DNA from: Nitrosopumilus adriaticus
GTDB taxonomy: Archaea; Thermoproteota; Nitrososphaeria; Nitrososphaerales; Nitrosopumilaceae
Length of the DNA: 64,000 nucleotides
Reading direction: 5' to 3'
Assembly (NCBI RefSeq): GCF_000956175.1
Contig: NZ_CP011070.1
Location: 1,234,147 to 1,298,146 of the forward strand
Shown here piece by piece: positions 1 through 64,000 of the stretch (positions are counted from its first letter, which is position 1; each line of letters opens with the position of its first letter). The notes below the pieces were generated by a model. The model was not told the origin of the DNA. It made no database searches and saw only the letters and a program-made list of their open reading frames with translations. Both the position numbers and the translations under genes were made by a program.

Positions 1-544
1 ATGATTTGTCAGTAGATACAGTTACAGTTATTTCATCAGATGCTTTAGTTTCTAAAATTTTTCCATTTGATGAGCCAGCAGTGGATGTTGCAAACTTCCA
101 ATCATCTGAACTATCAAAATCATATCCATCAAAAATTCGCTGCCATGATTTAAAGTCATTTTGAATATCTGCAATAAGAGGAGTCTTATCAACTACAACT
201 CCATTCTTGTCTCTTAGTTCGACCATTTCATTTGAATCAGTAAACCAAACACTTTGATAAGAATATGTCAAAAATTGTCCAGGCTTTATGATGGTTCCAT
301 CAGGTATTGTCATTGTTTTTTTCAGAACGGTAGTGGATGCAATTTTCCAACCACCTAAATCAACATCAGAGTTTGTGGGATTGTAAAGCTCAACCCACTC
401 TGAGATTGATGTTGCATCATTTCCAGGAGGATTGATATCCACTTCATTAATTACAACATGATCAGTATTTGTTTGAGCATATGCGGGAACAATTATTCCT
501 ACAAGTAATACCAAAGATAAAACTAGAGATAGATTACGAATCAT
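1..544 (-). CDS. Secreted lamin-tail-domain protein, 3' end outside window
   Basis: The minus-strand frame starts with ATG at 544 and stays open to base 1, so the C-terminus is missing (about 181 codons visible). Residues 1-23 form a signal peptide with a hydrophobic core ending in AYA. The following part reads like a lamin tail domain (LTD): VINEVDINPPG, SEWVELYNPT, then a GGWKI turn, an immunoglobulin-like fold used extracellularly for adhesion or nuclease fusion in prokaryotes. An AT-rich TATA-like box lies about 25 nt upstream, supporting a leaderless start. Repeat copy A sits just upstream. The protein is probably exported and surface-attached; the missing part prevents assigning a catalytic domain. 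Confidence 0.75.
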   Translation of the reverse strand, partial: MIRNLSLVLSLVLLVGIIVPAYAQTNTDHVVINEVDINPPGNDATSISEWVELYNPTNSDVDLGGWKIASTTVLKKTMTIPDGTIIKPGQFLTYSYQSVWFTDSNEMVELRDKNGVVVDKTPLIADIQNDFKSWQRIFDGYDFDSSDDWKFATSTAGSSNGKILETKASDEITVTVSTDKS

Positions 545-610
545 TTTTGTTTCCTATTTTGATTGAATATAGGACTCTTTTTAGAATGAAATTGAGGAAA
601 AGTTGAGCTT

Positions 611-706
611 GTTGTTAAAGTTGACCTCAAATATCCGACTTTTTGTGGCTTTTTCATGCATATTTTACAGATTTTTGGTATTTAGGGTGTACGTAGAAAT
701 CATTCC
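611..706 (+). repeat. Intergenic repeat copy A (about 95 bp)
   Basis: This stretch matches 6957-7049 closely: bases 625-669 and 6970-7014 are a 45-nt block with one mismatch, and the flanks are also similar, including an ACGTAG core at the right end. Read on the minus strand, it lies just upstream of the secreted lamin-tail gene. A minus-strand micro-ORF (661 down to 581, 26 codons, starting MHEKATKSRIFEV) covers much of it and has a counterpart in copy B. It could be a promoter/leader, a small RNA, a leader peptide or a recombination site; the sequence alone does not decide. Confidence 0.7.
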
Positions 707-770
707 AGTGAAAATAGCAGGAGTAATGATTTGATCAGTTTTATTCCAAACTTAAACTGGATATTGAACC

Positions 771-1013
771 TTAGCTCAATAACTCATACTCGCCTTTCAG
801 AAAATTAGCACTTACTGCTTTTATTTCAATCAAATTTCCTTCAACATCAAGTGTTTGTCTCCCATACAAAGGTCCAATTTTCACATTATCCACATAAACT
901 AACAGACTGGAATCAAGAGTTGGTCCATAAAGTCGATATAGCTTATTTGTTTTACCGTGATAAATTTTGGTTCTAAAAGTTCTCTGTGCAGACCATTTAC
1001 CTACTTTTACCAA
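771..1013 (-). CDS. Hypothetical small protein (80 aa)
   Basis: The 80-residue product has no family I recognise. It is basic at the N-terminus and then has alternating beta-like stretches (LLVYVDNVKIGPLYGRQ, LIEIKAVS), with no signal peptide, membrane segment or cysteines. It stands alone between repeat copy A and another orphan gene, all on the minus strand. It might bind nucleic acid given the basic start, but that is a guess. Confidence 0.5.
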   Translation of the reverse strand: MVKVGKWSAQRTFRTKIYHGKTNKLYRLYGPTLDSSLLVYVDNVKIGPLYGRQTLDVEGNLIEIKAVSANFLKGEYELLS

Positions 1014-1121
1014 TAAATGAACACTAATTTTTGAACTTAAGTATATTTCTGTTATCCATAAAGATACTTTCTACAGCATATGCAATTTTAGATAAAAAGC
1101 AAAAAATCCTGATGGGTTTTT

Positions 1122-1463
1122 CTATCTAGAAAAGATTCTCGCTAGGAATGTTTTCTTTTTTCTTGGAGATGAAGATATCTTCGAACTCTTTGTAAACTGC
1201 CTATCTATTATTGCATCAAGATGTTCATCTGAAATCAAAGTTTTTGGGTGGCTAACTTTAGGCTTTTCTGTCTTAAACGTACTTTTCTGTAGCATCTGTA
1301 TTTTATCATCAAGCTGCTTTGTTTTTGATTCTAAATACATTTTATCAGTGTTGTAAAGAGGCTTGTTCTTTTCCATACATTCTAAAATGAATTTTAATCT
1401 GCCCTCATCCCCCATTCCAGAATTAAGAAGATCAGTTGCCATCGTTTTGTAATCACTATACAT
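1122..1463 (-). CDS. Hypothetical charged protein (113 aa)
   Basis: The product is highly charged and mostly helical. Residues 1-60 are rich in Lys, Glu and Leu; a Ser/Lys-rich linker follows around residues 91-104; the C-terminus is a short basic-hydrophobic tail (FLARIFSR) that could bind membrane or nucleic acid. No catalytic motif or signal peptide is visible. The start is the first ATG in the frame. Function unknown. Confidence 0.55.
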   Translation of the reverse strand: MYSDYKTMATDLLNSGMGDEGRLKFILECMEKNKPLYNTDKMYLESKTKQLDDKIQMLQKSTFKTEKPKVSHPKTLISDEHLDAIIDRQFTKSSKISSSPRKKKTFLARIFSR

Positions 1464-1518
1464 TTTTTATCTAATCACAAAATTGTTAATAATTCTTTCA
1501 TTTTTGTAGATTCATTAA

Positions 1519-1659
1519 ATGGTATTTGTATCATTCAAAATTAAGACTAAAAATAATTCACAATCAATAAATTACAACATTATTCAAGCTACCGTGACTT
1601 TGCAAACCCTGGGAGAGGTTCGCGAGCTTTCAGGTAAGGCATTGTCGTTAAATTATTAA
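1519..1659 (+). other. GC-rich island: small ORF (46 aa) or structured RNA
   Basis: Bases of roughly 1590-1645 are clearly richer in G and C than the surroundings, a usual mark of structured RNA in AT-rich archaea. An 8-bp hairpin with G-U pairs joins 1608-1615 to 1627-1634 across a loop containing TTCG. A plus-strand frame also runs from ATG 1519 to TAA 1657-1659 (46 aa, ending GKALSLNY), against the direction of all neighbours. I see no tRNA fold, no box C/D pair and no convincing H/ACA unit, so coding and RNA readings both remain open. Confidence 0.25.
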
Positions 1660-1665
1660 ATTTTC

Positions 1666-1839
1666 TCAATTCAATACCTGAATCCTAGTTGTAACATCAT
1701 CTTGTGTAAGCAGTTTTGCATGTAATGTACAAAATCTCATGATACATTTTGCAAACGGTCTTCTTATACCTTCTTCAAAATAATAGTGCATTACCTGAGT
1801 AAATGCCTCACTATCACATCCTAGCATATTACAAATCAT
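1666..1839 (-). CDS. Small cysteine-containing hypothetical protein (57 aa)
   Basis: This frame runs from ATG 1839 to TGA 1666-1668 and has an in-frame stop just upstream, so the start is well bounded. The product begins MICNMLGCDSEAF and has four cysteines (residues 3, 8, 32 and 37) plus helices rich in charged residues; the cysteines could bind a metal. It follows the 49-aa gene at 1889 after a predicted terminator, so it is probably transcribed separately. No family recognised. Confidence 0.5.
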   Translation of the reverse strand: MICNMLGCDSEAFTQVMHYYFEEGIRRPFAKCIMRFCTLHAKLLTQDDVTTRIQVLN

Positions 1840-1852
1840 GAGAGAATCTATG

Positions 1853-1873
1853 AAAAATTGAGCCTAAAAGGGC
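1853..1873 (-). terminator. GCC-loop-GGC plus T-tract terminator
   Basis: Read on the minus strand, a short GCC/GGC stem with an AT-rich loop is followed by TCA and a T-tract. It lies directly after the stop of the 49-aa gene at 1889-2038. The same arrangement occurs at 11803-11823 (after the integrase) and 51885-51908 (after the hydrolase gene). T-tracts drive intrinsic termination in archaea; the stem is only 3-4 bp, so confidence is moderate. Confidence 0.45.
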
Positions 1874-1888
1874 AGGTTATTGTGAAAA

Positions 1889-2038
1889 TCACCAGCAGCT
1901 ATCATAGGTATCTACGGATTCCTTATTTTTCTGATACTCCAAAATTGCATCATACATCTGATTGAGAAGTTCATCATCTATTGGAATGCTCGTACCAAAT
2001 TTCTCCAACTCTTTGACCATCACTTCTTTATTTTTCAT
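1889..2038 (-). CDS. Small acidic/helical hypothetical protein (49 aa)
   Basis: The start is set at ATG 2038 because a GGAGG ribosome-binding site lies about 10 nt upstream; a longer frame to 2083 lacks such a signal. The product, beginning MKNKEVMVKELEKFG, is one or two amphipathic helices with a C-terminal Cys-Trp. It has no signal peptide or known motif. A T-tract terminator follows immediately. Confidence 0.5.
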   Translation of the reverse strand: MKNKEVMVKELEKFGTSIPIDDELLNQMYDAILEYQKNKESVDTYDSCW

Positions 2039-2181
2039 CTGAATCTTCCTCCATGTTTGATTCAAGAAATGAAAACCCATCATACCACTTCATAGAAAAA
2101 ATGCCAAAAAATTCATTATTTAACAATTATCCCATAAACGATCATCAGATGGATCTTAAGGTATTGCAATAAAATCTTGAA

Positions 2182-3000
2182 TTATTTTCTATTCTTCATA
2201 ATTGCCTCATATGCAATTTTAATTGAGATAAGCATTTTTTCTGCATATTTTGGTTCATTAGGATTTTTGTCTGGATGCCATTTTAGAACTAAACTTTTGT
2301 AAGCTTTTTTGATTTGTTCGACAGTAGCATTTTCTGATACTCCTAGTAGACTATAGTGTATTGCAAGATCTGGCGCTTCAAATATTTGCTCTGTTTGTTG
2401 ATAACTCTTTTTGTGCTTGTTCTGATTTCTTTGCCAAAACTCTCTTTTGAATAGAGATTCAATGTATCTTTGGTGTGTCTGTGATTCTTCAGTGGATATG
2501 TCTGTCCAATGTGCTTGCTCAAACTCTTGAATTATTTGATCAAACTCATCATCGGAAATTCTATTCTTACTTGTTTGAAAAGTTGCTTCTTCTGGAACAT
2601 AGTCTTGTCTTTCTCTGAATCGCCTGAAATTACTTTCAAAAGATTTTTGTTTTTTTAATCTACGATTTTTCTGGCAATTCCTACAGACAAACTCCTCAGA
2701 ATTTTCTGGATGAGGCCACAAATCAATTCGGTTAAATGTTCCCTCACAATCCAAACACAAATTTTCACCATCATGTAGTTTACTTTTTTTCTTTTTCAAT
2801 TTTTTTTCAGATTTTTTCTTTTCATACGTTGCATCTTTTTGTTCTGAATCATGAATTTCATGTGCTAATCCCATTCTATTCATTGCACATCGTGGATCAT
2901 TACACGGATTCTCTACGGGTTTTGATTCAATGGATTCATGTATTTCATGTGAAACGCCCTGTCTGTTCAGGGGACATTTGGGATCATTGCACAAACTCAT
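2182..3000 (-). CDS. J-domain protein with N-terminal zinc-binding repeats
   Basis: The C-terminal 60 residues are a J-domain: a helix with [19 protein letters not shown], the HPD tripeptide at residues 242-244, then the third helix. J-domains stimulate Hsp70/DnaK ATPase. The N-terminus is unlike DnaJ: two copies of a CNDPxCxxNRxGxxHEIH module (residues about 5-20 and 33-50), a Lys-rich stretch, and a CxxC...CxxC zinc ribbon with the FNRID signature (residues about 82-109). No Gly/Phe region or DnaJ substrate domain follows, so this is a specialised co-chaperone whose zinc modules probably choose the client. The FNRID ribbon also occurs in the 78-aa protein at 4514-4750. Confidence 0.85.
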
Positions 3001-3056
3001 TTCTTTTGGTAAAGTTTAAGTTTGAACTTAAGCATATTGGAAATTGACATTTGATC

Positions 3057-3692
3057 TTATTTTCGAGTTATTCTTCGTCTTGGTCTTCGTCTTAGTGATT
3101 GTTGTCGATTAAGAAGTCTTTTTGTAGGCAATTCGTACTCATACATTATTTTTCCTTGATTAAGTAAGGTGATTCGATAGCACATCCCATTTGTTTTGAT
3201 ATCATAGTTTTGCAGATAATCCCAAATCTCATCAAATTTGTGATGAATGTCTTTCATTGCAATAGTTGCATGAAATTTGAATTTATCTTTGGAATCTTGA
3301 TCAAAATTTACTGAATCTGTAATTTTGAGAAGTTTTTTTGCTAATGTATGCCTAAATTCTTTGAGTTCCTTACTTGGTTTGATTTTCAAATAGATTACAT
3401 TTTTTCTAGACGATGTGGTAATGAAGAGAAATTTTTTCTTTAATTCAAAATAATCGAAACCATCAATATCATATTCTAATTCTGAGAACTCTGAACCTAC
3501 TTCACCTATAGTGTGAATGACTTCTCTGAGAGAATGACACCTAAATGGACCAAATAATGACATGTGTGGAACTGGTCTATGTTTTACTGCTCCGTGAACT
3601 CTAAATTTTTTATGTATGTCATAGATTAACTGGCGTGCTGTATGTTTTGGTTCTCCCATCATTCGAATTTCGATTAAATATGGTTTGATCAT
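3057..3692 (-). CDS. 2H phosphoesterase / 2'-5' RNA ligase-like (LigT superfamily)
   Basis: Two HxS/T motifs define the 2H superfamily: HMS at residues 43-45 (in HMSLFGPF) and HAT at 141-143 (in FKFHATIAM), about 98 residues apart as in LigT-like enzymes. Such proteins cleave or form 2'-5' and 2',3'-cyclic phosphodiesters in RNA or nucleotides. The C-terminus ends in an Arg-rich tail (RQQSLRRRPRRRITRK) that probably binds RNA. The gene lies in a minus-strand run with zinc-finger and CAP proteins. Which substrate it uses cannot be told; a cyclic phosphodiesterase role is as likely as ligation. Confidence 0.85.
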   Translation of the reverse strand: MIKPYLIEIRMMGEPKHTARQLIYDIHKKFRVHGAVKHRPVPHMSLFGPFRCHSLREVIHTIGEVGSEFSELEYDIDGFDYFELKKKFLFITTSSRKNVIYLKIKPSKELKEFRHTLAKKLLKITDSVNFDQDSKDKFKFHATIAMKDIHHKFDEIWDYLQNYDIKTNGMCYRITLLNQGKIMYEYELPTKRLLNRQQSLRRRPRRRITRK

Positions 3693-3698
3693 AATTTA

Positions 3699-4511
3699 TC
3701 AACAAAAGTTTTGTGTAGAGTATACTACTTCATCAGAATTTATCGAGACCCCCACTCCGATTCTATCATATTTCTTTTCCAGTATGTTTGCTCTATGTCC
3801 TGGACTGTCCATCCAACCATCGATAATTTCTTTTGCAATTGCTTCTTCATCTGCCATCCATGTATATGATGATTTGATCCCTTGAGTCATGTAAGATGAA
3901 TAAGTATAACTCTGGAAAATATTTTCAGCTAATCCATATGTATAGTATGAACCATAATTTTTCTGGCAGTTATAACCTGCACTATTACCCCTATCTGTTG
4001 GATCTAGTCCTTCAGGAGTATCATGGGAAAAGAAATTACGATTTGACATATCTTCACTATGATTTCTTGCAATAGAATCAATTAATGAAATTCTATTAAG
4101 TTTTGACAATCCTTGTTTTTGTCTTTCATTGTTTGTAAACTCATAGATATATTGTTCAATTAAAGTACTATCAAACCCTGATTCAACTCTAAGAGGAGAA
4201 GTTATTTCAATTTCATTAATATCGACTTTAGGTATTTTTATTTCTGAAATAGTATCCCTAGCGTCTCCTACAAAATTCTCAGGAAGTGAATCCGGAATTT
4301 TTTGTAAGGATTGTTTTAGTTCATCTTGATTTATTTGAAAAATTCCATTAGAATACGCATAAACTGCTATGACTAAAACTAATCCTACTAAAATCCCTCC
4401 TACAAGTTTACTTCGTTGTTTTTTCTTGTATGCACGACCATAGGAACGTTTACCGCATTTTGTGCAAACAAAATATCCTTGAGTGAAAACATAGTTATGA
4501 CTGCAGCCCAT
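3699..4511 (-). CDS. Membrane-anchored CAP/SCP-domain protein with N-terminal zinc ribbon
   Basis: Three parts are visible. Residues 3-20 hold a zinc ribbon (CSHNY...CTKCGKRSYGR). A single membrane helix follows at about 36-54. Residues about 120-268 are a CAP domain, with the helix NERQKQGL, the HSEDM motif, the FSHDTPEG segment and the GHRANILEKKYDRIGVG motif near the end. CAP proteins are usually extracellular. The topology implies a cytosolic zinc ribbon and an external CAP domain. It is next to two further zinc proteins and may be co-transcribed with the 78-aa gene (2 nt apart). Confidence 0.85.
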   Translation of the reverse strand: MGCSHNYVFTQGYFVCTKCGKRSYGRAYKKKQRSKLVGGILVGLVLVIAVYAYSNGIFQINQDELKQSLQKIPDSLPENFVGDARDTISEIKIPKVDINEIEITSPLRVESGFDSTLIEQYIYEFTNNERQKQGLSKLNRISLIDSIARNHSEDMSNRNFFSHDTPEGLDPTDRGNSAGYNCQKNYGSYYTYGLAENIFQSYTYSSYMTQGIKSSYTWMADEEAIAKEIIDGWMDSPGHRANILEKKYDRIGVGVSINSDEVVYSTQNFC

Positions 4512-4513
4512 AT

Positions 4514-4750
4514 CTAATGATGTGAAAAATAATGATGTGTTATGTAAGCGTCTTTATCTAAAAATTTCTGTAGGGGTCTGCAGTGTGCACAAATCCATAA
4601 ATCTCCACCATCTGAAGAAGGATTTGTTTTTCTAAGAAATTCCTGAAGACATGTTCTGCATACATGACGTTTTTTTAACCAAGATTTCTCTACGGCAAAA
4701 ACATCGATTCGATTAAATCTTTTTTTGCATTCAATACAACGTTTTTTCAT
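4514..4750 (-). CDS. Small double zinc-finger protein (FNRID ribbon plus C2H2-like)
   Basis: The 78-aa product starts with CIECKKRFNRIDVF and CRTC, the same CxxC-FNRID-CxxC ribbon seen in the J-domain protein at 2182-3000. A second finger of the form CAHC...HHYFSHH follows at the C-terminus. Nothing else is present, so it is probably a nucleic-acid or protein-binding adaptor. Its start overlaps the end of the AN1-like gene by 4 nt (ATGA), so the two are translationally coupled. Confidence 0.75.
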   Translation of the reverse strand: MKKRCIECKKRFNRIDVFAVEKSWLKKRHVCRTCLQEFLRKTNPSSDGGDLWICAHCRPLQKFLDKDAYITHHYFSHH

Positions 4751-5085
4751 TCTACACCCTCTAAGAATACTTTTGAGCCATCACAACTGTGTGTCTGAAT
4801 GTGCGTTTCTCTTTCTTTACCTGCAAAATCAATTAATGAAAAACCTGATTGATATCCACATTGATCACAGACCACTTTGTATTGTCCACTACTAATGTTT
4901 AGTTCGTATTTTCGAAGCCAATTTTTTCTCAAATATTTTACATGAATAGTCTTTCCACATTCATGATTTTCAAGTTGTATGTGATCAAAGCAATACATAT
5001 TATGACAAAATTTACATTTTTTACTATTGAAAAAATCTACCTCAGTATTACATCCTAAATAATTACATATTTTATCAGAGCTCAT
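4747..5085 (-). CDS. AN1-like zinc-finger protein (112 aa)
   Basis: Residues 7-45 match an AN1-type zinc finger: CNYLGC, CKFCHNMYCFDHI, then HECG. AN1 fingers occur in ubiquitin/proteasome-linked stress proteins in eukaryotes and are also found in archaea. A second zinc site (CDQCGY...THIQTHSC) follows at about residues 73-99. The gene lies 6 nt downstream of the metzincin protease stop and overlaps the next gene by 4 nt, giving a tight minus-strand operon (metzincin, AN1, FNRID ribbon, CAP). Confidence 0.75.
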   Translation of the reverse strand: MSSDKICNYLGCNTEVDFFNSKKCKFCHNMYCFDHIQLENHECGKTIHVKYLRKNWLRKYELNISSGQYKVVCDQCGYQSGFSLIDFAGKERETHIQTHSCDGSKVFLEGVE

Positions 5086-5091
5086 TTTCTA

Positions 5092-6837
5092 TCAACACCA
5101 CAACCAAGTACATTGATTTTTAGATACTTTTTCAGCATATTCTAGTTCCTGAGAGATGTACTTCATATCAGAACCAATCTGAGAAATCTCCGAGCTAACT
5201 TTTGAGAATTTACTTGAAAACTCTTTAAAATGATCATATGAAGAAGTCTTGGTTTTACTTTCTAGTAACAAATAGATGGATACGTTATCCTCAAGAATTT
5301 TCTGTAATTTTACTCTTTGATCATATAGTTTGTTGTATAGATCCCATGCTTTTTGTACATGGTGTTTTGATTGAGATTCAGAATATTTTGCATCTGCTTC
5401 TTTTAGATACTTCCATGTAGTATCCATTCCTTCTTCAAGTTTGAGAATAGATACTGAGGCAGTATCAATTTTCTGTGTCAGTGTTTGTTTTTGTTTTTCT
5501 GAAAATATTGGCATATGTGACTTGGAATTTGGTTTAGTGTCAGGGCAGCCATCTGAATCTTTGTAGCCATTTCTAGTCTCCTTTTGGTATTTACATTGAT
5601 CATATTTGTCAACCATTCCATCCCCATCAGAATCTGCAGTCATTGTGTTTTTAGATGGTGGAACATATGCTCTACAACCCATCCTGTCTTTTGTTCCAAA
5701 AATTTTAGGACATTTGTCCTCTGAATCAGGAACGCCATCTCCATCTAAATCTGGTGAGAACTTATGATTTTGAGATTTTGATGACTCTTTAGTAATGTAA
5801 ATTTCTTTTTTATCAAACTCTTTGCCATCAAATACTAATGAGATTTTATATTTTCCAGCAGGATAAGAATAATCCAGAGTTAACGGATATTTGAAAGTCT
5901 TCAGAGTCTTTGATACTTGAACAGCATTATGTTCAGTCACACCATTTGGTTTGTAGACTACAACATCCAGATACATGCCTCTTTTGTACAACTTGTCTGG
6001 AACATCACCTGAAATCATGTATGTCGCTACGGAGTTTTTGTTCAGATAAAAGGAGGATCTGTCGGAAGTTTGGATGATTGGTTCAGGGATTATTCTTTCA
6101 TTAAATATGGTTCTGGGATTTTGTTTTTCTCCAAACCCCTTCACTCCATAAATTTCTTGAATTTTTTCAACATCTATTTTTGAAATATCTCTCCATTCCT
6201 CATTTGGTTCAATCCATGCCATAATTGATGGAGCTCCAATACCTGTATCATACCAACTTTGAGTTACACTATTGTCATATCCTCTATAATGACCTAATCC
6301 AATAATATGCCCAAACTCATGTTTTACAGTGTTGGCCATTTGTTTAGAACGAAAGAAATTATTTGTTAAGCAATATGAATTTACAAAAATTTCTAGTTCA
6401 GAATCATACACTTCATCACAAGCATAAAAAGACGAATAAGCTATTTCGATATATCCATTTCCCACATAAGCAATCCCAAAAACATATCGTCCATCATCAA
6501 CAACAATTTTTTCAACATATTTTATAGAAATATCACAAACATTTGGTTTTAGCAAATCTAATTTTTCTAAGGGTACTTCAACTACAGTAATATCCCAATT
6601 TCCATTTCCTCCTCCTTGTAATTCTCCTCTCCAACTAATTATTCCATTTTTTGCATCTGAATACCATCTTTCCCATGTTTGTTTATCAACTCTAGAATCA
6701 GAGGGTTGAAAAACACAAACAGTTGGACTATGGGAAATTTGTTTCCCAAAAGTTTCTACGTAATATCCATTTGCAGCAAAAGCTGTTGTAGGAATTAGTA
6801 AAGTAGACAATAACACTAGAATTATGATACTTCTCAT
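5092..6837 (-). CDS. Secreted metzincin zinc protease with thrombospondin type 3 repeats
   Basis: A signal peptide occupies residues 1-22. The zinc site HEFGHIIGLGH (173-183) and a downstream SIMAW Met-turn define a matrixin-like metzincin: three His bind zinc and the Glu activates water. Two calcium-binding type 3 repeats follow at about residues 364-435 (DLDGDGVPDSEDKCP, DSDGDGMVDKYDQC). The last 120 residues are helical or coiled-coil and end in cysteines. It is probably a cell-surface or secreted protease needing calcium. Repeat copy B lies upstream of its start in the same relative place as copy A upstream of the lamin-tail gene. Confidence 0.9.
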   Translation of the reverse strand: MRSIIILVLLSTLLIPTTAFAANGYYVETFGKQISHSPTVCVFQPSDSRVDKQTWERWYSDAKNGIISWRGELQGGGNGNWDITVVEVPLEKLDLLKPNVCDISIKYVEKIVVDDGRYVFGIAYVGNGYIEIAYSSFYACDEVYDSELEIFVNSYCLTNNFFRSKQMANTVKHEFGHIIGLGHYRGYDNSVTQSWYDTGIGAPSIMAWIEPNEEWRDISKIDVEKIQEIYGVKGFGEKQNPRTIFNERIIPEPIIQTSDRSSFYLNKNSVATYMISGDVPDKLYKRGMYLDVVVYKPNGVTEHNAVQVSKTLKTFKYPLTLDYSYPAGKYKISLVFDGKEFDKKEIYITKESSKSQNHKFSPDLDGDGVPDSEDKCPKIFGTKDRMGCRAYVPPSKNTMTADSDGDGMVDKYDQCKYQKETRNGYKDSDGCPDTKPNSKSHMPIFSEKQKQTLTQKIDTASVSILKLEEGMDTTWKYLKEADAKYSESQSKHHVQKAWDLYNKLYDQRVKLQKILEDNVSIYLLLESKTKTSSYDHFKEFSSKFSKVSSEISQIGSDMKYISQELEYAEKVSKNQCTWLWC

Positions 6838-6956
6838 TTCATATATTCATAAAAAATTAGAAAATATATGATTTTTCTCAAATAAGCTCCAAAAATTATT
6901 CACAGATCAAATCAGGTTAATGTTTAGAACAATAATACAGCATTTTTGATGGTAAA

Positions 6957-7049
6957 TTGTTAAATTTAACCTCAAATATCCGACTTTTTGTGACTTTTTC
7001 ATGCATATTTTACATTATTTCGGTATTAGGTAGAACGTAGGAATTATCC
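6957..7049 (+). repeat. Intergenic repeat copy B; left edge of the defence element
   Basis: This is the partner of copy A (611-706). The 332-base gap between the metzincin and the ABC-3C operon (6838-7169) holds this repeat and the ABC-3C promoter. Minus-strand micro-ORF 7006 down to 6917 (29 codons) starts MHEKVTKSRIFEV, nearly the same as the copy A peptide. The right end, CGTAGGAATTAT, is also found in copy C at 13081-13092. Role unresolved: leader/promoter of the metzincin gene, small RNA, or attachment site. Confidence 0.7.
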
Positions 7050-7138
7050 TAAACAAGATATTCAGAAAAATTCCTCATTTTAAAAAAGCACTCTCTTTCA
7101 ATCAAAGTAAAATCTAGGGAAAGATTAGTTTTTTAAAG

Positions 7139-7146
7139 TTTAATTA
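7139..7146 (+). promoter_or_regulatory. TATA box for the ABC-3C operon
   Basis: TTTAATTA is centred about 27 nt before the TTG at 7170. This is the spacing expected for a leaderless archaeal transcript and supports TTG as the true start of the first ABC-3C gene. Confidence 0.5.
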
Positions 7147-7169
7147 TTCAAAGTATGATTTTCATATAA

Positions 7170-8378
7170 TTGGTTAAAAATCAATTATCGCAATATTCAG
7201 CAACAGAGTCAGGGTTGGGGTTTCTTTATCAATTCGAAGTAGCATTTCTCACATTGCTTAAGAATCCAGGAAATGAAATTTCCATTGAAACAATTGATGA
7301 TGTGGTTGTTGAAAAAAATGACAAAATATTAGAAATAATTCAATCCAAACATCACGTATCAGAAAAGGGGTCGTTACATAACACTAGCCAAGATATTTGG
7401 AAAACATTAAACATATGGTTAGATGGGTTTAATGAAATAAAAAAGAACAATCCATTTGTAAAAAGGATTTTGTTAACAACGGATGAATCAAAGACTACGC
7501 AAGCCGCATATTTTTTACAACAAGATGAACAGGTAAGAAACCCAAAAAAAGCAATGGACATATTAGAAAATATTGCAAAAACATCAGACGCTCTAAAAAA
7601 TAAAAAAATATATAAAAAATTCCTAAGATTTAATCCAGAATTAAAAAAGGAGTTGTTTGAATCAATTTATGTTTTTGATGGTTCATTAAAAATTCAAGAT
7701 GCGAGAAACAAGATAATGAATGAGATTGCGAAGAGAGGTAGAAAAGAATTTGAAAAACAGTTTTTTGAAAGAGTATGGGGACTTTGGATAAATATGGTAA
7801 CAGACATTCTAGCTACAAAATCTAAATCTACAATTAGCTATGATGAATTTCACTCACACATTCAAGATATCAGAGATGAGTTCAATAGAGAATCATTACC
7901 AATAGATTTTATTTACAAAGATCCAACACAAAAACAAATAAAAACATACATGGATAAAATATTTGTTCAGCAATTGAATTGGATTATGGCAACAGAACCA
8001 ATTATCGAATTAGCAATAGTGGATTATTGGAAGGCATATCAACAACGTTCCAAATGGATTAAAGATGAATTGTTATTTGATAAAGAATTGATTCAGTATG
8101 AAAAAAGGTTAGTAGATGCATGGAAAAAACAATTTGAGATGAAAAAATGGGAATTGGGAACTTCTAAAGAAAACTCAAAAAAGATTGAAAAAGGAAGAGA
8201 AATTCTAAATTGGGTCAATAGCACTACATCCCTTTGCATAAGGGACAGATGTACTGAACCATATGTAACCCAAGGTAGTTATCATATGCTAGCCAATAGG
8301 AAAAAAATTGGATGGCATGTAGATTTTGAAAAGAAATTGAAGAGCATCATAAGACATGCCACGGAGACTCCAGCATGA
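7170..8378 (+). CDS. ABC-3C system nuclease component (DUF4297-type N-terminus)
   Basis: The N-terminus has the layout of DUF4297 restriction-like nucleases: GFLYQFEVAFLTLLK, then E40, D43-D44 (TIDDVVVE), E55 and the QxK pair Q58/K60 (EIIQSKHH). That acid-QxK pattern is the metal-dependent nuclease core. The remaining 300 residues are helical and Trp-rich, in the position of the C-terminal domain that defines ABC-three-component effectors. The start is TTG with a TATA box 27 nt upstream. The stop overlaps the next ATG by 4 nt. I infer that this is the DNA-cutting effector controlled by the two downstream proteins. Confidence 0.75.
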   Translation: MVKNQLSQYSATESGLGFLYQFEVAFLTLLKNPGNEISIETIDDVVVEKNDKILEIIQSKHHVSEKGSLHNTSQDIWKTLNIWLDGFNEIKKNNPFVKRILLTTDESKTTQAAYFLQQDEQVRNPKKAMDILENIAKTSDALKNKKIYKKFLRFNPELKKELFESIYVFDGSLKIQDARNKIMNEIAKRGRKEFEKQFFERVWGLWINMVTDILATKSKSTISYDEFHSHIQDIRDEFNRESLPIDFIYKDPTQKQIKTYMDKIFVQQLNWIMATEPIIELAIVDYWKAYQQRSKWIKDELLFDKELIQYEKRLVDAWKKQFEMKKWELGTSKENSKKIEKGREILNWVNSTTSLCIRDRCTEPYVTQGSYHMLANRKKIGWHVDFEKKLKSIIRHATETPA

Positions 8379-8863
8379 TAGAATGGGAAGAGAGACCAAT
8401 TGAAGTACAATCACTCTTAAATCCTGCATTTTGTGGCGAAATAATGTTAGAATGTATTAAAACATATAATGTAAAAAGCGGATCTTTCCCAATCACTTTA
8501 GCATTTTTAATTTTCCCTTTAGTTCTACATCAACCTACTAGAGAGATTCTACCTTTTTCATCAAAATATCTTCATAGTGCTCTAAATCAAAATAAGGAAG
8601 TCCTAATAGGATTTTCACAAAGAGCAAACCATATGATTTCAATTACTATTGAAACATTATTCTTTTTACTTCAAACAGAAGTTTTGAAAGTTGACTCATA
8701 TGGAAAAATAACAATAAACAAAAAAGTAAAACTTAGTAAAATTCCAGAATCAAGAGATTCAGAAATTCAAGATTGTCTAAATAAATCTCATCAGCTTGGA
8801 AGATTATTTTCTAAAGGGGGAAAACCCTCAACAATCTATGCAATGTTTGGAGTAAGACCCTAA
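8375..8863 (+). CDS. ABC-3C system middle component
   Basis: The 162-aa protein has the recognisable middle-component pattern: an LLNPAFCGEIMLE opening, then FLIFPLVLHQPTREILP, an FSQRANHM segment and a C-terminal LGRLFSKG. In ABC-3C loci this small helical protein sits between effector and ATPase and is thought to couple them. It overlaps its upstream neighbour by ATGA and its downstream neighbour by 1 nt (TAATG), so all three are made in step. No catalytic residues are evident, as usual for the family. Confidence 0.75.
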   Translation: MIEWEERPIEVQSLLNPAFCGEIMLECIKTYNVKSGSFPITLAFLIFPLVLHQPTREILPFSSKYLHSALNQNKEVLIGFSQRANHMISITIETLFFLLQTEVLKVDSYGKITINKKVKLSKIPESRDSEIQDCLNKSHQLGRLFSKGGKPSTIYAMFGVRP

Positions 8864-10779
8864 TGCAGATTAAAGAGATTGTCATTTATAACAAAAAAGG
8901 ACAAAAAAGAATTTTAAAAATCAAAGAAGACGAAGTGAATATAATCACAGGTAAATCTGGAACTGGAAAATCATCATTGATAGATATTGTAGAATATTGT
9001 TTGGGAAGAAGTTCCTGTAAAATTCCAAAAGGAGTCATCAGAAATCATGCTAGTTGGTACGGAGTTCTATTAACACATAGAGAAGAAAACATTTTCGTTG
9101 CAAGAGAAAACCCACCAGGGATACAAAAATCCACACAATTTGCATATATTGAACGAGGCAAAAATGTAGAATCGCCTGAGAATATACCTCAAACAAATTC
9201 AACTAATGATGAAATAGCAGTAACATTAAGTGAAATTTTAGGAATATCGCCTAACAAAAATTTCCCAAAAATGGGGCATACTAGGAACCCATTATCTGCA
9301 AATATCAAACACTCATCCTTCCTATGCTTTCAGAAAAAAGAGGAAATTGATTCTAGTCAAGTAATGTTTCACAGACAAGCTGAACAAGGTAGAATTCAAG
9401 ATATCAAAGATACATTACCATATTTTCTAGGTGCGATACGTGAGGATGAATTAGCACTAAAACATGAATTAGAAAAAGAAGAAAGACTTCTCCGAATAGC
9501 TGAAATTACATTAAAAGAGGCAGAGATGCTAAAGGGGGATGAAATCAGTCAATCTATCAGTTTAGTTGAAGAAGCAATTGATTGTGGAATTATCAAATCT
9601 GAAATAAAAAATGAAAGTCAAACGGACAGAACAAAAATTTTAGAAAAAGTTTCAATATGGAGACCAGGTAAACCAACGCAATTTAATGATAATTTAGAAA
9701 TTCTACAAGATGAGGCGAATGAATTAACTAAAAAATTATCATTACAAGATAGAAAAATAAGAGCAGCAGAAAGTTTTGCAAATGAATTAACTGGATTTTC
9801 AAGTGAAATGCTTCATCAAAAAAATAGATTAGATTCAATTGGAATATTTGAACACCTAAGTCAAAAAAATAAAGAGTGTCCTTTTTGCAAAGGAGAATTA
9901 GAACATAAAATTCCAGAAATCGAATCGATAAAAAACACATTAAAAGATCTTGATGAAGATTTAGAATATACGATTAAAGAGCGCCCACAATTAAGGAAAA
10001 AAATCTCCAATTTAAAAAGAGAAAGAGAAACCATACATTCAGAAATACAACAAAAATTGAAAGACATAGAGGGAGTTATTCAAAGTAGACAGGGGTTACT
10101 TGAAGAAAGAGATTTGAGATTTAGACAAGCACAAGTATCAGCTAGAGCAAAATTTTGGTTAGATAATGTCAGATTAACGGATGAGACATCACAATTAAAA
10201 ATAGATGTCAAAAAAAGATCTGAAAAAGTTCAAGAATTAAGGAGAGAATTAGATGAAGAGAAAAAGCAACAACGTCTGAACTCGATTTTAAATAGAATCG
10301 GTGAAAAAATGACAAGATGGGCAAGAGAGTTGAAGTTAGAACATTCTGAATTCCCTGTTCGTATAAACATGTCTACAGCCAACATTATCATAGACTCTGA
10401 AGAAGGATCTATAGCACTAGATGAAATAGGAAGTAGTGAAAATTTGCTTGGATATCACCTAGTAACATTTTTTGCACTACATGAATATCTAAGAAATCAT
10501 AAAAGACCTGTACCCGGATTTTTATTTTTAGATCAACCATCACAGGTCTATTTTCCAAAAGATACGGAATTCGATGATATGAAGGAAGTTCTAGACGAAG
10601 ATAGAGAAAATGTTTTGAAAATATACAAATTCATTTTTAAACGAACAAAAGAAATCCCTGAATTCCAAGTAATTATCACTGATCATGCAGACATAAATGA
10701 TAAAAAATTCCAATCAGTAATTAATGAAAGATGGCGAGATGGCATGGCACTTATTCCTAGAGAATGGATAGAAGGATAA
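8863..10779 (+). CDS. DUF3732-type SMC/Rad50-like ATPase of the ABC-3C system
   Basis: The 638-aa protein carries a Walker A at residues 30-38 (GKSGTGKSS), long coiled coils, a Rad50-like zinc-hook CPFC at 339-342, an ABC signature-like region near IGSSENLLGYH, a Walker B with D557 (FLFLDQPS) and a switch-like TDHAD near 607. This order matches DUF3732 ATPases, the motor of ABC-3C conflict systems. It should dimerise through the hook and sense DNA ends or invading DNA. It is the last gene of the operon; after its stop comes only 20 bases before an inverted repeat. Confidence 0.85.
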   Translation: MQIKEIVIYNKKGQKRILKIKEDEVNIITGKSGTGKSSLIDIVEYCLGRSSCKIPKGVIRNHASWYGVLLTHREENIFVARENPPGIQKSTQFAYIERGKNVESPENIPQTNSTNDEIAVTLSEILGISPNKNFPKMGHTRNPLSANIKHSSFLCFQKKEEIDSSQVMFHRQAEQGRIQDIKDTLPYFLGAIREDELALKHELEKEERLLRIAEITLKEAEMLKGDEISQSISLVEEAIDCGIIKSEIKNESQTDRTKILEKVSIWRPGKPTQFNDNLEILQDEANELTKKLSLQDRKIRAAESFANELTGFSSEMLHQKNRLDSIGIFEHLSQKNKECPFCKGELEHKIPEIESIKNTLKDLDEDLEYTIKERPQLRKKISNLKRERETIHSEIQQKLKDIEGVIQSRQGLLEERDLRFRQAQVSARAKFWLDNVRLTDETSQLKIDVKKRSEKVQELRRELDEEKKQQRLNSILNRIGEKMTRWARELKLEHSEFPVRINMSTANIIIDSEEGSIALDEIGSSENLLGYHLVTFFALHEYLRNHKRPVPGFLFLDQPSQVYFPKDTEFDDMKEVLDEDRENVLKIYKFIFKRTKEIPEFQVIITDHADINDKKFQSVINERWRDGMALIPREWIEG

Positions 10780-10800
10780 ATTCAAAAATTGTTTGAATAG

Positions 10801-11110
10801 AAAAAGAGAGAGAGTGAGACATTATTCAATGATGGAAGTTTCTTCAAATTTCCACATCTTTTGTTTTTTATCATATACAACTTGAAAACTAATCTCTTTT
10901 TTGGTTTCATAGTTTTTTCTTTTACATATGCTATAGCGAGAGCGCTCAATGAATTTGGATTTCCATACCTTCCATGTGTGAGGAGTGAACCTTAATTCCT
11001 CCATCAATAAAACATCAGGCACATTATGATTTTCAAAAATTATCTTTACAAGATAATTCCATTTAGAAGTAAAATTAATCTTCGAACTCATCATCACTCT
11101 CTCTCTTTTT
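10801..11110. repeat. Perfect 17-bp inverted repeat flanking one small gene
   Basis: Bases 10801-10817 (A-tract then GAGA repeats, ending GTGA) are the exact reverse complement of 11094-11110. Between them lies only the 90-aa gene at 10822-11094. The right arm overlaps the end of the upstream gene and the start codon region; the left arm is 5 nt past the stop. No obvious target-site duplication is seen outside the arms. It may be a long-range RNA stem, paired terminator-like signals, or the ends of a cassette. The low-complexity purine content weakens the case for mobility. Confidence 0.6.
10822..11094 (-). CDS. Hypothetical basic protein (90 aa), last gene of the small operon
   Basis: The product is basic and aromatic (KWNYLVKIIF, WKVWKSKFIERSRYS), compatible with nucleic-acid binding, but no named domain is visible. 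The preferred start is ATG 11094, overlapping the previous stop by one base (TGATG); GTG 11097 is the alternative. It is the fifth gene of the coupled minus-strand operon 11710 to 10822 and is bracketed by the 17-bp inverted repeat. Confidence 0.55.
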   Translation of the reverse strand: MMSSKINFTSKWNYLVKIIFENHNVPDVLLMEELRFTPHTWKVWKSKFIERSRYSICKRKNYETKKEISFQVVYDKKQKMWKFEETSIIE

Positions 11111-11213
11111 TACACTCATGTCTATACCAACAACACATATCATCAAATGGCATAGTAATTCCATTTCTTGTGTCAAAATAGATAATTTTGTAACAATGAT
11201 TACATTTAGTCAT
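11094..11213 (-). CDS. Micro zinc-binding protein (39 aa)
   Basis: The start is ATG 11213, chosen because GAGG lies about 10 nt upstream and it overlaps the end of the preceding gene by 8 nt; a longer frame to 11309 would overlap that gene far more. The product begins MTKCNHCYKIIYF and has a second cysteine set (MCCWYRHEC), so CxxC plus CC...C could bind zinc. It is probably a small DNA- or protein-binding zinc ribbon of a mobile element. Confidence 0.55.
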   Translation of the reverse strand: MTKCNHCYKIIYFDTRNGITMPFDDMCCWYRHECKKERE

Positions 11214-11430
11214 GATTACATTTCCTCTTTTGAGGTTCTTGCCAAATCCAAGGCAATTCTTCGTATTCCTCAAAATCTTTTCCAGATAACAGATCAATAC
11301 CAAACACATTTTCAGAAATTACTATTTTGATTAGATCTTCAACAGACAAAGTTAGATTGTCAGCTGATTTTTTCAGCATTTCATATGTTATAATATCAAA
11401 CTTTAGTTCGATTTTCTCACCCCAATTCAT
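11206..11430 (-). CDS. Small acidic hypothetical protein (74 aa)
   Basis: The start ATG at 11430 overlaps the upstream TGA (ATGA). The product has a mixed helical pattern (ITYEMLKKSADNLTLSVEDLIKIVI) followed by an acidic Trp-containing tail. The first part could be a degenerate ribbon-helix-helix dimer unit, but this is uncertain. It is coupled both to the gene before and to the gene after. Confidence 0.5.
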   Translation of the reverse strand: MNWGEKIELKFDIITYEMLKKSADNLTLSVEDLIKIVISENVFGIDLLSGKDFEEYEELPWIWQEPQKRKCNHD

Positions 11431-11579
11431 TGTAGCATTGCCTCTTCGTAAATCAAGAATTGTCTATCTTCTTCAGAATTACATTTTTCACATAAAGAAA
11501 TAGAGTATTGGCCTTGTTCCCCACCATCAAAAATTAATCGATGTTTCTTTGGAGCAATACACATGCATTCTCTCTCCAT
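11427..11579 (-). CDS. Micro cysteine-rich protein (50 aa)
   Basis: The frame runs from ATG 11579 to TGA 11427-11429. The product begins MERECMCIAPKKHRL and has CMC near the N-terminus and CEKC later, giving a four-cysteine zinc ribbon. It overlaps the RHH-like gene stop by one base (TAATG) and the following gene by 4 nt (ATGA). Such perfect coupling strongly favours a real gene despite its size. Confidence 0.55.
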   Translation of the reverse strand: MERECMCIAPKKHRLIFDGGEQGQYSISLCEKCNSEEDRQFLIYEEAMLQ

Positions 11580-11710
11580 TATGCGATACCTCCTTTTTCA
11601 AGAAGATTGCAAATCAAGTCATCAAAAGTCTGACCTTTTCTGCCTAAATTTTGTAATCGATTCCTCGTTGTTTTTTTCAGAGGAATCGAAGTTGTTTTAG
11701 ATTTTTCCAT
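11579..11710 (-). CDS. Ribbon-helix-helix-like small regulator (43 aa)
   Basis: The product starts MEKSKTTSIPLKKTTRNRL and continues GRKGQTFDDLICNLLEKGG. This is the pattern of archaeal RHH/VapB-type proteins: a short beta strand, then a helix with R-L, then a helix DDLI..LL. The start at 11710 is preferred over an upstream frame because only the shorter form fits the family. A perfect 7-1-7 palindrome sits 55-69 bp upstream, which fits autoregulation by an RHH dimer. It leads the five-gene operon; an antitoxin role is possible but no toxin is recognised. Confidence 0.6.
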   Translation of the reverse strand: MEKSKTTSIPLKKTTRNRLQNLGRKGQTFDDLICNLLEKGGIA

Positions 11711-11764
11711 AAGAATGATAGAAACAATCAGGCTTTGAGAAGTAATTTTGATGATTAATCTCAT

Positions 11765-11779
11765 ATTCCGTAACGGAAT
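11765..11779. promoter_or_regulatory. Perfect palindrome ATTCCGT-A-ACGGAAT, probable operator
   Basis: Seven-base arms around one base form an exact inverted repeat in the only intergenic gap between the integrase stop and the RHH-like gene start. Its position, 55-69 bp upstream of that gene, suits a repressor site. The match to an RHH dimer is inference. Confidence 0.55.
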
Positions 11780-11802
11780 TCAAAATAACTATGATAAATT
11801 GT

Positions 11803-11823
11803 AAAAAATGAGCCTAATATGGC
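11803..11823 (-). terminator. GCC-loop-GGC plus T-tract terminator after integrase
   Basis: On the minus strand, GCC, an AT-rich loop, GGC, TCA and six T follow the integrase stop by about 45 nt. Same design as 1853-1873 and 51885-51908. Confidence 0.5.
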
Positions 11824-11867
11824 ATATTTCATCCATTATGAAACCCAATAATAATTGAATTTTATAG

Positions 11868-12956
11868 TTAATAAACCAAATTTTCAGGATTTGGTGTCAA
11901 GATAGGAAGAGTGTTTTGAAGTCTTTCTACCATTTTTGTCAATTTGGCAATTTCTTGTTTATTGGAGGACGTTTCCTTATCATTTAGTTCAAGATCTCTT
12001 CTATATCGTTCACTTTGGTCAACTGTTAATTCAGGTTCAACCTTAGCAAACCATTCAATTTTCTTCTCTTCACTCATCCTATCATATTGAGGGAGATACC
12101 CACCATGACCAATCATCCTATGTGCATATCCTTCTCTATTAACATCAGCACATTTTCCAAAGAAAAATGATCTGAACGAATACAATGTAATTTTTCGATA
12201 ATTGTTTGAATGATATCTATCTGTGAATCCAACCGAATCACAATATCGTGAAAATGTTTTACTTTCATTTTTTTCTGCAATCAGGGGATCTTTATGCTTT
12301 GCAAACACCAGATCATCATCCTGTAATTTTTCCAAAATTGGTAAAATGTGTCCATATGCTTCTTTTGTAAGATAAACAGAACGTCCAGAACGAGTCTTTA
12401 CACCCTCAGGATGGATAGTTATTTTTATTCTAGAATTAGTTAAGTCAAAATCCTTTTTTCTTGCTTGTAGCAACTCACTAGGTCTTGCTCCAGTTGAAAT
12501 TAGAGCCAAATAAAATGCCTTTTTCTGAGGTTTTGCTACAGCAAGTATCTTTTGTATTTCTTCCATTTGTAATGCATGTAATTCTTCACGAATTTTCTTT
12601 TTCCACACAAGGTTATCTTTGATATCCTGAGGGTGAATTTTGAATCCACGATAATGAAACAATACTTTGAGTTTTGAGAAATATACCTTTAATGTAGATG
12701 TAAGAATATTTTTTTGATAATTCCAATCAATCCAGCTTTGTAAAATATCAATTATGGCATCAGTTTTTTCTTTTTCAGAGATAGAATTTAACTCATCAAA
12801 TATTTCATTACTGGTTCGTCCAGCATAATATTCGTGACAGAATTGATCAAAGGATTTTTGAACGGTTTGGAATATTTCCTGAGTTCTTTTTGAACGATTA
12901 GATATCTTTTCTTCAAATGTCTTTTCTTTGGATTTTTTGATGAGGAATGAACTCAT
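11868..12956 (-). CDS. Tyrosine recombinase/integrase
   Basis: The 362-aa protein has an N-terminal helical SAM-like DNA-binding half and a catalytic half with the tyrosine recombinase residues in order: R158 in TGARPSELL, a basic strand near K187, the Y-x-x-R box at 259-262 (YSFRSFF, replacing the usual HxLR), H284 in MIGHGG, and a candidate nucleophile Y287 or Y291 (GYLPQYDR). The C-terminus is a coiled coil. The EWFAKVEPELTV segment resembles archaeal virus and element integrases. It presumably moves the surrounding element. The first His of the HxxR box is replaced by Tyr, which is common in archaea. Confidence 0.85.
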   Translation of the reverse strand: MSSFLIKKSKEKTFEEKISNRSKRTQEIFQTVQKSFDQFCHEYYAGRTSNEIFDELNSISEKEKTDAIIDILQSWIDWNYQKNILTSTLKVYFSKLKVLFHYRGFKIHPQDIKDNLVWKKKIREELHALQMEEIQKILAVAKPQKKAFYLALISTGARPSELLQARKKDFDLTNSRIKITIHPEGVKTRSGRSVYLTKEAYGHILPILEKLQDDDLVFAKHKDPLIAEKNESKTFSRYCDSVGFTDRYHSNNYRKITLYSFRSFFFGKCADVNREGYAHRMIGHGGYLPQYDRMSEEKKIEWFAKVEPELTVDQSERYRRDLELNDKETSSNKQEIAKLTKMVERLQNTLPILTPNPENLVY

Positions 12957-13016
12957 AAGAGTAGAATGGATTATCAGAAATTAAGGAAGTAAAGTCCAAC
13001 ATTTCAGTCCGACTTC

Positions 13017-13093
13017 GTTGTTAAAGTCATATATCTTAAAAACATGAATATTTTTGGGATTTATCTCTATTAAGGCACACGTAGGAATTATTC
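13017..13093 (+). repeat. Diverged repeat copy C, right of the integrase
   Basis: It shares GTTGTTAAAG at the left and CGTAGGAATTATTC at the right with copies A and B, with a CATG-ATATTTT section between, but the centre is rewritten. It lies 60 bp upstream of the integrase start, as A and B lie upstream of minus-strand genes. Confidence 0.45.
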
Positions 13094-13345
13094 TTTAGAA
13101 TAGTCACAATTTGGGCATTTTTTATTAAAAACTTGAGAGCCGCATTCCATGCATATTCCCTCACCCACATCTTTTTCGATAGATTGTTTTCTTTTTCCCA
13201 CATACACTTTGATTCCAAAATACATGAGAATTACAATAATTGCAGCATACACTGGAGCCATAAATGGGATAAGTCCTATCATGAATAGCAAAAGACCTAC
13301 AATCAGTAGGATATCACGCCGCTCAAATTTCAATAAAAAAAACAC
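13088..13345 (-). CDS. Membrane protein with C-terminal zinc ribbon (85 aa)
   Basis: Two membrane helices fill residues about 11-46 (ILLIVGLLLFMIGLIPFMAP, AAIIVILMYFGIKVYV). A basic linker and a zinc ribbon CMECGSQVFNKKCPNC close the protein. The ribbon should face the cytoplasm if the loop between helices is outside. This class of small membrane zinc-ribbon protein is common in thaumarchaea; its function is unknown. It is separated from the integrase by copy C. Confidence 0.65.
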   Translation of the reverse strand: MFFLLKFERRDILLIVGLLLFMIGLIPFMAPVYAAIIVILMYFGIKVYVGKRKQSIEKDVGEGICMECGSQVFNKKCPNCDYSKE

Positions 13346-13480
13346 TCAAAGAATTCATAAAAACATGCCGGAGCTCAGAGCCAATTAGTTTACTTCATAT
13401 CAAAGTCAATTCTCTAACTCTTCTTCATTGCTCGGCAAATAGTATAGGCAATAATTTGATAATAACATAATGATTGATGG

Positions 13481-13554
13481 TGGGATCGGCGAAATTTGAA
13501 TTCGCGACCTCTGCGTCCCAAACGCAGAATCATACCAAGCTAGACCACGATCCC
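13481..13554 (-). tRNA. tRNA-Pro (anticodon UGG)
   Basis: Read on the minus strand, an acceptor stem GGGATCG pairs with CGATCCC at 13492-13482, the anticodon arm CTGCG-TTTGGGA-CGCAG gives UGG, and the T arm GCGAA-TTCAAAT-TTCGC pairs perfectly. The discriminator is A at 13481 and CCA follows in the genome at 13480-13478, so the 3' end may be encoded. No intron is evident. The tRNA lies 0.5 kb from the integrase gene, a usual target class for archaeal integration. Confidence 0.93.
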
Positions 13555-13685
13555 AGCGAATTTCCAAAGTCGCCCAATTTAAGCTTCACAGATATGAGGT
13601 TTTCAGGGTAAAAATTATTCCCAAACTAAAAATCCATACAGGAGCATATTTGAAATAAAGAAAAATAAGAAAAAAGAGGTTTGTT

Positions 13686-14597
13686 TTATGTGAACGTTAG
13701 TTCCAATTGCGGAATGTTTGCCTGAGTTTCTCGTGCTGCAATATTGATTCTACCTGAAGAGTCCTCATCACTTTTCATGATTACCCAACCGTAGTTTGGA
13801 GTACCATCAAGATAAGCCATGATGTCTTTGGTAACATCAAACTCTATCCATTTTCCAGATATGTCATTTGATATCACTACCGTATCAGTAACAGTTGCCA
13901 TAAAGCTACCACCATCCCAATTTTCACATGCATTCTCATCTGAGCAATCCCATGTTACACCCTTTTGTGTTCCAACAAAATTTGCAAATGGTGCATTAGA
14001 GCCTACTCCTTCTTGCCAAGGTTCAGTTAAACTGCGAACAGTAACTGATTGTCCTTCTTGCCATCGTCCATCATTGTCAACTACAAAAATTTTCAGTTTT
14101 GCAGAGTCCAGTGTTTTATCACCTATGGCAGTTCCCAATTGTGCTTCATCAAAACCAACTAGGACTCTGTTATTTGTTGGACCAGAACCCATGACACGCA
14201 AGACTTCGCTTGCGCCTTCATTTGATTGCTGTAGTCCTTCTCTAACAAAGCTGTCTTTTGATGAAAAGAGAATGGCTGAATTTTCAGTGAATTGAATGTC
14301 AGATACAGAAGTTTTTACTGCTCGGAATGCCGAGAAGCTTTCAGTGTTTGTTCCCATCATTTGTGAATCAAAACCTTGGCTTTGTTGAATAAATATTCCA
14401 GTAGGGAATGATGCAGATGAAGGATCAAAACATAATCCAGTGTTGCAAAGCATTTCGTAGTTTTTATCAGAAAGCAAAGACGACGTGAATCCATCACCTA
14501 GCATAAAAAAAGTCATGCCAGAAAAGACCACGCCAGCTATTACCATCACACTTAGAAGTTTAATTCCAGAATGCTCAGTTGTCGTCAGCGTTTTCAT
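13686..14597 (-). CDS. Secreted or membrane-anchored DNRLRE-domain protein
   Basis: After an N-terminal hydrophobic helix (LLSVMVIAGVVFSGMTFFML), the protein has a DNRLRE-type beta-sandwich: the SSKDSFVREG start, then VLVGFDE, LKIFVVD, TEPWQEG and the final WVIMKSDE...PQLELTF strand. Such domains are found on extracellular archaeal and bacterial proteins and may bind carbohydrate. The start at ATG 14597 is preferred because upstream sequence has TATA-like runs inside the longer frame. The gene is 138 bp downstream of the subtilisin-like protease on the same strand and could be its partner. Confidence 0.75.
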   Translation of the reverse strand: MKTLTTTEHSGIKLLSVMVIAGVVFSGMTFFMLGDGFTSSLLSDKNYEMLCNTGLCFDPSSASFPTGIFIQQSQGFDSQMMGTNTESFSAFRAVKTSVSDIQFTENSAILFSSKDSFVREGLQQSNEGASEVLRVMGSGPTNNRVLVGFDEAQLGTAIGDKTLDSAKLKIFVVDNDGRWQEGQSVTVRSLTEPWQEGVGSNAPFANFVGTQKGVTWDCSDENACENWDGGSFMATVTDTVVISNDISGKWIEFDVTKDIMAYLDGTPNYGWVIMKSDEDSSGRINIAARETQANIPQLELTFT

Positions 14598-14735
14598 TAC
14601 TTTATGATATACTATTGTATTAGTATAGACTTGTTTGTAATCCAATTACACACATTTTTCAAATGTATTCTAAAACCAAAATATTCAGAATGTGTTTTGG
14701 CAGCAAACAGGTATAATTGATGAAAATTTTAAAGA

Positions 14736-17700
14736 TTAGTTTTTAGATGCAATGAATGATGCATCAACAACACCATATCCATATTCATTGAGATTACCAC
14801 CTTGTGAGGAATTAGGTCTTGCATTTTGTTCAATTTCATTTAATAATTGTTCAGGAGACAATTCAGGGTTTGAGTCAATCATAAGTGCAACAATTCCTGC
14901 AACATGTGGAGTAGTAGCCGATGTTCCATAAAACAAGTTTCCACCATATGCAATTGTGGTGACACCATTTGGACCTACAACGCTTGGAACAGATTTACCA
15001 TTATTTGTAGGTCCATGAGAACTAAATGATTCTAATTTTCCGTCCATGCTGTTAACTGCGCCAACTACAATGACACCTTTAGCATCAGCTGGAACTACAA
15101 CACTACCTGAGGATACAGGGTATTCTATACTGTTGTTAACTGAAAATAACTCCATAGAGGAATGTTTTGGTACGTCTGATGGAGATTTCAGATCACCCAC
15201 ATAAGATATTCCCAAAGCATACAATCCGGCCATTTGTGGCATAAAGAATACACTTTCAGTTTTTTCAGAGTCAGAAGTCTGAGTGTTTGCAGAATAATCT
15301 ACAATTTGTCCTAATGGGTCTACAAGTACCAAATCAAAGTCAGATGAATCACCAAGTCCATCATTCCAGTTCAGATAAATCATAATTGGGACTTTATTGT
15401 TAATTTGAGATTCAGATACCGATAGAGATAACCCTTCATCACTTTCTGCAAACTCATGCCATGAATTTAGATCACTATCAGAGAATGAACCCTCCCAGTG
15501 TTTTTCTGCAAAGTTACCTGATGGTACAATTACAGAGATTCCATGATTGATTGCTTCTTCAACTTTTTTAGTTATATGACTGGAACCATCAGTTGGTAAG
15601 TTTGGCCATCCTGCTGCCATTGCAATTACATCAACATTATTTGCAATTGCTTCATCAATTGCACGTCCAAATTCAACATCAGTGTTCATCTCATATAGAT
15701 AAAGCCCAGAGTTTGGAGCAACATCAGATATGATTTCAGCAACTGCTGTTCCGTGACTTTGACTATCTCCTTGTTCAATGGATTGGAGAACCATAGAGTT
15801 TTCAAAAGAATTTCTAAATGATTTAAAATCTACAATATTATCAGATATTTTTGGATTTTCAGTATCAAATACAATATCAAGTACTGCAACTTTTACATCT
15901 TCACCTGTAATTCCAGAACCGTGAACGATATCCACATTTGTTGAGAATACTCCTTCTGAAACTGGATAGATAGTTTTTGGTTTGGTTGGTGTTACAGGAG
16001 CAGGGTTTGTTTCAGATTCTATTGAATCAGCATCATCTAAATCATCAGATTTTTTATCTTCGGAATCTAAAAGTCTATCAGACTTTTTATCATTACTGCT
16101 CTGTTGCGCGAAAGTATTGTCTTTGGTTTCATCATCTTTAGTTTCATCTATTTTCTCTTTTTCATCATCAGAAATTTCTAATGATTCTCTATCGGATTCT
16201 CTATCGGATTCTCTATCGGATTCTCTATCGGATTCTCTATCGGATTCTCTATCGGATTCTCTATCGGATTCTCTATCGGATTCTCTATCGGATTCTCTAT
16301 CGGATTCTCTATCGGATTCTCTATCGGATTCTCTATCGGATTCTCTATCGGATTCCATAGTAGATTCTGAAGATTCTTTATCGGATTCCATAGTAGATTC
16401 TGAAGATTCTTTATCGGATTCCATAGTAGATTCTGAAGATTCTTTATCGGATTCCATAGTAGATTCTGAAGATTCTTTATCGGATTCCATAGTAGATTCT
16501 GAAGATTCTTTATCGGATTCCATAGTAGATTCTGAAGATTCTTTATCGGATTCCATAGTAGATTCTGAAGATTCTTTATCGGATTCCATAGTAGATTCTG
16601 AAGATTCTTTATCGGATTCCATAGTAGATTCTGAAGATTCTTTTTCTGAAGATTCAGATAATTGTATTAGATTAGCATATTTTACATCCCCAATGGTTTT
16701 CACCACATCAACAGAATTCACAAATGGAGACTGTACAGATTCAAATCCACCTCTAGCAAAGTCAGAAAGATTGGTAGTCGCCCTAGTTTTTGTTACATCT
16801 TGTAATGCATTAAGACGAGGGATATTTTCAACACTAGTACTAATTTGAACTATATTTTCACCTTGTACTTCTATATCAGAAAGACTTTGGATTTTCTCAA
16901 TTGTTGCAGGATCAGTATTGGATAACTCTAAAACAATTCTTGTTTTACCTTGATAGGAGTCAACCCCATATTGCCATGCATTTTCATCAGGAGTTTCATC
17001 TTTCAAAAGTTCTCTAATTTGATTATCTGCTTTCTTTACCATAACACCAGGATTCTTTTGTTGCTGGATTTCTGAAGATATTTCTTTCACTTTATCCTTT
17101 ACGTTTTCTACTTCAACAGTAACCCCAGGTTTAACTTCTAAAATCTTTTCAAAATATTGTAATTTTACTTTTTGAGTGTCTTTGATTAATTGTTGTTCAA
17201 TCTGTTCTAATTGATCTCGAAAATTTTGATCAGGGGATTTTCCCTGATACTCTTTGTTAAGAGTCTTTATTGCTAATTTCGAGAGAACTTTTTCAACTAA
17301 AATTCCTTTTTTAGAATCTTTTTGAGCCTCTTTAACGGAGAAATCAATTTCGTCAGATTCATCGTCTGATTCGTCTTCAGATTCATCAATTATTTTATCA
17401 ACTGCTTTTACAACAGCCTCCTTAATTTTCATTTTAATTTCAGATTCTAATTTTTTTGCTTTTTCCTCATTCTTTTTTGCATTCTCTGCTACTTTGGCAG
17501 CATGTTTTGCTGCATTCTCTGCTGCTGATTCTGCGTCAGATGCGGCTTGTTGAGCTGCTGATTCTGCGTCAGATGCGGCTTGTTGAGCTGCTTGTTCTGC
17601 GTCAGATGCGGCTTGTTGAGCTGCTGATTCTGCGTCAGATGCGGCTTGTTGAGCTGCTGATTCTGCGTCAGATGCGGCTTGTTGAGCTGCTTGTTCTGCT

Positions 17701-18107
17701 GCTTGTTCTGCTGCTTGTTCTGCTGCTTGTTCTGCTGCTTGTTCTGCTGCTTGTTCTGCTGCTTGTTCTGCTGCTTGTTCTGCTGCTTGTTCTGCTGCTT
17801 GTTCTGCTGCTTGTTCTGCTGCTTGTTCTGCTGCTTGTTCTGCTGCTTGTTCTGCTGCTTGTTCTGCTGCTTGTTCTGCTGCTTGTTCTGCTGCTTGTTC
17901 TGCTGCTTGTTCTGCTGCTTGTTCTGCTGCTTGAGTTACAGTCTCAGTTTCAGTCTCAGTTTTGTCTTTATCATTACCACCCAAATGAGTCACTTTATGA
18001 TGAGCAAATGCGGGTTCGGCACCTGTAAATCCCCAAGTTAATAATAAAATCGATAAAGACAAAATTAGTATCTTAGAGTTAGTCGTGGCACCTGATTGAG
18101 TCTTCAA
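14736..18107 (-). CDS. Secreted subtilisin-like (S8) serine protease with repeat arrays
   Basis: The 1123-aa protein begins with a signal peptide. A coiled segment of AEQA repeats (residues about 60-140) and [10 protein letters not shown] repeats (about 141-196) follows. A propeptide-like region comes next, then a Ser/Asp/Glu-rich linker: nine [11 protein letters not shown] copies and 14 SDRE copies. The S8 catalytic domain has Asp744 (VAVLDIV), His785 (QSHGTAV) and Ser1063 ([11 protein letters not shown]). The acidic linker should be extended and could bind calcium. It is probably a large surface protease matching the nearby secreted proteins. Confidence 0.9.
16183..16350 (-). repeat. 12-bp tandem repeat, 14 exact units (SDRE coding)
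   Basis: The unit GATTCTCTATCG (plus strand) is repeated 14 times within the S8 protease gene. Minus-strand translation gives the acidic-basic SDRE linker. Near-perfect units suggest recent expansion and possible length variation between strains. Confidence 0.9.
16351..16644 (-). repeat. 33-bp tandem repeat, about nine units ([11 protein letters not shown] coding)
   Basis: Eight full 33-bp units and a shorter ninth follow the 12-bp array directly. The units appear identical at DNA level, indicating expansion by slippage or recombination. Confidence 0.9.
17521..17685 (-). repeat. 33-bp tandem repeat, five units (Ala/Gln/Ser coding)
   Basis: Five 33-bp units near the protease N-terminus encode [10 protein letters not shown]-type helical repeats. 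The third unit differs by carrying CTTGTT in place of CTGATT. Confidence 0.85.
17689..17928 (-). repeat. 12-bp tandem repeat, 20 units (AEQA coding)
   Basis: The 12-bp unit GCTTGTTCTGCT repeats 20 times without a visible change and encodes (AEQA)n in a helical stretch after the signal peptide. Confidence 0.9.
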
Positions 18108-18196
18108 TGTAGATATTATAGGATTAATTTAGATTATGAACTTCTGTTTGTAATTCAATTACATACATTTTTCATCAATATTGAATTTTTCAAAAA

Positions 18197-19738
18197 TCAT
18201 TCAGTTGAGGCAAATTTAGAACGTGATTTAGCATGTTCTTTTTTGATAGGGATTTGATAATTTGCTGGTTTTTTTGGCAATTGGATACTAAATGTTGTAG
18301 GATTATTTCTTACAGAGATTTTACCTTCGTGGGCATCAATTATACTCTTACAGCTAGACAATCCCAGACCGGTTCCTGTCTGCTTTGTAGTGAATAAAGG
18401 CTCAAATATTTTATCCAAGTCATCGTCTGAAATGCCTTTTCCAGAGTCCTCAACTTCAATAATTACATCATCATCAGTTTCAATAATTCTAAATATGATT
18501 TTTCCATCATCATTAATTGCATAGCATGCATTAATTACCAAATTTGTAAGAATGATCTCAAGCTTGTAAGGATCACATAAAATCATACAGTCATTTTCAG
18601 GAATAGTAATTTTTACGCCATAAGGAATTTTGTTATTTTTTATTGTTGATTTTATTATAGACAACAAAGAGCATTTTTCACGTTTTACTTCTGTAACGCT
18701 AACATAATCTAAAACATCATCTGTTTGGTGCGTAATTCTCTCAACGGCTCTCCCAATACGTTCAAAATTTTTCAACAAACTATCATCAAGAGTATTTTTA
18801 GTTTTAATTTCAATAATTTCAAAACTATTTTTTATAACAGATAAGGGATTTCTGATATCATGAGCAAATCTAGTAGCAAGGCTTCCAATTGAAGACAATC
18901 TTTCTTTTTCAATAATTTTTTTATGTAATTCTGCAAGGTCTTTTGACATAATATTGATGTCCCTTCCTAATTCAGAAATTTCATCATTTCCTTTTTCAGG
19001 ATACAGTACAAAATCGCCCTTTGCTATAGAGTGAGTAACTTTTCTGATTTTATTAAGAGGGTTAGAGATTGATCTTAAAATCAAGAATCTGATTACAAGT
19101 GCAGTCAACACAAACAAATTTAATGCAATTACAATACTCCATGTGACTTCAGTGACTAGCAAATCAATGTATTCTTGTCTTTGATCAATGTTACCTGATG
19201 TCAATTCAATGGCATGATCAATTTCAGCATTCATTTTATCAAAAGAAGAATTAAAATCTTGATTTAATTGCAAGATTTGAAGTCCAGATACACCTGAAGT
19301 TTTCAATTGTATCATATTATTTGAAATGAATAAAAGATCATTCCATTTTGCAGCTAATTCCTCAGTAGTGTTGATATCATCATCATAATTTTTAATCATA
19401 AGACTAGAATATTTCGAGAATGAGTCATTGAACAAAGATTTTGCTTGCTCAATTTTATAGAAATTAATCTCAAGGATTTCCTCTAATTCACGATATTCAT
19501 TTTCTCCAGTATTACGAGTTTCATCTTCAATTAACACAATCTCCATTGTTATTGCAGATAGTTGTGTGGATGCATAACGCATATCCTTTAAGGTATCTAA
19601 AACAGGCAAGGTCTCAGAACTGATACTAGAAAATGAATCTTGCAGTTGTTTTGTATTCATTATAGAAACAAAAGAAATCATACCGACTAGGGCAAATAAA
19701 ACTACAACTTCCAGTACCAGTTTAGTCCTAATCTTCAT
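18197..19738 (-). CDS. Membrane sensor histidine kinase with HAMP
   Basis: Residues 8-28 and about 198-218 are membrane helices bracketing a helical outer sensor of about 170 residues, resembling four-helix chemoreceptor inputs. A HAMP linker follows, then the dimerisation helix with FAHDIRNPLSVIK (phospho-acceptor His) and an ATPase domain with NLVINACYAI, DSGKGIS and GTGLGLSSCK. It autophosphorylates in response to an unknown external signal. Its closest partner is the TrmB-receiver fusion gene starting 181 bp away in the opposite direction, sharing the intergenic promoter region. Confidence 0.9.
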   Translation of the reverse strand: MKIRTKLVLEVVVLFALVGMISFVSIMNTKQLQDSFSSISSETLPVLDTLKDMRYASTQLSAITMEIVLIEDETRNTGENEYRELEEILEINFYKIEQAKSLFNDSFSKYSSLMIKNYDDDINTTEELAAKWNDLLFISNNMIQLKTSGVSGLQILQLNQDFNSSFDKMNAEIDHAIELTSGNIDQRQEYIDLLVTEVTWSIVIALNLFVLTALVIRFLILRSISNPLNKIRKVTHSIAKGDFVLYPEKGNDEISELGRDINIMSKDLAELHKKIIEKERLSSIGSLATRFAHDIRNPLSVIKNSFEIIEIKTKNTLDDSLLKNFERIGRAVERITHQTDDVLDYVSVTEVKREKCSLLSIIKSTIKNNKIPYGVKITIPENDCMILCDPYKLEIILTNLVINACYAINDDGKIIFRIIETDDDVIIEVEDSGKGISDDDLDKIFEPLFTTKQTGTGLGLSSCKSIIDAHEGKISVRNNPTTFSIQLPKKPANYQIPIKKEHAKSRSKFASTE

Positions 19739-19918
19739 GAAATTAATGCCTGATTTTAAAAACTAAAGAGTAGCTTGTCGAAAGTAAGCTGGCATAAATA
19801 ACATATTTCATAAAATAATAATGAATTATAGGCATGAATATTTGAAGAAAAGCCTTGATTGTTTGTGAATAATGTAAACACATCTAATGATATAGCAAAA
19901 ATGACGTAAAAGTTCCAT

Positions 19919-21136
19919 ATGCAGGTTCAAGATATCTCCCTAGACGATGATTTCAAACAGAGTGAAGAGCATGATGAGATTACAATTCTCAAGGATTTTG
20001 GTTTGGAGGAAGACGAGGCTCAAACATATGTAGGATTGGCACAGTTAGGATCAGCAAAAGCTAGTGAGATTAGTGCATTTACAAAAATTGATAGAGTGAG
20101 AACATACAAAATATTAGAAAATTTGAAAAATCTCGGATTTGCAACCTCAACACTTTCATCACCAATCAAATTTTCAGCAAATGAGCCAGAAAGTATTCTA
20201 AAAGATATAATTTTAAAACAAAAACAAAAAGTTGAGCATTTAGAAAAAAACAGTTCGCAGTTTTTAAAAATTTTGTCACGCTTAAAATTAAATGAGCCAC
20301 AAATTGGACTTCCAAAATTAACTATAGTTTCAAACAGGAATAATATTTATGATCAAATGGCAAAAATTATCGAAGAAACCAATGATAGATTATTCATTGT
20401 GGTGACATTATCAGATATAATTCGAATGTATTATACATCAATTCCAGAAGTAATCAAAAAAGCAACAAAAAATAATACAAATATCAAATTAATGACAGGA
20501 CCAGAACTTTTAACGAAACTTGAATACATCAAAAGGCTAGGAATAAATAAATTCAAAATTGTTACCCTTCCCTCACCAGGACGATTGCTTTGCAGTGAGA
20601 CACAAGTGTTGATGTCAGGAAATACGTCATCTCAAGAAAACAAAAACATCAATGATGAATCAGTCATGGTTACAAACTCAAATGACATTATCAAAAACAT
20701 GCAAAGCTTGTGTGAGTTTCTTTGGGAATCAGGAGAAGATATTGTAATAGAGGAGAAAAATAATAAAAAAGGAAAGAAATCGCAAAAGCAGTCAACGATT
20801 CTAGTAGTTGATGATGATGCAGACGCAGTGAATATTTTTGCAGATTATTTGGAGATAAAAGGAGTTTCAACGGTGGAGAGATGCACATCTGGTAAAAAGG
20901 CAATTGAGAGATTCAAAAAGATTCGTCCAGAAGCAGTATTTCTTGATATCATGATGCCTGATGTGGATGGATTTTATGTACTAGATGAGATTCGCAAGAT
21001 TGAACCCAAAGCAAAAATCATTATGGTTACAGCAGATAAATCTCCTGAAACAACAAAAAAACTAAAAGAGGTAAAACCCGCAGACGTCATCTACAAGCCT
21101 TACGACATTGAGCAAATTACAAGGTGTTTAAAATAA
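19919..21136 (+). CDS. TrmB-type regulator fused to a receiver domain
   Basis: Residues about 20-85 form a TrmB-like winged helix (GLEEDEAQTYVGLAQLGSA). The middle third resembles the phospholipase-D-like ligand part of TrmB (LFIVVTLSD). After a Lys-rich linker, residues about 293-405 are a receiver domain with acidic VVDDDADA, phospho-acceptor Asp343 (FLDIMMPD), and Lys near the end (IYKPYD). TrmB proteins normally sense sugars; here phosphorylation by a histidine kinase probably controls DNA binding. The divergent kinase at 18197 is the likely partner. The stop is overlapped by the next gene's GTG start. Confidence 0.85.
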   Translation: MQVQDISLDDDFKQSEEHDEITILKDFGLEEDEAQTYVGLAQLGSAKASEISAFTKIDRVRTYKILENLKNLGFATSTLSSPIKFSANEPESILKDIILKQKQKVEHLEKNSSQFLKILSRLKLNEPQIGLPKLTIVSNRNNIYDQMAKIIEETNDRLFIVVTLSDIIRMYYTSIPEVIKKATKNNTNIKLMTGPELLTKLEYIKRLGINKFKIVTLPSPGRLLCSETQVLMSGNTSSQENKNINDESVMVTNSNDIIKNMQSLCEFLWESGEDIVIEEKNNKKGKKSQKQSTILVVDDDADAVNIFADYLEIKGVSTVERCTSGKKAIERFKKIRPEAVFLDIMMPDVDGFYVLDEIRKIEPKAKIIMVTADKSPETTKKLKEVKPADVIYKPYDIEQITRCLK

Positions 21137-22254
21137 AGTTCAATCAAAGAATTCTCCTCTTACCGTTGGCCATCACATTATTTGCAACATTAGCATCCAG
21201 TCAAGGGTATTCTCAATCACATGAAAGCGGATTAACTTGGCAGTTAATCTATCTATCAGATAAAGGATGTAATGTTTCAGAAGAACGTAAAGTAAAAGAC
21301 ATGACAGAGATTGTGGAAAAGTATTTTGCAATTTATAAAATAACTAATCAAAAATTAGATTCTGAATGCTTGTTTCAGGGGGAATTTTTTGACAAAACAT
21401 TTTCAGACGTTGATTTGAATATCATAGTTTTTGATGACAGAATTGGACAGGATTTATTTCTAAAATATGGGTACAATGGTATGTATGCGCATTTTGGTTC
21501 ACTTAGAATAGATAACCATGTAATTATGGCTACAACCCCTCCACAATTTAGCTCTGCATATGACCATACTGAATTTTCTTGGTCAATATCAGAAAAATTA
21601 TCTCAATTCATTTTATCCTATCACGGATATAATTCTGAATCAATAGTAAGAATTCTTGATTTTAAATCTGATTATGATATCTGTGTTAAGAGAATTGTAG
21701 CTGACGAAAAATGTAACAGCATGGTTGCAGAAATACATTCAGATGTAACAGGAGACGATCATTCAGTACTTGCGCCAATTCCTGAAATATTTAATCAAAA
21801 ATCAATAAAATATTTGCCAGAGGATCTATATTCATCACATGTGGTCAAAGAAGTATTACGTAAAATTACAAATTGGTGGGTAAATGGAATAATCGATGAT
21901 CAAATGTATTTAGATTCAATTAAAGAGATTGTAGATGTTCCAATAAAAAATAATAAACAAATCAATACTATAGAATTAGAAATTCCTAATGGGTTTTCAA
22001 TTCTAAGTTTTTCTAATAAAAAGATGCAAAAAGATTTCAACGAATCTCAAGTCATTACTGCAGAAAATAAGATACACAGTGTTTTAGAGTACGTTCCATT
22101 TAACACCGATTCACTATCACCTGATTCAGAATCAACCGAAATTCCAATTTGGTTCAAAAACAGAGCGACATTATGGGAACAAGAGAAAATAGGCGATAGA
22201 ATATTTTTTGATGGGATGACAGCATTAATTCAAAATGGCGCCATAAGAGATTAA
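21124..22254 (+). CDS. Secreted protein of unknown function (376 aa)
   Basis: The GTG start lies 13 nt inside the end of the TrmB-receiver gene. Residues 1-30 are a signal peptide (hydrophobic LLLPLAITLFATLASS). The rest is a soluble domain with paired cysteines and aromatic strands (TWQLIYLSDKGC, WWVNGIIDD), of no family I know. Operon position behind the regulator suggests it is a sensor, ligand binder or output of that signalling pair, but this is inference. No catalytic motif was seen. Confidence 0.7.
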   Translation: MFKIKFNQRILLLPLAITLFATLASSQGYSQSHESGLTWQLIYLSDKGCNVSEERKVKDMTEIVEKYFAIYKITNQKLDSECLFQGEFFDKTFSDVDLNIIVFDDRIGQDLFLKYGYNGMYAHFGSLRIDNHVIMATTPPQFSSAYDHTEFSWSISEKLSQFILSYHGYNSESIVRILDFKSDYDICVKRIVADEKCNSMVAEIHSDVTGDDHSVLAPIPEIFNQKSIKYLPEDLYSSHVVKEVLRKITNWWVNGIIDDQMYLDSIKEIVDVPIKNNKQINTIELEIPNGFSILSFSNKKMQKDFNESQVITAENKIHSVLEYVPFNTDSLSPDSESTEIPIWFKNRATLWEQEKIGDRIFFDGMTALIQNGAIRD

Positions 22255-22326
22255 CCACATCATCATATTTGCCAGCAATTTTGTAAAGATCCTTTCAACT
22301 GAGATAATCATTTTAAAGGCAACTAA

Positions 22327-23235
22327 ATGAACAAAAATGTGCAACTAGAAGACTACCTCAAAGCAGGAAAGATTGCTGCCGAAGTAAGAGAAATGGTCAG
22401 AGTAAAAGACTGGATTGGAAAATCAGTATATGATATTTGTGAAGAAGTGGAAAGTGAGATCAAAAAGCGAGGAGCGAAATGTGCATTTCCGGTAAATGCA
22501 AGTATTAATGAAATTGCAGCACACTACACGGCTGAACCAAATGACCCAATTACAATCAAAGATACGGATTTGGTAAAAATTGATCTTGGGGCTCAAATTA
22601 ACGGGCACATTGCAGATACTGCAGTTACTGTCTGCTATGATGCTCAATTTGATGGACTAGTTCAGGCAGCCGAAGAAGCCCTAGGCAATGCAATGTCGAT
22701 GATCAAAGTAGGGGTAAAAGCAAGCGATATTGGACGCACCATCGAAACTACAATAAAACAAAGAGGATACAAACCAATTGCAAATCTCAGCGGACATTCA
22801 TTAGAACAATATACAATTCATGCCGGAAAATCAATTCCAAACATTTGGTCAATTGGAGGGTTTTCACTTTCAGATAATTCAGCATATGCATGTGAGCCAT
22901 TTGTCACCACAGAGCAAGGGGGAGGGTTTGTAAGGAATGGACAAATCAAAAATATTTTTGCAATTAATACACGAAAGAGAACAAAAGATGCAGAAGCTGA
23001 CAGACTACTTGATTTCATCTGGCAGGAATTCAACATGTTGCCATTTGCATTAAGATGGATTACAAAAGAATGGGAAGAAAAGCAAGCAAGGGAATTACTA
23101 AATATTTTGATAAAAAAGAAAGCAGTTCAAGCATATCCCATTCTAATTGAAGTAAATGAACAAAGAGTAGCTCAAGCAGAACATACATTCATCCCATTAG
23201 AAGACGGAGTGACCGTAACTACAAAAGCACCATAG
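22327..23235 (+). CDS. map: Methionine aminopeptidase, type 2
   Basis: The product matches archaeal type 2 methionine aminopeptidase in length (302 aa) and motifs: a first metal Asp in DLVKIDLGAQINGHIADTA, the NLSGHSLEQYTIHAG His site, and ACEPFVTT and late QAEHTFI with Glu ligands. It removes initiator methionine from nascent proteins in the cytoplasm using two divalent metals. The type 2 insert region is present. The neighbour downstream is a 37-aa zinc ribbon. Confidence 0.95.
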   Translation: MNKNVQLEDYLKAGKIAAEVREMVRVKDWIGKSVYDICEEVESEIKKRGAKCAFPVNASINEIAAHYTAEPNDPITIKDTDLVKIDLGAQINGHIADTAVTVCYDAQFDGLVQAAEEALGNAMSMIKVGVKASDIGRTIETTIKQRGYKPIANLSGHSLEQYTIHAGKSIPNIWSIGGFSLSDNSAYACEPFVTTEQGGGFVRNGQIKNIFAINTRKRTKDAEADRLLDFIWQEFNMLPFALRWITKEWEEKQARELLNILIKKKAVQAYPILIEVNEQRVAQAEHTFIPLEDGVTVTTKAP

Positions 23236-23241
23236 AGTAAA

Positions 23242-23355
23242 TTGAGTGAAGAAGTAAGACCATGTCCTAAATGTGGCGGATTTATGTTCAAAGAACAAGG
23301 AGAGACAGTATCATGGTTTTGCCCATCATGTAACCTAAAATTTAGAACAAAGTAA
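23242..23355 (+). CDS. Micro zinc-ribbon protein (37 aa)
   Basis: The frame starts at TTG 23242, six bases after the map stop, and ends at TAA 23353-23355. The product is little more than one ribbon: PCPKCGGFMF and WFCPSCNLKF, a four-cysteine zinc site. The likely co-translation with map hints at a ribosome- or RNA polymerase-associated role, but function is unproven. Confidence 0.6.
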   Translation: MSEEVRPCPKCGGFMFKEQGETVSWFCPSCNLKFRTK

Positions 23356-23362
23356 TTAGAAT

Positions 23363-23545
23363 TTATTGTTCTAGAGATTCACCAAAAATTTTCTCAATCA
23401 TCATCATACCATCACAAGAAGTACACTTTGAGCATTGAGAAAATAACACATCGCCTTCAGAATATTTTCTTTTTTCTTCTACTCCACATTTAGAGCATTT
23501 TTCAACAGTGTATTCTAGAGTAATTTTTTTCTTTTTGAAAATCAT
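23363..23545 (-). CDS. Small zinc-ribbon protein (60 aa)
   Basis: The product has KCSKCGVEE and QCSKCTSCDG, giving a zinc ribbon with an extra cysteine pair. It overlaps the upstream DUF1512 gene end by 4 nt, indicating coupling. Function unknown; it may assist the DUF1512 membrane protein. Confidence 0.6.
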   Translation of the reverse strand: MIFKKKKITLEYTVEKCSKCGVEEKRKYSEGDVLFSQCSKCTSCDGMMMIEKIFGESLEQ

Positions 23546-24672
23546 TGTGGTACACCACCAGTATTTCCCACACCTATAATTACAATTGAATGGCCTTGAG
23601 TTGTATTTTCTCGAATCATCTCATTTACTTGTTCACGCACACTATCAGCAGTATCTGCAATTTCTTTTGTCATCAAAGTTATTGCTTCTTTTACGGATTG
23701 TTTTACAACAATAGAAAATACAGGAATGTTCTTAGATGTAGCAATTGCTTCAATTTGAAATTTTTCTGTTCCAATTCCACCAATTGCAGCACCAAATCCT
23801 CTGGCAACAGTTGCAGAATCTTCACCTTCCATCTTTAATGCAGCATCAATCATAATTATTGCATCAATTTTATTTTCAGAAACAATTTTCTCCAAGCCAT
23901 CAGCAGGACGCCCAACAGTCGAGCCAGGACCCTCAGCTTTTACAAGAAATAATTTTCTTCCTTCAAATTCAGATTTTACAAGAGTTGTTTGAAATGCAAT
24001 TGTTTCTTTTTCTCTCTCTAACATCATTTTTCCAACAATCATCGGACCAATTCCATCACCTACTGGTTGGCCTTTCTTAAATACAGAAATTGCTTCTTTC
24101 ATTGCCTCAGATTGCTCCATAATAAAAGGAAGAATCATCTGTAAAGGCAAAATTAATGGATAATTGTTTTGTTTTTTTGCAGTAAGATACATGTGATTAA
24201 TTATTTTGTAAATCATTTGTAGCGATGAAGCAATTTCAAGCAAAGTTTGAGCTTTGCTCAATTCAATATCACTCATTTGAGGAGAAAGGGATCTAACGTG
24301 TTCTCGAGTGTAGTCTTCTCTTGACCTAACAATATGTTGGACTTTATCAACAATCCCATTAGGATCCATTTCAACTGGCATTATTGTAAAATAATCTATA
24401 AAGCGGTCAATTTTTGGAATTGGATCATCTGCAGGTTTCAAATTTTTATTCACATAACTGATCAATTCATCTCTTGATTCATTTCGAAATTCATCAAGTT
24501 TTTTAATTCCTTTTTTAATTTCACCTGATGTCACATAGAGTTGAATTCGTTGACCATAAAACACAAAAAAGAAAATTGGTAAAATCCAAATCAACATCAT
24601 AAGTGGGTTTGTATCATCACTCATCGCAAATAGCTGTTCAAAATCAAAACTGGTAAAATTCACTAAACTCAT
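23542..24672 (-). CDS. DUF1512-family archaeal membrane protein
   Basis: The protein starts with a membrane helix (PLMMLIWILPIFFFVFYG) followed by the characteristic QRIQLYVTSGEI segment, and a long soluble domain with Gly-rich ends (GFGAAIGGIGTEK, VIIGVGNTGG). This pattern and length (376 aa) match the archaeal DUF1512 family, which has no assigned reaction. The Gly-rich loops suggest nucleotide or cofactor binding. It is divergent from tbp. Confidence 0.8.
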   Translation of the reverse strand: MSLVNFTSFDFEQLFAMSDDTNPLMMLIWILPIFFFVFYGQRIQLYVTSGEIKKGIKKLDEFRNESRDELISYVNKNLKPADDPIPKIDRFIDYFTIMPVEMDPNGIVDKVQHIVRSREDYTREHVRSLSPQMSDIELSKAQTLLEIASSLQMIYKIINHMYLTAKKQNNYPLILPLQMILPFIMEQSEAMKEAISVFKKGQPVGDGIGPMIVGKMMLEREKETIAFQTTLVKSEFEGRKLFLVKAEGPGSTVGRPADGLEKIVSENKIDAIIMIDAALKMEGEDSATVARGFGAAIGGIGTEKFQIEAIATSKNIPVFSIVVKQSVKEAITLMTKEIADTADSVREQVNEMIRENTTQGHSIVIIGVGNTGGVPQ

Positions 24673-24767
24673 CGATCGTCAAATCTAAATTAAATGATTC
24701 GTCTCATGGTCAAAATCCATCCAAAAATTAGAAAAAATAGTAAAGTAGAGTAAAAAATTGGCGAGTG

Positions 24768-24779
24768 CTTTTATTATAG
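24768..24779 (+). promoter_or_regulatory. TATA box of tbp
   Basis: CTTTTATTATAG is centred about 28 nt before the ATG at 24802, consistent with a leaderless tbp transcript. Confidence 0.5.
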
Positions 24780-24801
24780 TTCAAATACAAAAAACCTGAA
24801 T

Positions 24802-25362
24802 ATGCCACAAACAAAACCTATTGTAAGCGTGGAAAATGTTGTAGCCTCGGCTTCTGTAGACCAGAAGATGGACTTGAATGAAATCACAAAAACATTTCCA
24901 GATGTAGAATATCATCCGGATCAATTCCCAGGACTAGTTTTTAGATTAAAGACACCAAAAACGGCAACTTTGATTTTCACTTCAGGTAAAATGGTATGTA
25001 CTGGTTCCAAATCTGAAGATATGGCAAGAAAAGCAGTAAAGACAGTTGTTCAAAAACTTCGAAAAGGCGGAATTAAAGTAAAAAAAGATGCAACAGTACA
25101 AATTCAAAATATTGTAGCATCAATCAATCTGGGTGGAAAAATCCATTTAGAGCAAGCAGCACGAACATTACCTAGAAGTATGTACGAACCAGAACAATTT
25201 CCAGGTCTTATTCACAGAATGCTTGATCCTAAGACAGTAATTCTATTATTTTCATCAGGAAAACTTGTCTGCACAGGAGCAAAGCAAGAGCCAGACGTAT
25301 ACAGATCTGTCAACAACTTGCATGCATTGCTAGAAGAAAAGAACCTAATGATTTATGATTAA
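24802..25362 (+). CDS. tbp: TATA-box-binding protein (TBP)
   Basis: The 186-aa protein shows the two direct TBP repeats: IVSVENVVASASV ... YHPDQFPGLVFRLKTPK and IQNIVASINLGG ... YEPEQFPGLIHRMLDPK, each ending in a FTSGKMVCTGSKS or FSSGKLVCTGAK strand. These form the DNA-binding saddle. It recruits TFB and RNA polymerase to promoters. The start follows a TATA box at leaderless spacing. Confidence 0.97.
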   Translation: MPQTKPIVSVENVVASASVDQKMDLNEITKTFPDVEYHPDQFPGLVFRLKTPKTATLIFTSGKMVCTGSKSEDMARKAVKTVVQKLRKGGIKVKKDATVQIQNIVASINLGGKIHLEQAARTLPRSMYEPEQFPGLIHRMLDPKTVILLFSSGKLVCTGAKQEPDVYRSVNNLHALLEEKNLMIYD

Positions 25363-25529
25363 TCATAAATCAAATCTATTTTCATTAATTTTTCCAATTT
25401 GCTTATAAAGAAATTACCTTTTATACAAATTTTGTAATAACAATCATCCAATTCTGAAAAAATGGTTCCCAAAGAACCTACTTTAAAAATATGGATGAAG
25501 TGGAGGTAATTTGGACTCCTCTTCAAAAA

Positions 25530-25868
25530 TTATTTGATTGGACTTCCCAATGGAACATCTTCATTGACTGTTAACCAAAAGGGCTTGTCATCAACATCAG
25601 CTGCCAACAGCATTGCATTTGATTCAACACCTGCCATCTTTTTTGGTTCTAGATTTGCAATTACAATCACAGTCTTTCCCACAATATCTTCAGGTTGATA
25701 ATACTGAGCACCGCCAATAATTACGTCTCTCTTATCATCATTACCCAAATCAATCAAACCCTTGATGATTTTTGATTTACCCTCAATAGGCTCAGTCGAA
25801 ATAATTTTTGCAACTCTAATGTCTAATTTTGCAAAATCATCATAGGATATGTTTGGCATGATAAACAC
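25530..25868 (-). CDS. tRNA-binding OB-fold protein (MetRS beta-like)
   Basis: The 112-aa protein is an EMAP-II/Arc1p-type OB fold: DFAKLDIRVAKI, a KSKIIKGLIDLG strand, GKTVIVIANLEPKKMAG, SNAMLLAAD and VPLGSPI. Free-standing forms act as the tRNA-binding partner of methionyl-tRNA synthetase in archaea. The gene is convergent with tbp; the 167-bp gap holds no supported gene. Confidence 0.85.
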   Translation of the reverse strand: MFIMPNISYDDFAKLDIRVAKIISTEPIEGKSKIIKGLIDLGNDDKRDVIIGGAQYYQPEDIVGKTVIVIANLEPKKMAGVESNAMLLAADVDDKPFWLTVNEDVPLGSPIK

Positions 25869-25897
25869 TAATTATTCCTGTTAAAATAAATTCGCAT

Positions 25898-26113
25898 TTA
25901 CTGTAATTCCTTTTTGTCTATTCCACTAGTTTCAATCTCATATCTTAAAGCAGCTGGAAGCTCCATGTACTTTTTGTTGACCAGTGCAATTATCTGATCT
26001 TCTGGAACATTTACTTTTTTCAATAATTTCCCACGCTGGTGAGCATAGGAATTTTTCCAAAAACCAGCTCCGTCCAGTGTTCCAATTTTTGGCATGTATT
26101 TTGTGGGTTTCAT
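25898..26113 (-). CDS. Conserved small protein of unknown function (71 aa)
   Basis: The basic N-terminus (MKPTKYMPKIGTLDGAGFW) and the helical C-terminus (LPAALRYEIETSGIDKKEL) have no cysteines or membrane helices. It lies 29 bp upstream of the tRNA-binding gene on the same strand, so the two may share a transcript and a role in translation. I do not recognise the family. Confidence 0.55.
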   Translation of the reverse strand: MKPTKYMPKIGTLDGAGFWKNSYAHQRGKLLKKVNVPEDQIIALVNKKYMELPAALRYEIETSGIDKKELQ

Positions 26114-26233
26114 TTTTTTTCAAATTTTAAGTGACTGTGACGGAAGAATGGCAAACGCCATTGGAACTGGAGTTACTGTTCCGGATTTTAGGCATGTTGC
26201 CCATCACAGTCTATTTGAAGTGTAGTTGGAATC

Positions 26234-26243
26234 TAATATATTT
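26234..26243 (+). promoter_or_regulatory. TATA box for the SRPBCC gene
   Basis: An AT-only TATA element is centred 29-30 nt before ATG 26268. This places the transcript start at the ATG and argues for the shorter form of the next gene. Confidence 0.45.
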
Positions 26244-26267
26244 AATGCGGCAGTAATGATTTTGTAC

Positions 26268-26684
26268 ATGGCTACAATTGATGTCAAAGTAGAGATTAAT
26301 GCCACACCTGAGAAAGTTTGGGAGATAGTCTCAGATATTGACAATGAGCCGAAATTTTGGAAGGGGACAAAGGAAGTCAAAAATTTATCAAAAGAAGGAG
26401 ACACTATCAAACGAGAAATTACAATAGCGTTCAGGGATCAAAAATGTCTTCAAGAAGTAAGACTAGAGCCTAAAAAGAGAATAGAGGCCAAATTCACAAA
26501 AGGCATCATAAATGGTGAGAAGATTGTGTCAATCATTCCAAATGGAGACAAGACAATCCTGCAAACTGCATGGGACATTAAACTAACTGGAATGATGAGC
26601 ATGTTCACAGGCATAATTAAAAATCACATCAAGAGTGGAACAGAGCAAGCAATGCAGAGTATCAAAGAAGAGATAGAGCGATAA
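26268..26684 (+). CDS. SRPBCC/START-like lipid- or ligand-binding protein
   Basis: The start at ATG 26268 is preferred because residues from MATIDVKVEI onward match the SRPBCC fold and a TATA box fits leaderless translation; 14 extra codons upstream are unlikely. The sequence has the classic opening (VEINATPEKVWEIVSDIDNEPKFWKG), a central KRIEAKF strand and a long C-terminal helix. It probably binds a hydrophobic molecule. The following glycosyltransferase starts 4 bases after its stop, suggesting an operon for membrane lipid or surface chemistry. Confidence 0.8.
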   Translation: MATIDVKVEINATPEKVWEIVSDIDNEPKFWKGTKEVKNLSKEGDTIKREITIAFRDQKCLQEVRLEPKKRIEAKFTKGIINGEKIVSIIPNGDKTILQTAWDIKLTGMMSMFTGIIKNHIKSGTEQAMQSIKEEIER

Positions 26685-26688
26685 ATAG

Positions 26689-27897
26689 ATGGAACTAATT
26701 TTTGAGATTATCAATTATTCTTTAACTGCAATTTTAATTGGAATTTGCGGCGCATGGATTTTTCTAATCAAATCCATGGTGGACTCATTTAGATTAACTC
26801 CATATCTTGATAAATTTGAAGATATATCAGTGTCCAACCCCAAGGTATCAATTATCCTTCCAGCAAGAAATGAAGAAGAGTTTATCAGTAAATGTCTGGA
26901 CTCGTTAATTGATCAAGATTACAAAAATTATGAAATCATAGTAATCGATGATTCATCAGAGGACAATACACAAAAAATTATTTTAGAATATGCAGAAAAA
27001 CATTCTAATGTAATTCCAGTTATTGCAAGACCAAAACCTAAAGGATGGATGGGAAAAAATTGGGCTTGTATGGAGGGATTTAGGAAAGCAACAGGAGAAC
27101 TTTTGTTATTTACTGATGCAGATACAAAGCATTCTAGAAGTGTGATATCGTTATCAGTTGCACACTTAATTTCATTTAATTTGGATGCATTATCTGCAAT
27201 TCCCAAAATGCTCACATTTGATTTTTGGACAAAAATCACACTTCCCATGATATCGACATTTTTACACAGTAGATTTTCTGCATTGAATGTAAATAATCCT
27301 GCAAAAAAGACAGGCTATTTTTTTGGTAGTTTTTTCATTTTGAAAAAAGAGACATACGAAAATGTAGGTATGCATGAAGGAGTCAAACATGAAATAATTG
27401 AAGATGGTGCACTAGGCAAAAAAGTCAAGGAGGCAGGGCATAAGATGAAATTAGTTAGAGGAGATCACCTAATTGATGCAGTATGGGCAAGAGACAAAAG
27501 CACATTATGGAATGCTCTTAAGAGACTAATGATTCCACTATATTTACAAAGTGGGAAGATTGCAATTGGTAGTTTTTTTGCAACTCTATTTTTGTTGTTT
27601 GTACCATTTCCAATATTTGCAGTGTCGATATCCCTACCAGTCGAGGCAATGTCTACAAAGATTCTTTGTATTTCTTCGGCAATTGCATCAAGTTTCATCT
27701 ATGCAGCAGCAATTATCGAAGTAAAGCTTGGACTACATCTTAGATTAATTCATGCATTGTTTGCACCATTAGGTAGTTTGGCAGTAGTTTTGGGATTTCT
27801 AAGTGGGTTATTGCAAGCAAAAAGAAGCGAATCAGTAATGTGGAGGGGTAGAAGGTATTCTATGAAAGATCACACTCAAAGTTCAATCAGCATATAG
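26689..27897 (+). CDS. Membrane glycosyltransferase family 2
   Basis: A membrane helix (residues 9-28) precedes a GT-A domain: SIILPARNEEEFISKCLDSL, VIDDSSEDNT, the DADTKH metal site, and EIIEDGALGKKV with the catalytic-site ED. Three more helices follow near the C-terminus. Such enzymes transfer sugars to lipid acceptors at the inner membrane face. The related HpnB/CrtQ group acts on isoprenoids, which would suit archaeal lipids, but that assignment is inference. Confidence 0.8.
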   Translation: MELIFEIINYSLTAILIGICGAWIFLIKSMVDSFRLTPYLDKFEDISVSNPKVSIILPARNEEEFISKCLDSLIDQDYKNYEIIVIDDSSEDNTQKIILEYAEKHSNVIPVIARPKPKGWMGKNWACMEGFRKATGELLLFTDADTKHSRSVISLSVAHLISFNLDALSAIPKMLTFDFWTKITLPMISTFLHSRFSALNVNNPAKKTGYFFGSFFILKKETYENVGMHEGVKHEIIEDGALGKKVKEAGHKMKLVRGDHLIDAVWARDKSTLWNALKRLMIPLYLQSGKIAIGSFFATLFLLFVPFPIFAVSISLPVEAMSTKILCISSAIASSFIYAAAIIEVKLGLHLRLIHALFAPLGSLAVVLGFLSGLLQAKRSESVMWRGRRYSMKDHTQSSISI

Positions 27898-27935
27898 CAA
27901 ACCTTTTAGATACAAAATAGAAAAATAAAAATCTC

Positions 27936-29078
27936 ATGGACAAATCTGGAATTCTTGCAGGCAGCGCAATAGGGGCTGCAATTGTACTGGTAATAGTTAC
28001 AGTGTTATTCATTTCCCCTCCTGAATCAATTAAACCAGAGATCATAGTTAGCAACGGACATTCACCAAGTACAGTAGGTGAAGAAACTCCACTTTATGCA
28101 AAAAAATTATCGTTAATTGAAATTTTTGAAAGATCAGAACCGGGTGTAGTTAGAGTTAATGTGCAAAGAAGTGAAACAGCAGACATTACAAACGGGGTAG
28201 GCTCAGGATTTGTTTTTGATAAAATGGGGCACATTATTACAAATGCTCATGTTGTACGGGATGCAAACAAAGTCGTCATCACATTTCTAGATGGAAGATC
28301 ATACAATGCAGAGATAATTGGTTCAGATGAATTTACAGATATAGCAGTAGTTAAGGTCAATGCAGATTTACAACTTTTACATCCTCTATCACTTGGAGAC
28401 TCTTCAAATCTCAAAGTGGGAGAGCAAATAGCTGCAATTGGAAATCCATTTGGACTTTCAGGTTCAATGACTGCAGGAATTGTGAGTCAGCTAGGGAGAT
28501 TATTACCATCAGGAAACGGGTATTCCATTCCAGATGTCATTCAAACAGATGCGGCAATCAATCCAGGAAACTCTGGAGGCCCATTGCTAAATATGCGCGG
28601 AGGCATAGTCGGAATAAATACAGCAATTCAATCAGCTACAGGTGAATTTACAGGAGTCGGATTTGCAATACCCTCACAGACTGTAGCAAAAATTGTACCA
28701 ATTATCATTGAAAAAGGAGAATACAAGCACCCATGGATTGGAATTTCAGGAAGAGATATTGATCCAGACTTGGCAAAAGTTTTGGAGTTAAATGATGCAG
28801 TGGGATTCATGGTAGTCACAGTAGTCGAAGATAGTCCCGCATCAAAAGCTGGCCTAATTGGATCAGATAAAACAATCGAGGTTGACGGAGTAAGTTATGC
28901 AATTGGAGGAGACATCATTCTTGCAGTGGATGGAAATGAAGTTAGGAAAATTGATGATATTTTGATACATCTTCAAAGAGCAAAAAGCATTGGTGATGAG
29001 ATGGTTTTAGAGATTTTAAGAGATGGTAGAACAACAAATGTAACAGTTGTTCTTGATGAAAGACCAAACGGCAATTAG
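27936..29078 (+). CDS. HtrA/DegP-like membrane-anchored serine protease with PDZ
   Basis: A single N-terminal helix (residues about 9-28) anchors the protein. The trypsin-like domain has His105 (TNAHVV), Asp135 (TDIAVVKV) and Ser213 (GNSGGP). A PDZ domain lies at about residues 270-375 (WIGISGRD ... AGLIG ... GDIILAVDG). It should degrade misfolded proteins outside the membrane. Full length for the family. Confidence 0.93.
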   Translation: MDKSGILAGSAIGAAIVLVIVTVLFISPPESIKPEIIVSNGHSPSTVGEETPLYAKKLSLIEIFERSEPGVVRVNVQRSETADITNGVGSGFVFDKMGHIITNAHVVRDANKVVITFLDGRSYNAEIIGSDEFTDIAVVKVNADLQLLHPLSLGDSSNLKVGEQIAAIGNPFGLSGSMTAGIVSQLGRLLPSGNGYSIPDVIQTDAAINPGNSGGPLLNMRGGIVGINTAIQSATGEFTGVGFAIPSQTVAKIVPIIIEKGEYKHPWIGISGRDIDPDLAKVLELNDAVGFMVVTVVEDSPASKAGLIGSDKTIEVDGVSYAIGGDIILAVDGNEVRKIDDILIHLQRAKSIGDEMVLEILRDGRTTNVTVVLDERPNGN

Positions 29079-29110
29079 GATAACACAAGAATAAATACTT
29101 CTAGTCAGGA

Positions 29111-30289
29111 ATGATTCTGTTGAACAAGCTTGTCTTAAACTCTGAGAGTTTAAACAAAGTTTTAGAGAATAAAACCATATCTCGTGAAAATATTTCTGAA
29201 ATCTATCAAAATGCAGTAAATGATCCTACCGAGCTTTTTTCAGCGGCTCAAAATCTAAGAGAGAAATTCAAAAATAACACAGTAACATTTTCAAAAAAAG
29301 CATTTTTCAATATCGTAAATTTATGTAAAGATACTTGCTCTTATTGCACATACAAATCAGAGCCAGGAGAAGAAAAACTATCTTTAATGTCAAAACAGCA
29401 AATTTTGGAATTAATGCAGTTAGCAAAAAAATACAGATGTGTTGAAGCACTCTTTGTAACAGGAGAACAACCTGAGCAAAAATATCAAGAAGCACGCGAC
29501 TGGTTAAAAGAAAACGGGTTCAAATCAACTGCAGAATATTTAATTCATTCATCAGAAATTGCATTAGAGTTAGGACTATTCCCACACACAAATGCAGGAA
29601 ATCTTAGTTTTGAAGAGATGAGAGAATTGAAAAAAACAAACGTGTCAATGGGAATAATGCTTGAAAATATCAGTGAAAGGCTAACTGAAAGAGGGATGCC
29701 ACATTATCTTGCAGCAAGTAAAAGACCAAAGGCTAGGATGCAAGTGCTTGAGAATTCTGGAAAACTAGGAATTCCGATGACTACAGGAATTCTAGTAGGA
29801 ATAGGTGAGACCATCGAAGAGGTAATTGATTCAATTTTAGCAATTAGAGAACTGCATGAAAAATATGGAAATATTCAAGAGATAATTTTACAAAACTTTC
29901 AACCAAAATCAGACACTATAATGAAAAATGAACCATCAGCTGATGAAAAATACTTCAAAACGATTGTTGCACTATCAAGAATAATAATGCCTGAGATGAA
30001 CATGCAGATTCCCCCTAACCTATCACCAAAATCTTATCAGAGTTTTTTGTCTGTTGGAATAAACGATTGGGGAGGAATATCACCGTTAACTCCTGATTTT
30101 GTCAATCCAGAATTTGCATGGCCAGAAATTAACAAAGTAGATAGTGATTCTAAGAATGCAGGATTTGAATTGAAATGCAGATTCCCAGTATATCCAGAAT
30201 TTGTGTCTTTTATTAGTAAAGAGTTAAGAGATAAGATGGCAGTGATTGAAAATGAGGAAGGATTGGTAAAGGAGGAGTATTGGAGATGA
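29111..30289 (+). CDS. cofG: CofG, FO synthase subunit 1 (radical SAM)
   Basis: The radical SAM motif CxxxCxxC is at residues 72, 76 and 79 (CKDTCSYC), followed by YKSEPGEEKLSLMS typical of CofG. With CofH it makes the deazaflavin FO, the chromophore of coenzyme F420. The gene overlaps cofH by 4 nt (ATGA), so both are made together. Length (392 aa) is a little long but fits the thaumarchaeal form. Confidence 0.95.
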   Translation: MILLNKLVLNSESLNKVLENKTISRENISEIYQNAVNDPTELFSAAQNLREKFKNNTVTFSKKAFFNIVNLCKDTCSYCTYKSEPGEEKLSLMSKQQILELMQLAKKYRCVEALFVTGEQPEQKYQEARDWLKENGFKSTAEYLIHSSEIALELGLFPHTNAGNLSFEEMRELKKTNVSMGIMLENISERLTERGMPHYLAASKRPKARMQVLENSGKLGIPMTTGILVGIGETIEEVIDSILAIRELHEKYGNIQEIILQNFQPKSDTIMKNEPSADEKYFKTIVALSRIIMPEMNMQIPPNLSPKSYQSFLSVGINDWGGISPLTPDFVNPEFAWPEINKVDSDSKNAGFELKCRFPVYPEFVSFISKELRDKMAVIENEEGLVKEEYWR

Positions 30290-31545
30290 CCATTAACATA
30301 GAACCGCTTTTGAAAAACGCTGATCCAATCGTATCTGAAATTCTTAACAATGCATTGTCAGACAAGGAAGTATCTGCTCAAGAGGGTTTAGAACTATTCA
30401 AAACAACTGGAATCGATTTTCATTTAGTAGGACTAGTTGCAGATGAAATTAGAAGGAGAAGAGTAGGAGATATTGTATCATATGTGGTTAACAGAAACAT
30501 CAATTTCACAAATGTATGCATTAAACAGTGTGGGTTTTGCGCATTTAGTAGAGATTTTCGTGAAGAGGAAGGGTATTTTCTTCCAACAGAAGAAATAGTT
30601 CGTAGAGCAAAAGAGGCCCATCAATTAGGGGCAACCGAAGTTTGCATTCAAGCAGGATTACCCCCGGACATGAAAGGAGATCTTTATGAGAATATTTGCA
30701 GAGAGATTAAAAAAGAGATTCCAGATATCCATATTCACGGATTTTCTCCCGAAGAGATTCTTTATGGGGCATCAAGATCAGAAACATCAATTGAAGAATT
30801 TCTAAAAAGAATGAAGGAGGCAGGAGTAGATACGCTTCCAGGAACATCAGCTGAAATTCTTGATCAAAAACTAAGAGATGTTATTTCTCCTGGAAGAATA
30901 ACAGTTGAGAATTGGGAGAAAATAATCAAGAACGCTCACAAAATGGGAATTAGTACCACATCAACTATGATGTTTGGTCATTTAGAAACACTTGAGCAAA
31001 GAGTAAACCACATCGCAAAATTAAGGGAAATTCAAAAAGAGACGGGAGGATTCACAGAATTTGTTCCGCTTAATTTCATCCATACAGAAGCACCAATGTA
31101 CAAACACCAATTGCATGAGGGAATAAGGCAAGGTGGAAGTGGAAACGATGTATTACTAACACATGCAGTTGCAAGAATAATGCTAAACAATTCAATTGAC
31201 AATATACAAATGTCATGGGTTAAGGAAGGACAAAAAATGTCACAGCTATTGCTAATGTGGGGAGCAAATGATTTTGGCGGCACACTCATCAATGAGAGCA
31301 TTTCAACATCAGCAGGATCAGAGCACGGGCAATTATTAAGACCAAAAGAAATCAGAAGAATGATAAAAGAAATAGGAAGAATACCTGCAGAAAGAAATAC
31401 CAATTATAAAATTCTAAAAAAGTTTGATTCAGACGAAGAAACAGATGAGGAACTAGACAAAGTATCAGATGCATCACAATTTGGCTCTTATGTAGAATTG
31501 ATAAAAATAAACAAATTCAAATACAAAAATCCAAGAGAAAAGTAA
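30286..31545 (+). CDS. cofH: CofH, FO synthase subunit 2 (radical SAM)
   Basis: The start at ATG 30286, overlapping the cofG stop, is preferred over a TTG six bases upstream. The CIKQCGFC cluster motif has Cys78, Cys82 and Cys85, followed by FREEEGYFLPTEEIVRRA and GATEVCIQAGLPPD, as in CofH. It joins tyrosine to the ribityl-uracil precursor before CofG closes the ring. The next gene begins directly after the stop. Confidence 0.95.
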   Translation: MTINIEPLLKNADPIVSEILNNALSDKEVSAQEGLELFKTTGIDFHLVGLVADEIRRRRVGDIVSYVVNRNINFTNVCIKQCGFCAFSRDFREEEGYFLPTEEIVRRAKEAHQLGATEVCIQAGLPPDMKGDLYENICREIKKEIPDIHIHGFSPEEILYGASRSETSIEEFLKRMKEAGVDTLPGTSAEILDQKLRDVISPGRITVENWEKIIKNAHKMGISTTSTMMFGHLETLEQRVNHIAKLREIQKETGGFTEFVPLNFIHTEAPMYKHQLHEGIRQGGSGNDVLLTHAVARIMLNNSIDNIQMSWVKEGQKMSQLLLMWGANDFGGTLINESISTSAGSEHGQLLRPKEIRRMIKEIGRIPAERNTNYKILKKFDSDEETDEELDKVSDASQFGSYVELIKINKFKYKNPREK

Positions 31546-32904
31546 ATGTCTGCCTTAGATGAGGCATTAAATCATTCAAAGAATATTGGAATCGATGAAT
31601 GTGAAGTAGTTATTTTGAAAAAAAAGATTACAACGGTACGCATTACAGATTCTGAGATTGCCGAAACAAAACAAAACTTTGATGAAAGTTACGGCATTAG
31701 ATTAATTCACAAAAAGAAAATAGCATCAATTCAAACTACAAATTATCATGAGATTAAGGATCTAATTGATGAATCATTAAAAACACTGACAAATCTTAGA
31801 CCAAGGGAATTTTGGAAAGGATTGCCCTCCAAAGCGCAATCAGAAAAATTAGATGGCACATATGATGAAAGGCTTGAGAAGATTTCAGGATCAAAATCAA
31901 TTGATATCGCTGAATCCATGATAAATGCAACTAATAACGATAAAATTAATTCGATTACAGGCTCACTCAATATTGTTTCAGATGATTTTGAACTTGAAAA
32001 TTCTAATGGATTAAATCTCAAAGAAAAGGCCACATACATTTCAGGAATAATTAATGCAGAATCAGAATTTGGGAGGGCACCAGTATCAGGAATTGGACAC
32101 GATAGTTGCAGAACGTTATCACATTTTTCAGCTGAAAGAATTGGCATGGATGCAAAAAAAATGTGTTTAGAATCAATAAACCCCCAAAAAATTGATTCAG
32201 ATGTTTATTCAATAATCTTTGAGCCATATTCAGTAGGAGAATTGCTGGCATTTGTTGTAGCAGCAAATTTTAATTTTAAAACATTTGCAGAAAAGAAAAG
32301 TTGTTTCTCAAATAATTTTGAAGAGCAGATTGCAGTAGAACAGCTTAGTCTCATCGACGATCCATATGCACTAGAAGGAATTGGAACAAAATCAGTTGAT
32401 GATGAAGGAATTCAAACAAAGAAGCAAAGTTTGATAGATAAAGGGATTTTCAAGAATACTTTTTCGAATATTTTTGATAGTTACAAAGAAGAAAGACATT
32501 CCTCTGGAAATGCATTACGTTTAGGATCTCCATTGGGAAAAAGTTCAGAGCCAATCCCAATTGCAGCACCACACAATCTAAAAATCAATGCAGGTAAAAG
32601 TTCTCAAGAAGACATGATCAAAGATACCAAACGGGGATTGTTAGTGGGAAGATTATGGTACACATATGCGGTAAATCCAATCAAGGGCGATTTTTCATGT
32701 ACTGCAAGGAGCGGAATCAAAATAATCGAGAACGGAGAAATAAAAGGTCCTGGAAAATCAGTTAGAATAATTCACAATCTCGGAGCAATGCTAAAAAATA
32801 TTTCAGAGATTGGAAATAACCAAAGAAATGTGATTCAATGGGCATCACTGCCATCAATCACACCGTCAATAAAGGCCGAAAATATTTCAGTAAAATCAAT
32901 TTAG
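31546..32904 (+). CDS. TldD/PmbA-family protein, probably the TldE-like partner
   Basis: The 452-aa protein has the TldD/PmbA layout (YGIRLIHKKKIASIQTT, the central FEPYSVGELL segment, and the final CTARSGIKIIENGEI). I see no HExxxH zinc motif, which marks it as the non-catalytic TldE type rather than TldD. TldD/E proteases trim modified peptides. The ATG comes immediately after the cofH stop, so it belongs to the cofG-cofH transcript; a link to F420 is suggestive only. No TldD partner lies in this window. Confidence 0.85.
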   Translation: MSALDEALNHSKNIGIDECEVVILKKKITTVRITDSEIAETKQNFDESYGIRLIHKKKIASIQTTNYHEIKDLIDESLKTLTNLRPREFWKGLPSKAQSEKLDGTYDERLEKISGSKSIDIAESMINATNNDKINSITGSLNIVSDDFELENSNGLNLKEKATYISGIINAESEFGRAPVSGIGHDSCRTLSHFSAERIGMDAKKMCLESINPQKIDSDVYSIIFEPYSVGELLAFVVAANFNFKTFAEKKSCFSNNFEEQIAVEQLSLIDDPYALEGIGTKSVDDEGIQTKKQSLIDKGIFKNTFSNIFDSYKEERHSSGNALRLGSPLGKSSEPIPIAAPHNLKINAGKSSQEDMIKDTKRGLLVGRLWYTYAVNPIKGDFSCTARSGIKIIENGEIKGPGKSVRIIHNLGAMLKNISEIGNNQRNVIQWASLPSITPSIKAENISVKSI

Positions 32905-32924
32905 TGCTAAAAAATAGGCACAAA

Positions 32925-33860
32925 TTAATTAAAAAATGCAAATATCAGATACGCCACGTAGCCTACAGCAATACAACCACCCATTATGCGATTAATCACT
33001 CCAGTTTTCATGGCAAGTAATAATGAAACGCTAAAGATTATCATGATAGCATAATCAATGAAAACATCAGGTGCAATCATTACACCGCCAAGTGTTGCAC
33101 CAACACCCATGATCATCAAAATATTGTATATGTTGCTTCCAATGATATTGCCAATTCCAATATCCCCATGCCCTTTTTTTATGGCAATTAGCGAAGTAAT
33201 TAATTCTGGAAGAGATGTTCCAATTGCAATTACAGTCAGGCCAATTATTTTTTCAGACAAACCAAATTCTTGCGCCAAAATTACAGCATTGTCTACCGTT
33301 AGAATTGCGCCAACATACAAAAAAACAATCCCAATCCCAATTAATCCAAAAGATTTCAGATAAATGTTATTTTTGATTTGCTCAGATGTTTCTATTTTTT
33401 CTTCTCTATGTTTCATTGCATCTTTGAATGTATAATATCCAAAAACTCCCAATCCAGCAAGTAGTAAAACTCCATCATATGAAGAGATCTCCCCATCAAT
33501 TGAAATCAAAATTAACAAAATAGAAACACCAAGCATTATCGGAATTTCTTTTCGTAAAACAGATTTACTTACTGCAATCGGAACAAGAATTGCAGAAATA
33601 CCAATAACCATCCCAACATTTGCAATATTACTTCCAATGATATTTCCTAAAATTATTGCACTGTGTTCGCCAGCTGCTGCAACACTGGCAGCTAGTTCAG
33701 GAGTAGATGTACCATATGCAACAATAGTCATTCCAATGACAAGATTACTAATTCTAAATTTTTTGGCAATTGAAACACCGCCACTAACTAACCAATTCCC
33801 CCCAAAACACAGCATTACTAATCCAGCTATAGTCAATACAGCACTGATCACTACATCCAT
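32925..33860 (-). CDS. CaCA-family cation exchanger (Na+/Ca2+ type)
   Basis: Two inverted halves each carry an alpha repeat: GTSTPELAASVAAAGE with GNIIGSNIANVG and GTSLPELITSLIAIKKG with GNIIGSNIYNILM. About ten membrane helices are visible in 311 residues. These motifs coordinate sodium and calcium in antiporters of the YrbG group. It exchanges cations across the cell membrane. It is convergent with the TldE gene and stands alone. Confidence 0.92.
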   Translation of the reverse strand: MDVVISAVLTIAGLVMLCFGGNWLVSGGVSIAKKFRISNLVIGMTIVAYGTSTPELAASVAAAGEHSAIILGNIIGSNIANVGMVIGISAILVPIAVSKSVLRKEIPIMLGVSILLILISIDGEISSYDGVLLLAGLGVFGYYTFKDAMKHREEKIETSEQIKNNIYLKSFGLIGIGIVFLYVGAILTVDNAVILAQEFGLSEKIIGLTVIAIGTSLPELITSLIAIKKGHGDIGIGNIIGSNIYNILMIMGVGATLGGVMIAPDVFIDYAIMIIFSVSLLLAMKTGVINRIMGGCIAVGYVAYLIFAFFN

Positions 33861-33981
33861 AGTTGGATTTCCAAGTATGATGGTTTAAACTCAATGATTT
33901 ACCATAATTTCACAATTCTAACAATTCAAGCTAATTTTCAAAGTCATTTACAGGCTTAAAACGATATGAGAGTTTTCAGAA

Positions 33982-34353
33982 TTAGGCTTCTTTTTGCGAA
34001 TCTAGTGCAGAGCGTACATGATCAATGATCTTCAAATAGTCAGCCCTAGGTTCCGTACTAACCATAAACAATTCACTAGAATTAATTGGAATGCTAATCA
34101 TTGTCACTTTTTCATATTCTGTAATAGAAGATGTTTCTTTGCCAATTTTGTAGGCCAAGTTAGTGTAAAGCTCTCTTTTTTGTAATGCATAGTGAATAGA
34201 CATTTTTACCTCATCTTCAGATAACATGCCCTCAACATTCTCATTATGGTCTCCAGTTACTAGCTCACCTTTGCTGTTTGCAACCCCCGCAAATCTTACT
34301 TGTGAATCTAAAGCAAGAACTTCTTTTGATAATTTTTCATAATTTATCGCCAT
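33982..34353 (-). CDS. DUF6659-like small protein linked to Amt (123 aa)
   Basis: The protein is the single-domain paralogue of the N-terminal part of the product at 41111-42010: both share KLSKEVLxLDSQVRFAxVxNxKGE, MSIHYALQKRxxYTNL and IxISIPINSxELFxV. The alternation of strands and helices resembles roadblock-type folds, though I cannot prove it. Its start is only 3 nt after the Amt stop, so it is co-transcribed and probably modulates ammonium transport. Cytosolic; no catalytic residues. Confidence 0.65.
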   Translation of the reverse strand: MAINYEKLSKEVLALDSQVRFAGVANSKGELVTGDHNENVEGMLSEDEVKMSIHYALQKRELYTNLAYKIGKETSSITEYEKVTMISIPINSSELFMVSTEPRADYLKIIDHVRSALDSQKEA

Positions 34354-34356
34354 ATT

Positions 34357-35676
34357 TCATCGATCTTTTTTCTTTTTGAATAAGATTTCATCTTTTTCTT
34401 GCAACTCATCTGTATAGTCATCCATATCCAACATGAACTCCTCTTCATCAGAATATGCAGATTCAGCATGCTCACTTATGTCTAGACCGACATCTTCAAC
34501 TTCAGGTGAAACTCTAATGCCAATTAGATGCTTCAACACTTGTAGAATTATCCAAGTACCACCAAAGCCCATTGCAGCCGCGACCCCAACACCTACGGCT
34601 TGAATCCATAATTGATCAGGATTACCAAATAGTAATCCATCAACACCTCCAGGGTTAATCGCAGTGCTTGCAAAAATTCCTATTGCAAGTGCACCTACAA
34701 TTCCTGCAACTCCGTGGACAGAGCTCACGTCAAGTGCATCATCAATCTTCAATCTTTCTTTGAATAGCACTACACCAGAATACGAGATAACACCAATTGC
34801 AATACCAATTACAAATGCATGTTCTGCGCTTACAAATCCAGATGCAGGGGTAATTCCGGCAAGACCTGCAATAGCACCATTAATTGTAGCTACAACAGAT
34901 GGCTTTCCGGTTCTAATCCAAGAAAGGCCAGCCCAAATTAAAGCAGAAACAGAAGAGGCCATGTGAGTAACTATTACAGTGTTTCCTGCAACACCACCTG
35001 ATGCTGAAAGTGCACTTCCTGCATTGAAACCAAACCAACCAAGCCACAATAATGAAGAACCAAGAACTGCAAGTGGAATACTATGAGGAATCATAATTGC
35101 GGGGCCATAATGCCTTCTTCTACCAAGTACAAGTGCGGCAGCAAGAGCTGCCATACCAACACTAGTGTGAATTACAATACCTCCTGCAAAGTCAACTACA
35201 CCTAATTGTGCTAGCCAACCGCCACCCCAGACCCAATGGACTAGAGGATAGTAAATCAGCATAGACCATGCAGAAATGAATATGATAAAAGAACTGAACT
35301 TCATTCTTTCAGCAATTGTTCCTGTAAGTAATAGAGGGGTAATTGCTGCAAACATTAACTGGAATTTTACAAACAACACACCCGGAATTGTTGGAGCGTA
35401 TTGTTCTAATGGAGCATCAGAAGGAACGCCTTTGAGAAAGACCCAATCCATATTTCCAACCAGACCCATTGTAGAGTCACCAAATGATAAACTAAATCCA
35501 AACACGAACCACATTACACTAAGTAAAGCCAAACCAAAGAATATCTGCATGAAAATTGATGCTGCATTCTTTTTTCTTAAGAGACCAGATTCAAAGAGAC
35601 CTAACGCAGGAATCATTAAAAGTACAAGACTGCCAGCTACGAGCATCCATGCTGTATCCCCAGAATCAAGTACCAT
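34357..35676 (-). CDS. amt: Ammonium transporter Amt
   Basis: Eleven membrane helices and family signatures are visible: the N-terminal DTAWMLVAGSLVLLMIPALGLFESG, VHWVWGGGWLAQLG with the first pore His, and SVHGVAGIVGAL with the second. The C-terminal cytosolic tail is extended and acidic (EVEDVGLDISEHAESAYSDEEEF), the region that contacts PII proteins. It supplies ammonium, the energy substrate of these archaea. glnK starts 118 bp away in the opposite direction. Confidence 0.95.
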   Translation of the reverse strand: MVLDSGDTAWMLVAGSLVLLMIPALGLFESGLLRKKNAASIFMQIFFGLALLSVMWFVFGFSLSFGDSTMGLVGNMDWVFLKGVPSDAPLEQYAPTIPGVLFVKFQLMFAAITPLLLTGTIAERMKFSSFIIFISAWSMLIYYPLVHWVWGGGWLAQLGVVDFAGGIVIHTSVGMAALAAALVLGRRRHYGPAIMIPHSIPLAVLGSSLLWLGWFGFNAGSALSASGGVAGNTVIVTHMASSVSALIWAGLSWIRTGKPSVVATINGAIAGLAGITPASGFVSAEHAFVIGIAIGVISYSGVVLFKERLKIDDALDVSSVHGVAGIVGALAIGIFASTAINPGGVDGLLFGNPDQLWIQAVGVGVAAAMGFGGTWIILQVLKHLIGIRVSPEVEDVGLDISEHAESAYSDEEEFMLDMDDYTDELQEKDEILFKKKKDR

Positions 35677-35755
35677 TATTGAAAGGATTTAATTCAAAAC
35701 TAATAACAATGTCTAAAATCGATTACCAAATGATTATCATTTAGTTATCAAAATC

Positions 35756-35766
35756 AGAAATTATAT
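35756..35766 (+). promoter_or_regulatory. Candidate TATA box of glnK
   Basis: AAATTATATTT lies about 30 nt before ATG 35794, in the amt-glnK divergent gap. No clear operator is seen. Confidence 0.35.
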
Positions 35767-35793
35767 TTGTGTAAGGGACAATATGATTACTAA

Positions 35794-36123
35794 ATGCTCA
35801 AAATCGAAGTCATATTAGGCGAAAATGATGTAATGGCGATCAGTGAAGGACTAAAAAAGATCGGCATAGGAGGCCTCACAGTATCCAAAGTCAGAGGAAG
35901 AGGAAAGAGACCAGGTCCGGAAATTCACGCATCAAAAGGAAGTGAGATTTTCACACCACAGTTCAACGACAAATATAGAGTCGAGGCAATTATCACAGAT
36001 GCCATGGAAGATGAAGTTATAGGAATTATCAAAGATAATGGAAGAGTTGGGAAAATTTTTGTCTCTCAGATTTTACGTGCAGTAGATATTGCAACCGGTG
36101 ACGAAGGGGAAAATACAATTTAG
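35794..36123 (+). CDS. glnK: PII signal protein (GlnK-like)
   Basis: The 109-aa protein has the PII core: IEVILGENDVMAISEGLKKIGIGGLTVSKVRGRG, a T-loop (GKRPGPEIHASKGSEIF) and the RVEAIITDAMEDEVIGIIKDNGRVGKIFVSQ strand. The T-loop lacks the Tyr51 that bacterial PII uses for uridylylation, so control must be by ATP/ADP/2-oxoglutarate binding alone or another modification. It should block Amt when nitrogen is plentiful. Two micro membrane proteins follow in the same direction. Confidence 0.92.
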   Translation: MLKIEVILGENDVMAISEGLKKIGIGGLTVSKVRGRGKRPGPEIHASKGSEIFTPQFNDKYRVEAIITDAMEDEVIGIIKDNGRVGKIFVSQILRAVDIATGDEGENTI

Positions 36124-36130
36124 AATTACA

Positions 36131-36259
36131 ATGGATTTACGTAAAAGTAAATTATTTCGCAGAGAAAAGATGCAACCACTTCAACGTAAAGATTACCTCA
36201 AAGTTGCCGTAATGTGCGGAGTAATTATAGTACCATTACTTGTCGGTTTAGTTTTATGA
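36131..36259 (+). CDS. Micro membrane protein behind glnK (42 aa)
   Basis: The frame starts 7 nt after the glnK stop. The basic N-terminus (RKSKLFRREK) is followed by one membrane helix (VAVMCGVIIVPLLVGLVL). It overlaps the next micro gene by ATGA, so glnK and both micro genes are probably one operon. Position suggests a membrane partner of GlnK or Amt. Confidence 0.55.
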   Translation: MDLRKSKLFRREKMQPLQRKDYLKVAVMCGVIIVPLLVGLVL

Positions 36260-36348
36260 AACTCTCAAAAATTTTTATTGCAAAATTAATTCTTGCAGCA
36301 GTTGGAATGACTTTGGTAGGATTAGCTTTGTTTGGACCTTATATCTAA
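36256..36348 (+). CDS. Second micro membrane protein (30 aa)
   Basis: This is a 30-residue single helix (LILAAVGMTLVGLALFG) with a basic start. It overlaps the previous stop by 4 nt and its own stop overlaps the convergent PII-like gene end. Very short, but the coupling supports translation. Confidence 0.45.
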   Translation: MKLSKIFIAKLILAAVGMTLVGLALFGPYI

Positions 36349-36938
36349 TAGTCGCCAAAAGTATTTTCATAAACAACAGTTGGGTTCTTCAATTGTTTTT
36401 CCAAAGTTGGCAGTGATTTTACAATACAGTAATTTACAAAGTCACTAAAAGATTTTATCCTATAATCATCTCTGAGTTTTTCTTTGTTTATCTCATAAAC
36501 TGTTTGCAGTTTATGTAAAGTAAATTTCTGTAACGGAACAAATCTACTTCGTTTAGGTAATGCATTAGATTCTATTTTTTTTTCTAAAGAAACCTCCAAG
36601 TCTTGTTTTGCATCAAGTGTTTCCATATCTACAACTTCTTCCATCTCAGAAACAAAGATTTTTCCACCATGATCAGATGAAAGACCAGAATTTTTTGAAA
36701 TCATCTCTACAACTTTTCTTGCATCTTTGTCAGATACAACAATCTCAATTTTTGCCAAAGGAACGGATTTTATTCCCGTAGAACCAATTCGAGAACCTTT
36801 TACCTCATCATAAATATCACTATCATCCAAATTTCGTTTATCAATTACATATGTCCCCATTACACTCAGATTAGTCTTAATTGTGGTGAAAGTTTTTCGC
36901 TTGATTATTGCCTCTATTTTTTTCACAAATAATTTCAA
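36345..36938 (-). CDS. PII-like protein with C-terminal extension
   Basis: Residues 1-112 follow the PII pattern (MKLFVKKIEAIIKRKTF, IEIVVSDKDARKVVEMISKNSGLSS, GGKIFVSEMEEVVDMETL), with a rewritten T-loop region lacking the usual sequence. About 85 further residues form a helical tail with many Lys and an FVNYCIVKSLP helix. Such extended PII proteins may act on a different target than Amt. It points toward glnK, and is separated from the HTH gene by 164 bp holding the KPARK relic. Confidence 0.75.
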   Translation of the reverse strand: MKLFVKKIEAIIKRKTFTTIKTNLSVMGTYVIDKRNLDDSDIYDEVKGSRIGSTGIKSVPLAKIEIVVSDKDARKVVEMISKNSGLSSDHGGKIFVSEMEEVVDMETLDAKQDLEVSLEKKIESNALPKRSRFVPLQKFTLHKLQTVYEINKEKLRDDYRIKSFSDFVNYCIVKSLPTLEKQLKNPTVVYENTFGDY

Positions 36939-37025
36939 AAAAAGGTTCTATTTATCAGGATTGTTTATGTTCACAATTAAAAATTAGATCGCAGTAGAAT
37001 TTAGAAGAAAAACAGGCACAATTAA

Positions 37026-37076
37026 GGTGTAAAAAAACCAGCTAGAAAGACAAGCAAAGCTCAAGTTAAAGACTAA
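37026..37076 (+). pseudogene. Relic of a lysine-rich KPARK tail
   Basis: In frame between two stops this reads KKPARKTSKAQVKD, the same AAACCAGCTAGAAAG codons as the repeat tail of the gene at 41111-42010. It has no usable start codon. It is probably the remaining C-terminal end of a lost paralogue or of a tail-bearing gene. No corresponding N-terminal part remains nearby. Confidence 0.45.
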
Positions 37077-37086
37077 TAAGGTAATG

Positions 37087-37103
37087 TACCGTACGATACG
37101 GTA
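37087..37103. promoter_or_regulatory. Perfect palindrome TACCGTA-CGA-TACGGTA, probable operator
   Basis: Seven-base arms around CGA reach into the start codon of the HTH gene at 37103. Binding there would block transcription or translation start directly, so autoregulation by the HTH protein is likely. Confidence 0.6.
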
Positions 37104-37450
37104 TGATGCGAGCAAGACTAACATACGTACCACTAGAAGTGGCAGACCAATTTGGAGATTTTATCATACAAAGAGACGAACAAGTTCTCGATGCGGTAAA
37201 AGCAAGAACACGAGATTTTAGCACACTGTCTTTGATAAAGTTGCTATATCAATTAAGAGGAAACCCAATGACATTTTCTGATTTGTATTCAAAATCAAAA
37301 ATCAGAATGAAAAAGTCATTTCTAAACTATCTACATCTATGTGTGGATTACAACTTTATCAAAAAAGAAGCAGTAGGTCCAAACATGATCTATACAATCA
37401 CAGACAAAGGACGAACTATGTTGAATCTGTTTATGCAGAAAAGTAATTAG
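37103..37450 (+). CDS. Winged-helix transcriptional regulator (115 aa)
   Basis: The helices DFSTLSLIKLLYQLRG, MTFSDLYSKSKIRMKKSFLNYL and the wing IKKEAVGPNMIYTITDKGRTML give a winged-helix DNA-binding protein of MarR/PadR-like type. The second ATG (37106) is also possible. A perfect palindrome overlaps the start. The following PAC2 gene begins 22 nt after the stop, so the pair may form an operon. Confidence 0.8.
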   Translation: MMRARLTYVPLEVADQFGDFIIQRDEQVLDAVKARTRDFSTLSLIKLLYQLRGNPMTFSDLYSKSKIRMKKSFLNYLHLCVDYNFIKKEAVGPNMIYTITDKGRTMLNLFMQKSN

Positions 37451-37472
37451 ACAGAACAAATCGACGTAAGCA

Positions 37473-38198
37473 GTGCAGAAAGAATTTCCAGAAGCCGAAG
37501 TCTTTGAGATAAAGAAAGTAGAACTAAACAGTCCAATAATTTTTGCAGGGTTTGTAGGAGCAGGTCTGGTAGGCCCTCTTGCAATAAACCACATTATTGA
37601 AAAATTAGAAATGAAACAAATAGGAGTGATGAGATCAAAATACCTACCACCATCAACAGTATTCATGAGAGGAAGGCTTCGACATCCGTTCCGATTTTAT
37701 GCAAATCAAGATGGAACGATTTGTGCAATAATTTGTGAAATAACTTTGAGAATGGAAGGATTGTACTATTTAGTGGAATCAATTTTAGACTGGGCAGCGC
37801 AAAAAGGATCAAAAGAAATTGTGATTCTAGATGGTGTTGCAAGTACAGAGCACGACGACAAAGCATATTGTGCAGCAGAAGAAGATTTGGTAAGAACCAT
37901 GGCAGAAAAAGACATCAGTATGATTCCTCAAGGATTCATCACTGGAATTCCAGGAGGAATACTAAATGAATGTCTAGTAAGAGAAATCAAAGGAGTAACA
38001 CTATTAGCAAAAGCAAACAAAGTGGCACCGGATTCAGGAGCAGCTGCTACGCTAATTGAAGCCATAAATCGATTTTATGACATGGATATTAATACAAAAC
38101 AACTCCAAGATGAAAAAGATAGAATTCACACAGAATTCAGTGAATTGTCTCAGAAATATGTTGAGCATAGAGAAGAGATAGCTGGAATGTATATGTGA
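37473..38198 (+). CDS. PAC2-family protein (proteasome assembly chaperone-like)
   Basis: The protein has the PAC2 core: PIIFAGFVGAGLVGPLAINHII, FMRGRLRHPFRFYANQDG and EIVILDGVAST. About 40 C-terminal residues form a coiled coil. Archaeal PAC2-like proteins are thought to assist proteasome assembly. The start is GTG 37473, in the gap after the HTH stop. Regulation by the upstream HTH is possible. Confidence 0.85.
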   Translation: MQKEFPEAEVFEIKKVELNSPIIFAGFVGAGLVGPLAINHIIEKLEMKQIGVMRSKYLPPSTVFMRGRLRHPFRFYANQDGTICAIICEITLRMEGLYYLVESILDWAAQKGSKEIVILDGVASTEHDDKAYCAAEEDLVRTMAEKDISMIPQGFITGIPGGILNECLVREIKGVTLLAKANKVAPDSGAAATLIEAINRFYDMDINTKQLQDEKDRIHTEFSELSQKYVEHREEIAGMYM

Positions 38199-38247
38199 TC
38201 GAAATAGCAGGCAAATTCTTTTATTCACAGCAAATAGGCATCAAACT

Positions 38248-39270
38248 ATGACCCTAACCTACAAAAAAGCAGGAGTAGACATTTCTAAAATTAAACAAAG
38301 CCAGCAGGCAATTGGGAAATTAATCGCATCAACTCACAAGCTTCAGAAAAAAGCAAAGATAGCACATGGATTTGGACATTACGCAGGAATTGTAGAGATT
38401 CCAGGAGGAAAACTTTTGGCCACACATACAGATGGTGTCGGAACCAAAGTAGTAATTGCAAACATGATGAAAAAATACAACACCATAGGAATTGATTGTG
38501 TTGCAATGAATGTTAATGACATAATCTGTATTGGAGCAACACCAATTTCGTTTGTAGACTATATTGCTGCAAACAAAAATGATGTAACAATATTCAAAAA
38601 AATTGTAGAGGGATTAGTAACAGGTGCAAAGAAATCTTCAATGCCAATTGTAGGTGGAGAGACTGCAATAATGCCCGATGTAATTGAAGGGAAAGGATTT
38701 GCATTTGATTTGGCAGGAATGGTTGTAGGGCTAGTAGAGAAAAAAGATCTGGTGTTGGGAAATAAAATAAAAACAGGAGATGTGATTATTGGTGCAAATA
38801 GTTCCGGAATTCATTCAAATGGATACTCACTTGCAAGAAAAGCACTATTAACAAAATATTCAGTAAAGGACAAAGTTAAAGGAGTTGGAACAGTGGGCGA
38901 TGCATTACTAAAACCAACGGAAATCTATACAAATCCAGTACTTGAGATAATTCAAAAATGTAAAGTGAATGGTTTAGCCCACATTACTGGAGGAGCATTC
39001 ACCAAACTATTACGCCTCAAAAAAATAGGATACAAGATTGATTCTTTGCCAAAAATTCCACCAATCATGGGATTAGTTGAGGAACAAGGAGTAAAACCTG
39101 AAGAGATGTACAAGACATTCAACATGGGAGTAGGGTTCTGTGTAGTTGCACCAAAAAGCCAGGCAACTAGAATCAAATCAATATTCAAAAAACACAAAAT
39201 ATCAAGTCAAGAGATAGGACGAATTATTCCCAAGAAAGGTGTTTTTGTCAACTCTATTAAAATTGCATAA
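38248..39270 (+). CDS. purM: Phosphoribosylformylglycinamidine cyclo-ligase (PurM)
   Basis: The 340-aa protein has the PurM signatures: HTDGVGTKVVIA, GIDCVAMNVNDIICIGATPISFVDYIA, VGGETAIMPD and AHITGGAFTKLLRL. It closes the imidazole ring in purine synthesis, using ATP. A full-length housekeeping gene. Confidence 0.95.
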   Translation: MTLTYKKAGVDISKIKQSQQAIGKLIASTHKLQKKAKIAHGFGHYAGIVEIPGGKLLATHTDGVGTKVVIANMMKKYNTIGIDCVAMNVNDIICIGATPISFVDYIAANKNDVTIFKKIVEGLVTGAKKSSMPIVGGETAIMPDVIEGKGFAFDLAGMVVGLVEKKDLVLGNKIKTGDVIIGANSSGIHSNGYSLARKALLTKYSVKDKVKGVGTVGDALLKPTEIYTNPVLEIIQKCKVNGLAHITGGAFTKLLRLKKIGYKIDSLPKIPPIMGLVEEQGVKPEEMYKTFNMGVGFCVVAPKSQATRIKSIFKKHKISSQEIGRIIPKKGVFVNSIKIA

Positions 39271-39302
39271 GAATCAATTTCCCAAAAGATAAAGATAAGA
39301 AA

Positions 39303-39605
39303 TTAATTTGTAGGATTCATCAATGCGGCACGTTCCTTTGTTTTTTGATCTACTAGAGCATTAACAAATTGACCAGGTTCTGAATTACAATCACCAATAT
39401 TTACTGCAAAACCATCCATAGTTTCTCCAATACAGCCATCTTCTGTAACTGCAATTATCTTAACTAGTTCCATAGTTTCTGCAGGTGCAATATAGAACAT
39501 CAAATATGCAAAAAGAAGACCTGCCCCCAAGGCAATAATTCCAGCTATAATGAAAATAGAGTTCTTACTTGACGTTGGATTAGATTTTCCACCTACAGAT
39601 GACAT
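39303..39605 (-). CDS. Single-helix membrane protein (100 aa)
   Basis: One membrane helix (residues about 16-38, IFIIAGIIALGAGLLFAYLMF) is followed by a soluble outer part with two cysteines (ITEDGCIGETMDGFAVNIGDC). It resembles small thaumarchaeal surface proteins but I cannot name it. It is between purM and the antiporter; 205 bases upstream hold promoters and no supported gene. Confidence 0.6.
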   Translation of the reverse strand: MSSVGGKSNPTSSKNSIFIIAGIIALGAGLLFAYLMFYIAPAETMELVKIIAVTEDGCIGETMDGFAVNIGDCNSEPGQFVNALVDQKTKERAALMNPTN

Positions 39606-39810
39606 ATTGGTATACCATGAATTTAACTAAAGAGGTATTCGGTTATTTCTCAGAATTGATTTTTAACAATACATGTTATTCGTGAAAGCATTTGGTAGAT
39701 CTAGCACATTCTCAGCAAATTTACATAAATTGCTTTATTTACTAAAAACAAAATTATTTTCAACCTGATTTAGCTTATATGATAGATTCTCAGAAAGTAG
39801 TAAGATAGGA

Positions 39811-41058
39811 ATGGCAGAGGCGCATCTAATTGAGACAATTATCGGTATAGGAATTCTTCTTTTTGCAGCTAAATTAATGGCAGAACTTTTCCTCAGATTA
39901 AAACTTCCAATTGTTTTAGGTGAGCTTTTGGCAGGAATGATAGTAGGACCATTTGCATTAGGAGCATTTTTTGTTGTTGACGGTAGGCAATTACTTCAGA
40001 TCAACGACGAGATTAGAATTCTCGGAGAGATGGGTGCAATCGTAATTTTGTTTATGGCAGGACTTGAGATGACACCAAAAGAATTTCTCAAAGGGGGGAA
40101 AGCATCGTTTACTGTTGGGTCGCTGGGAGTAATAGTTCCATTCTTTGCAGGTCTTGTGGTTTTTCAAATGTTTGGCTTTGATGCATTACAATCAATGCTT
40201 ATTGCAACGGCACTGACAGCTACCAGTATTGCAATATCAATTCAAGTTCTAAGTGAATTTGGTAAAATAAAAACACCCGAAGCAAGACTCATCATCGGTG
40301 CTGCAGTGGTAGATGATATTTTAGCAATTGCAGTGTTATCAGTAGTATCATCTATTGCAGGATCCGGTGGAGGAGTAGAAGATATAGAGATTAGTCAAGT
40401 AGTCATCACAATATTACAAGTGTTGGGATTCTTTGCAATAATGCTCATAGTAGCAGTAGTCATAATTCCAAAAATCATCACACCAAGATTATGGAAAGCA
40501 AAGGGCAGTGTGGAAGGTATTGCGACTGCGTCATTCTTCGGTGCAGCAGCGCTTGCAGGATCCATAGGGCTATCACCGATTGTAGGAGCATTTGCAGTCG
40601 GAATGGCATTATCAACTACCAAAGTATTTGAAAAAGTAGAGAACTACATTGGAAAAGTTGGATTAATTTTTGCACCCCTATTCTTTGCAATTATCGGCGC
40701 ACAAGTAGACCTAAGGGCAGTGGATTTGAATGTGTTAATGTTAAGCGGAATAGTGATAGTAGTTGCAGTTGTAACAAAATTATTTGGTTGTGGCCTTCCA
40801 GCAATCCTATTTTTGAAAAACAAACAACAAGGTATGCGAGTGGGAATTGGAATGATCTCAAGAGGAGAGGTAGGACTTATTGTTGCAGGTGTAGGAGTAA
40901 CGGCAGGGATTTTGACATCAGAAGTTTATTCTACAATCATCATCATGGTAGCAGTAACAACAATCATCACACCATTATGGTTAAAGATGGAATACAGAAA
41001 AGAACAGAAAAACAATACTGGCGCTACCGAGCAAAGTATAGAGCAAAAACCAGAATAA
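39811..41058 (+). CDS. Na+/H+ antiporter, CPA2 (KefB/NapA) type
   Basis: Twelve or so membrane helices run from ETIIGIGILLFAAKLM onward. The AAVVDDILAIAVL double-Asp motif and the LSPIVGAFAVGMAL stretch are the ion-binding core of CPA2 exchangers. It lacks a TrkA-N cytosolic domain, so it is of the short form. It should regulate sodium and pH. The following tail-bearing gene starts 52 bp downstream. Confidence 0.92.
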   Translation: MAEAHLIETIIGIGILLFAAKLMAELFLRLKLPIVLGELLAGMIVGPFALGAFFVVDGRQLLQINDEIRILGEMGAIVILFMAGLEMTPKEFLKGGKASFTVGSLGVIVPFFAGLVVFQMFGFDALQSMLIATALTATSIAISIQVLSEFGKIKTPEARLIIGAAVVDDILAIAVLSVVSSIAGSGGGVEDIEISQVVITILQVLGFFAIMLIVAVVIIPKIITPRLWKAKGSVEGIATASFFGAAALAGSIGLSPIVGAFAVGMALSTTKVFEKVENYIGKVGLIFAPLFFAIIGAQVDLRAVDLNVLMLSGIVIVVAVVTKLFGCGLPAILFLKNKQQGMRVGIGMISRGEVGLIVAGVGVTAGILTSEVYSTIIIMVAVTTIITPLWLKMEYRKEQKNNTGATEQSIEQKPE

Positions 41059-41110
41059 ACAGCGAGTACCTTAGATTATATAGAAAATTCTTTATCGCAA
41101 AGTATGTTCT

Positions 41111-42010
41111 TTGAGAAAAGATGTGGTGAAAAAGTTGGCTGCTAATTACAACGATTTAACAAAACAAGTTCTAAATTTGCAACCACAGGTAAAATTTGCG
41201 GCAGTTGTAAATGTCAAAGGGGAAATTGTTGCTGGAGGACATAAAGAAAATGTGGAGCAATTACTCGTCGGTGACAATAGTAAGATGTCAATTCATTACG
41301 CTTTGCAAAAAAGAGACATCTACACTAATTTGACTTACAGAATAGGCAAAGAAAGATCTGCAATTACAGAATTTGAAAAAGTTGCAATCATCAGCATTCC
41401 AATAAATTCCAATGAATTGTTTTTAGTCCGTACAGATAAAGGAGTAGATTATTTTAAAATTGTAGAATTTGTTTATTCAAAATTAGATCCTCAAAAATAT
41501 ATTCGCGAGGAGATGAACGTGATAAAAAATGAGATCGAGAAATTAAAAAATCTCAAAGAAATCAAGACTGCTGCAAAGAAAAAGGTAGTAAAGAGAAAAC
41601 CAGCTAGAAAGACTGCTGCAAAGAAAGAGGTAGTAAAGAGAAAACCAGCTAGAAAGACTGCTGCAAAGAAAAAGATAGTAAAGAGAAAACCAGCTAGAAA
41701 GACTGCTGCAAAGAAAAAGGTAGTAAAGAGAAAACCAGCTAGAAAGACTGCTGCAAAGAAAAAGGTAGTAAAGAGAAAACCAGCTAGAAAGTCTGCTGCA
41801 AAGAAAAAGGTAGTAAAGAGAAAACCAGCTAGAAAGACTGCTGCAAAGAAAAAGGTAGTAAAGAGAAAACCAGCTAGAAAGACTGCTGCAAAGAAAAAGG
41901 TAGTAAAGAGAAAACCAGCTAGAAAGACTGCTGCAAAGAAAAAGGTAGTAAAGAGAAAACCAGCTAGAAAGACTGCCAAACCTAAAAGAAAAACAAACAA
42001 AAGAAAATAG
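41111..42010 (+). CDS. DUF6659-like domain fused to a histone-H1-like lysine-rich tail
   Basis: Residues 1-140 are a paralogue of the Amt-linked protein at 33982-34353. The last 150 residues are almost pure KPARKTAAKKKVVKR repeats of 15 residues, like the tail of linker histone H1 or bacterial Hc proteins, so it should bind DNA or RNA. The start is TTG 41111; an internal GTG is possible. The DNA is a nine-unit 45-bp tandem repeat that may vary in number. The combination of a regulatory domain with an H1 tail is unusual. Confidence 0.75.
   Translation: MRKDVVKKLAANYNDLTKQVLNLQPQVKFAAVVNVKGEIVAGGHKENVEQLLVGDNSKMSIHYALQKRDIYTNLTYRIGKERSAITEFEKVAIISIPINSNELFLVRTDKGVDYFKIVEFVYSKLDPQKYIREEMNVIKNEIEKLKNLKEIKTAAKKKVVKRKPARKTAAKKEVVKRKPARKTAAKKKIVKRKPARKTAAKKKVVKRKPARKTAAKKKVVKRKPARKSAAKKKVVKRKPARKTAAKKKVVKRKPARKTAAKKKVVKRKPARKTAAKKKVVKRKPARKTAKPKRKTNKRK
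41567..41971 (+). repeat. 45-bp tandem repeat, nine units (KPARK tail)
   Basis: Nine nearly identical 45-bp units. The second has GAG for AAG, the third ATA for GTA and the sixth TCT for ACT. They encode the lysine-rich tail and resemble the relic at 37026-37076. Confidence 0.9.
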
Positions 42011-42067
42011 ACAGCAAATAAGCCAAATTATTTAACGAATTTATGTCCAAATTAAGATGAGTAAACC

Positions 42068-43654
42068 ATGAGTAATCTAGACCCAGTATTATCAAAGGCA
42101 TGTAGTGAAATTACTCAGAATCTTCTAACAATCAATGAACCAAGTAAGAAACAAGTGAAAGAGGAAATCATAAAAATTTGTACAAAATATGCCCTAGAAA
42201 GAATTCCAAGAAATTATGAAATTCTATCAATGGCTAAAGAATCAGATTTTAACAAATTAAGAAAAGTATTGCTAAGAAAACCAGCAAAGACTGCATCAGG
42301 AGTATCAGTTGTTGCATTGATGCCTAAACCATATGCATGCCCACATGGCAGATGTACATATTGTCCAGGTGGTATAGAGTATAATTCTCCAAATAGTTAC
42401 ACAGGAAAAGAACCATCATCACTTAATGCAATTGAAAACGAGTTTGATCCTAAATTACAAATCACTTCAAAAATTAAAAAACTAATTGCTTTTGGACATG
42501 ACCCATCCAAAATGGAAGTGGTGATTGTTGGTGGAACTTTTCTTTTCATGCCAAGAGACTATCAAGAAAATTTCATAAAATCATGTTATGATGCACTAAA
42601 TGGTACAGATTCAGAAACTTTGGATGAGGCCAAATCAAATAACGAACATGCTGCAATTAGAAATGTAGGATTTACAATTGAAACAAAGCCAGATTATTGT
42701 AAAAAAGAACATGTAGATTTAATGTTAAACTATGGAATTACAAGAATAGAGATAGGAGTACAATCACTACAGGAACGAGTTTATGAAATAGTGAACAGGG
42801 GGCACAATTACAAAGATGTAGTAGAGTCATTTCAAATTTCAAAAGATGCAGGCTACAAAATTGTGGCACATATGATGCCAGGGTTGCCTACAATGACCCC
42901 AGAAGGAGACATTGCAGATTTTAAAAAACTATTTGCAGATTCACAACTACGTCCAGATATGCTCAAAATTTACCCATCATTAGTTATTGAGAATACTCCA
43001 CTCTATGAAGAATACAAACAAGGAAAATACATTCCATATTCAGATGAAGATATGATCAAAGTTTTAACAGAAGTAAAAAAGAATGTTCCAAAATGGGTCA
43101 GAATAATGAGGATACAAAGAGAAATATCCCCAAAAGAAATCATTGCAGGACCAAAATCAGGCAACCTAAGACAAATTGTCCACCAGAATCTAGCAAAACA
43201 AGGACTGTCATGCAAGTGTATTAGGTGCAGGGAAGCGGGACTATCAAACAAAAAATCAGACCCAAATGATGTGAAACTAAAGAGAATCGATTATGATTCA
43301 TCAGGAGGAAAAGAAGTGTTCCTATCTTATGAGGATAAAAATGAGTCAATTTACGGATTTTTGAGATTGAGAAAACCAAGCAGTGAGGCTCACAGAGACG
43401 AAGTTGGCAAGAACAGTTGTATCGTAAGAGAAATTCACGTTTATGGGAAGTCATTAAAGCTTGGAGAAAAAGAAGAAAATGAAATACAGCACTCAGGTCT
43501 TGGGAAAAACCTAATGCGAGAAGCTGAGAAAATATCCAAAGAAGAGTTTGATGCAAAGAAGATTCTAGTAATCAGTGCAGTTGGTACAAGAGAATATTAT
43601 CAAAAGTTAGGGTATTCGTTATATGGGCCATACATGTCCAAGACATTGAATTAG
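42068..43654 (+). CDS. elp3: Elp3-family tRNA-modifying radical SAM/acetyltransferase
   Basis: Cys91, Cys96 and Cys99 (CPHGRCTYC) form the radical SAM cluster site, followed by PGGIEYNSPNSYTGKEPSS. The C-terminal GNAT domain is visible as IVREIHVYGKSL ... HSGLGKNLMREAE. Elp3 makes the cm5U-type modification on uridine 34 of tRNAs. Its stop shares a base with the lysS GTG, so the two translation genes are coupled. Full length for archaeal Elp3. Confidence 0.95.
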   Translation: MSNLDPVLSKACSEITQNLLTINEPSKKQVKEEIIKICTKYALERIPRNYEILSMAKESDFNKLRKVLLRKPAKTASGVSVVALMPKPYACPHGRCTYCPGGIEYNSPNSYTGKEPSSLNAIENEFDPKLQITSKIKKLIAFGHDPSKMEVVIVGGTFLFMPRDYQENFIKSCYDALNGTDSETLDEAKSNNEHAAIRNVGFTIETKPDYCKKEHVDLMLNYGITRIEIGVQSLQERVYEIVNRGHNYKDVVESFQISKDAGYKIVAHMMPGLPTMTPEGDIADFKKLFADSQLRPDMLKIYPSLVIENTPLYEEYKQGKYIPYSDEDMIKVLTEVKKNVPKWVRIMRIQREISPKEIIAGPKSGNLRQIVHQNLAKQGLSCKCIRCREAGLSNKKSDPNDVKLKRIDYDSSGGKEVFLSYEDKNESIYGFLRLRKPSSEAHRDEVGKNSCIVREIHVYGKSLKLGEKEENEIQHSGLGKNLMREAEKISKEEFDAKKILVISAVGTREYYQKLGYSLYGPYMSKTLN

Positions 43655-45246
43655 TGGAAATGTCAGAACAAGAAATTATTGGTAAAGGGACCTGGATAGA
43701 TAAGCTAGCATCAGAATTACTTGAACGTGAAAAATCACTTGGAAGAAATCTAGATATCATTAGAGTAGAAAGTGGTCTCGGAGCATCAGGTGTCCCACAC
43801 ATCGGAAGTCTAGGAGATGCAGTAAGAGCTTACGGGGTTAAACTTGCACTAGAGAATTTCGGTTACAAATCAGATTTAATTGCATATTCAGATGATCTTG
43901 ACGGATTAAGAAAAATTCCTGAAGGATTTCCTGATTCTCTTGAAGAACATTTAGCAAAGCCAGTATCGCTAATTCCTGATCCTTATGGATGTCACGACTC
44001 TTATGGTATGCATATGAGCAGCATTCTTTTAGATGGACTAGACAAAGTTGGAATAAAATATGAATTTAGAAGAGCAGTTGATACCTACAAGAAAGGATTA
44101 CTACAAGAGCAAATCCATACAATATTACAAAACAGTACAAAGATTGGAGATAAGATATCAGAGCTTGTAGGACAAGAGAAATATCAAAAATACCTACCAT
44201 ATTTTCCAGTTTGTGCAAATTGTAATCGCCTCTACACAGCAGAAGCTACAGAATACATTGCAGATGAGAAGAAAGTAAAATATCATTGCCATGATGCAGA
44301 AATTGGCTCAAAAATGATCAAAGGGTGTGATCATCAGGGGGAGGCAGACATTACAAAAGACCTTGGAAAACTAGCATGGAAAGTAGAATTTGCTGCAAGA
44401 TGGGCTGCATTTGATATCAGATTTGAGGCATATGGAAAAGACATCATGGATTCAGTAAAAGTAAATGATTGGGTTGCAGATGAAATTTTAGGATTCCCAC
44501 ATCCACATCATGTAAAATATGAAATGTTCTTAGACAAAGGGGGAAAGAAAATTTCAAAATCTCTTGGAAATGTAATTACAGCACAAAAATGGTTAGAGTT
44601 TGGCAGTCCCAAATCAATTCTATTATTACTATACAAAAGAATCACAGGTGCAAGGGAATTAGGATTTGAAGATATACCATCACTAATGACTGAGTACAAT
44701 GAATTAGAAGACATTTACTTTGGACGAATCAAAGTAGACAATAAAGCAAAACTTACAAAATCAAAGGGGCTCTACGAGTATGTCAATCTCCTCAATCCCC
44801 CAAAACAATCAACCACACATGTAAACTATAGACTATTAGTTGAACTTGCAAAAATATTCAAGGAAAATAGATCTGAAAGAGTAATGAAAAAATTACTAGA
44901 CTATGGAGTAATCAAAAACCCTGAACCTGAAATAGAGAAACTCATAGAGCTTGCAGGGAATTATTCAAATGAGTTTGATGAGCAAGAAAAGATTCAAGTT
45001 GATTTAGATGACACTGCAAGAAAAGCACTAAAGATTTTAGTCGATGCACTTGGTGCAGAAGAGGAACCAGAAGATATTCAAAATACAATATATCAAATTG
45101 CAAAATCAAACGATGTTCAACCAAAAGATTTCTTTAAAATATTATACCAAATAATTCTCGGAACATCAAGAGGACCAAAAATAGGACCATTCATTTCAGA
45201 CATTGGAAGAAAGCAAGTTGCAAAAACACTGTCAGAGTATGTTTAG
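43654..45246 (+). CDS. lysS: Lysyl-tRNA synthetase, class I
   Basis: The class I signatures HIGS (residues 49-52) and KISKS (299-303) are both present, together with a Rossmann core (GLGASGVPHIGSLGDAVRAYG) and a zinc-type region with CANCNRLY and CHD. Class I LysRS is typical of archaea. It charges tRNA-Lys. The start is GTG 43654 overlapping the elp3 stop; ATG 43660 is also possible. Confidence 0.95.
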   Translation: MEMSEQEIIGKGTWIDKLASELLEREKSLGRNLDIIRVESGLGASGVPHIGSLGDAVRAYGVKLALENFGYKSDLIAYSDDLDGLRKIPEGFPDSLEEHLAKPVSLIPDPYGCHDSYGMHMSSILLDGLDKVGIKYEFRRAVDTYKKGLLQEQIHTILQNSTKIGDKISELVGQEKYQKYLPYFPVCANCNRLYTAEATEYIADEKKVKYHCHDAEIGSKMIKGCDHQGEADITKDLGKLAWKVEFAARWAAFDIRFEAYGKDIMDSVKVNDWVADEILGFPHPHHVKYEMFLDKGGKKISKSLGNVITAQKWLEFGSPKSILLLLYKRITGARELGFEDIPSLMTEYNELEDIYFGRIKVDNKAKLTKSKGLYEYVNLLNPPKQSTTHVNYRLLVELAKIFKENRSERVMKKLLDYGVIKNPEPEIEKLIELAGNYSNEFDEQEKIQVDLDDTARKALKILVDALGAEEEPEDIQNTIYQIAKSNDVQPKDFFKILYQIILGTSRGPKIGPFISDIGRKQVAKTLSEYV

Positions 45247-45248
45247 TA

Positions 45249-45449
45249 ATGGTTCACGCTGATCACAATAAATCAAAAAACAGTGGTGGATTTGCCTTGA
45301 TAATTTTAGGGGCATTAATGCTATTTCTGGCACCCAATATCTATCCAGAAATGCCAGAATTAGGCATAATGGGCTTATTTGGAGGCTTGATTATTGGAGG
45401 AATTGGATTTTATCTGAAATTTATCAGGACACGAGTAAAGAAGGAATAA
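45249..45449 (+). CDS. Small membrane protein (66 aa)
   Basis: Two membrane helices (GFALIILGALMLFLAPNIY, LGIMGLFGGLIIGGIGFYL) follow a basic His-containing start. It begins 2 nt after lysS and is probably co-transcribed. Function unknown. Confidence 0.6.
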   Translation: MVHADHNKSKNSGGFALIILGALMLFLAPNIYPEMPELGIMGLFGGLIIGGIGFYLKFIRTRVKKE

Positions 45450-45486
45450 AGAAACGTTCATCTCTTGGAAATAATGGTTGAGTATC

Positions 45487-46272
45487 ATGGGGCTTTTTGG
45501 TAAGAAAAAAGAAGAAGCAGAGACAATATCTCAAAACAGTGAAGAGTATGTACTAAAAGAGGAATTAGAATCCGAAGTAGAAAAGTTACAGCAAGAATAC
45601 AGAGCAAAACAGGCAGAACTTGATTCGATTACCGAAAAAATTCAATCAGTAAAAAAAGAGTATGATTCTACAGTCGGAAATTTAATGCTTGTCAAGAAAG
45701 AACTTAATCAAAAAAAGATGGAGCATGACATCATTCAAAGAGAATGCAAAGAAATGGATGAAAGAATAAAAAATGCAGAAAAAATCAAAGATTCAAAATC
45801 AATTGAAGAGTTCAAACAGACAGAAGAGAATTTAGAGAAATTAAAAGAAGAATTAGCAGAATTTACAAAAAAACAAGACGAGATAAAAGATGAAATTGAA
45901 CAAAGTAAAGTAGAACTACACAACATAAGAAAACAACAAATTGATGCTCAAAAGGAATTAGACGAAGCAAATTCAAGATTGTATAATGCAAAAGAAGAAC
46001 TAAACAAAAAAGATCAATTCCAAGATACTGAAGTTTTAACACCTAAAGAAAAAGAATTCATTGTAGGTGAAAAAGCAAATGACAAGAGTTCTGCAGGAAT
46101 CATAGAAGCTGCAAGTGCAGTAGTAGGATCTTTAAAATCAAAACTTAGTATGACAGAAAAAGAATTAGAAACAGTTCAACTGCTTTTAGAGAAAGAAAGA
46201 GAAGACCATCAAGAGACAAAAAAAGAATTAGATGAAATCAAAGCATTGTCTAAAAAACTAGAAGAATCATAA
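45487..46272 (+). CDS. Long coiled-coil protein
   Basis: From about residue 20 to 260 the protein is an almost continuous heptad-repeat coiled coil (VEKLQQEYRAKQAELDSITEKIQ and similar). The start MGLFGKKKEEAE at 45487 is preferred over TTG 45478. It has no membrane segment. Such proteins are often structural; an archaeal cytoskeletal, DNA- or membrane-associated role is possible. It overlaps the convergent flavin-binding gene end by 6 nt. Confidence 0.65.
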   Translation: MGLFGKKKEEAETISQNSEEYVLKEELESEVEKLQQEYRAKQAELDSITEKIQSVKKEYDSTVGNLMLVKKELNQKKMEHDIIQRECKEMDERIKNAEKIKDSKSIEEFKQTEENLEKLKEELAEFTKKQDEIKDEIEQSKVELHNIRKQQIDAQKELDEANSRLYNAKEELNKKDQFQDTEVLTPKEKEFIVGEKANDKSSAGIIEAASAVVGSLKSKLSMTEKELETVQLLLEKEREDHQETKKELDEIKALSKKLEES

Positions 46273-46707
46273 ATTTGCAAAATGTTTTTTCCATTTTGAT
46301 TTGATTTCTTGCTCTGAAACTCCCATATCATACAAGGGGGATATAACATTAGAAACATCAGTGACTTTTACTAGAACTATTGAATTGATTGGGCTCTTGA
46401 CACCATTATCTCTATAATGATTGAGGATTTTCTCAAAGAGAGACTTGTCTTTGATAATTTGAGCCTCGCCCTTAAACAGATACCCCTTTCTAAGCAGAGG
46501 ATCTATCACATTAATCTCCACATTAGGGTTTGTCTGTAAATTATTCATTGTGTCAGGTGAGCGTATATCAGCAAAAGCCAGTGTTTTGTCAGTCCATCCA
46601 ATAATAGTTCCCTTGGGTGAAAGATTTGGAGTCCCATCAGAGTTTACTGTAGCAACATATCCAAGCTTTTGAAGGTCTAAAAATTCCTTAATTTCTTGTG
46701 TAATCAC
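46267..46707 (-). CDS. Pyridoxamine-phosphate-oxidase-fold flavin-binding protein
   Basis: The 146-aa split-barrel protein has YVATVNSDGTPNLSPKG, LAFADIRSPDTMNNL and RKGYLFKGEAQII, typical of the FMN/F420-binding PNPOx-like family. Because F420 genes are present, F420 is a reasonable cofactor, but FMN is equally possible. Confidence 0.85.
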   Translation of the reverse strand: MITQEIKEFLDLQKLGYVATVNSDGTPNLSPKGTIIGWTDKTLAFADIRSPDTMNNLQTNPNVEINVIDPLLRKGYLFKGEAQIIKDKSLFEKILNHYRDNGVKSPINSIVLVKVTDVSNVISPLYDMGVSEQEIKSKWKKHFANL

Positions 46708-46752
46708 AAAGACTGTTACTCTGAATAGATATAATGTATTTAGTTTTGAAAA

Positions 46753-46851
46753 TTATCGCATGAATTCAGCCATTTCTATTGAAAAGAAGAAAAACGCAAT
46801 TCCCCCTCCAATAATTCCAATCCAAGCGGCAATTTGTTTAATTTTGGACAT
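46753..46851 (-). CDS. Micro membrane protein (32 aa)
   Basis: The frame runs from ATG 46851 to TAA 46753-46755. A basic start (MSKIKQIAAW) leads into one helix with a GIIGGGIAFFFF core. Possibly a small subunit of a membrane complex. Unsupported beyond its clean layout. Confidence 0.45.
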   Translation of the reverse strand: MSKIKQIAAWIGIIGGGIAFFFFSIEMAEFMR

Positions 46852-46967
46852 ATAATAGAAATATCTAAACTCATTATTGAATCTAATTGAATTTTTTTAG
46901 ACAATTTAATTAGACTGATTACAAAATACCAATATTGGCAAGTATCAAAGATATTGGAGGATTTTTT

Positions 46968-47084
46968 ATGTTTATAGTTGGAGGGTTGGTAGCAATTATT
47001 GTAGGGTCATTTATGATTAGAGGAACTATGCATATGTGGGATAATCCAGATAATGAAAAAACAAAGGGCAAGAAAAAGGACTAA
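46968..47084 (+). CDS. Micro membrane protein (38 aa)
   Basis: GGAGG lies 9 nt before ATG 46968. An in-frame TTG at 46935, about 27 nt from a TTTAATTA box, is the alternative leaderless start. One helix (FIVGGLVAIIVGSFMI) is followed by a basic tail (EKTKGKKKD). Function unknown. Confidence 0.5.
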   Translation: MFIVGGLVAIIVGSFMIRGTMHMWDNPDNEKTKGKKKD

Positions 47085-47101
47085 AAAGCAAGTAATATCA
47101 A

Positions 47102-47413
47102 TTGAATTTAGAAGTGCTTCAGAATTCATCAATTAGAAAATCACTTGACGAATATATCAAAAGAAGGATTTTAGAAATTCCAACTGAAATAAAACAGACA
47201 TTTCCAAACATCAGACAAATTTGGAAGTGCAATGACGAACTTGATTTTCTTTATGGGTATTACGTAGGAAAAATTGAAGAAGGCGCATTACATTATTTGC
47301 TTAAAGCCACACGAGCCTCAGCTGGAGGTTACGTAGACACATTTGAAATTAGAGGAATAATTGAAACACGGAAAATGGAATTGCATGATGCAATAAAGGC
47401 TGCAATCAATTAG
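47102..47413 (+). CDS. Conserved hypothetical protein (103 aa)
   Basis: The TTG start is the first in frame. The product is helix-strand mixed (SLDEYIKRRILEIPTEI, FLYGYYVGKIEEGALHYLL) with an ETRKMELHDAI C-terminus and no membrane segment. Thaumarchaeal by context; no function can be assigned. Confidence 0.55.
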   Translation: MNLEVLQNSSIRKSLDEYIKRRILEIPTEIKQTFPNIRQIWKCNDELDFLYGYYVGKIEEGALHYLLKATRASAGGYVDTFEIRGIIETRKMELHDAIKAAIN

Positions 47414-47447
47414 TGAAGTAGAAATAGGACATCATTCATTCAATATC

Positions 47448-47621
47448 ATGGTAGGACCACAAGATGGAGGATTTGGATTTGACCAATCAAAAAAATACAC
47501 CAAGGTAGATAACATAGATGAGGTATGTGTGCAATGCCAAGCAGGTCAACACAAAAAATGTCTGAAAAAAGCAAAAGAACAAGATGTTTGCGAATGCGAG
47601 CACTGTATGATTTACGGATAG
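47448..47621 (+). CDS. Cysteine-rich microprotein (57 aa)
   Basis: The frame from ATG 47448 to TAG 47619-47621 encodes a Gly-rich start (MVGPQDGGFGF) and a cluster CVQCQAGQHKKC...CECEHC. Six cysteines plus His suit a zinc or iron-sulphur site. It follows a hypothetical gene on the same strand. Confidence 0.55.
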   Translation: MVGPQDGGFGFDQSKKYTKVDNIDEVCVQCQAGQHKKCLKKAKEQDVCECEHCMIYG

Positions 47622-47660
47622 AAAGACAAGTTAATCGGTTTAAGAATAAAACAAATTGAT

Positions 47661-47771
47661 ATGAATTGCAATAATAAAAAAATTGGATGTTATCATGATA
47701 ATTCCATTCACGCAGATATAGATGGAAAATGTCTAGTAAGAGGATGTAAGTGTGAAAAATTTGAACATTAA
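47661..47771 (+). CDS. Cysteine-rich microprotein (36 aa)
   Basis: Starts at ATG 47661. It has Cys at residues 3, 10, 24, 30 and 32 (in MNCNNKKIGCYH and GKCLVRGCKC), probably one metal site. It overlaps the convergent gene end by 4 nt. Confidence 0.5.
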   Translation: MNCNNKKIGCYHDNSIHADIDGKCLVRGCKCEKFEH

Positions 47772-48100
47772 ATATCGGCTAACTTGTTTTCAAGTTCTTT
47801 AATCTCTTTTTGATACAAGTCAGAAACATTTTGTGCAAACTCTTTGTGTGCTGAAATGATTGCATTCAAAGCTTCTCGATAATTCGGATGACCTTTTTTG
47901 AGAACATCACATGATTCCATGGATGTGATATGACCAGTTACAGTGGCGATTGCGCCTTTTTGGTTAAATTGCACAATCCCCCCAAATGCCTCAATTAGCA
48001 TGTATGAAGAATCGGCTTTGCATTTGTACGTCACTCTTCCAGTTTCAGTGTTGAATAGTTGTGTTATTCCACCAGGTTTTCGGGTTACACTAACGGTCAT
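47768..48100 (-). CDS. Conserved hypothetical protein (110 aa)
   Basis: The N-terminal half is beta-rich (TVSVTRKPGGITQLF, MLIEAFGGIVQF, GAIATVTGHI) and the C-terminal half is one long helix (ALNAIISAHKEFAQNVSDLYQ) that may dimerise. No catalytic motif or membrane segment. Not recognised. Confidence 0.55.
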   Translation of the reverse strand: MTVSVTRKPGGITQLFNTETGRVTYKCKADSSYMLIEAFGGIVQFNQKGAIATVTGHITSMESCDVLKKGHPNYREALNAIISAHKEFAQNVSDLYQKEIKELENKLADI

Positions 48101-48142
48101 GAAGGAATTTGAAATAAAGTGATATTAATTATTTTAGAGATC

Positions 48143-48661
48143 CTATGCTGCAGGATCAGCTTCTGGTGCCACTGTTTCTGCTGCAAGATATTTGTCAATT
48201 TCATTAATTCCTAGTTTATCTCTTCCAAGAAGATCAAACTTTTGTAGAATTGTTTCAAATTTTGTTTCTTCTTGAACTTGTTCATTTACGAACCATTCTA
48301 GGAATGCATATGTAGAGTGATCCTTTTCTTTTTGTGCAATCTCCACCATTTTGTGAATTGCAGCAGTTACTGTTTGCTCACTTTTCAGTGCAGTTTTGAT
48401 AAGTGCTTCAAGTGATTTGTATGAACTAACTGGTGCTTTGATTGCAGGAATTGTTGCAGTTGCTCCAAGATCATTTAGAAAATGAACGAATTTGAGCATA
48501 TGAGTTCGTTCCTCATCAGATTGTGCGTAAAAGTAATTTGCTGCTCCCTGATACCCTGTAACTTCACACCAGGATGCCATTGCAAGATAACTGTTTGATG
48601 CAAAGGCTTCTAATACAATTTGATCATTTAGTGCTTTTTTCATTTTGGGTGAGATTTTCAT
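48143..48661 (-). CDS. Ferritin
   Basis: The start at ATG 48661 is chosen because MKISPKMKKALNDQI is the usual ferritin N-terminus; a 25-codon upstream extension is unlikely. The four-helix bundle shows iron ligands in QSDEERTHMLKFVHFL and the EWFVNEQVQEE helix. It stores iron as ferric mineral and prevents oxidative damage. The Nramp-type transporter lies directly upstream on the same strand. Confidence 0.92.
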   Translation of the reverse strand: MKISPKMKKALNDQIVLEAFASNSYLAMASWCEVTGYQGAANYFYAQSDEERTHMLKFVHFLNDLGATATIPAIKAPVSSYKSLEALIKTALKSEQTVTAAIHKMVEIAQKEKDHSTYAFLEWFVNEQVQEETKFETILQKFDLLGRDKLGINEIDKYLAAETVAPEADPAA

Positions 48662-48742
48662 GACTAACAAAATTACATGGTTTTTTCTATTAAAAAAACT
48701 TGCTAAAGCGCAAAGAGAGACTAGTTCCTTGCACACAACTCA

Positions 48743-50008
48743 TTATTGTAAAAATTTTATAAATAAAAAGAAGATTGCAAATCCGCTCAGAAAAACTATT
48801 CCCGAAAAACTCAAAATTTTCAACAAAGTAGATGGCTGGTGCTCTTTTTCAAGATATTTACCGGTAACTAATCTAAAATTAAAAATTGCAATTATTGGCG
48901 CTATTACAAATGACAAAACAGTTGCAAAGTCAACTAATTCCTTGAGATTACTTCCAAATTGAAATATCACCACAAGGGCGCCAGTAGATATTACAATTAA
49001 GAAAATTACATAAAATGTGCGAAATTTTGTGCGTATTTTGTCCTCTTTTTTGGTAAAAATCAACTCCACTGTTCTCTGCAATGACCTTGAATATCCATCG
49101 AGTACTGCAATGATTGTTCCAAACATTACAGTAAATGCAGATGCTGCAATTATGATGTAGCTCCAATCACCAATAGTTTCAGTGTATAGTGTTACAACTT
49201 TGTTTGCAAAATGAGAGTTATTGTTTGGTAGTTCTTCACCAGAACCATAGAAGATAAAAGAACCAAGTACCACAAACATTACTGCAAGAATACTAGTAAT
49301 GATATAGGCTAAACGAAATTCAAGTAGTGTTTCTTTTAGTTTTGGTTTATAGCTTGTTTGTTTTATTCGCTCCAAAGTCCACAAACTATTCCAGCTTGAA
49401 AGATCAACAGCTGTTGGCATCCACCCCATTAATGCAAGTAAGAAGAAGATTCCAGTAATATTCCAAAGTTCTTTTGGCTCAAACCCAATTACTGGATCTA
49501 TAGGCCCATTATACAATGCAAACAAAAATGCAGATATTGTTGAAATCAACAAGACAATTGCAATAATCTTAATTAGGCTATCAAGTACATTGTATTTTCC
49601 TATTGCTAAGGTTCCAACACACACTGCAAATAAAATAATTACAGTCCATTCTCCAAGAAAATCTATTCCAAATAAATTCTCAAAAAATCCAGCAGTGACA
49701 AATCCCACTGCACCTGTAACAAAGAACATTGATGAGATTGTTAGTAGAAAATACAACCACAATGCAGGTTTGCCAAGTTTCTTGTAGCCATCAATAATAC
49801 TTGTTTGCGTAGAGTTTGCATAACGAGAACCATACTCAAAGAAAGGATACTTTAGTAAAAGCACCAAAATTACAAATCCCAAAATCAGTAAACCAAAATC
49901 AGCACCAGCCCTTGTTGATTGCACTAAATGGGATACACCGATTGCAGTGCATGCAAATAAAATTCCGGGTCCTGCAGTCTTTGAAAACTGAGATAATCTC
50001 TCATTCAT
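48743..50008 (-). CDS. Nramp-family divalent metal transporter
   Basis: Eleven membrane helices in 421 residues. The opening TAGPGILFACTAIGVSHLVQSTRAGADFG resembles the Nramp metal-site region, though the classical DPGN is replaced. The protein should import manganese, iron or a related ion driven by proton flow. The adjacency to ferritin fits an iron uptake and storage locus. The replacement of DPGN means transport of another substrate is possible. Confidence 0.75.
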   Translation of the reverse strand: MNERLSQFSKTAGPGILFACTAIGVSHLVQSTRAGADFGLLILGFVILVLLLKYPFFEYGSRYANSTQTSIIDGYKKLGKPALWLYFLLTISSMFFVTGAVGFVTAGFFENLFGIDFLGEWTVIILFAVCVGTLAIGKYNVLDSLIKIIAIVLLISTISAFLFALYNGPIDPVIGFEPKELWNITGIFFLLALMGWMPTAVDLSSWNSLWTLERIKQTSYKPKLKETLLEFRLAYIITSILAVMFVVLGSFIFYGSGEELPNNNSHFANKVVTLYTETIGDWSYIIIAASAFTVMFGTIIAVLDGYSRSLQRTVELIFTKKEDKIRTKFRTFYVIFLIVISTGALVVIFQFGSNLKELVDFATVLSFVIAPIIAIFNFRLVTGKYLEKEHQPSTLLKILSFSGIVFLSGFAIFFLFIKFLQ

Positions 50009-50030
50009 GGTGTCCCAAATGGCCTAAAAT

Positions 50031-50396
50031 CTAAACAGGCACAATATTCCAGGAACCATCAACCCAAACACCAATGACTTTGGCACCCAAATTCCATGAA
50101 GAAATAACTTCAACTGCATTTTTTATTTGAGCAATGTGTTCTTCATCAGATACAGGATTTGCAGCGCAATCATAGTGACCTGACACTACAATCAATTCAG
50201 ATTTGTGGGCATTAATTGATATGCCAACTTTGGTTTTAATTGATTCAATGACTTGTGTTATGTTTTTGTCCACACCTGGTTCAGTTATGGTATCTACATA
50301 GTCTGCAGAATAATTTTCTTTAATCCATTTGTTTAATGGAATTTGAATTCGTCCATCCATACAGGATACAGATGTTGCAAATTTTCCTTCAGCCAT
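50031..50396 (-). CDS. Beta-carbonic-anhydrase-like protein (121 aa)
   Basis: Cys12, the Asp14-Arg16 pair (SCMDGRI) and HYDC with His74 and Cys77 form the beta carbonic anhydrase zinc site in a protein shorter than the usual 200 residues. Enzymes of this short type may hydrate CO2 or act on CS2/COS-like substrates. Bicarbonate supply would serve carbon fixation in these archaea. It is next to the Nramp and tag genes; no operon link is clear. Confidence 0.75.
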   Translation of the reverse strand: MAEGKFATSVSCMDGRIQIPLNKWIKENYSADYVDTITEPGVDKNITQVIESIKTKVGISINAHKSELIVVSGHYDCAANPVSDEEHIAQIKNAVEVISSWNLGAKVIGVWVDGSWNIVPV

Positions 50397-50425
50397 GATT
50401 AAAGCAAATCATACTACCTTAAAAA

Positions 50426-50980
50426 TTATTTTTGATACAGATAGCATTCAGAGGTATGGTCGTTTACCATCCCAATTGCCTGCATTAGCGCATAGCAAAT
50501 AGTGGGCCCCACAAAATTAAAGCCACGTTTTTTAAGATCGAGGCTTAGTTTTTCTGAAATTTCAGTGGATGCTGGCAAATCAGAGTGTTTTTTGAATTTA
50601 TTTTTGATTGGTTTGTGGTTTACAAATCCCCAGAGATATTTATCAAATGAGCCAAATTCTTCCTGAATTTTTAGAAACTGTTTGGCATTATTAATTGCAG
50701 AGTTTATCTTGAGTTTGTTTCGAATAATGGATTCGTCTTTGAGCAGTTTTTCTATTTGTTTTTGATTGTATTTTGAAACTTTGCGGGCATCAAAATCTGA
50801 GAATGCCTTCCTGTATCCATCTCTTCGCTTGAGAATAGTAGTCCAAGATAGACCAGCTTGGGCCCCCTCCAATACCAGAAACTCAAATAATTTACGATCA
50901 TCATGCTGTGGTTTTCCCCATTCAACATCATGATAGGTTGTGTTAGGCTCGTCTTTTGCCCATTCACACCTTTTTTTCAT
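50426..50980 (-). CDS. tag: DNA-3-methyladenine glycosylase I (Tag)
   Basis: The 184-aa protein has RCEWAKDEPNTTYHDVEWGKP, the LEGAQAGLSWTTIL helix and FVGPTICYALMQAIGMVNDHTSEC. The zinc-snap Cys and His residues at the N- and C-termini are present. It removes 3-methyladenine from alkylated DNA. Likely monocistronic. Confidence 0.95.
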   Translation of the reverse strand: MKKRCEWAKDEPNTTYHDVEWGKPQHDDRKLFEFLVLEGAQAGLSWTTILKRRDGYRKAFSDFDARKVSKYNQKQIEKLLKDESIIRNKLKINSAINNAKQFLKIQEEFGSFDKYLWGFVNHKPIKNKFKKHSDLPASTEISEKLSLDLKKRGFNFVGPTICYALMQAIGMVNDHTSECYLYQK

Positions 50981-51028
50981 TATTAGTTAAGAGTTAACAC
51001 AAAATATTAGTTATCTTACAAAATTTTC

Positions 51029-51454
51029 ATGAAGTTAAACCACCAGTTACTGCAAATTAATAGAAATTTTTTGATTTGTTTTATTGCATCAGCAACACTT
51101 TCTGCAATTGCCGCCCAATTATTATCAGATTACGATAATTATCTAAACACAACAATCACAATCATTATTGGGTATATTGTGTATTTTGGAATATTTTCTA
51201 GTTTGTTCTATTGGGACAATATTGATCGATATCGAGGAATGAAATCAAATTTAATTAAAAAAGAATTATTTGCATTAATTTCATCATTTGGATTAGGAGA
51301 GATTGTGTATTTAGGAATCAGATGGCCTACACTATTTTATTTTCTTGAAATTGGAATAGAGCCATACATTGCATCAATTATTTCTGAAGTCATAGCTACT
51401 GCATTCTACATGGTATCAGTGACAATTTTTCTTAGAAAGACTAGAACGTTTTAG
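51029..51454 (+). CDS. Four-helix membrane protein (141 aa, GtrA-like)
   Basis: Four membrane helices fill the protein (FLICFIASATLSAIAAQLL, TITIIIGYIVYFGIFSSLFY and two more). The number and size resemble GtrA-type small flippases, but no clear motif settles it. It is divergent from tag and convergent with a CBS gene whose end abuts its stop. Confidence 0.6.
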   Translation: MKLNHQLLQINRNFLICFIASATLSAIAAQLLSDYDNYLNTTITIIIGYIVYFGIFSSLFYWDNIDRYRGMKSNLIKKELFALISSFGLGEIVYLGIRWPTLFYFLEIGIEPYIASIISEVIATAFYMVSVTIFLRKTRTF

Positions 51455-51859
51455 TTACTTTGCCAGCTGAGTTACCAAGTCTGTTGATGTAATAATACCA
51501 ACAATCTTTCCATTATCAGTTACTGCAAGTTTTCGAATTTTTTTCTCAGTCATTCTTTCTGCAGCAGCAGAAATTGGCTCATTATGATTTATCGTAATTA
51601 ATGGGGAAGACATTATTTTTGCAGCAGGAGTTTCAAGAGAAAGACCATTTGCTGCAATTTTTGTTGCAAAGTCTCTATCAGTTACAATTCCCACAGGATT
51701 GTCATTTTCTTTGACAAATATGGCACCTATTCCACCTTGTTCCATCATTTTTGCAATTTGTTTGGCAGTTGTTGCAGGATTTACTGTAATCATTGCCCTA
51801 GTCATCACATTTTGAATCAGGACAGAGTTGAAATCTTGTTGACTCATGACTAGACTCAT
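51455..51859 (-). CDS. Two-CBS-domain protein (134 aa)
   Basis: Two CBS domains are clear: QNVMTRAMITVNPATTAKQIAKMM with GIVTDRDF, then IMSSPLITINHNEPIS with KLAVTDNGKIVGIITSTDLV. CBS pairs bind adenosine nucleotides and regulate enzymes or transporters. It acts as a free-standing regulator. A similar four-domain protein is at 54099. Confidence 0.92.
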   Translation of the reverse strand: MSLVMSQQDFNSVLIQNVMTRAMITVNPATTAKQIAKMMEQGGIGAIFVKENDNPVGIVTDRDFATKIAANGLSLETPAAKIMSSPLITINHNEPISAAAERMTEKKIRKLAVTDNGKIVGIITSTDLVTQLAK

Positions 51860-51884
51860 AGATTATAATATTTAAGAAATTCAT

Positions 51885-51908
51885 AAAAAATGAGCCCAGT
51901 TATGCGGG
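51885..51908 (-). terminator. CCC-loop-GGG plus T-tract terminator
   Basis: On the minus strand a CCC/GGG stem is followed by CTCA and six T, three bases after the stop of the hydrolase gene at 51911. It matches the form of 1853-1873 and 11803-11823. Confidence 0.45.
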
Positions 51909-51910
51909 AT

Positions 51911-53002
51911 TTATTGCAGATTTGCTTCTAAAAAGACAATAGTTTTTTCCCATGCATCTTGTGATGCATCAGGTGCAAATCTTTCACCAGAGGGGTTTGC
52001 AAAGGCATGATCAACTCCAGAATAGATTTCAATCTCATTTTGTATGCCCAACTCATTTAGTGAGGATTCAAAGGCATTTACAGAATCTACAGTTATTCCT
52101 TTATCTAATTCTGCAAATATTCCAAGTACGGGTCAATCAATAGAAGAGAGTCTTTCAGAATCAGTAACAAGACTGCCGTAATAAATCACAGTTGCATCCA
52201 CTTCACTATTGTGTAGTGCTAGATTAAGGGATTGTCCACCTCCAAAACACCAACCAATAGAGCCAATTTTTTCTGAAGAATAATTTTGATTTATGAATTC
52301 TGTTGCAGAATTCATATTTTCAACTCCCCGTTCTGAATCATAGGAAGTTACTAACACTCTTGCTTGCTCAGAAGTGGTTGCAATATTTCCCTCATAGAGA
52401 TCAACTGCCAAAACAACATAACCATGAGACGCAAGTTTGTCAGCCATCTCTTTGATGTTATCATTTAACCCCCACCATTCATGAATCATAACTATACCAG
52501 GATAGTTTCCATCATCTACAGGTTTTGCCAAGTAACCAACAACATCATCAAAGTATGTTACGTTCTCAGACTCTGTGATATATTCTCCAACGGTAAAAAT
52601 TTCAGAGTTATTATTTTCATTGATGTAATCAGGTAATACATGGATAGCCCAACCACGTGAGATTAATTTTTCAACGCTTGAGAAATTCACACATGCAGGC
52701 AATCCACTTGATTGTTTTAGGACAAGTTCTTTTCCTTCAGTGCATGTTACATGTGATGGATCAGTTCCTTGAGATATTTGTTTTAGCGGCGGTGGAAAAT
52801 AGGCAATCGAAGATGGGGTAACTGTTTCATTTGGAGAATAAACCTCAGAGCATAATTTGTCCCCACATACCTTATCAGACATTACTTCCCATGCAGGTTT
52901 TCCAGATGCCTGCTCTGCAAATGCAGGTGATGAAAACCCAATTACAAAAAGGAGAAACACAGAAGATACAAAAAGAAATTTTTTCACGATTATCTTAATC
53001 AA
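51911..53002 (-). pseudogene. Secreted dienelactone hydrolase gene with in-frame TGA
   Basis: From ATG 53002 the frame reads a signal peptide (FLFVSSVFLLFVIGFSSPAFA), a family-specific N-terminal part, then an alpha/beta hydrolase with the nucleophile Cys252 (GWCFGGG). TGA at 52135-52133 stops it at 289 residues. The same frame continues 74 codons without a stop to TAA 51913-51911 and supplies the missing Asp (FAELDKGI) and His (VDHAFANP). The TGA replaces an expected Trp (TGG) in IDWPVLG, so it is most simply a G-to-A nonsense change or a sequencing error. Without readthrough the product lacks two catalytic residues. Confidence 0.8.
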
Positions 53003-53047
53003 AAAACAGAATTTAAACGATTTTCACATTTTAGAAATAAAGCAAGA

Positions 53048-53575
53048 CTAAATTTTAGAGAGTATTTTTTTCTTTTTTTCTTGAAATTCTTTCTTTGTGA
53101 TAATACCTGCCTTTTGTAAATCGCCCAATTTTGATAATAATTCCAACCCATCATTTGAAGAGGATTTTAGATTCTTTCCAACATTCATTCCAGATTTGAT
53201 TCCCGACTTTGTTCCTTTTTTTAGTCTAGAGCCCAAAATTCCACCCTTGTAAGCAATTTTTTCGCTGATTTCATAGCCCTTTTTCTTTGCTTGGTTAATG
53301 ATTTCTTCAGATTTTTGTTTGGTTGCTTCATCTACAAACTGGTGTTTTTTTGCCATCCTGCCAAATTTTTGAGTTTTTTTCTTTGCATGATGAGCTTGTG
53401 TTTTTAGATCTTTTATTATCTCATCTTTAGTTTTACGTTTGAATCGTCTAGTATATTCTTCAATAATTAAAACAGGAAATGGACTATACTCCACATCAAG
53501 ATAATATTTGATTATTACATCATCAGATAGTGTCTTTAGATATTCTTTAATTGATTTTTCAGATTTTATTTCCAT
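53048..53575 (-). CDS. Basic protein with C-terminal SHOCT domain
   Basis: The last 30 residues (LLSKLGDLQKAGIITKKEFQEKKKKIL) are a SHOCT short oligomerisation domain. The central part is very basic with Gly turns (GILGSRLKKGTKSGIKSGM). The N-terminus is acidic-helical. Probably binds nucleic acid or membranes as an oligomer. Function unknown. Confidence 0.65.
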   Translation of the reverse strand: MEIKSEKSIKEYLKTLSDDVIIKYYLDVEYSPFPVLIIEEYTRRFKRKTKDEIIKDLKTQAHHAKKKTQKFGRMAKKHQFVDEATKQKSEEIINQAKKKGYEISEKIAYKGGILGSRLKKGTKSGIKSGMNVGKNLKSSSNDGLELLSKLGDLQKAGIITKKEFQEKKKKILSKI

Positions 53576-53614
53576 GATATTTTCTCAATGTATTCTCATA
53601 AAAAGATTCAAAGT

Positions 53615-54034
53615 CTATTTTTCAATTGCGTGTTGGTCTAAAACCTCAATGCAATCATTTAGGACTGCATTATCTGAAATAGCTTCAGTCACCTGTAGAT
53701 TAAATTCTTGACTCAATTGCTGATCATATTCTATCAGATCATTTCGATATGTATGACATGCTGAGCGCAGCAATCTCCAATAGTAATAGCCCTTGTTCAT
53801 CTCAGTCTTAATCTGCTCTGGTTCTAGTTTTAGTATTCTAGATAGATGCTCATAATCTTCACGGTAACTATCGAATTTACCCTTTACAATTTTCGGTAGT
53901 TCATCATACCAATCTCTACCCTCATTAGTTCGCTGAACATTGTGAATTTTTTGTAGCTGGTATGATACAGCATCACCTAACACATCTAAAACATCACTTG
54001 TTTCAAGCAGTCTCATCAATTCAGGGTTTATCAT
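53615..54034 (-). CDS. Hypothetical helical protein (139 aa)
   Basis: All-helical prediction with charged and aromatic residues (GRDWYDELPKIVKGKF, YYYWRLLRSACHTYR). No motif or membrane segment seen. It lies between the SHOCT and CBS genes on the same strand. No known family recognised. Confidence 0.55.
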   Translation of the reverse strand: MINPELMRLLETSDVLDVLGDAVSYQLQKIHNVQRTNEGRDWYDELPKIVKGKFDSYREDYEHLSRILKLEPEQIKTEMNKGYYYWRLLRSACHTYRNDLIEYDQQLSQEFNLQVTEAISDNAVLNDCIEVLDQHAIEK

Positions 54035-54098
54035 AAGCTACTCCCACCACATACAAAATTAAGCCTTTGGAAAAGATATTCTTTTGTAAAGTATTCCA

Positions 54099-54947
54099 TC
54101 ATAGCAAAAAGGCCAGCGCCTTTACAATGTCTGTTTTACTAATAATTCCTATGATATTTCCATGTCCTGATAGGACTGCTGCACCATTGATATTTTTCTC
54201 CAAAAGAAGTTTTGCAGTCTTTATCAAATCATCATCATAGTTTACAGAAACAATATCTTTACTCATTATTTCATTAATTTTTGTACTACCGCCAAATCCA
54301 GAATCAGAAATGAATCCTTTTCTGGGAAATATTACAGATATCAGTGGATCAGTATTATCTAGCACGTCTTCTTTGTCGCCCAGAGACAATGCCAAATTAA
54401 ACAAATCCCTGAATGTGACAATTCCAACAGGGGACTCTTCATGATCACGCAGAATAACTCTGGAAATTTTTTCATCAATCATTTTCAGAACCACCTTGTA
54501 TAGAGGAGTATCAGAGTATTGCCAAGCATAATACGGAGACATGTATTCACCTACAATTTTTTGGGAATCTATTTTAGTGAAATAACGAACTAGATCTGTC
54601 TTTGTAATAATCCCAACAACTTCATCATTGCGAGTTAAAACCAAAGAGCCTATTTCATTGGTCATCATCAATTGAGCGCATTTATCAATTCCAGTATTTT
54701 CATCAACGCTGATTATTTTTTTAATTATTTCAGATAGCGGGATTTCATCAAGAGTTCTTTCAGTAGCATCAGTTAAGAGGAAAATTCCCAAGTCTTTTTC
54801 AGACACAAGTCCTGTAATTTTTCCATCTTCTGTGACCAAAAGTCGACTTTTCTTTTCATCAATTATTTTTTTTAAAACATCTGCCAAGCTGGATTCATAC
54901 TTTATAGTCCTAGGAGTATTCATGAAATCTTTTGCGTGCTTCAACAA
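54099..54947 (-). CDS. Four-CBS-domain protein
   Basis: Four CBS units run in tandem over 282 residues, each with a GIVT/GLVSE/GIISK-type ending (GKITGLVSEKDLG, VVGIITKTDLVRY, PVGIVTFRDLF, IIGIISKTDIVKA). They make two Bateman modules for adenine nucleotides. Without a catalytic domain it is a stand-alone sensor. A broken single-CBS gene lies directly upstream on the same strand. Confidence 0.92.
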   Translation of the reverse strand: MLKHAKDFMNTPRTIKYESSLADVLKKIIDEKKSRLLVTEDGKITGLVSEKDLGIFLLTDATERTLDEIPLSEIIKKIISVDENTGIDKCAQLMMTNEIGSLVLTRNDEVVGIITKTDLVRYFTKIDSQKIVGEYMSPYYAWQYSDTPLYKVVLKMIDEKISRVILRDHEESPVGIVTFRDLFNLALSLGDKEDVLDNTDPLISVIFPRKGFISDSGFGGSTKINEIMSKDIVSVNYDDDLIKTAKLLLEKNINGAAVLSGHGNIIGIISKTDIVKALAFLL

Positions 54948-55017
54948 TTTGAAAAAATACGAGAGTTATTAATAGCTCAAGCCAAATTCCCACCCATGAA
55001 AATCAAACTATAAAATT

Positions 55018-55241
55018 TCAAAGTTTTCCTTTAGATGTAAGTACATTTACAATGTCAGATTTTGTAACTATGCCCACTATTTTTTTCCACGAACCACTGG
55101 GAGTCTTCCAATTTTATGGCGAATCAAAATATCTCGTGCGTCAAGAATAATAGTATTAGGAGGAATAGAGATGGGTTGTTTTATGATAGATGTTAGCGGT
55201 ACTGGGATATTTACAAGAACTTTTGGTTGTCTCTTTGTCAT
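55018..55241 (-). pseudogene. Single CBS-domain gene broken by one-base deletion
   Basis: From ATG 55241 the frame reads MTKRQPKVLVNIPVP then ILDARDILIRHKIGRLPVV, ending at TAG just after seven A (55086-55080 on the minus strand). Adding one A to that run restores IVGIVTKSDIVNVL and the stop TGA 55020-55018. The total is 224 bases, one short of 75 codons. It is a frameshift in a homopolymer: a real pseudogene, an assembly error or phase variation. Confidence 0.75.
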
Positions 55242-55417
55242 GAAATATTTTTGTTCATTTTGTTATATCAAGTAGCAATAAAATATTAAGACTGAGAATA
55301 TCAATGTCATTTAATTATGAACAGAGTGCTACATGTAATCATCAAGACTAAATTCTAGACTGGTGTTCATTTCAATCACACAGGTGCTTTTGTCAAATAG
55401 CAGAATATTTCAAGTAA

Positions 55418-56776
55418 TTGAAATTTGTAATTGACCAGCAAGTACAAGATATAGAGATGCCAGAGAATCTCAAGCTAAATACATTTTTGCAGGAATTTCA
55501 TTCTGATTGCCCCAGTCCAGAGTGCAGTTTTGGATTCTATGGTTTTGCATTTGGCCAATCACCATTTCATGTACCCAATCCAATTCAAAAGGCACTAATC
55601 AAAAATGTAGGCAAGGGGGCATATGCACCCATTCAAGGAATTAATGAGCTATGCAATGCCATTTCAGAATATAGTAAATATTATTTTCATGTAGATGTTG
55701 ATCCAAAGCGAATCTATGTCGGCCCCGGAACAAAAGAAATACTATTCAATCTTTTAGAGATATTGCACGGTACAGTAATTTTACCAACACCTGCATGGTT
55801 GGGATATCTTCCACAAATCAGATTCCTGAAAAAAAATTACCACATGTTGCCAACAGGCGTAAATAAAAAGATCAAACCGCATGACTTGAGAAAATTATCT
55901 TTAAGATTGCAAGACAGGCAAAAAATTCTGATACTGAATAATCCAAATAACCCGACAGGTCTTTTGTATGATAAATTAGAATTAGAAGAAATTGCCGAAG
56001 TATGCAGAGAGCAGAACATCGTAGTAATTTCTGATGAAATTTATGCCCAAACAACATATGATTTTTCAAAATTTGTCACCATGGGAAAAATTTACCCAGA
56101 AGGGACATTTGTGACAAACGGTTTATCAAAATCCCATTCGGCAGGAGGATATAGAATAGGATATGTGATTTTTCCAGAAAATGCAAAAGATGTAAGAATT
56201 CAATTCAAAAAAATTCAAGCTACAGAGTATACTTCAGTATCCACACCAATTCAGCATGCTGCAGTAGAAGGATTTCAATTTAGTAAAGAGATGGATGAGT
56301 ATCTCAACATTACAAGAAAGATTCATGAAATAATGGGAGAATACACTTACCATGGTTTAAAGAGTATTCCAGGAATAAAATCTACAAAACCACAAGCTAC
56401 ATTTTATCTTCTTGCAGATTTTAATCACTTAAAAGAAGAGTTTGAAAGATCAAACATTCAAACTTCACAGAAATTCTCTGAATCATTAATTCAGCATCCA
56501 TACCACACAGCAATTGTGGGTGGCGACACGCTTGTTTTAGAGAGAACCGACTTTAGTGCACGAATGGCGTTTGTAGACTATAATGGTAAGCAGGCATTTG
56601 AAAACTATTTGAGTGATCCTCCAAAAACAAATTCAGATAGAATAGAGTTTGTACGAGATAATGCCCCAAGAATAGTCTCCGGATTAGACATGATAGAATT
56701 GTACTTTGAGCATCTAACAAGGAATGCAAAGTCCAGAATCGAATGCAAATATGAAGAATTTACAATACCAAATTAA
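55418..56776 (+). CDS. PLP-dependent aminotransferase, class I/II
   Basis: The fold type I signatures are present: GKGAYAPIQGINELCNAI, the NNPNNPTG loop, VVISDEIYAQ with the PLP Asp, and NGLSKSHSAGGYRIGY with the PLP Lys. The C-terminal 60 residues extend beyond usual class I enzymes. It transfers amino groups between amino and keto acids; substrate unclear. TTG start. Confidence 0.9.
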   Translation: MKFVIDQQVQDIEMPENLKLNTFLQEFHSDCPSPECSFGFYGFAFGQSPFHVPNPIQKALIKNVGKGAYAPIQGINELCNAISEYSKYYFHVDVDPKRIYVGPGTKEILFNLLEILHGTVILPTPAWLGYLPQIRFLKKNYHMLPTGVNKKIKPHDLRKLSLRLQDRQKILILNNPNNPTGLLYDKLELEEIAEVCREQNIVVISDEIYAQTTYDFSKFVTMGKIYPEGTFVTNGLSKSHSAGGYRIGYVIFPENAKDVRIQFKKIQATEYTSVSTPIQHAAVEGFQFSKEMDEYLNITRKIHEIMGEYTYHGLKSIPGIKSTKPQATFYLLADFNHLKEEFERSNIQTSQKFSESLIQHPYHTAIVGGDTLVLERTDFSARMAFVDYNGKQAFENYLSDPPKTNSDRIEFVRDNAPRIVSGLDMIELYFEHLTRNAKSRIECKYEEFTIPN

Positions 56777-56841
56777 AATTACATTAAATTAAAAATTTAG
56801 TTAAAATATTTAATGACTATTTTCTTGATAGATTTTGGCAA

Positions 56842-57012
56842 TTATTCATGTAATTCCCAAGGAGAATCAGAGACATATTCATCATCGATTTTCTCAACTA
56901 GTTTTTCCCAAACTCTTGGTTCAGGGTTTGATTCAAAGAAATAGACTTTTTTCACAAATCTGATGAAATAAAATAAACTATAGAATGATGTGTGTTTGAT
57001 GTAAGCTAACAT
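56842..57012 (-). CDS. Small hypothetical protein (56 aa)
   Basis: The frame runs from ATG 57012 to TAA 56842-56844. The N-terminal half is aromatic and basic (FYSLFYFIRFVKKVYFF), possibly a membrane-touching helix; the C-terminal half is acidic (EKIDDEYVSDSPWELHE). No family recognised. Confidence 0.45.
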   Translation of the reverse strand: MLAYIKHTSFYSLFYFIRFVKKVYFFESNPEPRVWEKLVEKIDDEYVSDSPWELHE

Positions 57013-57101
57013 CCTTTAGGTAAATTTTTCATCCATATCAAAATACAAAATTTCTAAATACATTTGAAGTAAAATAATGATTTTACATCATAATCTATTT
57101 C

Positions 57102-58004
57102 CTAGATTTGTGGTAATGTTATAATAAATTTTTTTGGATCATTACTTGCAGTTATAGTTCCTCCATGTAATTCAATTATTGATTTGCAGCTTGGCAGACC
57201 CAAACCTGTACCAGTTGTTTTTGTAGTAAAAAGAGGCTCAAAAATTTTATTCAAATCAGACAATGCAGGACCTGAATCATAAATAATTACGCTTATGTCA
57301 GTTTCGTCATTGGATATATCTATACTAATTTCACCAGATTTATCTCCAATAGAATCTATAGAATTTTTAATCAGATTAGAAAAAACCATTTCTAGTTTAT
57401 GAAAATCACCATTAATGGTTTCATCATTTTGAGAAACTTTTACTCGTATTTCTTCTGGAATTTTGACTATGGAAATGGCTTCATTTATACAAGTTTGAAG
57501 TGAAATTGTGTTTAATACAAGCTCAGTATCTTTAAGATAATTCAAAGTATCAGTAATTTGTTCATTAATTCTATCTATAGTAGCATACAATCGTTTTACC
57601 TCAGAAGCATATTTTTTGTCATCTTTGTCTTTCATTTCCAAATTTGTGACGATTGCCTGTAAAACAGCTAATGGGTTTCGAATATCATGTGCCAGAACTG
57701 AAGTAAGTTTTCCAATATTTGAAAATTTTTCGGCAATTATAAGTTCTTTGACCTTTTTTTCAATTTCTACAGACAAATTAGAATTTAATTGCTCTATTTC
57801 ATCAAGCTTAGAAGAGTACATATTAAATAATTTTTTGTTCATTAATTTGACTTGAAGGTGATTTTTGATTTCAGATGCAAAAAGGTGTTTTAAATTTTCT
57901 AATTCTTCTGAGTTGTTAAACGTGTTACTTAGATTTGTTAGCAGTAAATCAATTTCTTGATTACCAGTTAAAGAAGAAGTGTTAGAGGATGGAGAATTTT
58001 TCAA
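57102..58004 (-). CDS. Soluble histidine kinase
   Basis: No membrane helix is seen. A coiled N-terminus leads to the phospho-acceptor helix (LAHDIRNPLAVLQAIVTNL) and an ATPase domain (NLIKNSIDSI, DSGPALSDLNKIFEPLF, GTGLGLPSCK). It overlaps the upstream response regulator by ATGA, so kinase and receiver are made together. It relays a cytosolic signal or receives phosphate from the receiver. Confidence 0.88.
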   Translation of the reverse strand: MKNSPSSNTSSLTGNQEIDLLLTNLSNTFNNSEELENLKHLFASEIKNHLQVKLMNKKLFNMYSSKLDEIEQLNSNLSVEIEKKVKELIIAEKFSNIGKLTSVLAHDIRNPLAVLQAIVTNLEMKDKDDKKYASEVKRLYATIDRINEQITDTLNYLKDTELVLNTISLQTCINEAISIVKIPEEIRVKVSQNDETINGDFHKLEMVFSNLIKNSIDSIGDKSGEISIDISNDETDISVIIYDSGPALSDLNKIFEPLFTTKTTGTGLGLPSCKSIIELHGGTITASNDPKKFIITLPQI

Positions 58005-58363
58005 GATGCTAGTTTAGATATTTCCTTTTCAAGTTGATCAACTTCAATAGGCTTACGAATGATTCCACATACGCCTTTTTTGATTAAAGATTCTATCTCA
58101 GAATCATTGATTGACGAAGCAGTAAATATTACAATGTTAAAATCTTTAAGATTCCCCATAGTTTCAAGTTTGTTTATTACATCCCGTCCTGAAAAATCAG
58201 GCATCGCAAGATCTAACAAAACAACATCGTATCTGTTATTTGTTAATAGTTTCAAACCTTCTTGGCCGGTGTTAGAGGATGTTACTTCATGCCCCATAGC
58301 AGTCAATGTAATAGTTAGTAATTCCGTAATGTCTTGATTATCATCAATAGTAAGTATTTTCAT
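58001..58363 (-). CDS. CheY-like response regulator (receiver only)
   Basis: This 120-aa receiver has acidic Asp7-Asp8, phospho-acceptor Asp51 (LLDLAMPD) and Lys near the end (IIRKPIEVDQ). No output domain, so it acts by protein contact. Coupled by 4 nt to the histidine kinase behind it. Confidence 0.92.
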   Translation of the reverse strand: MKILTIDDNQDITELLTITLTAMGHEVTSSNTGQEGLKLLTNNRYDVVLLDLAMPDFSGRDVINKLETMGNLKDFNIVIFTASSINDSEIESLIKKGVCGIIRKPIEVDQLEKEISKLAS

Positions 58364-58443
58364 GTTATTTTAAAAAAACCATAATATTTAACAAAATATT
58401 ATATTTTGAAGAATTTTTAACAAAATTCTTCGTCAACAATATA

Positions 58444-60027
58444 CTAATTTTTTACATCGTTAGGATTTTTGGGCAAGGAAAAGTAAAAAGTAGTACCTCT
58501 TCCCAAATCACTTTCAACCCAAATTTTTCCTCCCATGCCAGTTACCAATCCATGACATATGGTAAGACCCAATCCAGAACCCCCATGCTTTCTTGTAACT
58601 GAAGTATCTACTTGGTAAAATTTACTAAAAAGGCGTTCCTGATTTTCCTTTGAAATTCCAATACCATTATCACGTACAGAAAAAACAATTGAATTATTTT
58701 GTAATGATGCATTGATTACTATTTCACCACCAATTTTAGGAACAAAATCAATTGAATTATTAAGCATATTATTCAACACTTGTTTTATTCTTTTTGTATC
58801 ACCAATCATTTTCCCAGTTTCATGAGCAGTGTTAATTAATTTAATTCCATTTTGTGAACATGTTTCTTCATATGATTGAGTAACCTCATTCAATAATTCA
58901 GAGATTTTAAATTCATCATTCACATATGTGATGTTTTTCAGATCAAGTTTGTAAGCATCAAACATATCTTCAATTAGTTGGGCAATTTCTTTTGATGATC
59001 TTAAAATTCGGTCGACTGCATCAAACTGTTTTGGAGACAACTTACCCATTATTTTTTCATCTTTTAATGCACTAGCCAATAAAGTAATTGGTGTCAGTGG
59101 AGTTTTTAATTCATGTGAAATCATTGAGAGGAATTCTTCCTTCATTTTATCTATCTGATGTAATTCTTCAATATTTTTAGATAAGATAATATTTTCTTTT
59201 TGTACTTCTTCTACACCCTTACTTCTAGTTCTAAAATATATCAAAAATGCAAAAACACTTACAAATAAAAAGAATAGCGGCATTATTTGTTCATAAAAAA
59301 TATAGGATGTTTTTACTCTATTTACATCAGAGACAAGAATTGAGACATATTCATCTGTTGTTTCTTTTCCACCTTGCTCTACAAGAATTTTTTTAGAATC
59401 AAATTCATAATAGCTTTCCCAATTTAATTGAAAATCAATGTGTTTTCCAGTGATTGGTTCAACCCAAATTGTACAAGTGTAATAACTAAAAATTGGTTGA
59501 TTTTCAAATTTTGGAATTGCATTTGTTATATCATAAGGTTGTGAAATGCAGTTAAAACGAAAAACTTCTACACCATGTTTTACATCTACACCATCAAAAC
59601 TAAACAATGCATCAGTAAATGCTAAAGGAAAAGTCATGAAATAATCCTGCTTTTGAGTATGTGGTGGAAATGTAAAAAATCCTTCATGAGAGACTGAATT
59701 TGTACGTAGTTTTTTATTAACCTCATATGTTTTTCTCTCATCTAAAAATTTTGTGCCATCATCAGTTGTGGCTACAAGATTTGATTCCAACACAACATTT
59801 TCACCCAAGTCATCAATCAAGGTTAAGGTGTGAATATTATGATGAACAAATGGCTCAGATAAAGGACCCCCAATTTTTTCAGATAATCTATTTGTTCCAA
59901 TTTGTTCTTCATAATAGGAATAATCAGAGGGTATAGACTCAAGTTCAGGTATCACGAGATAAAACCAAGCCACCACCAAAAATAGAAAGGAAATTCCAAT
60001 AGGTAAACCATATACGCCTTTATTCAA
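58444..60027 (-). CDS. Membrane histidine kinase with large external sensor
   Basis: Helices at residues about 8-26 and 248-267 enclose a 220-residue beta-rich external domain similar in style to DUF3068/PorA proteins. A kinase core follows: FLSMISHELKTPLTPITLL with the acceptor His, NSIDFV, DNGIGISKENQERLFSKF and GGSGLGLTIC. It senses an extracellular cue. The gene lies 56 bp downstream of the substrate-binding protein gene and probably shares its transcript. Confidence 0.88.
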   Translation of the reverse strand: MNKGVYGLPIGISFLFLVVAWFYLVIPELESIPSDYSYYEEQIGTNRLSEKIGGPLSEPFVHHNIHTLTLIDDLGENVVLESNLVATTDDGTKFLDERKTYEVNKKLRTNSVSHEGFFTFPPHTQKQDYFMTFPLAFTDALFSFDGVDVKHGVEVFRFNCISQPYDITNAIPKFENQPIFSYYTCTIWVEPITGKHIDFQLNWESYYEFDSKKILVEQGGKETTDEYVSILVSDVNRVKTSYIFYEQIMPLFFLFVSVFAFLIYFRTRSKGVEEVQKENIILSKNIEELHQIDKMKEEFLSMISHELKTPLTPITLLASALKDEKIMGKLSPKQFDAVDRILRSSKEIAQLIEDMFDAYKLDLKNITYVNDEFKISELLNEVTQSYEETCSQNGIKLINTAHETGKMIGDTKRIKQVLNNMLNNSIDFVPKIGGEIVINASLQNNSIVFSVRDNGIGISKENQERLFSKFYQVDTSVTRKHGGSGLGLTICHGLVTGMGGKIWVESDLGRGTTFYFSLPKNPNDVKN

Positions 60028-60083
60028 TTTAAATCACCTATCACATTTTTTAAAATATTAATTTCGTATTTCATTTTCTCAAC

Positions 60084-61078
60084 TCATTGAATAATTATAG
60101 AAGCTTTCTCAAGGGTTTTTTGCGGGATTTCAATGTCAAGAGTTTCAGCAACAGGCAAATTAATAACAATTAATGGAATTCGCTGAGTTTCTGTAACAAG
60201 ATTTGTAGGCTTGGTCCCTTGTAAAATGTATGTGGCTTTCTCTCCTGCAATTTTACCTAGTCCAGAAATATCTGCAACATTCCCCATCATGGCACCTTTT
60301 TTTATCGCATCAAGATTACATGTAAAAACGGGTACACTGTTTTCAGTTGCTATTTTAATTGCAACCACATCAGCACCACTTTGAATTAGTGTGTCACAAG
60401 CAAGATAAATTGCATCCAGATCACCAATATTTTCAGAAAGTAGTTCCGAAGTATTCGAGATAGAATTAGCAGCAATGTCAATAACTTGTATGCCTAAATC
60501 ATCAGCTACCGGTATTGCCTCATTTAATTGAATTTCAGAGTTAACTTCTCCTTGTCTATGAATAAAGCCAATAGTCTTAATTGAAAGTGTGTCAGAAATT
60601 AATTCAAATTGTTTAGTCATTGGAACGTAATTTCTTACTCCAACAAGATTGTTACCTGAATTTTCTAAACTATTGATAATCTTTGCTTCTACTGGATATG
60701 TCACGACAGAAAATACGATTGGAATATCAGAAGTTATTTTTTTAGCTATTAGTGTTCCCGGAGTAGTAAGAGTATAGATTAAATCTATTTTTGTATCAAC
60801 ATATTCTTGAATTATTTCTTGCTGGCGCTCTTGACTTCCACGTGCGGATTTAACTATAAATTCTATCTCTTTTCCAGAAATGTTCCAATCAGTTATTTGT
60901 TTTTTAAAACTTAACACATTAAGATTTTGATCATCATTTTCAATCCATTTTGAAACACCAATGATAATTTTTTCTTCTGAATTTATTTCAAAATCTAAGA
61001 TTTCAGTCTGAGACAAACTAAAACCAGTAATAATACCTGCAAAAAAATACCAAAAAGTAGGAAATTCTTCTGTTCCAT
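60084..61078 (-). pseudogene. ABC_sub_bind-family substrate-binding protein, frameshifted in its signal peptide
   Basis: The mature part (TTG 61016 to 60084, 310 aa) reads as an ABC-type substrate-binding protein: IIIGVSKWIEN, GSQERQQEIIQEYV, SDIPIVFSVVTYP and NNLVGVRN, the layout of the TrpX-like family. It has no signal peptide. ATG 61078 opens one (MEQKNFLLFGIF), but the T7 run (61047-61041) puts it out of frame; one more T joins it to AGIITGFSLSQTEI. The gene is therefore probably full length with a sequencing or real deletion. It precedes a sensor kinase, so it may serve sensing more than transport; no permease is nearby. Confidence 0.75.
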
Positions 61079-61260
61079 AGTAAATTAGAATTAGGTTTTT
61101 ACTAAAAGAACTGTGTGAATTTTTTAATCAACTAACTTGTCGATTTCTTCATTTGTTTATAAAAATAATTCGTTGTTTTAAGAAAAAGAATCATTATTTA
61201 CACCAAATTTTTTGTATAATGTCAAAACTAGTACATAAGACCATAATGATGCAGAAAAGA

Positions 61261-62502
61261 TTACGTTTTTGGAAATTCAACTGTAAATGTAGTAGGATCA
61301 TTCCTAACAGAGATTTTTCCATTATGTTGCTCAATAATATTTTTGCAAATTCCCAATCCCAAACCAGTTCCCGATGGTTTTGATGTGAATAGTGGCTCAA
61401 ATACTTGAGGCAGAATATCTTTTGGGATTCCAGGTCCAGAATCAATGACTAAAATCTTCACCCATGTGCTAGTTTCATCAATTTTTACAGTTATTTTTCC
61501 ATTATTGTTCATGGCATACATTGCATTAACAAATAAATTCACAAAAACAGATTGCAGTTTGATAGCATCACATTTTATTGTCACATCGTTTTGCGGTAAT
61601 TCTATTGTTACAGCATTTGGGAAATTAAAACTGGAAACAGATTGATTTAAAATATTCAATAATGATGATTCAGATATATTCAATTCCTTTGTTCTTGCAA
61701 ATTCTAACACGTCATCTATAATGTGAAATATTTCTTTAACAGATCCTTTCATTCTATCACACATTGATTTTGTGAATTCGTTTTTTTCAGTTGATTTTAG
61801 TTCTAGCATATCAACACTTGATTTGATCACAGTGAGTGGATTTCTCAGATCATGAGCTAATCTGGAAGCCATTTGACCAATGGTGTAAAGTTTTTCTAGT
61901 TTTTGGATTTTTTTATTTTCTCTTTTCAATGTTTGAAATATTACATAAATTGTTGCTACATACACTACTGCATTAATTATTGGCAAAACAATTCCCAAAG
62001 TTTCTTTTTGTTTTATTGCCTTATTTGCATCAATTGTTAGTTTTTCTGTTAGTGAATCAGTAACGTCAAGCAACTCAAATTCTATTTGTTCAATTTCAAG
62101 TAATTCTTTACTAGTCAGTGAACCACTTACCCCTTGAAGATTATGTATGATTAGCTGTAGTTCAAAAAATCTCTCTTCTATAATTAACAAATCTGGAAGA
62201 TATTGTTCTGAGAGTGGTTTAATTGAAGCACCTAAGAAAATACCACCATTTTTTAAAAGAAAGATATTCTGGGAATAGTCATCAAAAACTTTGTAAAGAT
62301 TTGCTTTGGTTGTAATCCCATCATCAAATTTGTCAATTTCATGCAGTGTTAAAGCAGCATACATTCTGTTTTTTCCTGCAAGGTTTACATGATTAACAGA
62401 ATTTGATTCTTGAATTTCTACTATGTATATTGAACCAAAACTTGCAGAAATTAAGAATATTTGTGACATTATAAGTAGAATGATGATATGCTGATACTTC
62501 AT
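61261..62502 (-). CDS. Membrane histidine kinase with PilJ/NarX-like sensor
   Basis: An N-terminal helix is followed by NHVNLAGKNRMYAALTLHEI, close to the P-box of PilJ/NarX-type sensors, and by a helical domain ending in a second membrane helix (about residues 170-195). The kinase core has LAHDLRNPLTVIKSSVDML, NLFVNAMYAM, DSGPGIPKDILPQVFEPLF and GTGLGLGICK. NarX P-boxes bind nitrate/nitrite, which would be relevant to an ammonia oxidiser, but the ligand here is unproven. The stretch 61079-61260 holds only promoter sequence. Confidence 0.88.
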   Translation of the reverse strand: MKYQHIIILLIMSQIFLISASFGSIYIVEIQESNSVNHVNLAGKNRMYAALTLHEIDKFDDGITTKANLYKVFDDYSQNIFLLKNGGIFLGASIKPLSEQYLPDLLIIEERFFELQLIIHNLQGVSGSLTSKELLEIEQIEFELLDVTDSLTEKLTIDANKAIKQKETLGIVLPIINAVVYVATIYVIFQTLKRENKKIQKLEKLYTIGQMASRLAHDLRNPLTVIKSSVDMLELKSTEKNEFTKSMCDRMKGSVKEIFHIIDDVLEFARTKELNISESSLLNILNQSVSSFNFPNAVTIELPQNDVTIKCDAIKLQSVFVNLFVNAMYAMNNNGKITVKIDETSTWVKILVIDSGPGIPKDILPQVFEPLFTSKPSGTGLGLGICKNIIEQHNGKISVRNDPTTFTVEFPKT

Positions 62503-62567
62503 AACAATTTTTTAAATATACCACATTTGACTTTTTATAGAATCTTAATCTGAATCAGGCTCTTTTC

Positions 62568-62708
62568 TCAATATCCTTCTTCATCTAAATCAGGTTCAGC
62601 ATCCACTTTTTCAAAAGTCATGCCCTTTTTTTGACAAGACTCACATTTTTCCATTAGACCAAATTCATTTCTATACTGACCTTTCCCATCACATCGGAAA
62701 CAAACCAA
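62568..62708 (-). CDS. Micro DnaJ-type zinc protein (46 aa)
   Basis: The frame begins at TTG 62708 and ends at TGA 62570-62568. CFRCDGKGQYR and CESCQKKG form a CxxCxGxG-like pair, as in the DnaJ cysteine-rich region, followed by an acidic tail (DAEPDLDEEGY). It could bind unfolded protein or zinc. Start uncertain. Confidence 0.5.
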   Translation of the reverse strand: MVCFRCDGKGQYRNEFGLMEKCESCQKKGMTFEKVDAEPDLDEEGY

Positions 62709-62825
62709 TCTGCTATAATTTGGTAGGTTATGCCTTAAGGTTTACTCTAATAGTTAGATTTGGGATAGAATTCAATTTAAAATTAAAAATTCAATTATTT
62801 AGATCTCAGATTGGTTTTGTCATAA

Positions 62826-62986
62826 TTATGGTTTTGACGATTGTATGTGTTTTTCAATTTTTGCTAGTAGCTGTTGTTTTAATTCTGGATCATCAATTGC
62901 ATGTTCAAGTCTTTCATTTCTAAATGATGCCTATTCATTTCATCAATTACGTGTTGTTTCATAGTAGAATCACTAATTCCTGCCAT
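62826..62986 (-). pseudogene. Small helical gene broken by one-base deletion
   Basis: ATG 62986 opens MAGISDSTMKQHVIDEMNRHH. After that the frame drifts, and adding one T in the CATCATTT run brings RNERLEHAIDDPELKQQLLAKI into frame, ending at TAA 62828-62826. The total of 161 bases is one short of 54 codons. The restored protein is a charged two-helix peptide of unknown function. Confidence 0.55.
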
Positions 62987-63130
62987 CATGGAACCACGTC
63001 ATAATTCATGAGGATTCACCCATAAAATTAAGGACAGAAATAGATGAATGTGAGCGTAAAATTGTATTTAAAAAAATGAAAGTATGTATTGTATGAATTA
63101 TCTATAGGATTAGAGGATACCAAGTAAAGT

Positions 63131-63331
63131 ATGACAGATTTAGATGTAGAAAGTTCAAGGAAACTAAAATGTAATAAATGCGGTTCTAGATTCAAGTATC
63201 CCGAAAGACTTGAAAAGCACAAGGAAATTGCACATAAAAAGAAAAAGGAGAAATGCAGAGCTTGTGGTGCTGAATTTCATACTACAGAAGACCTAAGAAA
63301 ACACAAAAAAGTTTGTAAGGAAAGAATGTAA
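63131..63331 (+). CDS. Two-finger C2H2 zinc protein (66 aa)
   Basis: Two C2H2-like fingers: CNKCGSRFKYPERLEKHKEIAH and CRACGAEFHTTEDLRKHKKVC, the second ending in Cys. Lys-rich linkers suggest nucleic-acid binding. It stands alone; such archaeal C2H2 microproteins are poorly understood. Confidence 0.8.
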   Translation: MTDLDVESSRKLKCNKCGSRFKYPERLEKHKEIAHKKKKEKCRACGAEFHTTEDLRKHKKVCKERM

Positions 63332-63398
63332 GGTTCAGTAGGACTTTACCACATGAAGATTAATCATATTTTTGAGATAGAACTAGATACAAAAAAGA

Positions 63399-63905
63399 CT
63401 ATTTCGATACCTTGTAATACAAATCCACTAATTGATCATACTTTTCTGTTTTAACAAGATCAAGTTTTATTTCATTTTCAATATTCTGGAATAGTGAAAT
63501 TCCTGTTGCTAAAAGAACAGGAATAACGGTTATGATTATTTCACCTACAACCCCCATCTTAAGGAATGAGGCAATAATTTTAGGTCCACCAACAAGCCAG
63601 ATGTTTTTTCCTGCTCTAGGAAAACCATCTTTAACGAATCTTCCAAGATCAGATACAAATTCTACATTGTCATCATCACTTCTACTAGTTCTAGTGAAAA
63701 CAAAGGATTTCTTGTCCTTATACGGATATTCTCCAAATGTTAACACTTGATCATACGTAGTTTTACCCATAATGACAGTATCAATAGACTTGTAAAAGTC
63801 ATCATAACTTGATTCAGAAGATTCTGGAAGCCAATCAATACTTCCATTTTCCCTTGCAACAAATCCATCTAAGCTTGTTGCAATGTAAACCAGAATCTTT
63901 GCCAT
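63399..63905 (-). CDS. Dihydrofolate-reductase-fold protein (RibD C-terminal type)
   Basis: The start MAKILVYIATSLDGFVARENGSIDWL at 63905 is preferred over a longer form at 63914. VIMGKTTYDQVL, FVFTRT and NIWLVGGPKIIASFL are the NADPH-binding elements of the RibD/DHFR-like family. It reduces an unknown pterin-, flavin-precursor- or similar substrate. Confidence 0.9.
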   Translation of the reverse strand: MAKILVYIATSLDGFVARENGSIDWLPESSESSYDDFYKSIDTVIMGKTTYDQVLTFGEYPYKDKKSFVFTRTSRSDDDNVEFVSDLGRFVKDGFPRAGKNIWLVGGPKIIASFLKMGVVGEIIITVIPVLLATGISLFQNIENEIKLDLVKTEKYDQLVDLYYKVSK

Positions 63906-64000
63906 ATTGAACATTATGGTTTGAGAGTTATAATCCTAGATTCAATTATACAGTGACGTGAACCACAATTGTGAAAAAAAGATTTCTATTTTTTAGCTTT

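Follow-up and report, generated by a model that had tools for sequence, protein, structure and literature searches.

The PII proteins described so far are not known to work otherwise than by way of partner proteins such as AmtB, PipX, AmtR, and TnrA. In NikR, a ribbon-helix-helix (RHH) domain is fused to an ACT-type ligand domain, so that a ferredoxin-like sensor is combined with an RHH-type dimer acting on palindromic operators. In the methanogen Methanosarcina mazei, the nitrogen regulator NrpR controls the transcription of glnK and amt, and sP36, a partly cytoplasmic protein of 61 aa, mediates the contact between GlnK1 and AmtB1 (PMC10714827). A comparison published in 2020 reported that PII repertoires vary among orders, and a review regards the regulation of ammonia partition as a question that is still open.

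We analysed a locus in a 64-kb stretch of the genome of Nitrosopumilus adriaticus, hereafter the window (Table 1). As in glnK-amtB pairs, amt is linked to glnK, but here the two genes are divergent, share a common spacer, and are accompanied by two micro ORFs (ORF1 and ORF2) and by a convergent gene for a PII-like protein that we call PIIX. This protein resembles canonical GlnB/GlnK in its PII domain, identified by Pfam and by its predicted fold, and differs from them by an extra C-terminal domain, by the loss of the equivalents of the ATP phosphate arginines R101/R103 and of the 2-oxoglutarate residues Q39/K58 (relative to E. coli GlnB), and by a probable DNA target. PIIX would work like NikR, in that one protein would combine sensing and DNA-binding domains, but it is not a member of the NikR family: it has PII in place of ACT, its domains are in reversed order with the putative DNA-binding domain at the C-terminus, its candidate operator consists of three short palindromes, and its RHH membership is putative. 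It differs from NrpR in being a PII protein, and profile search found no NrpR domain in it. ORF1 and ORF2 are, like sP36, small archaeal proteins associated with GlnK/Amt; their size and hydrophobicity set them apart, each being mostly one hydrophobic helix.

Table 1. Features of the amt-glnK-PIIX locus (positions in the window).
Feature	Position	Strand	Evidence or remark
DUF6659 protein, 123 aa	33982-34353	-	3 nt after amt; PF20364, 33.7 bits (cut-off 27)
amt, ammonium transporter of 439 aa with an acidic C-terminal tail	34357-35676	-	PF00909, TIGR00836
amt-glnK spacer	35677-35793		between divergent amt and glnK
Operator-like array	35720-35750	.	CGATTACCA AA TGATTATCA TT TAGTTATCA
TATA-like element of glnK	35758-35767	+	sequence inspection; AAATTATATTTG kept in many aligned spacers
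glnK-type PII, 109 aa	35794-36123	+	PF00543, 54.6 bits
Micro ORF1, 42 aa, basic N-tail, one C-terminal hydrophobic helix	36131-36259	+	
Micro ORF2, 30 aa, one hydrophobic helix	36256-36348	+	ATGA overlap with ORF1 stop
PIIX (PII-like, convergent), 193 aa, probable GTG start	36345-36926	-	PII domain, residues 1-105
PIIX C-terminal domain, putative RHH-like DNA-binding	36345-36554	-	conserved motif, structural model, stand-alone relatives

The gene order agrees largely with the original prediction. Gene calls and Pfam bore out that amt is followed at 3 nt by a DUF6659-like protein, and Amt itself scored highly in the profile search (PF00909, 385.7 bits, E 2.8e-115; TIGR00836, 422.7 with a cut-off of 343.3). 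The divergent glnK is followed by two single-helix ORFs, as had been noted, but the ATGA coupling proposed for both junctions applies to ORF1/ORF2 and not to glnK/ORF1, which are 7 nt apart. The convergent PII-like gene with a C-terminal extension was recovered with another start: GTG at 36926 is the most likely one, since the resulting protein (MKKIEAI...) matches the relatives, and not TTG at 36938. The stop of this gene overlaps that of the convergent ORF2. The source genome contains six matches to the PII family. In the GlnK of the window, the canonical R101/R103 are replaced by D/A (alignment with E. coli GlnB), and its nucleotide binding may differ from that of textbook PII.

The genes flanking this core vary. 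DUF6659 homologues lie behind amt also in L061 and L081-L091, and we rejected DUF6659 as a constant member of the locus because it occupies this position in some clades only; the gene behind amt encodes a PNPOx-like protein in genus g36 and another protein in g25/g31. In the latter two genera (L065-L074), we observed, 43-74 nt behind amt, a protein of ~195 aa with an RHH-like N-terminus (TRSITYRLPxKxVEELE...). On the other side, a winged-helix-like protein (37103-37450) adjoins PIIX and is conserved across the genus, which makes it a candidate further regulator of the locus.

PIIX matches PF00543 with 41.2 bits (cut-off 25), as do 50 out of 50 relatives. Its PII domain has the PII fold in the AlphaFold model (pLDDT 92-94 in the core blocks, lower in the loops), and the 50 PDB matches listed by Foldseek are PII proteins. 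By its domain, PIIX is a PII, yet not a canonical one. Full-length or nearly full-length PIIX was found in genera g1, g25, g31, g33, g34, g36, and g37 of the family and also in family f2; the shorter matches seen in additional genera belong to ordinary PIIs. A search for relatives in a contig library, which may omit near records, returned nearly exclusively ordinary PIIs, with a single true relative (L101, Nitrosopumilales). In viruses, one match was obtained, restricted to the PII domain. PIIX is kept at the locus more widely than the micro ORFs. In family f2 (L201, L202, L203, L208, L209), it is 227-233 aa long, with a long acidic linker, and behind it lies another PII gene, which is degenerate; in L332/L333 of the same family, amt is divergent to PIIX. 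Some copies of PIIX carry an in-frame stop (G003, G126, G148, G149, G166), and these may be pseudogenes, end effects, or sequencing errors.

Conservation of the micro ORFs beside glnK, which had been proposed as a check, was observed: in dozens of genomes, among them much of the genus, G103 (g33), and two g31 genomes, ORF1 and ORF2 come immediately after glnK. The median dN/dS is 0.230 for ORF1 and 0.234 for ORF2, compared with 0.093 for glnK (codon analysis of 34 sequences), and the two are therefore, on evolutionary evidence, translated genes. By this measure, they are real coding genes under purifying selection, confined to some genera. An unrelated gene of ~90 aa stands between them in g34 and in the L019-L023/L083-L091 clade, where both ORFs are retained; this insert (MSLLLITKRGTG..., L386:1369-1644, L019-L023), present in two clades, has no Pfam match.

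One model, which takes up the original inference on the small partners, is that ORF1 and ORF2 act in the membrane to modulate the inhibition of Amt by GlnK, as sP36 does in M. mazei, and that PIIX is a second PII blocking Amt. The conserved position of the micro ORFs behind glnK, the purifying selection on them, the basic tail of ORF1, and the precedent of sP36, which binds both AmtB1 and GlnK1 (PMC10714827), argue in this direction. Yet the micro ORFs are missing behind glnK in g25, g36, and most of g31 and g33, several genera keep amt, glnK, and PIIX without them, ORF1-like genes occur at an unrelated locus, and the T-loop and ligand residues of PIIX are non-canonical. We regard this explanation as unlikely. 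A dedicated role of ORF1 and ORF2 in Amt/GlnK function is possible but not compelling, and this part of it can be compatible with PIIX being a regulator. A pairing of the basic tail of ORF1 with the acidic tail of Amt was also considered and rejected, as the Amt tail is unchanged with or without ORF1 and the two show no correlation. The ORF1-like proteins of g25 and g31 (33-38 aa) are encoded at a separate locus, beside a DUF4352 protein. This second conserved locus (L372-L382) gathers ORF1-like small membrane proteins with DUF4352, PNPOx-like, and winged-helix-like regulator genes, and its ORF1-like protein is lengthened to ~81 aa in g33. Genus g37 has its ORF1-like gene in inverted orientation.

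The C-terminal extension makes PIIX a conserved two-domain protein. This second domain of about 60-70 residues is nearly invariant, with the consensus KRSRxVPLQKxTLxKLxxxYExNKExLxxDYRIKSFSDFVNxCIM in the aligned relatives, and it has stand-alone relatives of 57-70 aa elsewhere in the order, outside this family (L204, L205). A 72-residue model shows an extended basic segment followed by two helices (10-34 and 39-59). Among the 12 best PDB matches of the domain in Foldseek, 11 were RHH-type (ParB) or TCP DNA-binding domains, none of them significant (E > 5); we take TCP domains to be RHH-like. No Pfam RHH family passed the cut-off against PIIX, the stand-alone relatives remained below the cut-off for RHH_1/RHH_5 (E 0.04-0.08), and hhalign gave the profile of the domain a non-significant probability of 1.9% against RHH_1. 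The domain had no match among PDB sequences, and a structure search of a viral library gave no hits. We tentatively class it as RHH-like, a label that is tentative because neither the Foldseek matches nor the comparison with RHH_1 reached significance.

The amt-glnK spacer contains a candidate operator for such a domain, RHH operators being short palindromes that frequently form arrays. It is an array of three 9-bp palindromes of the TGATNATCA type at exact 11-bp steps, a period that brings all of them to the same side of the helix, and it lies between two TATA-like boxes, upstream of both and covering neither. The array is the sole three-copy match in the window (≤6 mismatches) and the sole overlapping tandem pair in the whole genome at ≤2 mismatches. 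We aligned 68 distinct amt-glnK spacers and compared them with dinucleotide shuffles: 66 contain a tandem TGATNATCA pair, with P ≤ 0.015 in 64 and weaker values in L021 and L022 (P 0.05-0.08). Copies occur at ±11 bp and none at ±22 bp, i.e., there are three copies and no fourth, and spacings of 10 or 12 bp gave no signal. The central copy is almost invariant, and the distance of the array from glnK is nearly fixed. The clear misses are L024 and L100. The former comes from a genome without PIIX and has no array in its spacer. The latter (G227) has the same design of three copies at 11 bp with another core, TGTATTTTA/TGTAATACA/TGTTATACA, and its PIIX is strongly diverged (48% identity, VPLQ changed to VSLQ), a single case whose sequences suggest that PIIX and operator may have co-evolved.

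We surveyed 250 genomes of the order, 60 with PIIX and 190 without; PIIX status was left out for three genomes of low completeness (G001, G014, G029). Exact tandem pairs were found in 18 genomes, all of them with PIIX (hypergeometric P = 7.6e-13, a value that ignores phylogeny and overstates independence because the genomes are related), and control patterns had zero matches in the same survey. When one mismatch was allowed, tandem pairs were present in 44 out of 60 genomes with PIIX, against 19 out of 190 without. The exact pairs are located at amt/glnK promoters, at the promoter of PIIX itself (G006), and upstream of another PII gene (G264). This last genome belongs to another family and encodes PIIX; its Amt is only 49% identical, and upstream of it lie three perfect copies spaced by 11 bp and one further copy. 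In g36, PIIX and amt-glnK are not linked (0.73 vs 1.46 Mb in G213), and the array is still at amt-glnK. In L081, L082, L086, and L090, PIIX has its own promoter, with an array 79-101 bp upstream of the gene. Two genomes with an Amt 76-78% identical and a divergent PII (G180, G182) have neither PIIX nor array, and the array was absent from the amt/glnK spacers of the genomes without PIIX that we inspected. In genus g2 of family f2, the array is degenerate, which counts against our main reading, as does the loss from PIIX of the canonical ATP and 2-oxoglutarate residues. The PII-like protein had been presented as a second PII; its PII domain stands, and the operator evidence points instead to a protein that is probably a DNA-binding regulator of the locus.

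Another regulator could bind the TGATNATCA array, with PIIX being a PII that does not bind DNA, uses its extra domain for protein contacts, and is merely co-inherited with the array. The RHH assignment of PIIX is weak, and two other candidates exist, namely the winged-helix-like protein conserved beside PIIX in the genus and the protein with the RHH-like start behind amt in g25/g31. Neither gene is at the locus in all array-bearing genera among the loci that we inspected, whereas PIIX is present in every genome with an exact array and arrays are found at its own promoter where it stands apart. We find a different regulator improbable. It is hardly credible that the repeats belong to the core promoter or the nucleoid organisation of archaeal spacers and form no operator: these spacers are rich in AT and border two TATA-like boxes, but dinucleotide shuffles fail to reproduce the repeats, which form three copies with a strict 11-bp period, are near-absent elsewhere in the genomes, and are absent from the amt-glnK spacers of the inspected genomes that lack PIIX.

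We consider it likely that PIIX is a PII-domain transcription factor controlling the divergent amt and glnK. Its C-terminal domain, probably an RHH-like dimer, would bind the three palindromes between the two core promoters, and PIIX would thus regulate amt, glnK, and, in some clades, its own gene. A nitrogen or energy signal would enter through the PII domain, which may act by itself or form mixed trimers with GlnK. PII proteins are trimeric and RHH proteins dimeric, so that a hypothetical hexamer linking two PII trimers through three RHH dimers would fit the three operator copies. Because the array is upstream of both TATA-like boxes and covers neither, activation of amt and glnK is slightly favoured over repression. 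GlnK would then adjust the Amt protein itself, and ORF1 and ORF2 would be lineage-specific accessories. A more ambitious proposal, which we advance with some doubt, is that PIIX may be the first PII to bind DNA directly and would serve ammonia-oxidising archaea as a one-component nitrogen regulator, sitting in this hexameric form on its operator of three copies. GlnK could then enter the trimer, which would tie the inhibition of Amt to the transcription of amt.

In open-access papers, subscription journals being outside the scope of the search, we found no literature on a DNA-binding PII and none on a nitrogen transcription factor in these archaea. As a regulator of amt and glnK, PIIX would be a candidate gene for nitrogen control in these ammonia oxidisers. 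With its candidate regulator, putative operator, and target promoters, the locus lends itself to work in vitro on DNA and purified protein, for which no genetic system is needed. If true, a PII domain acting directly on DNA would widen the known roles of PII proteins.
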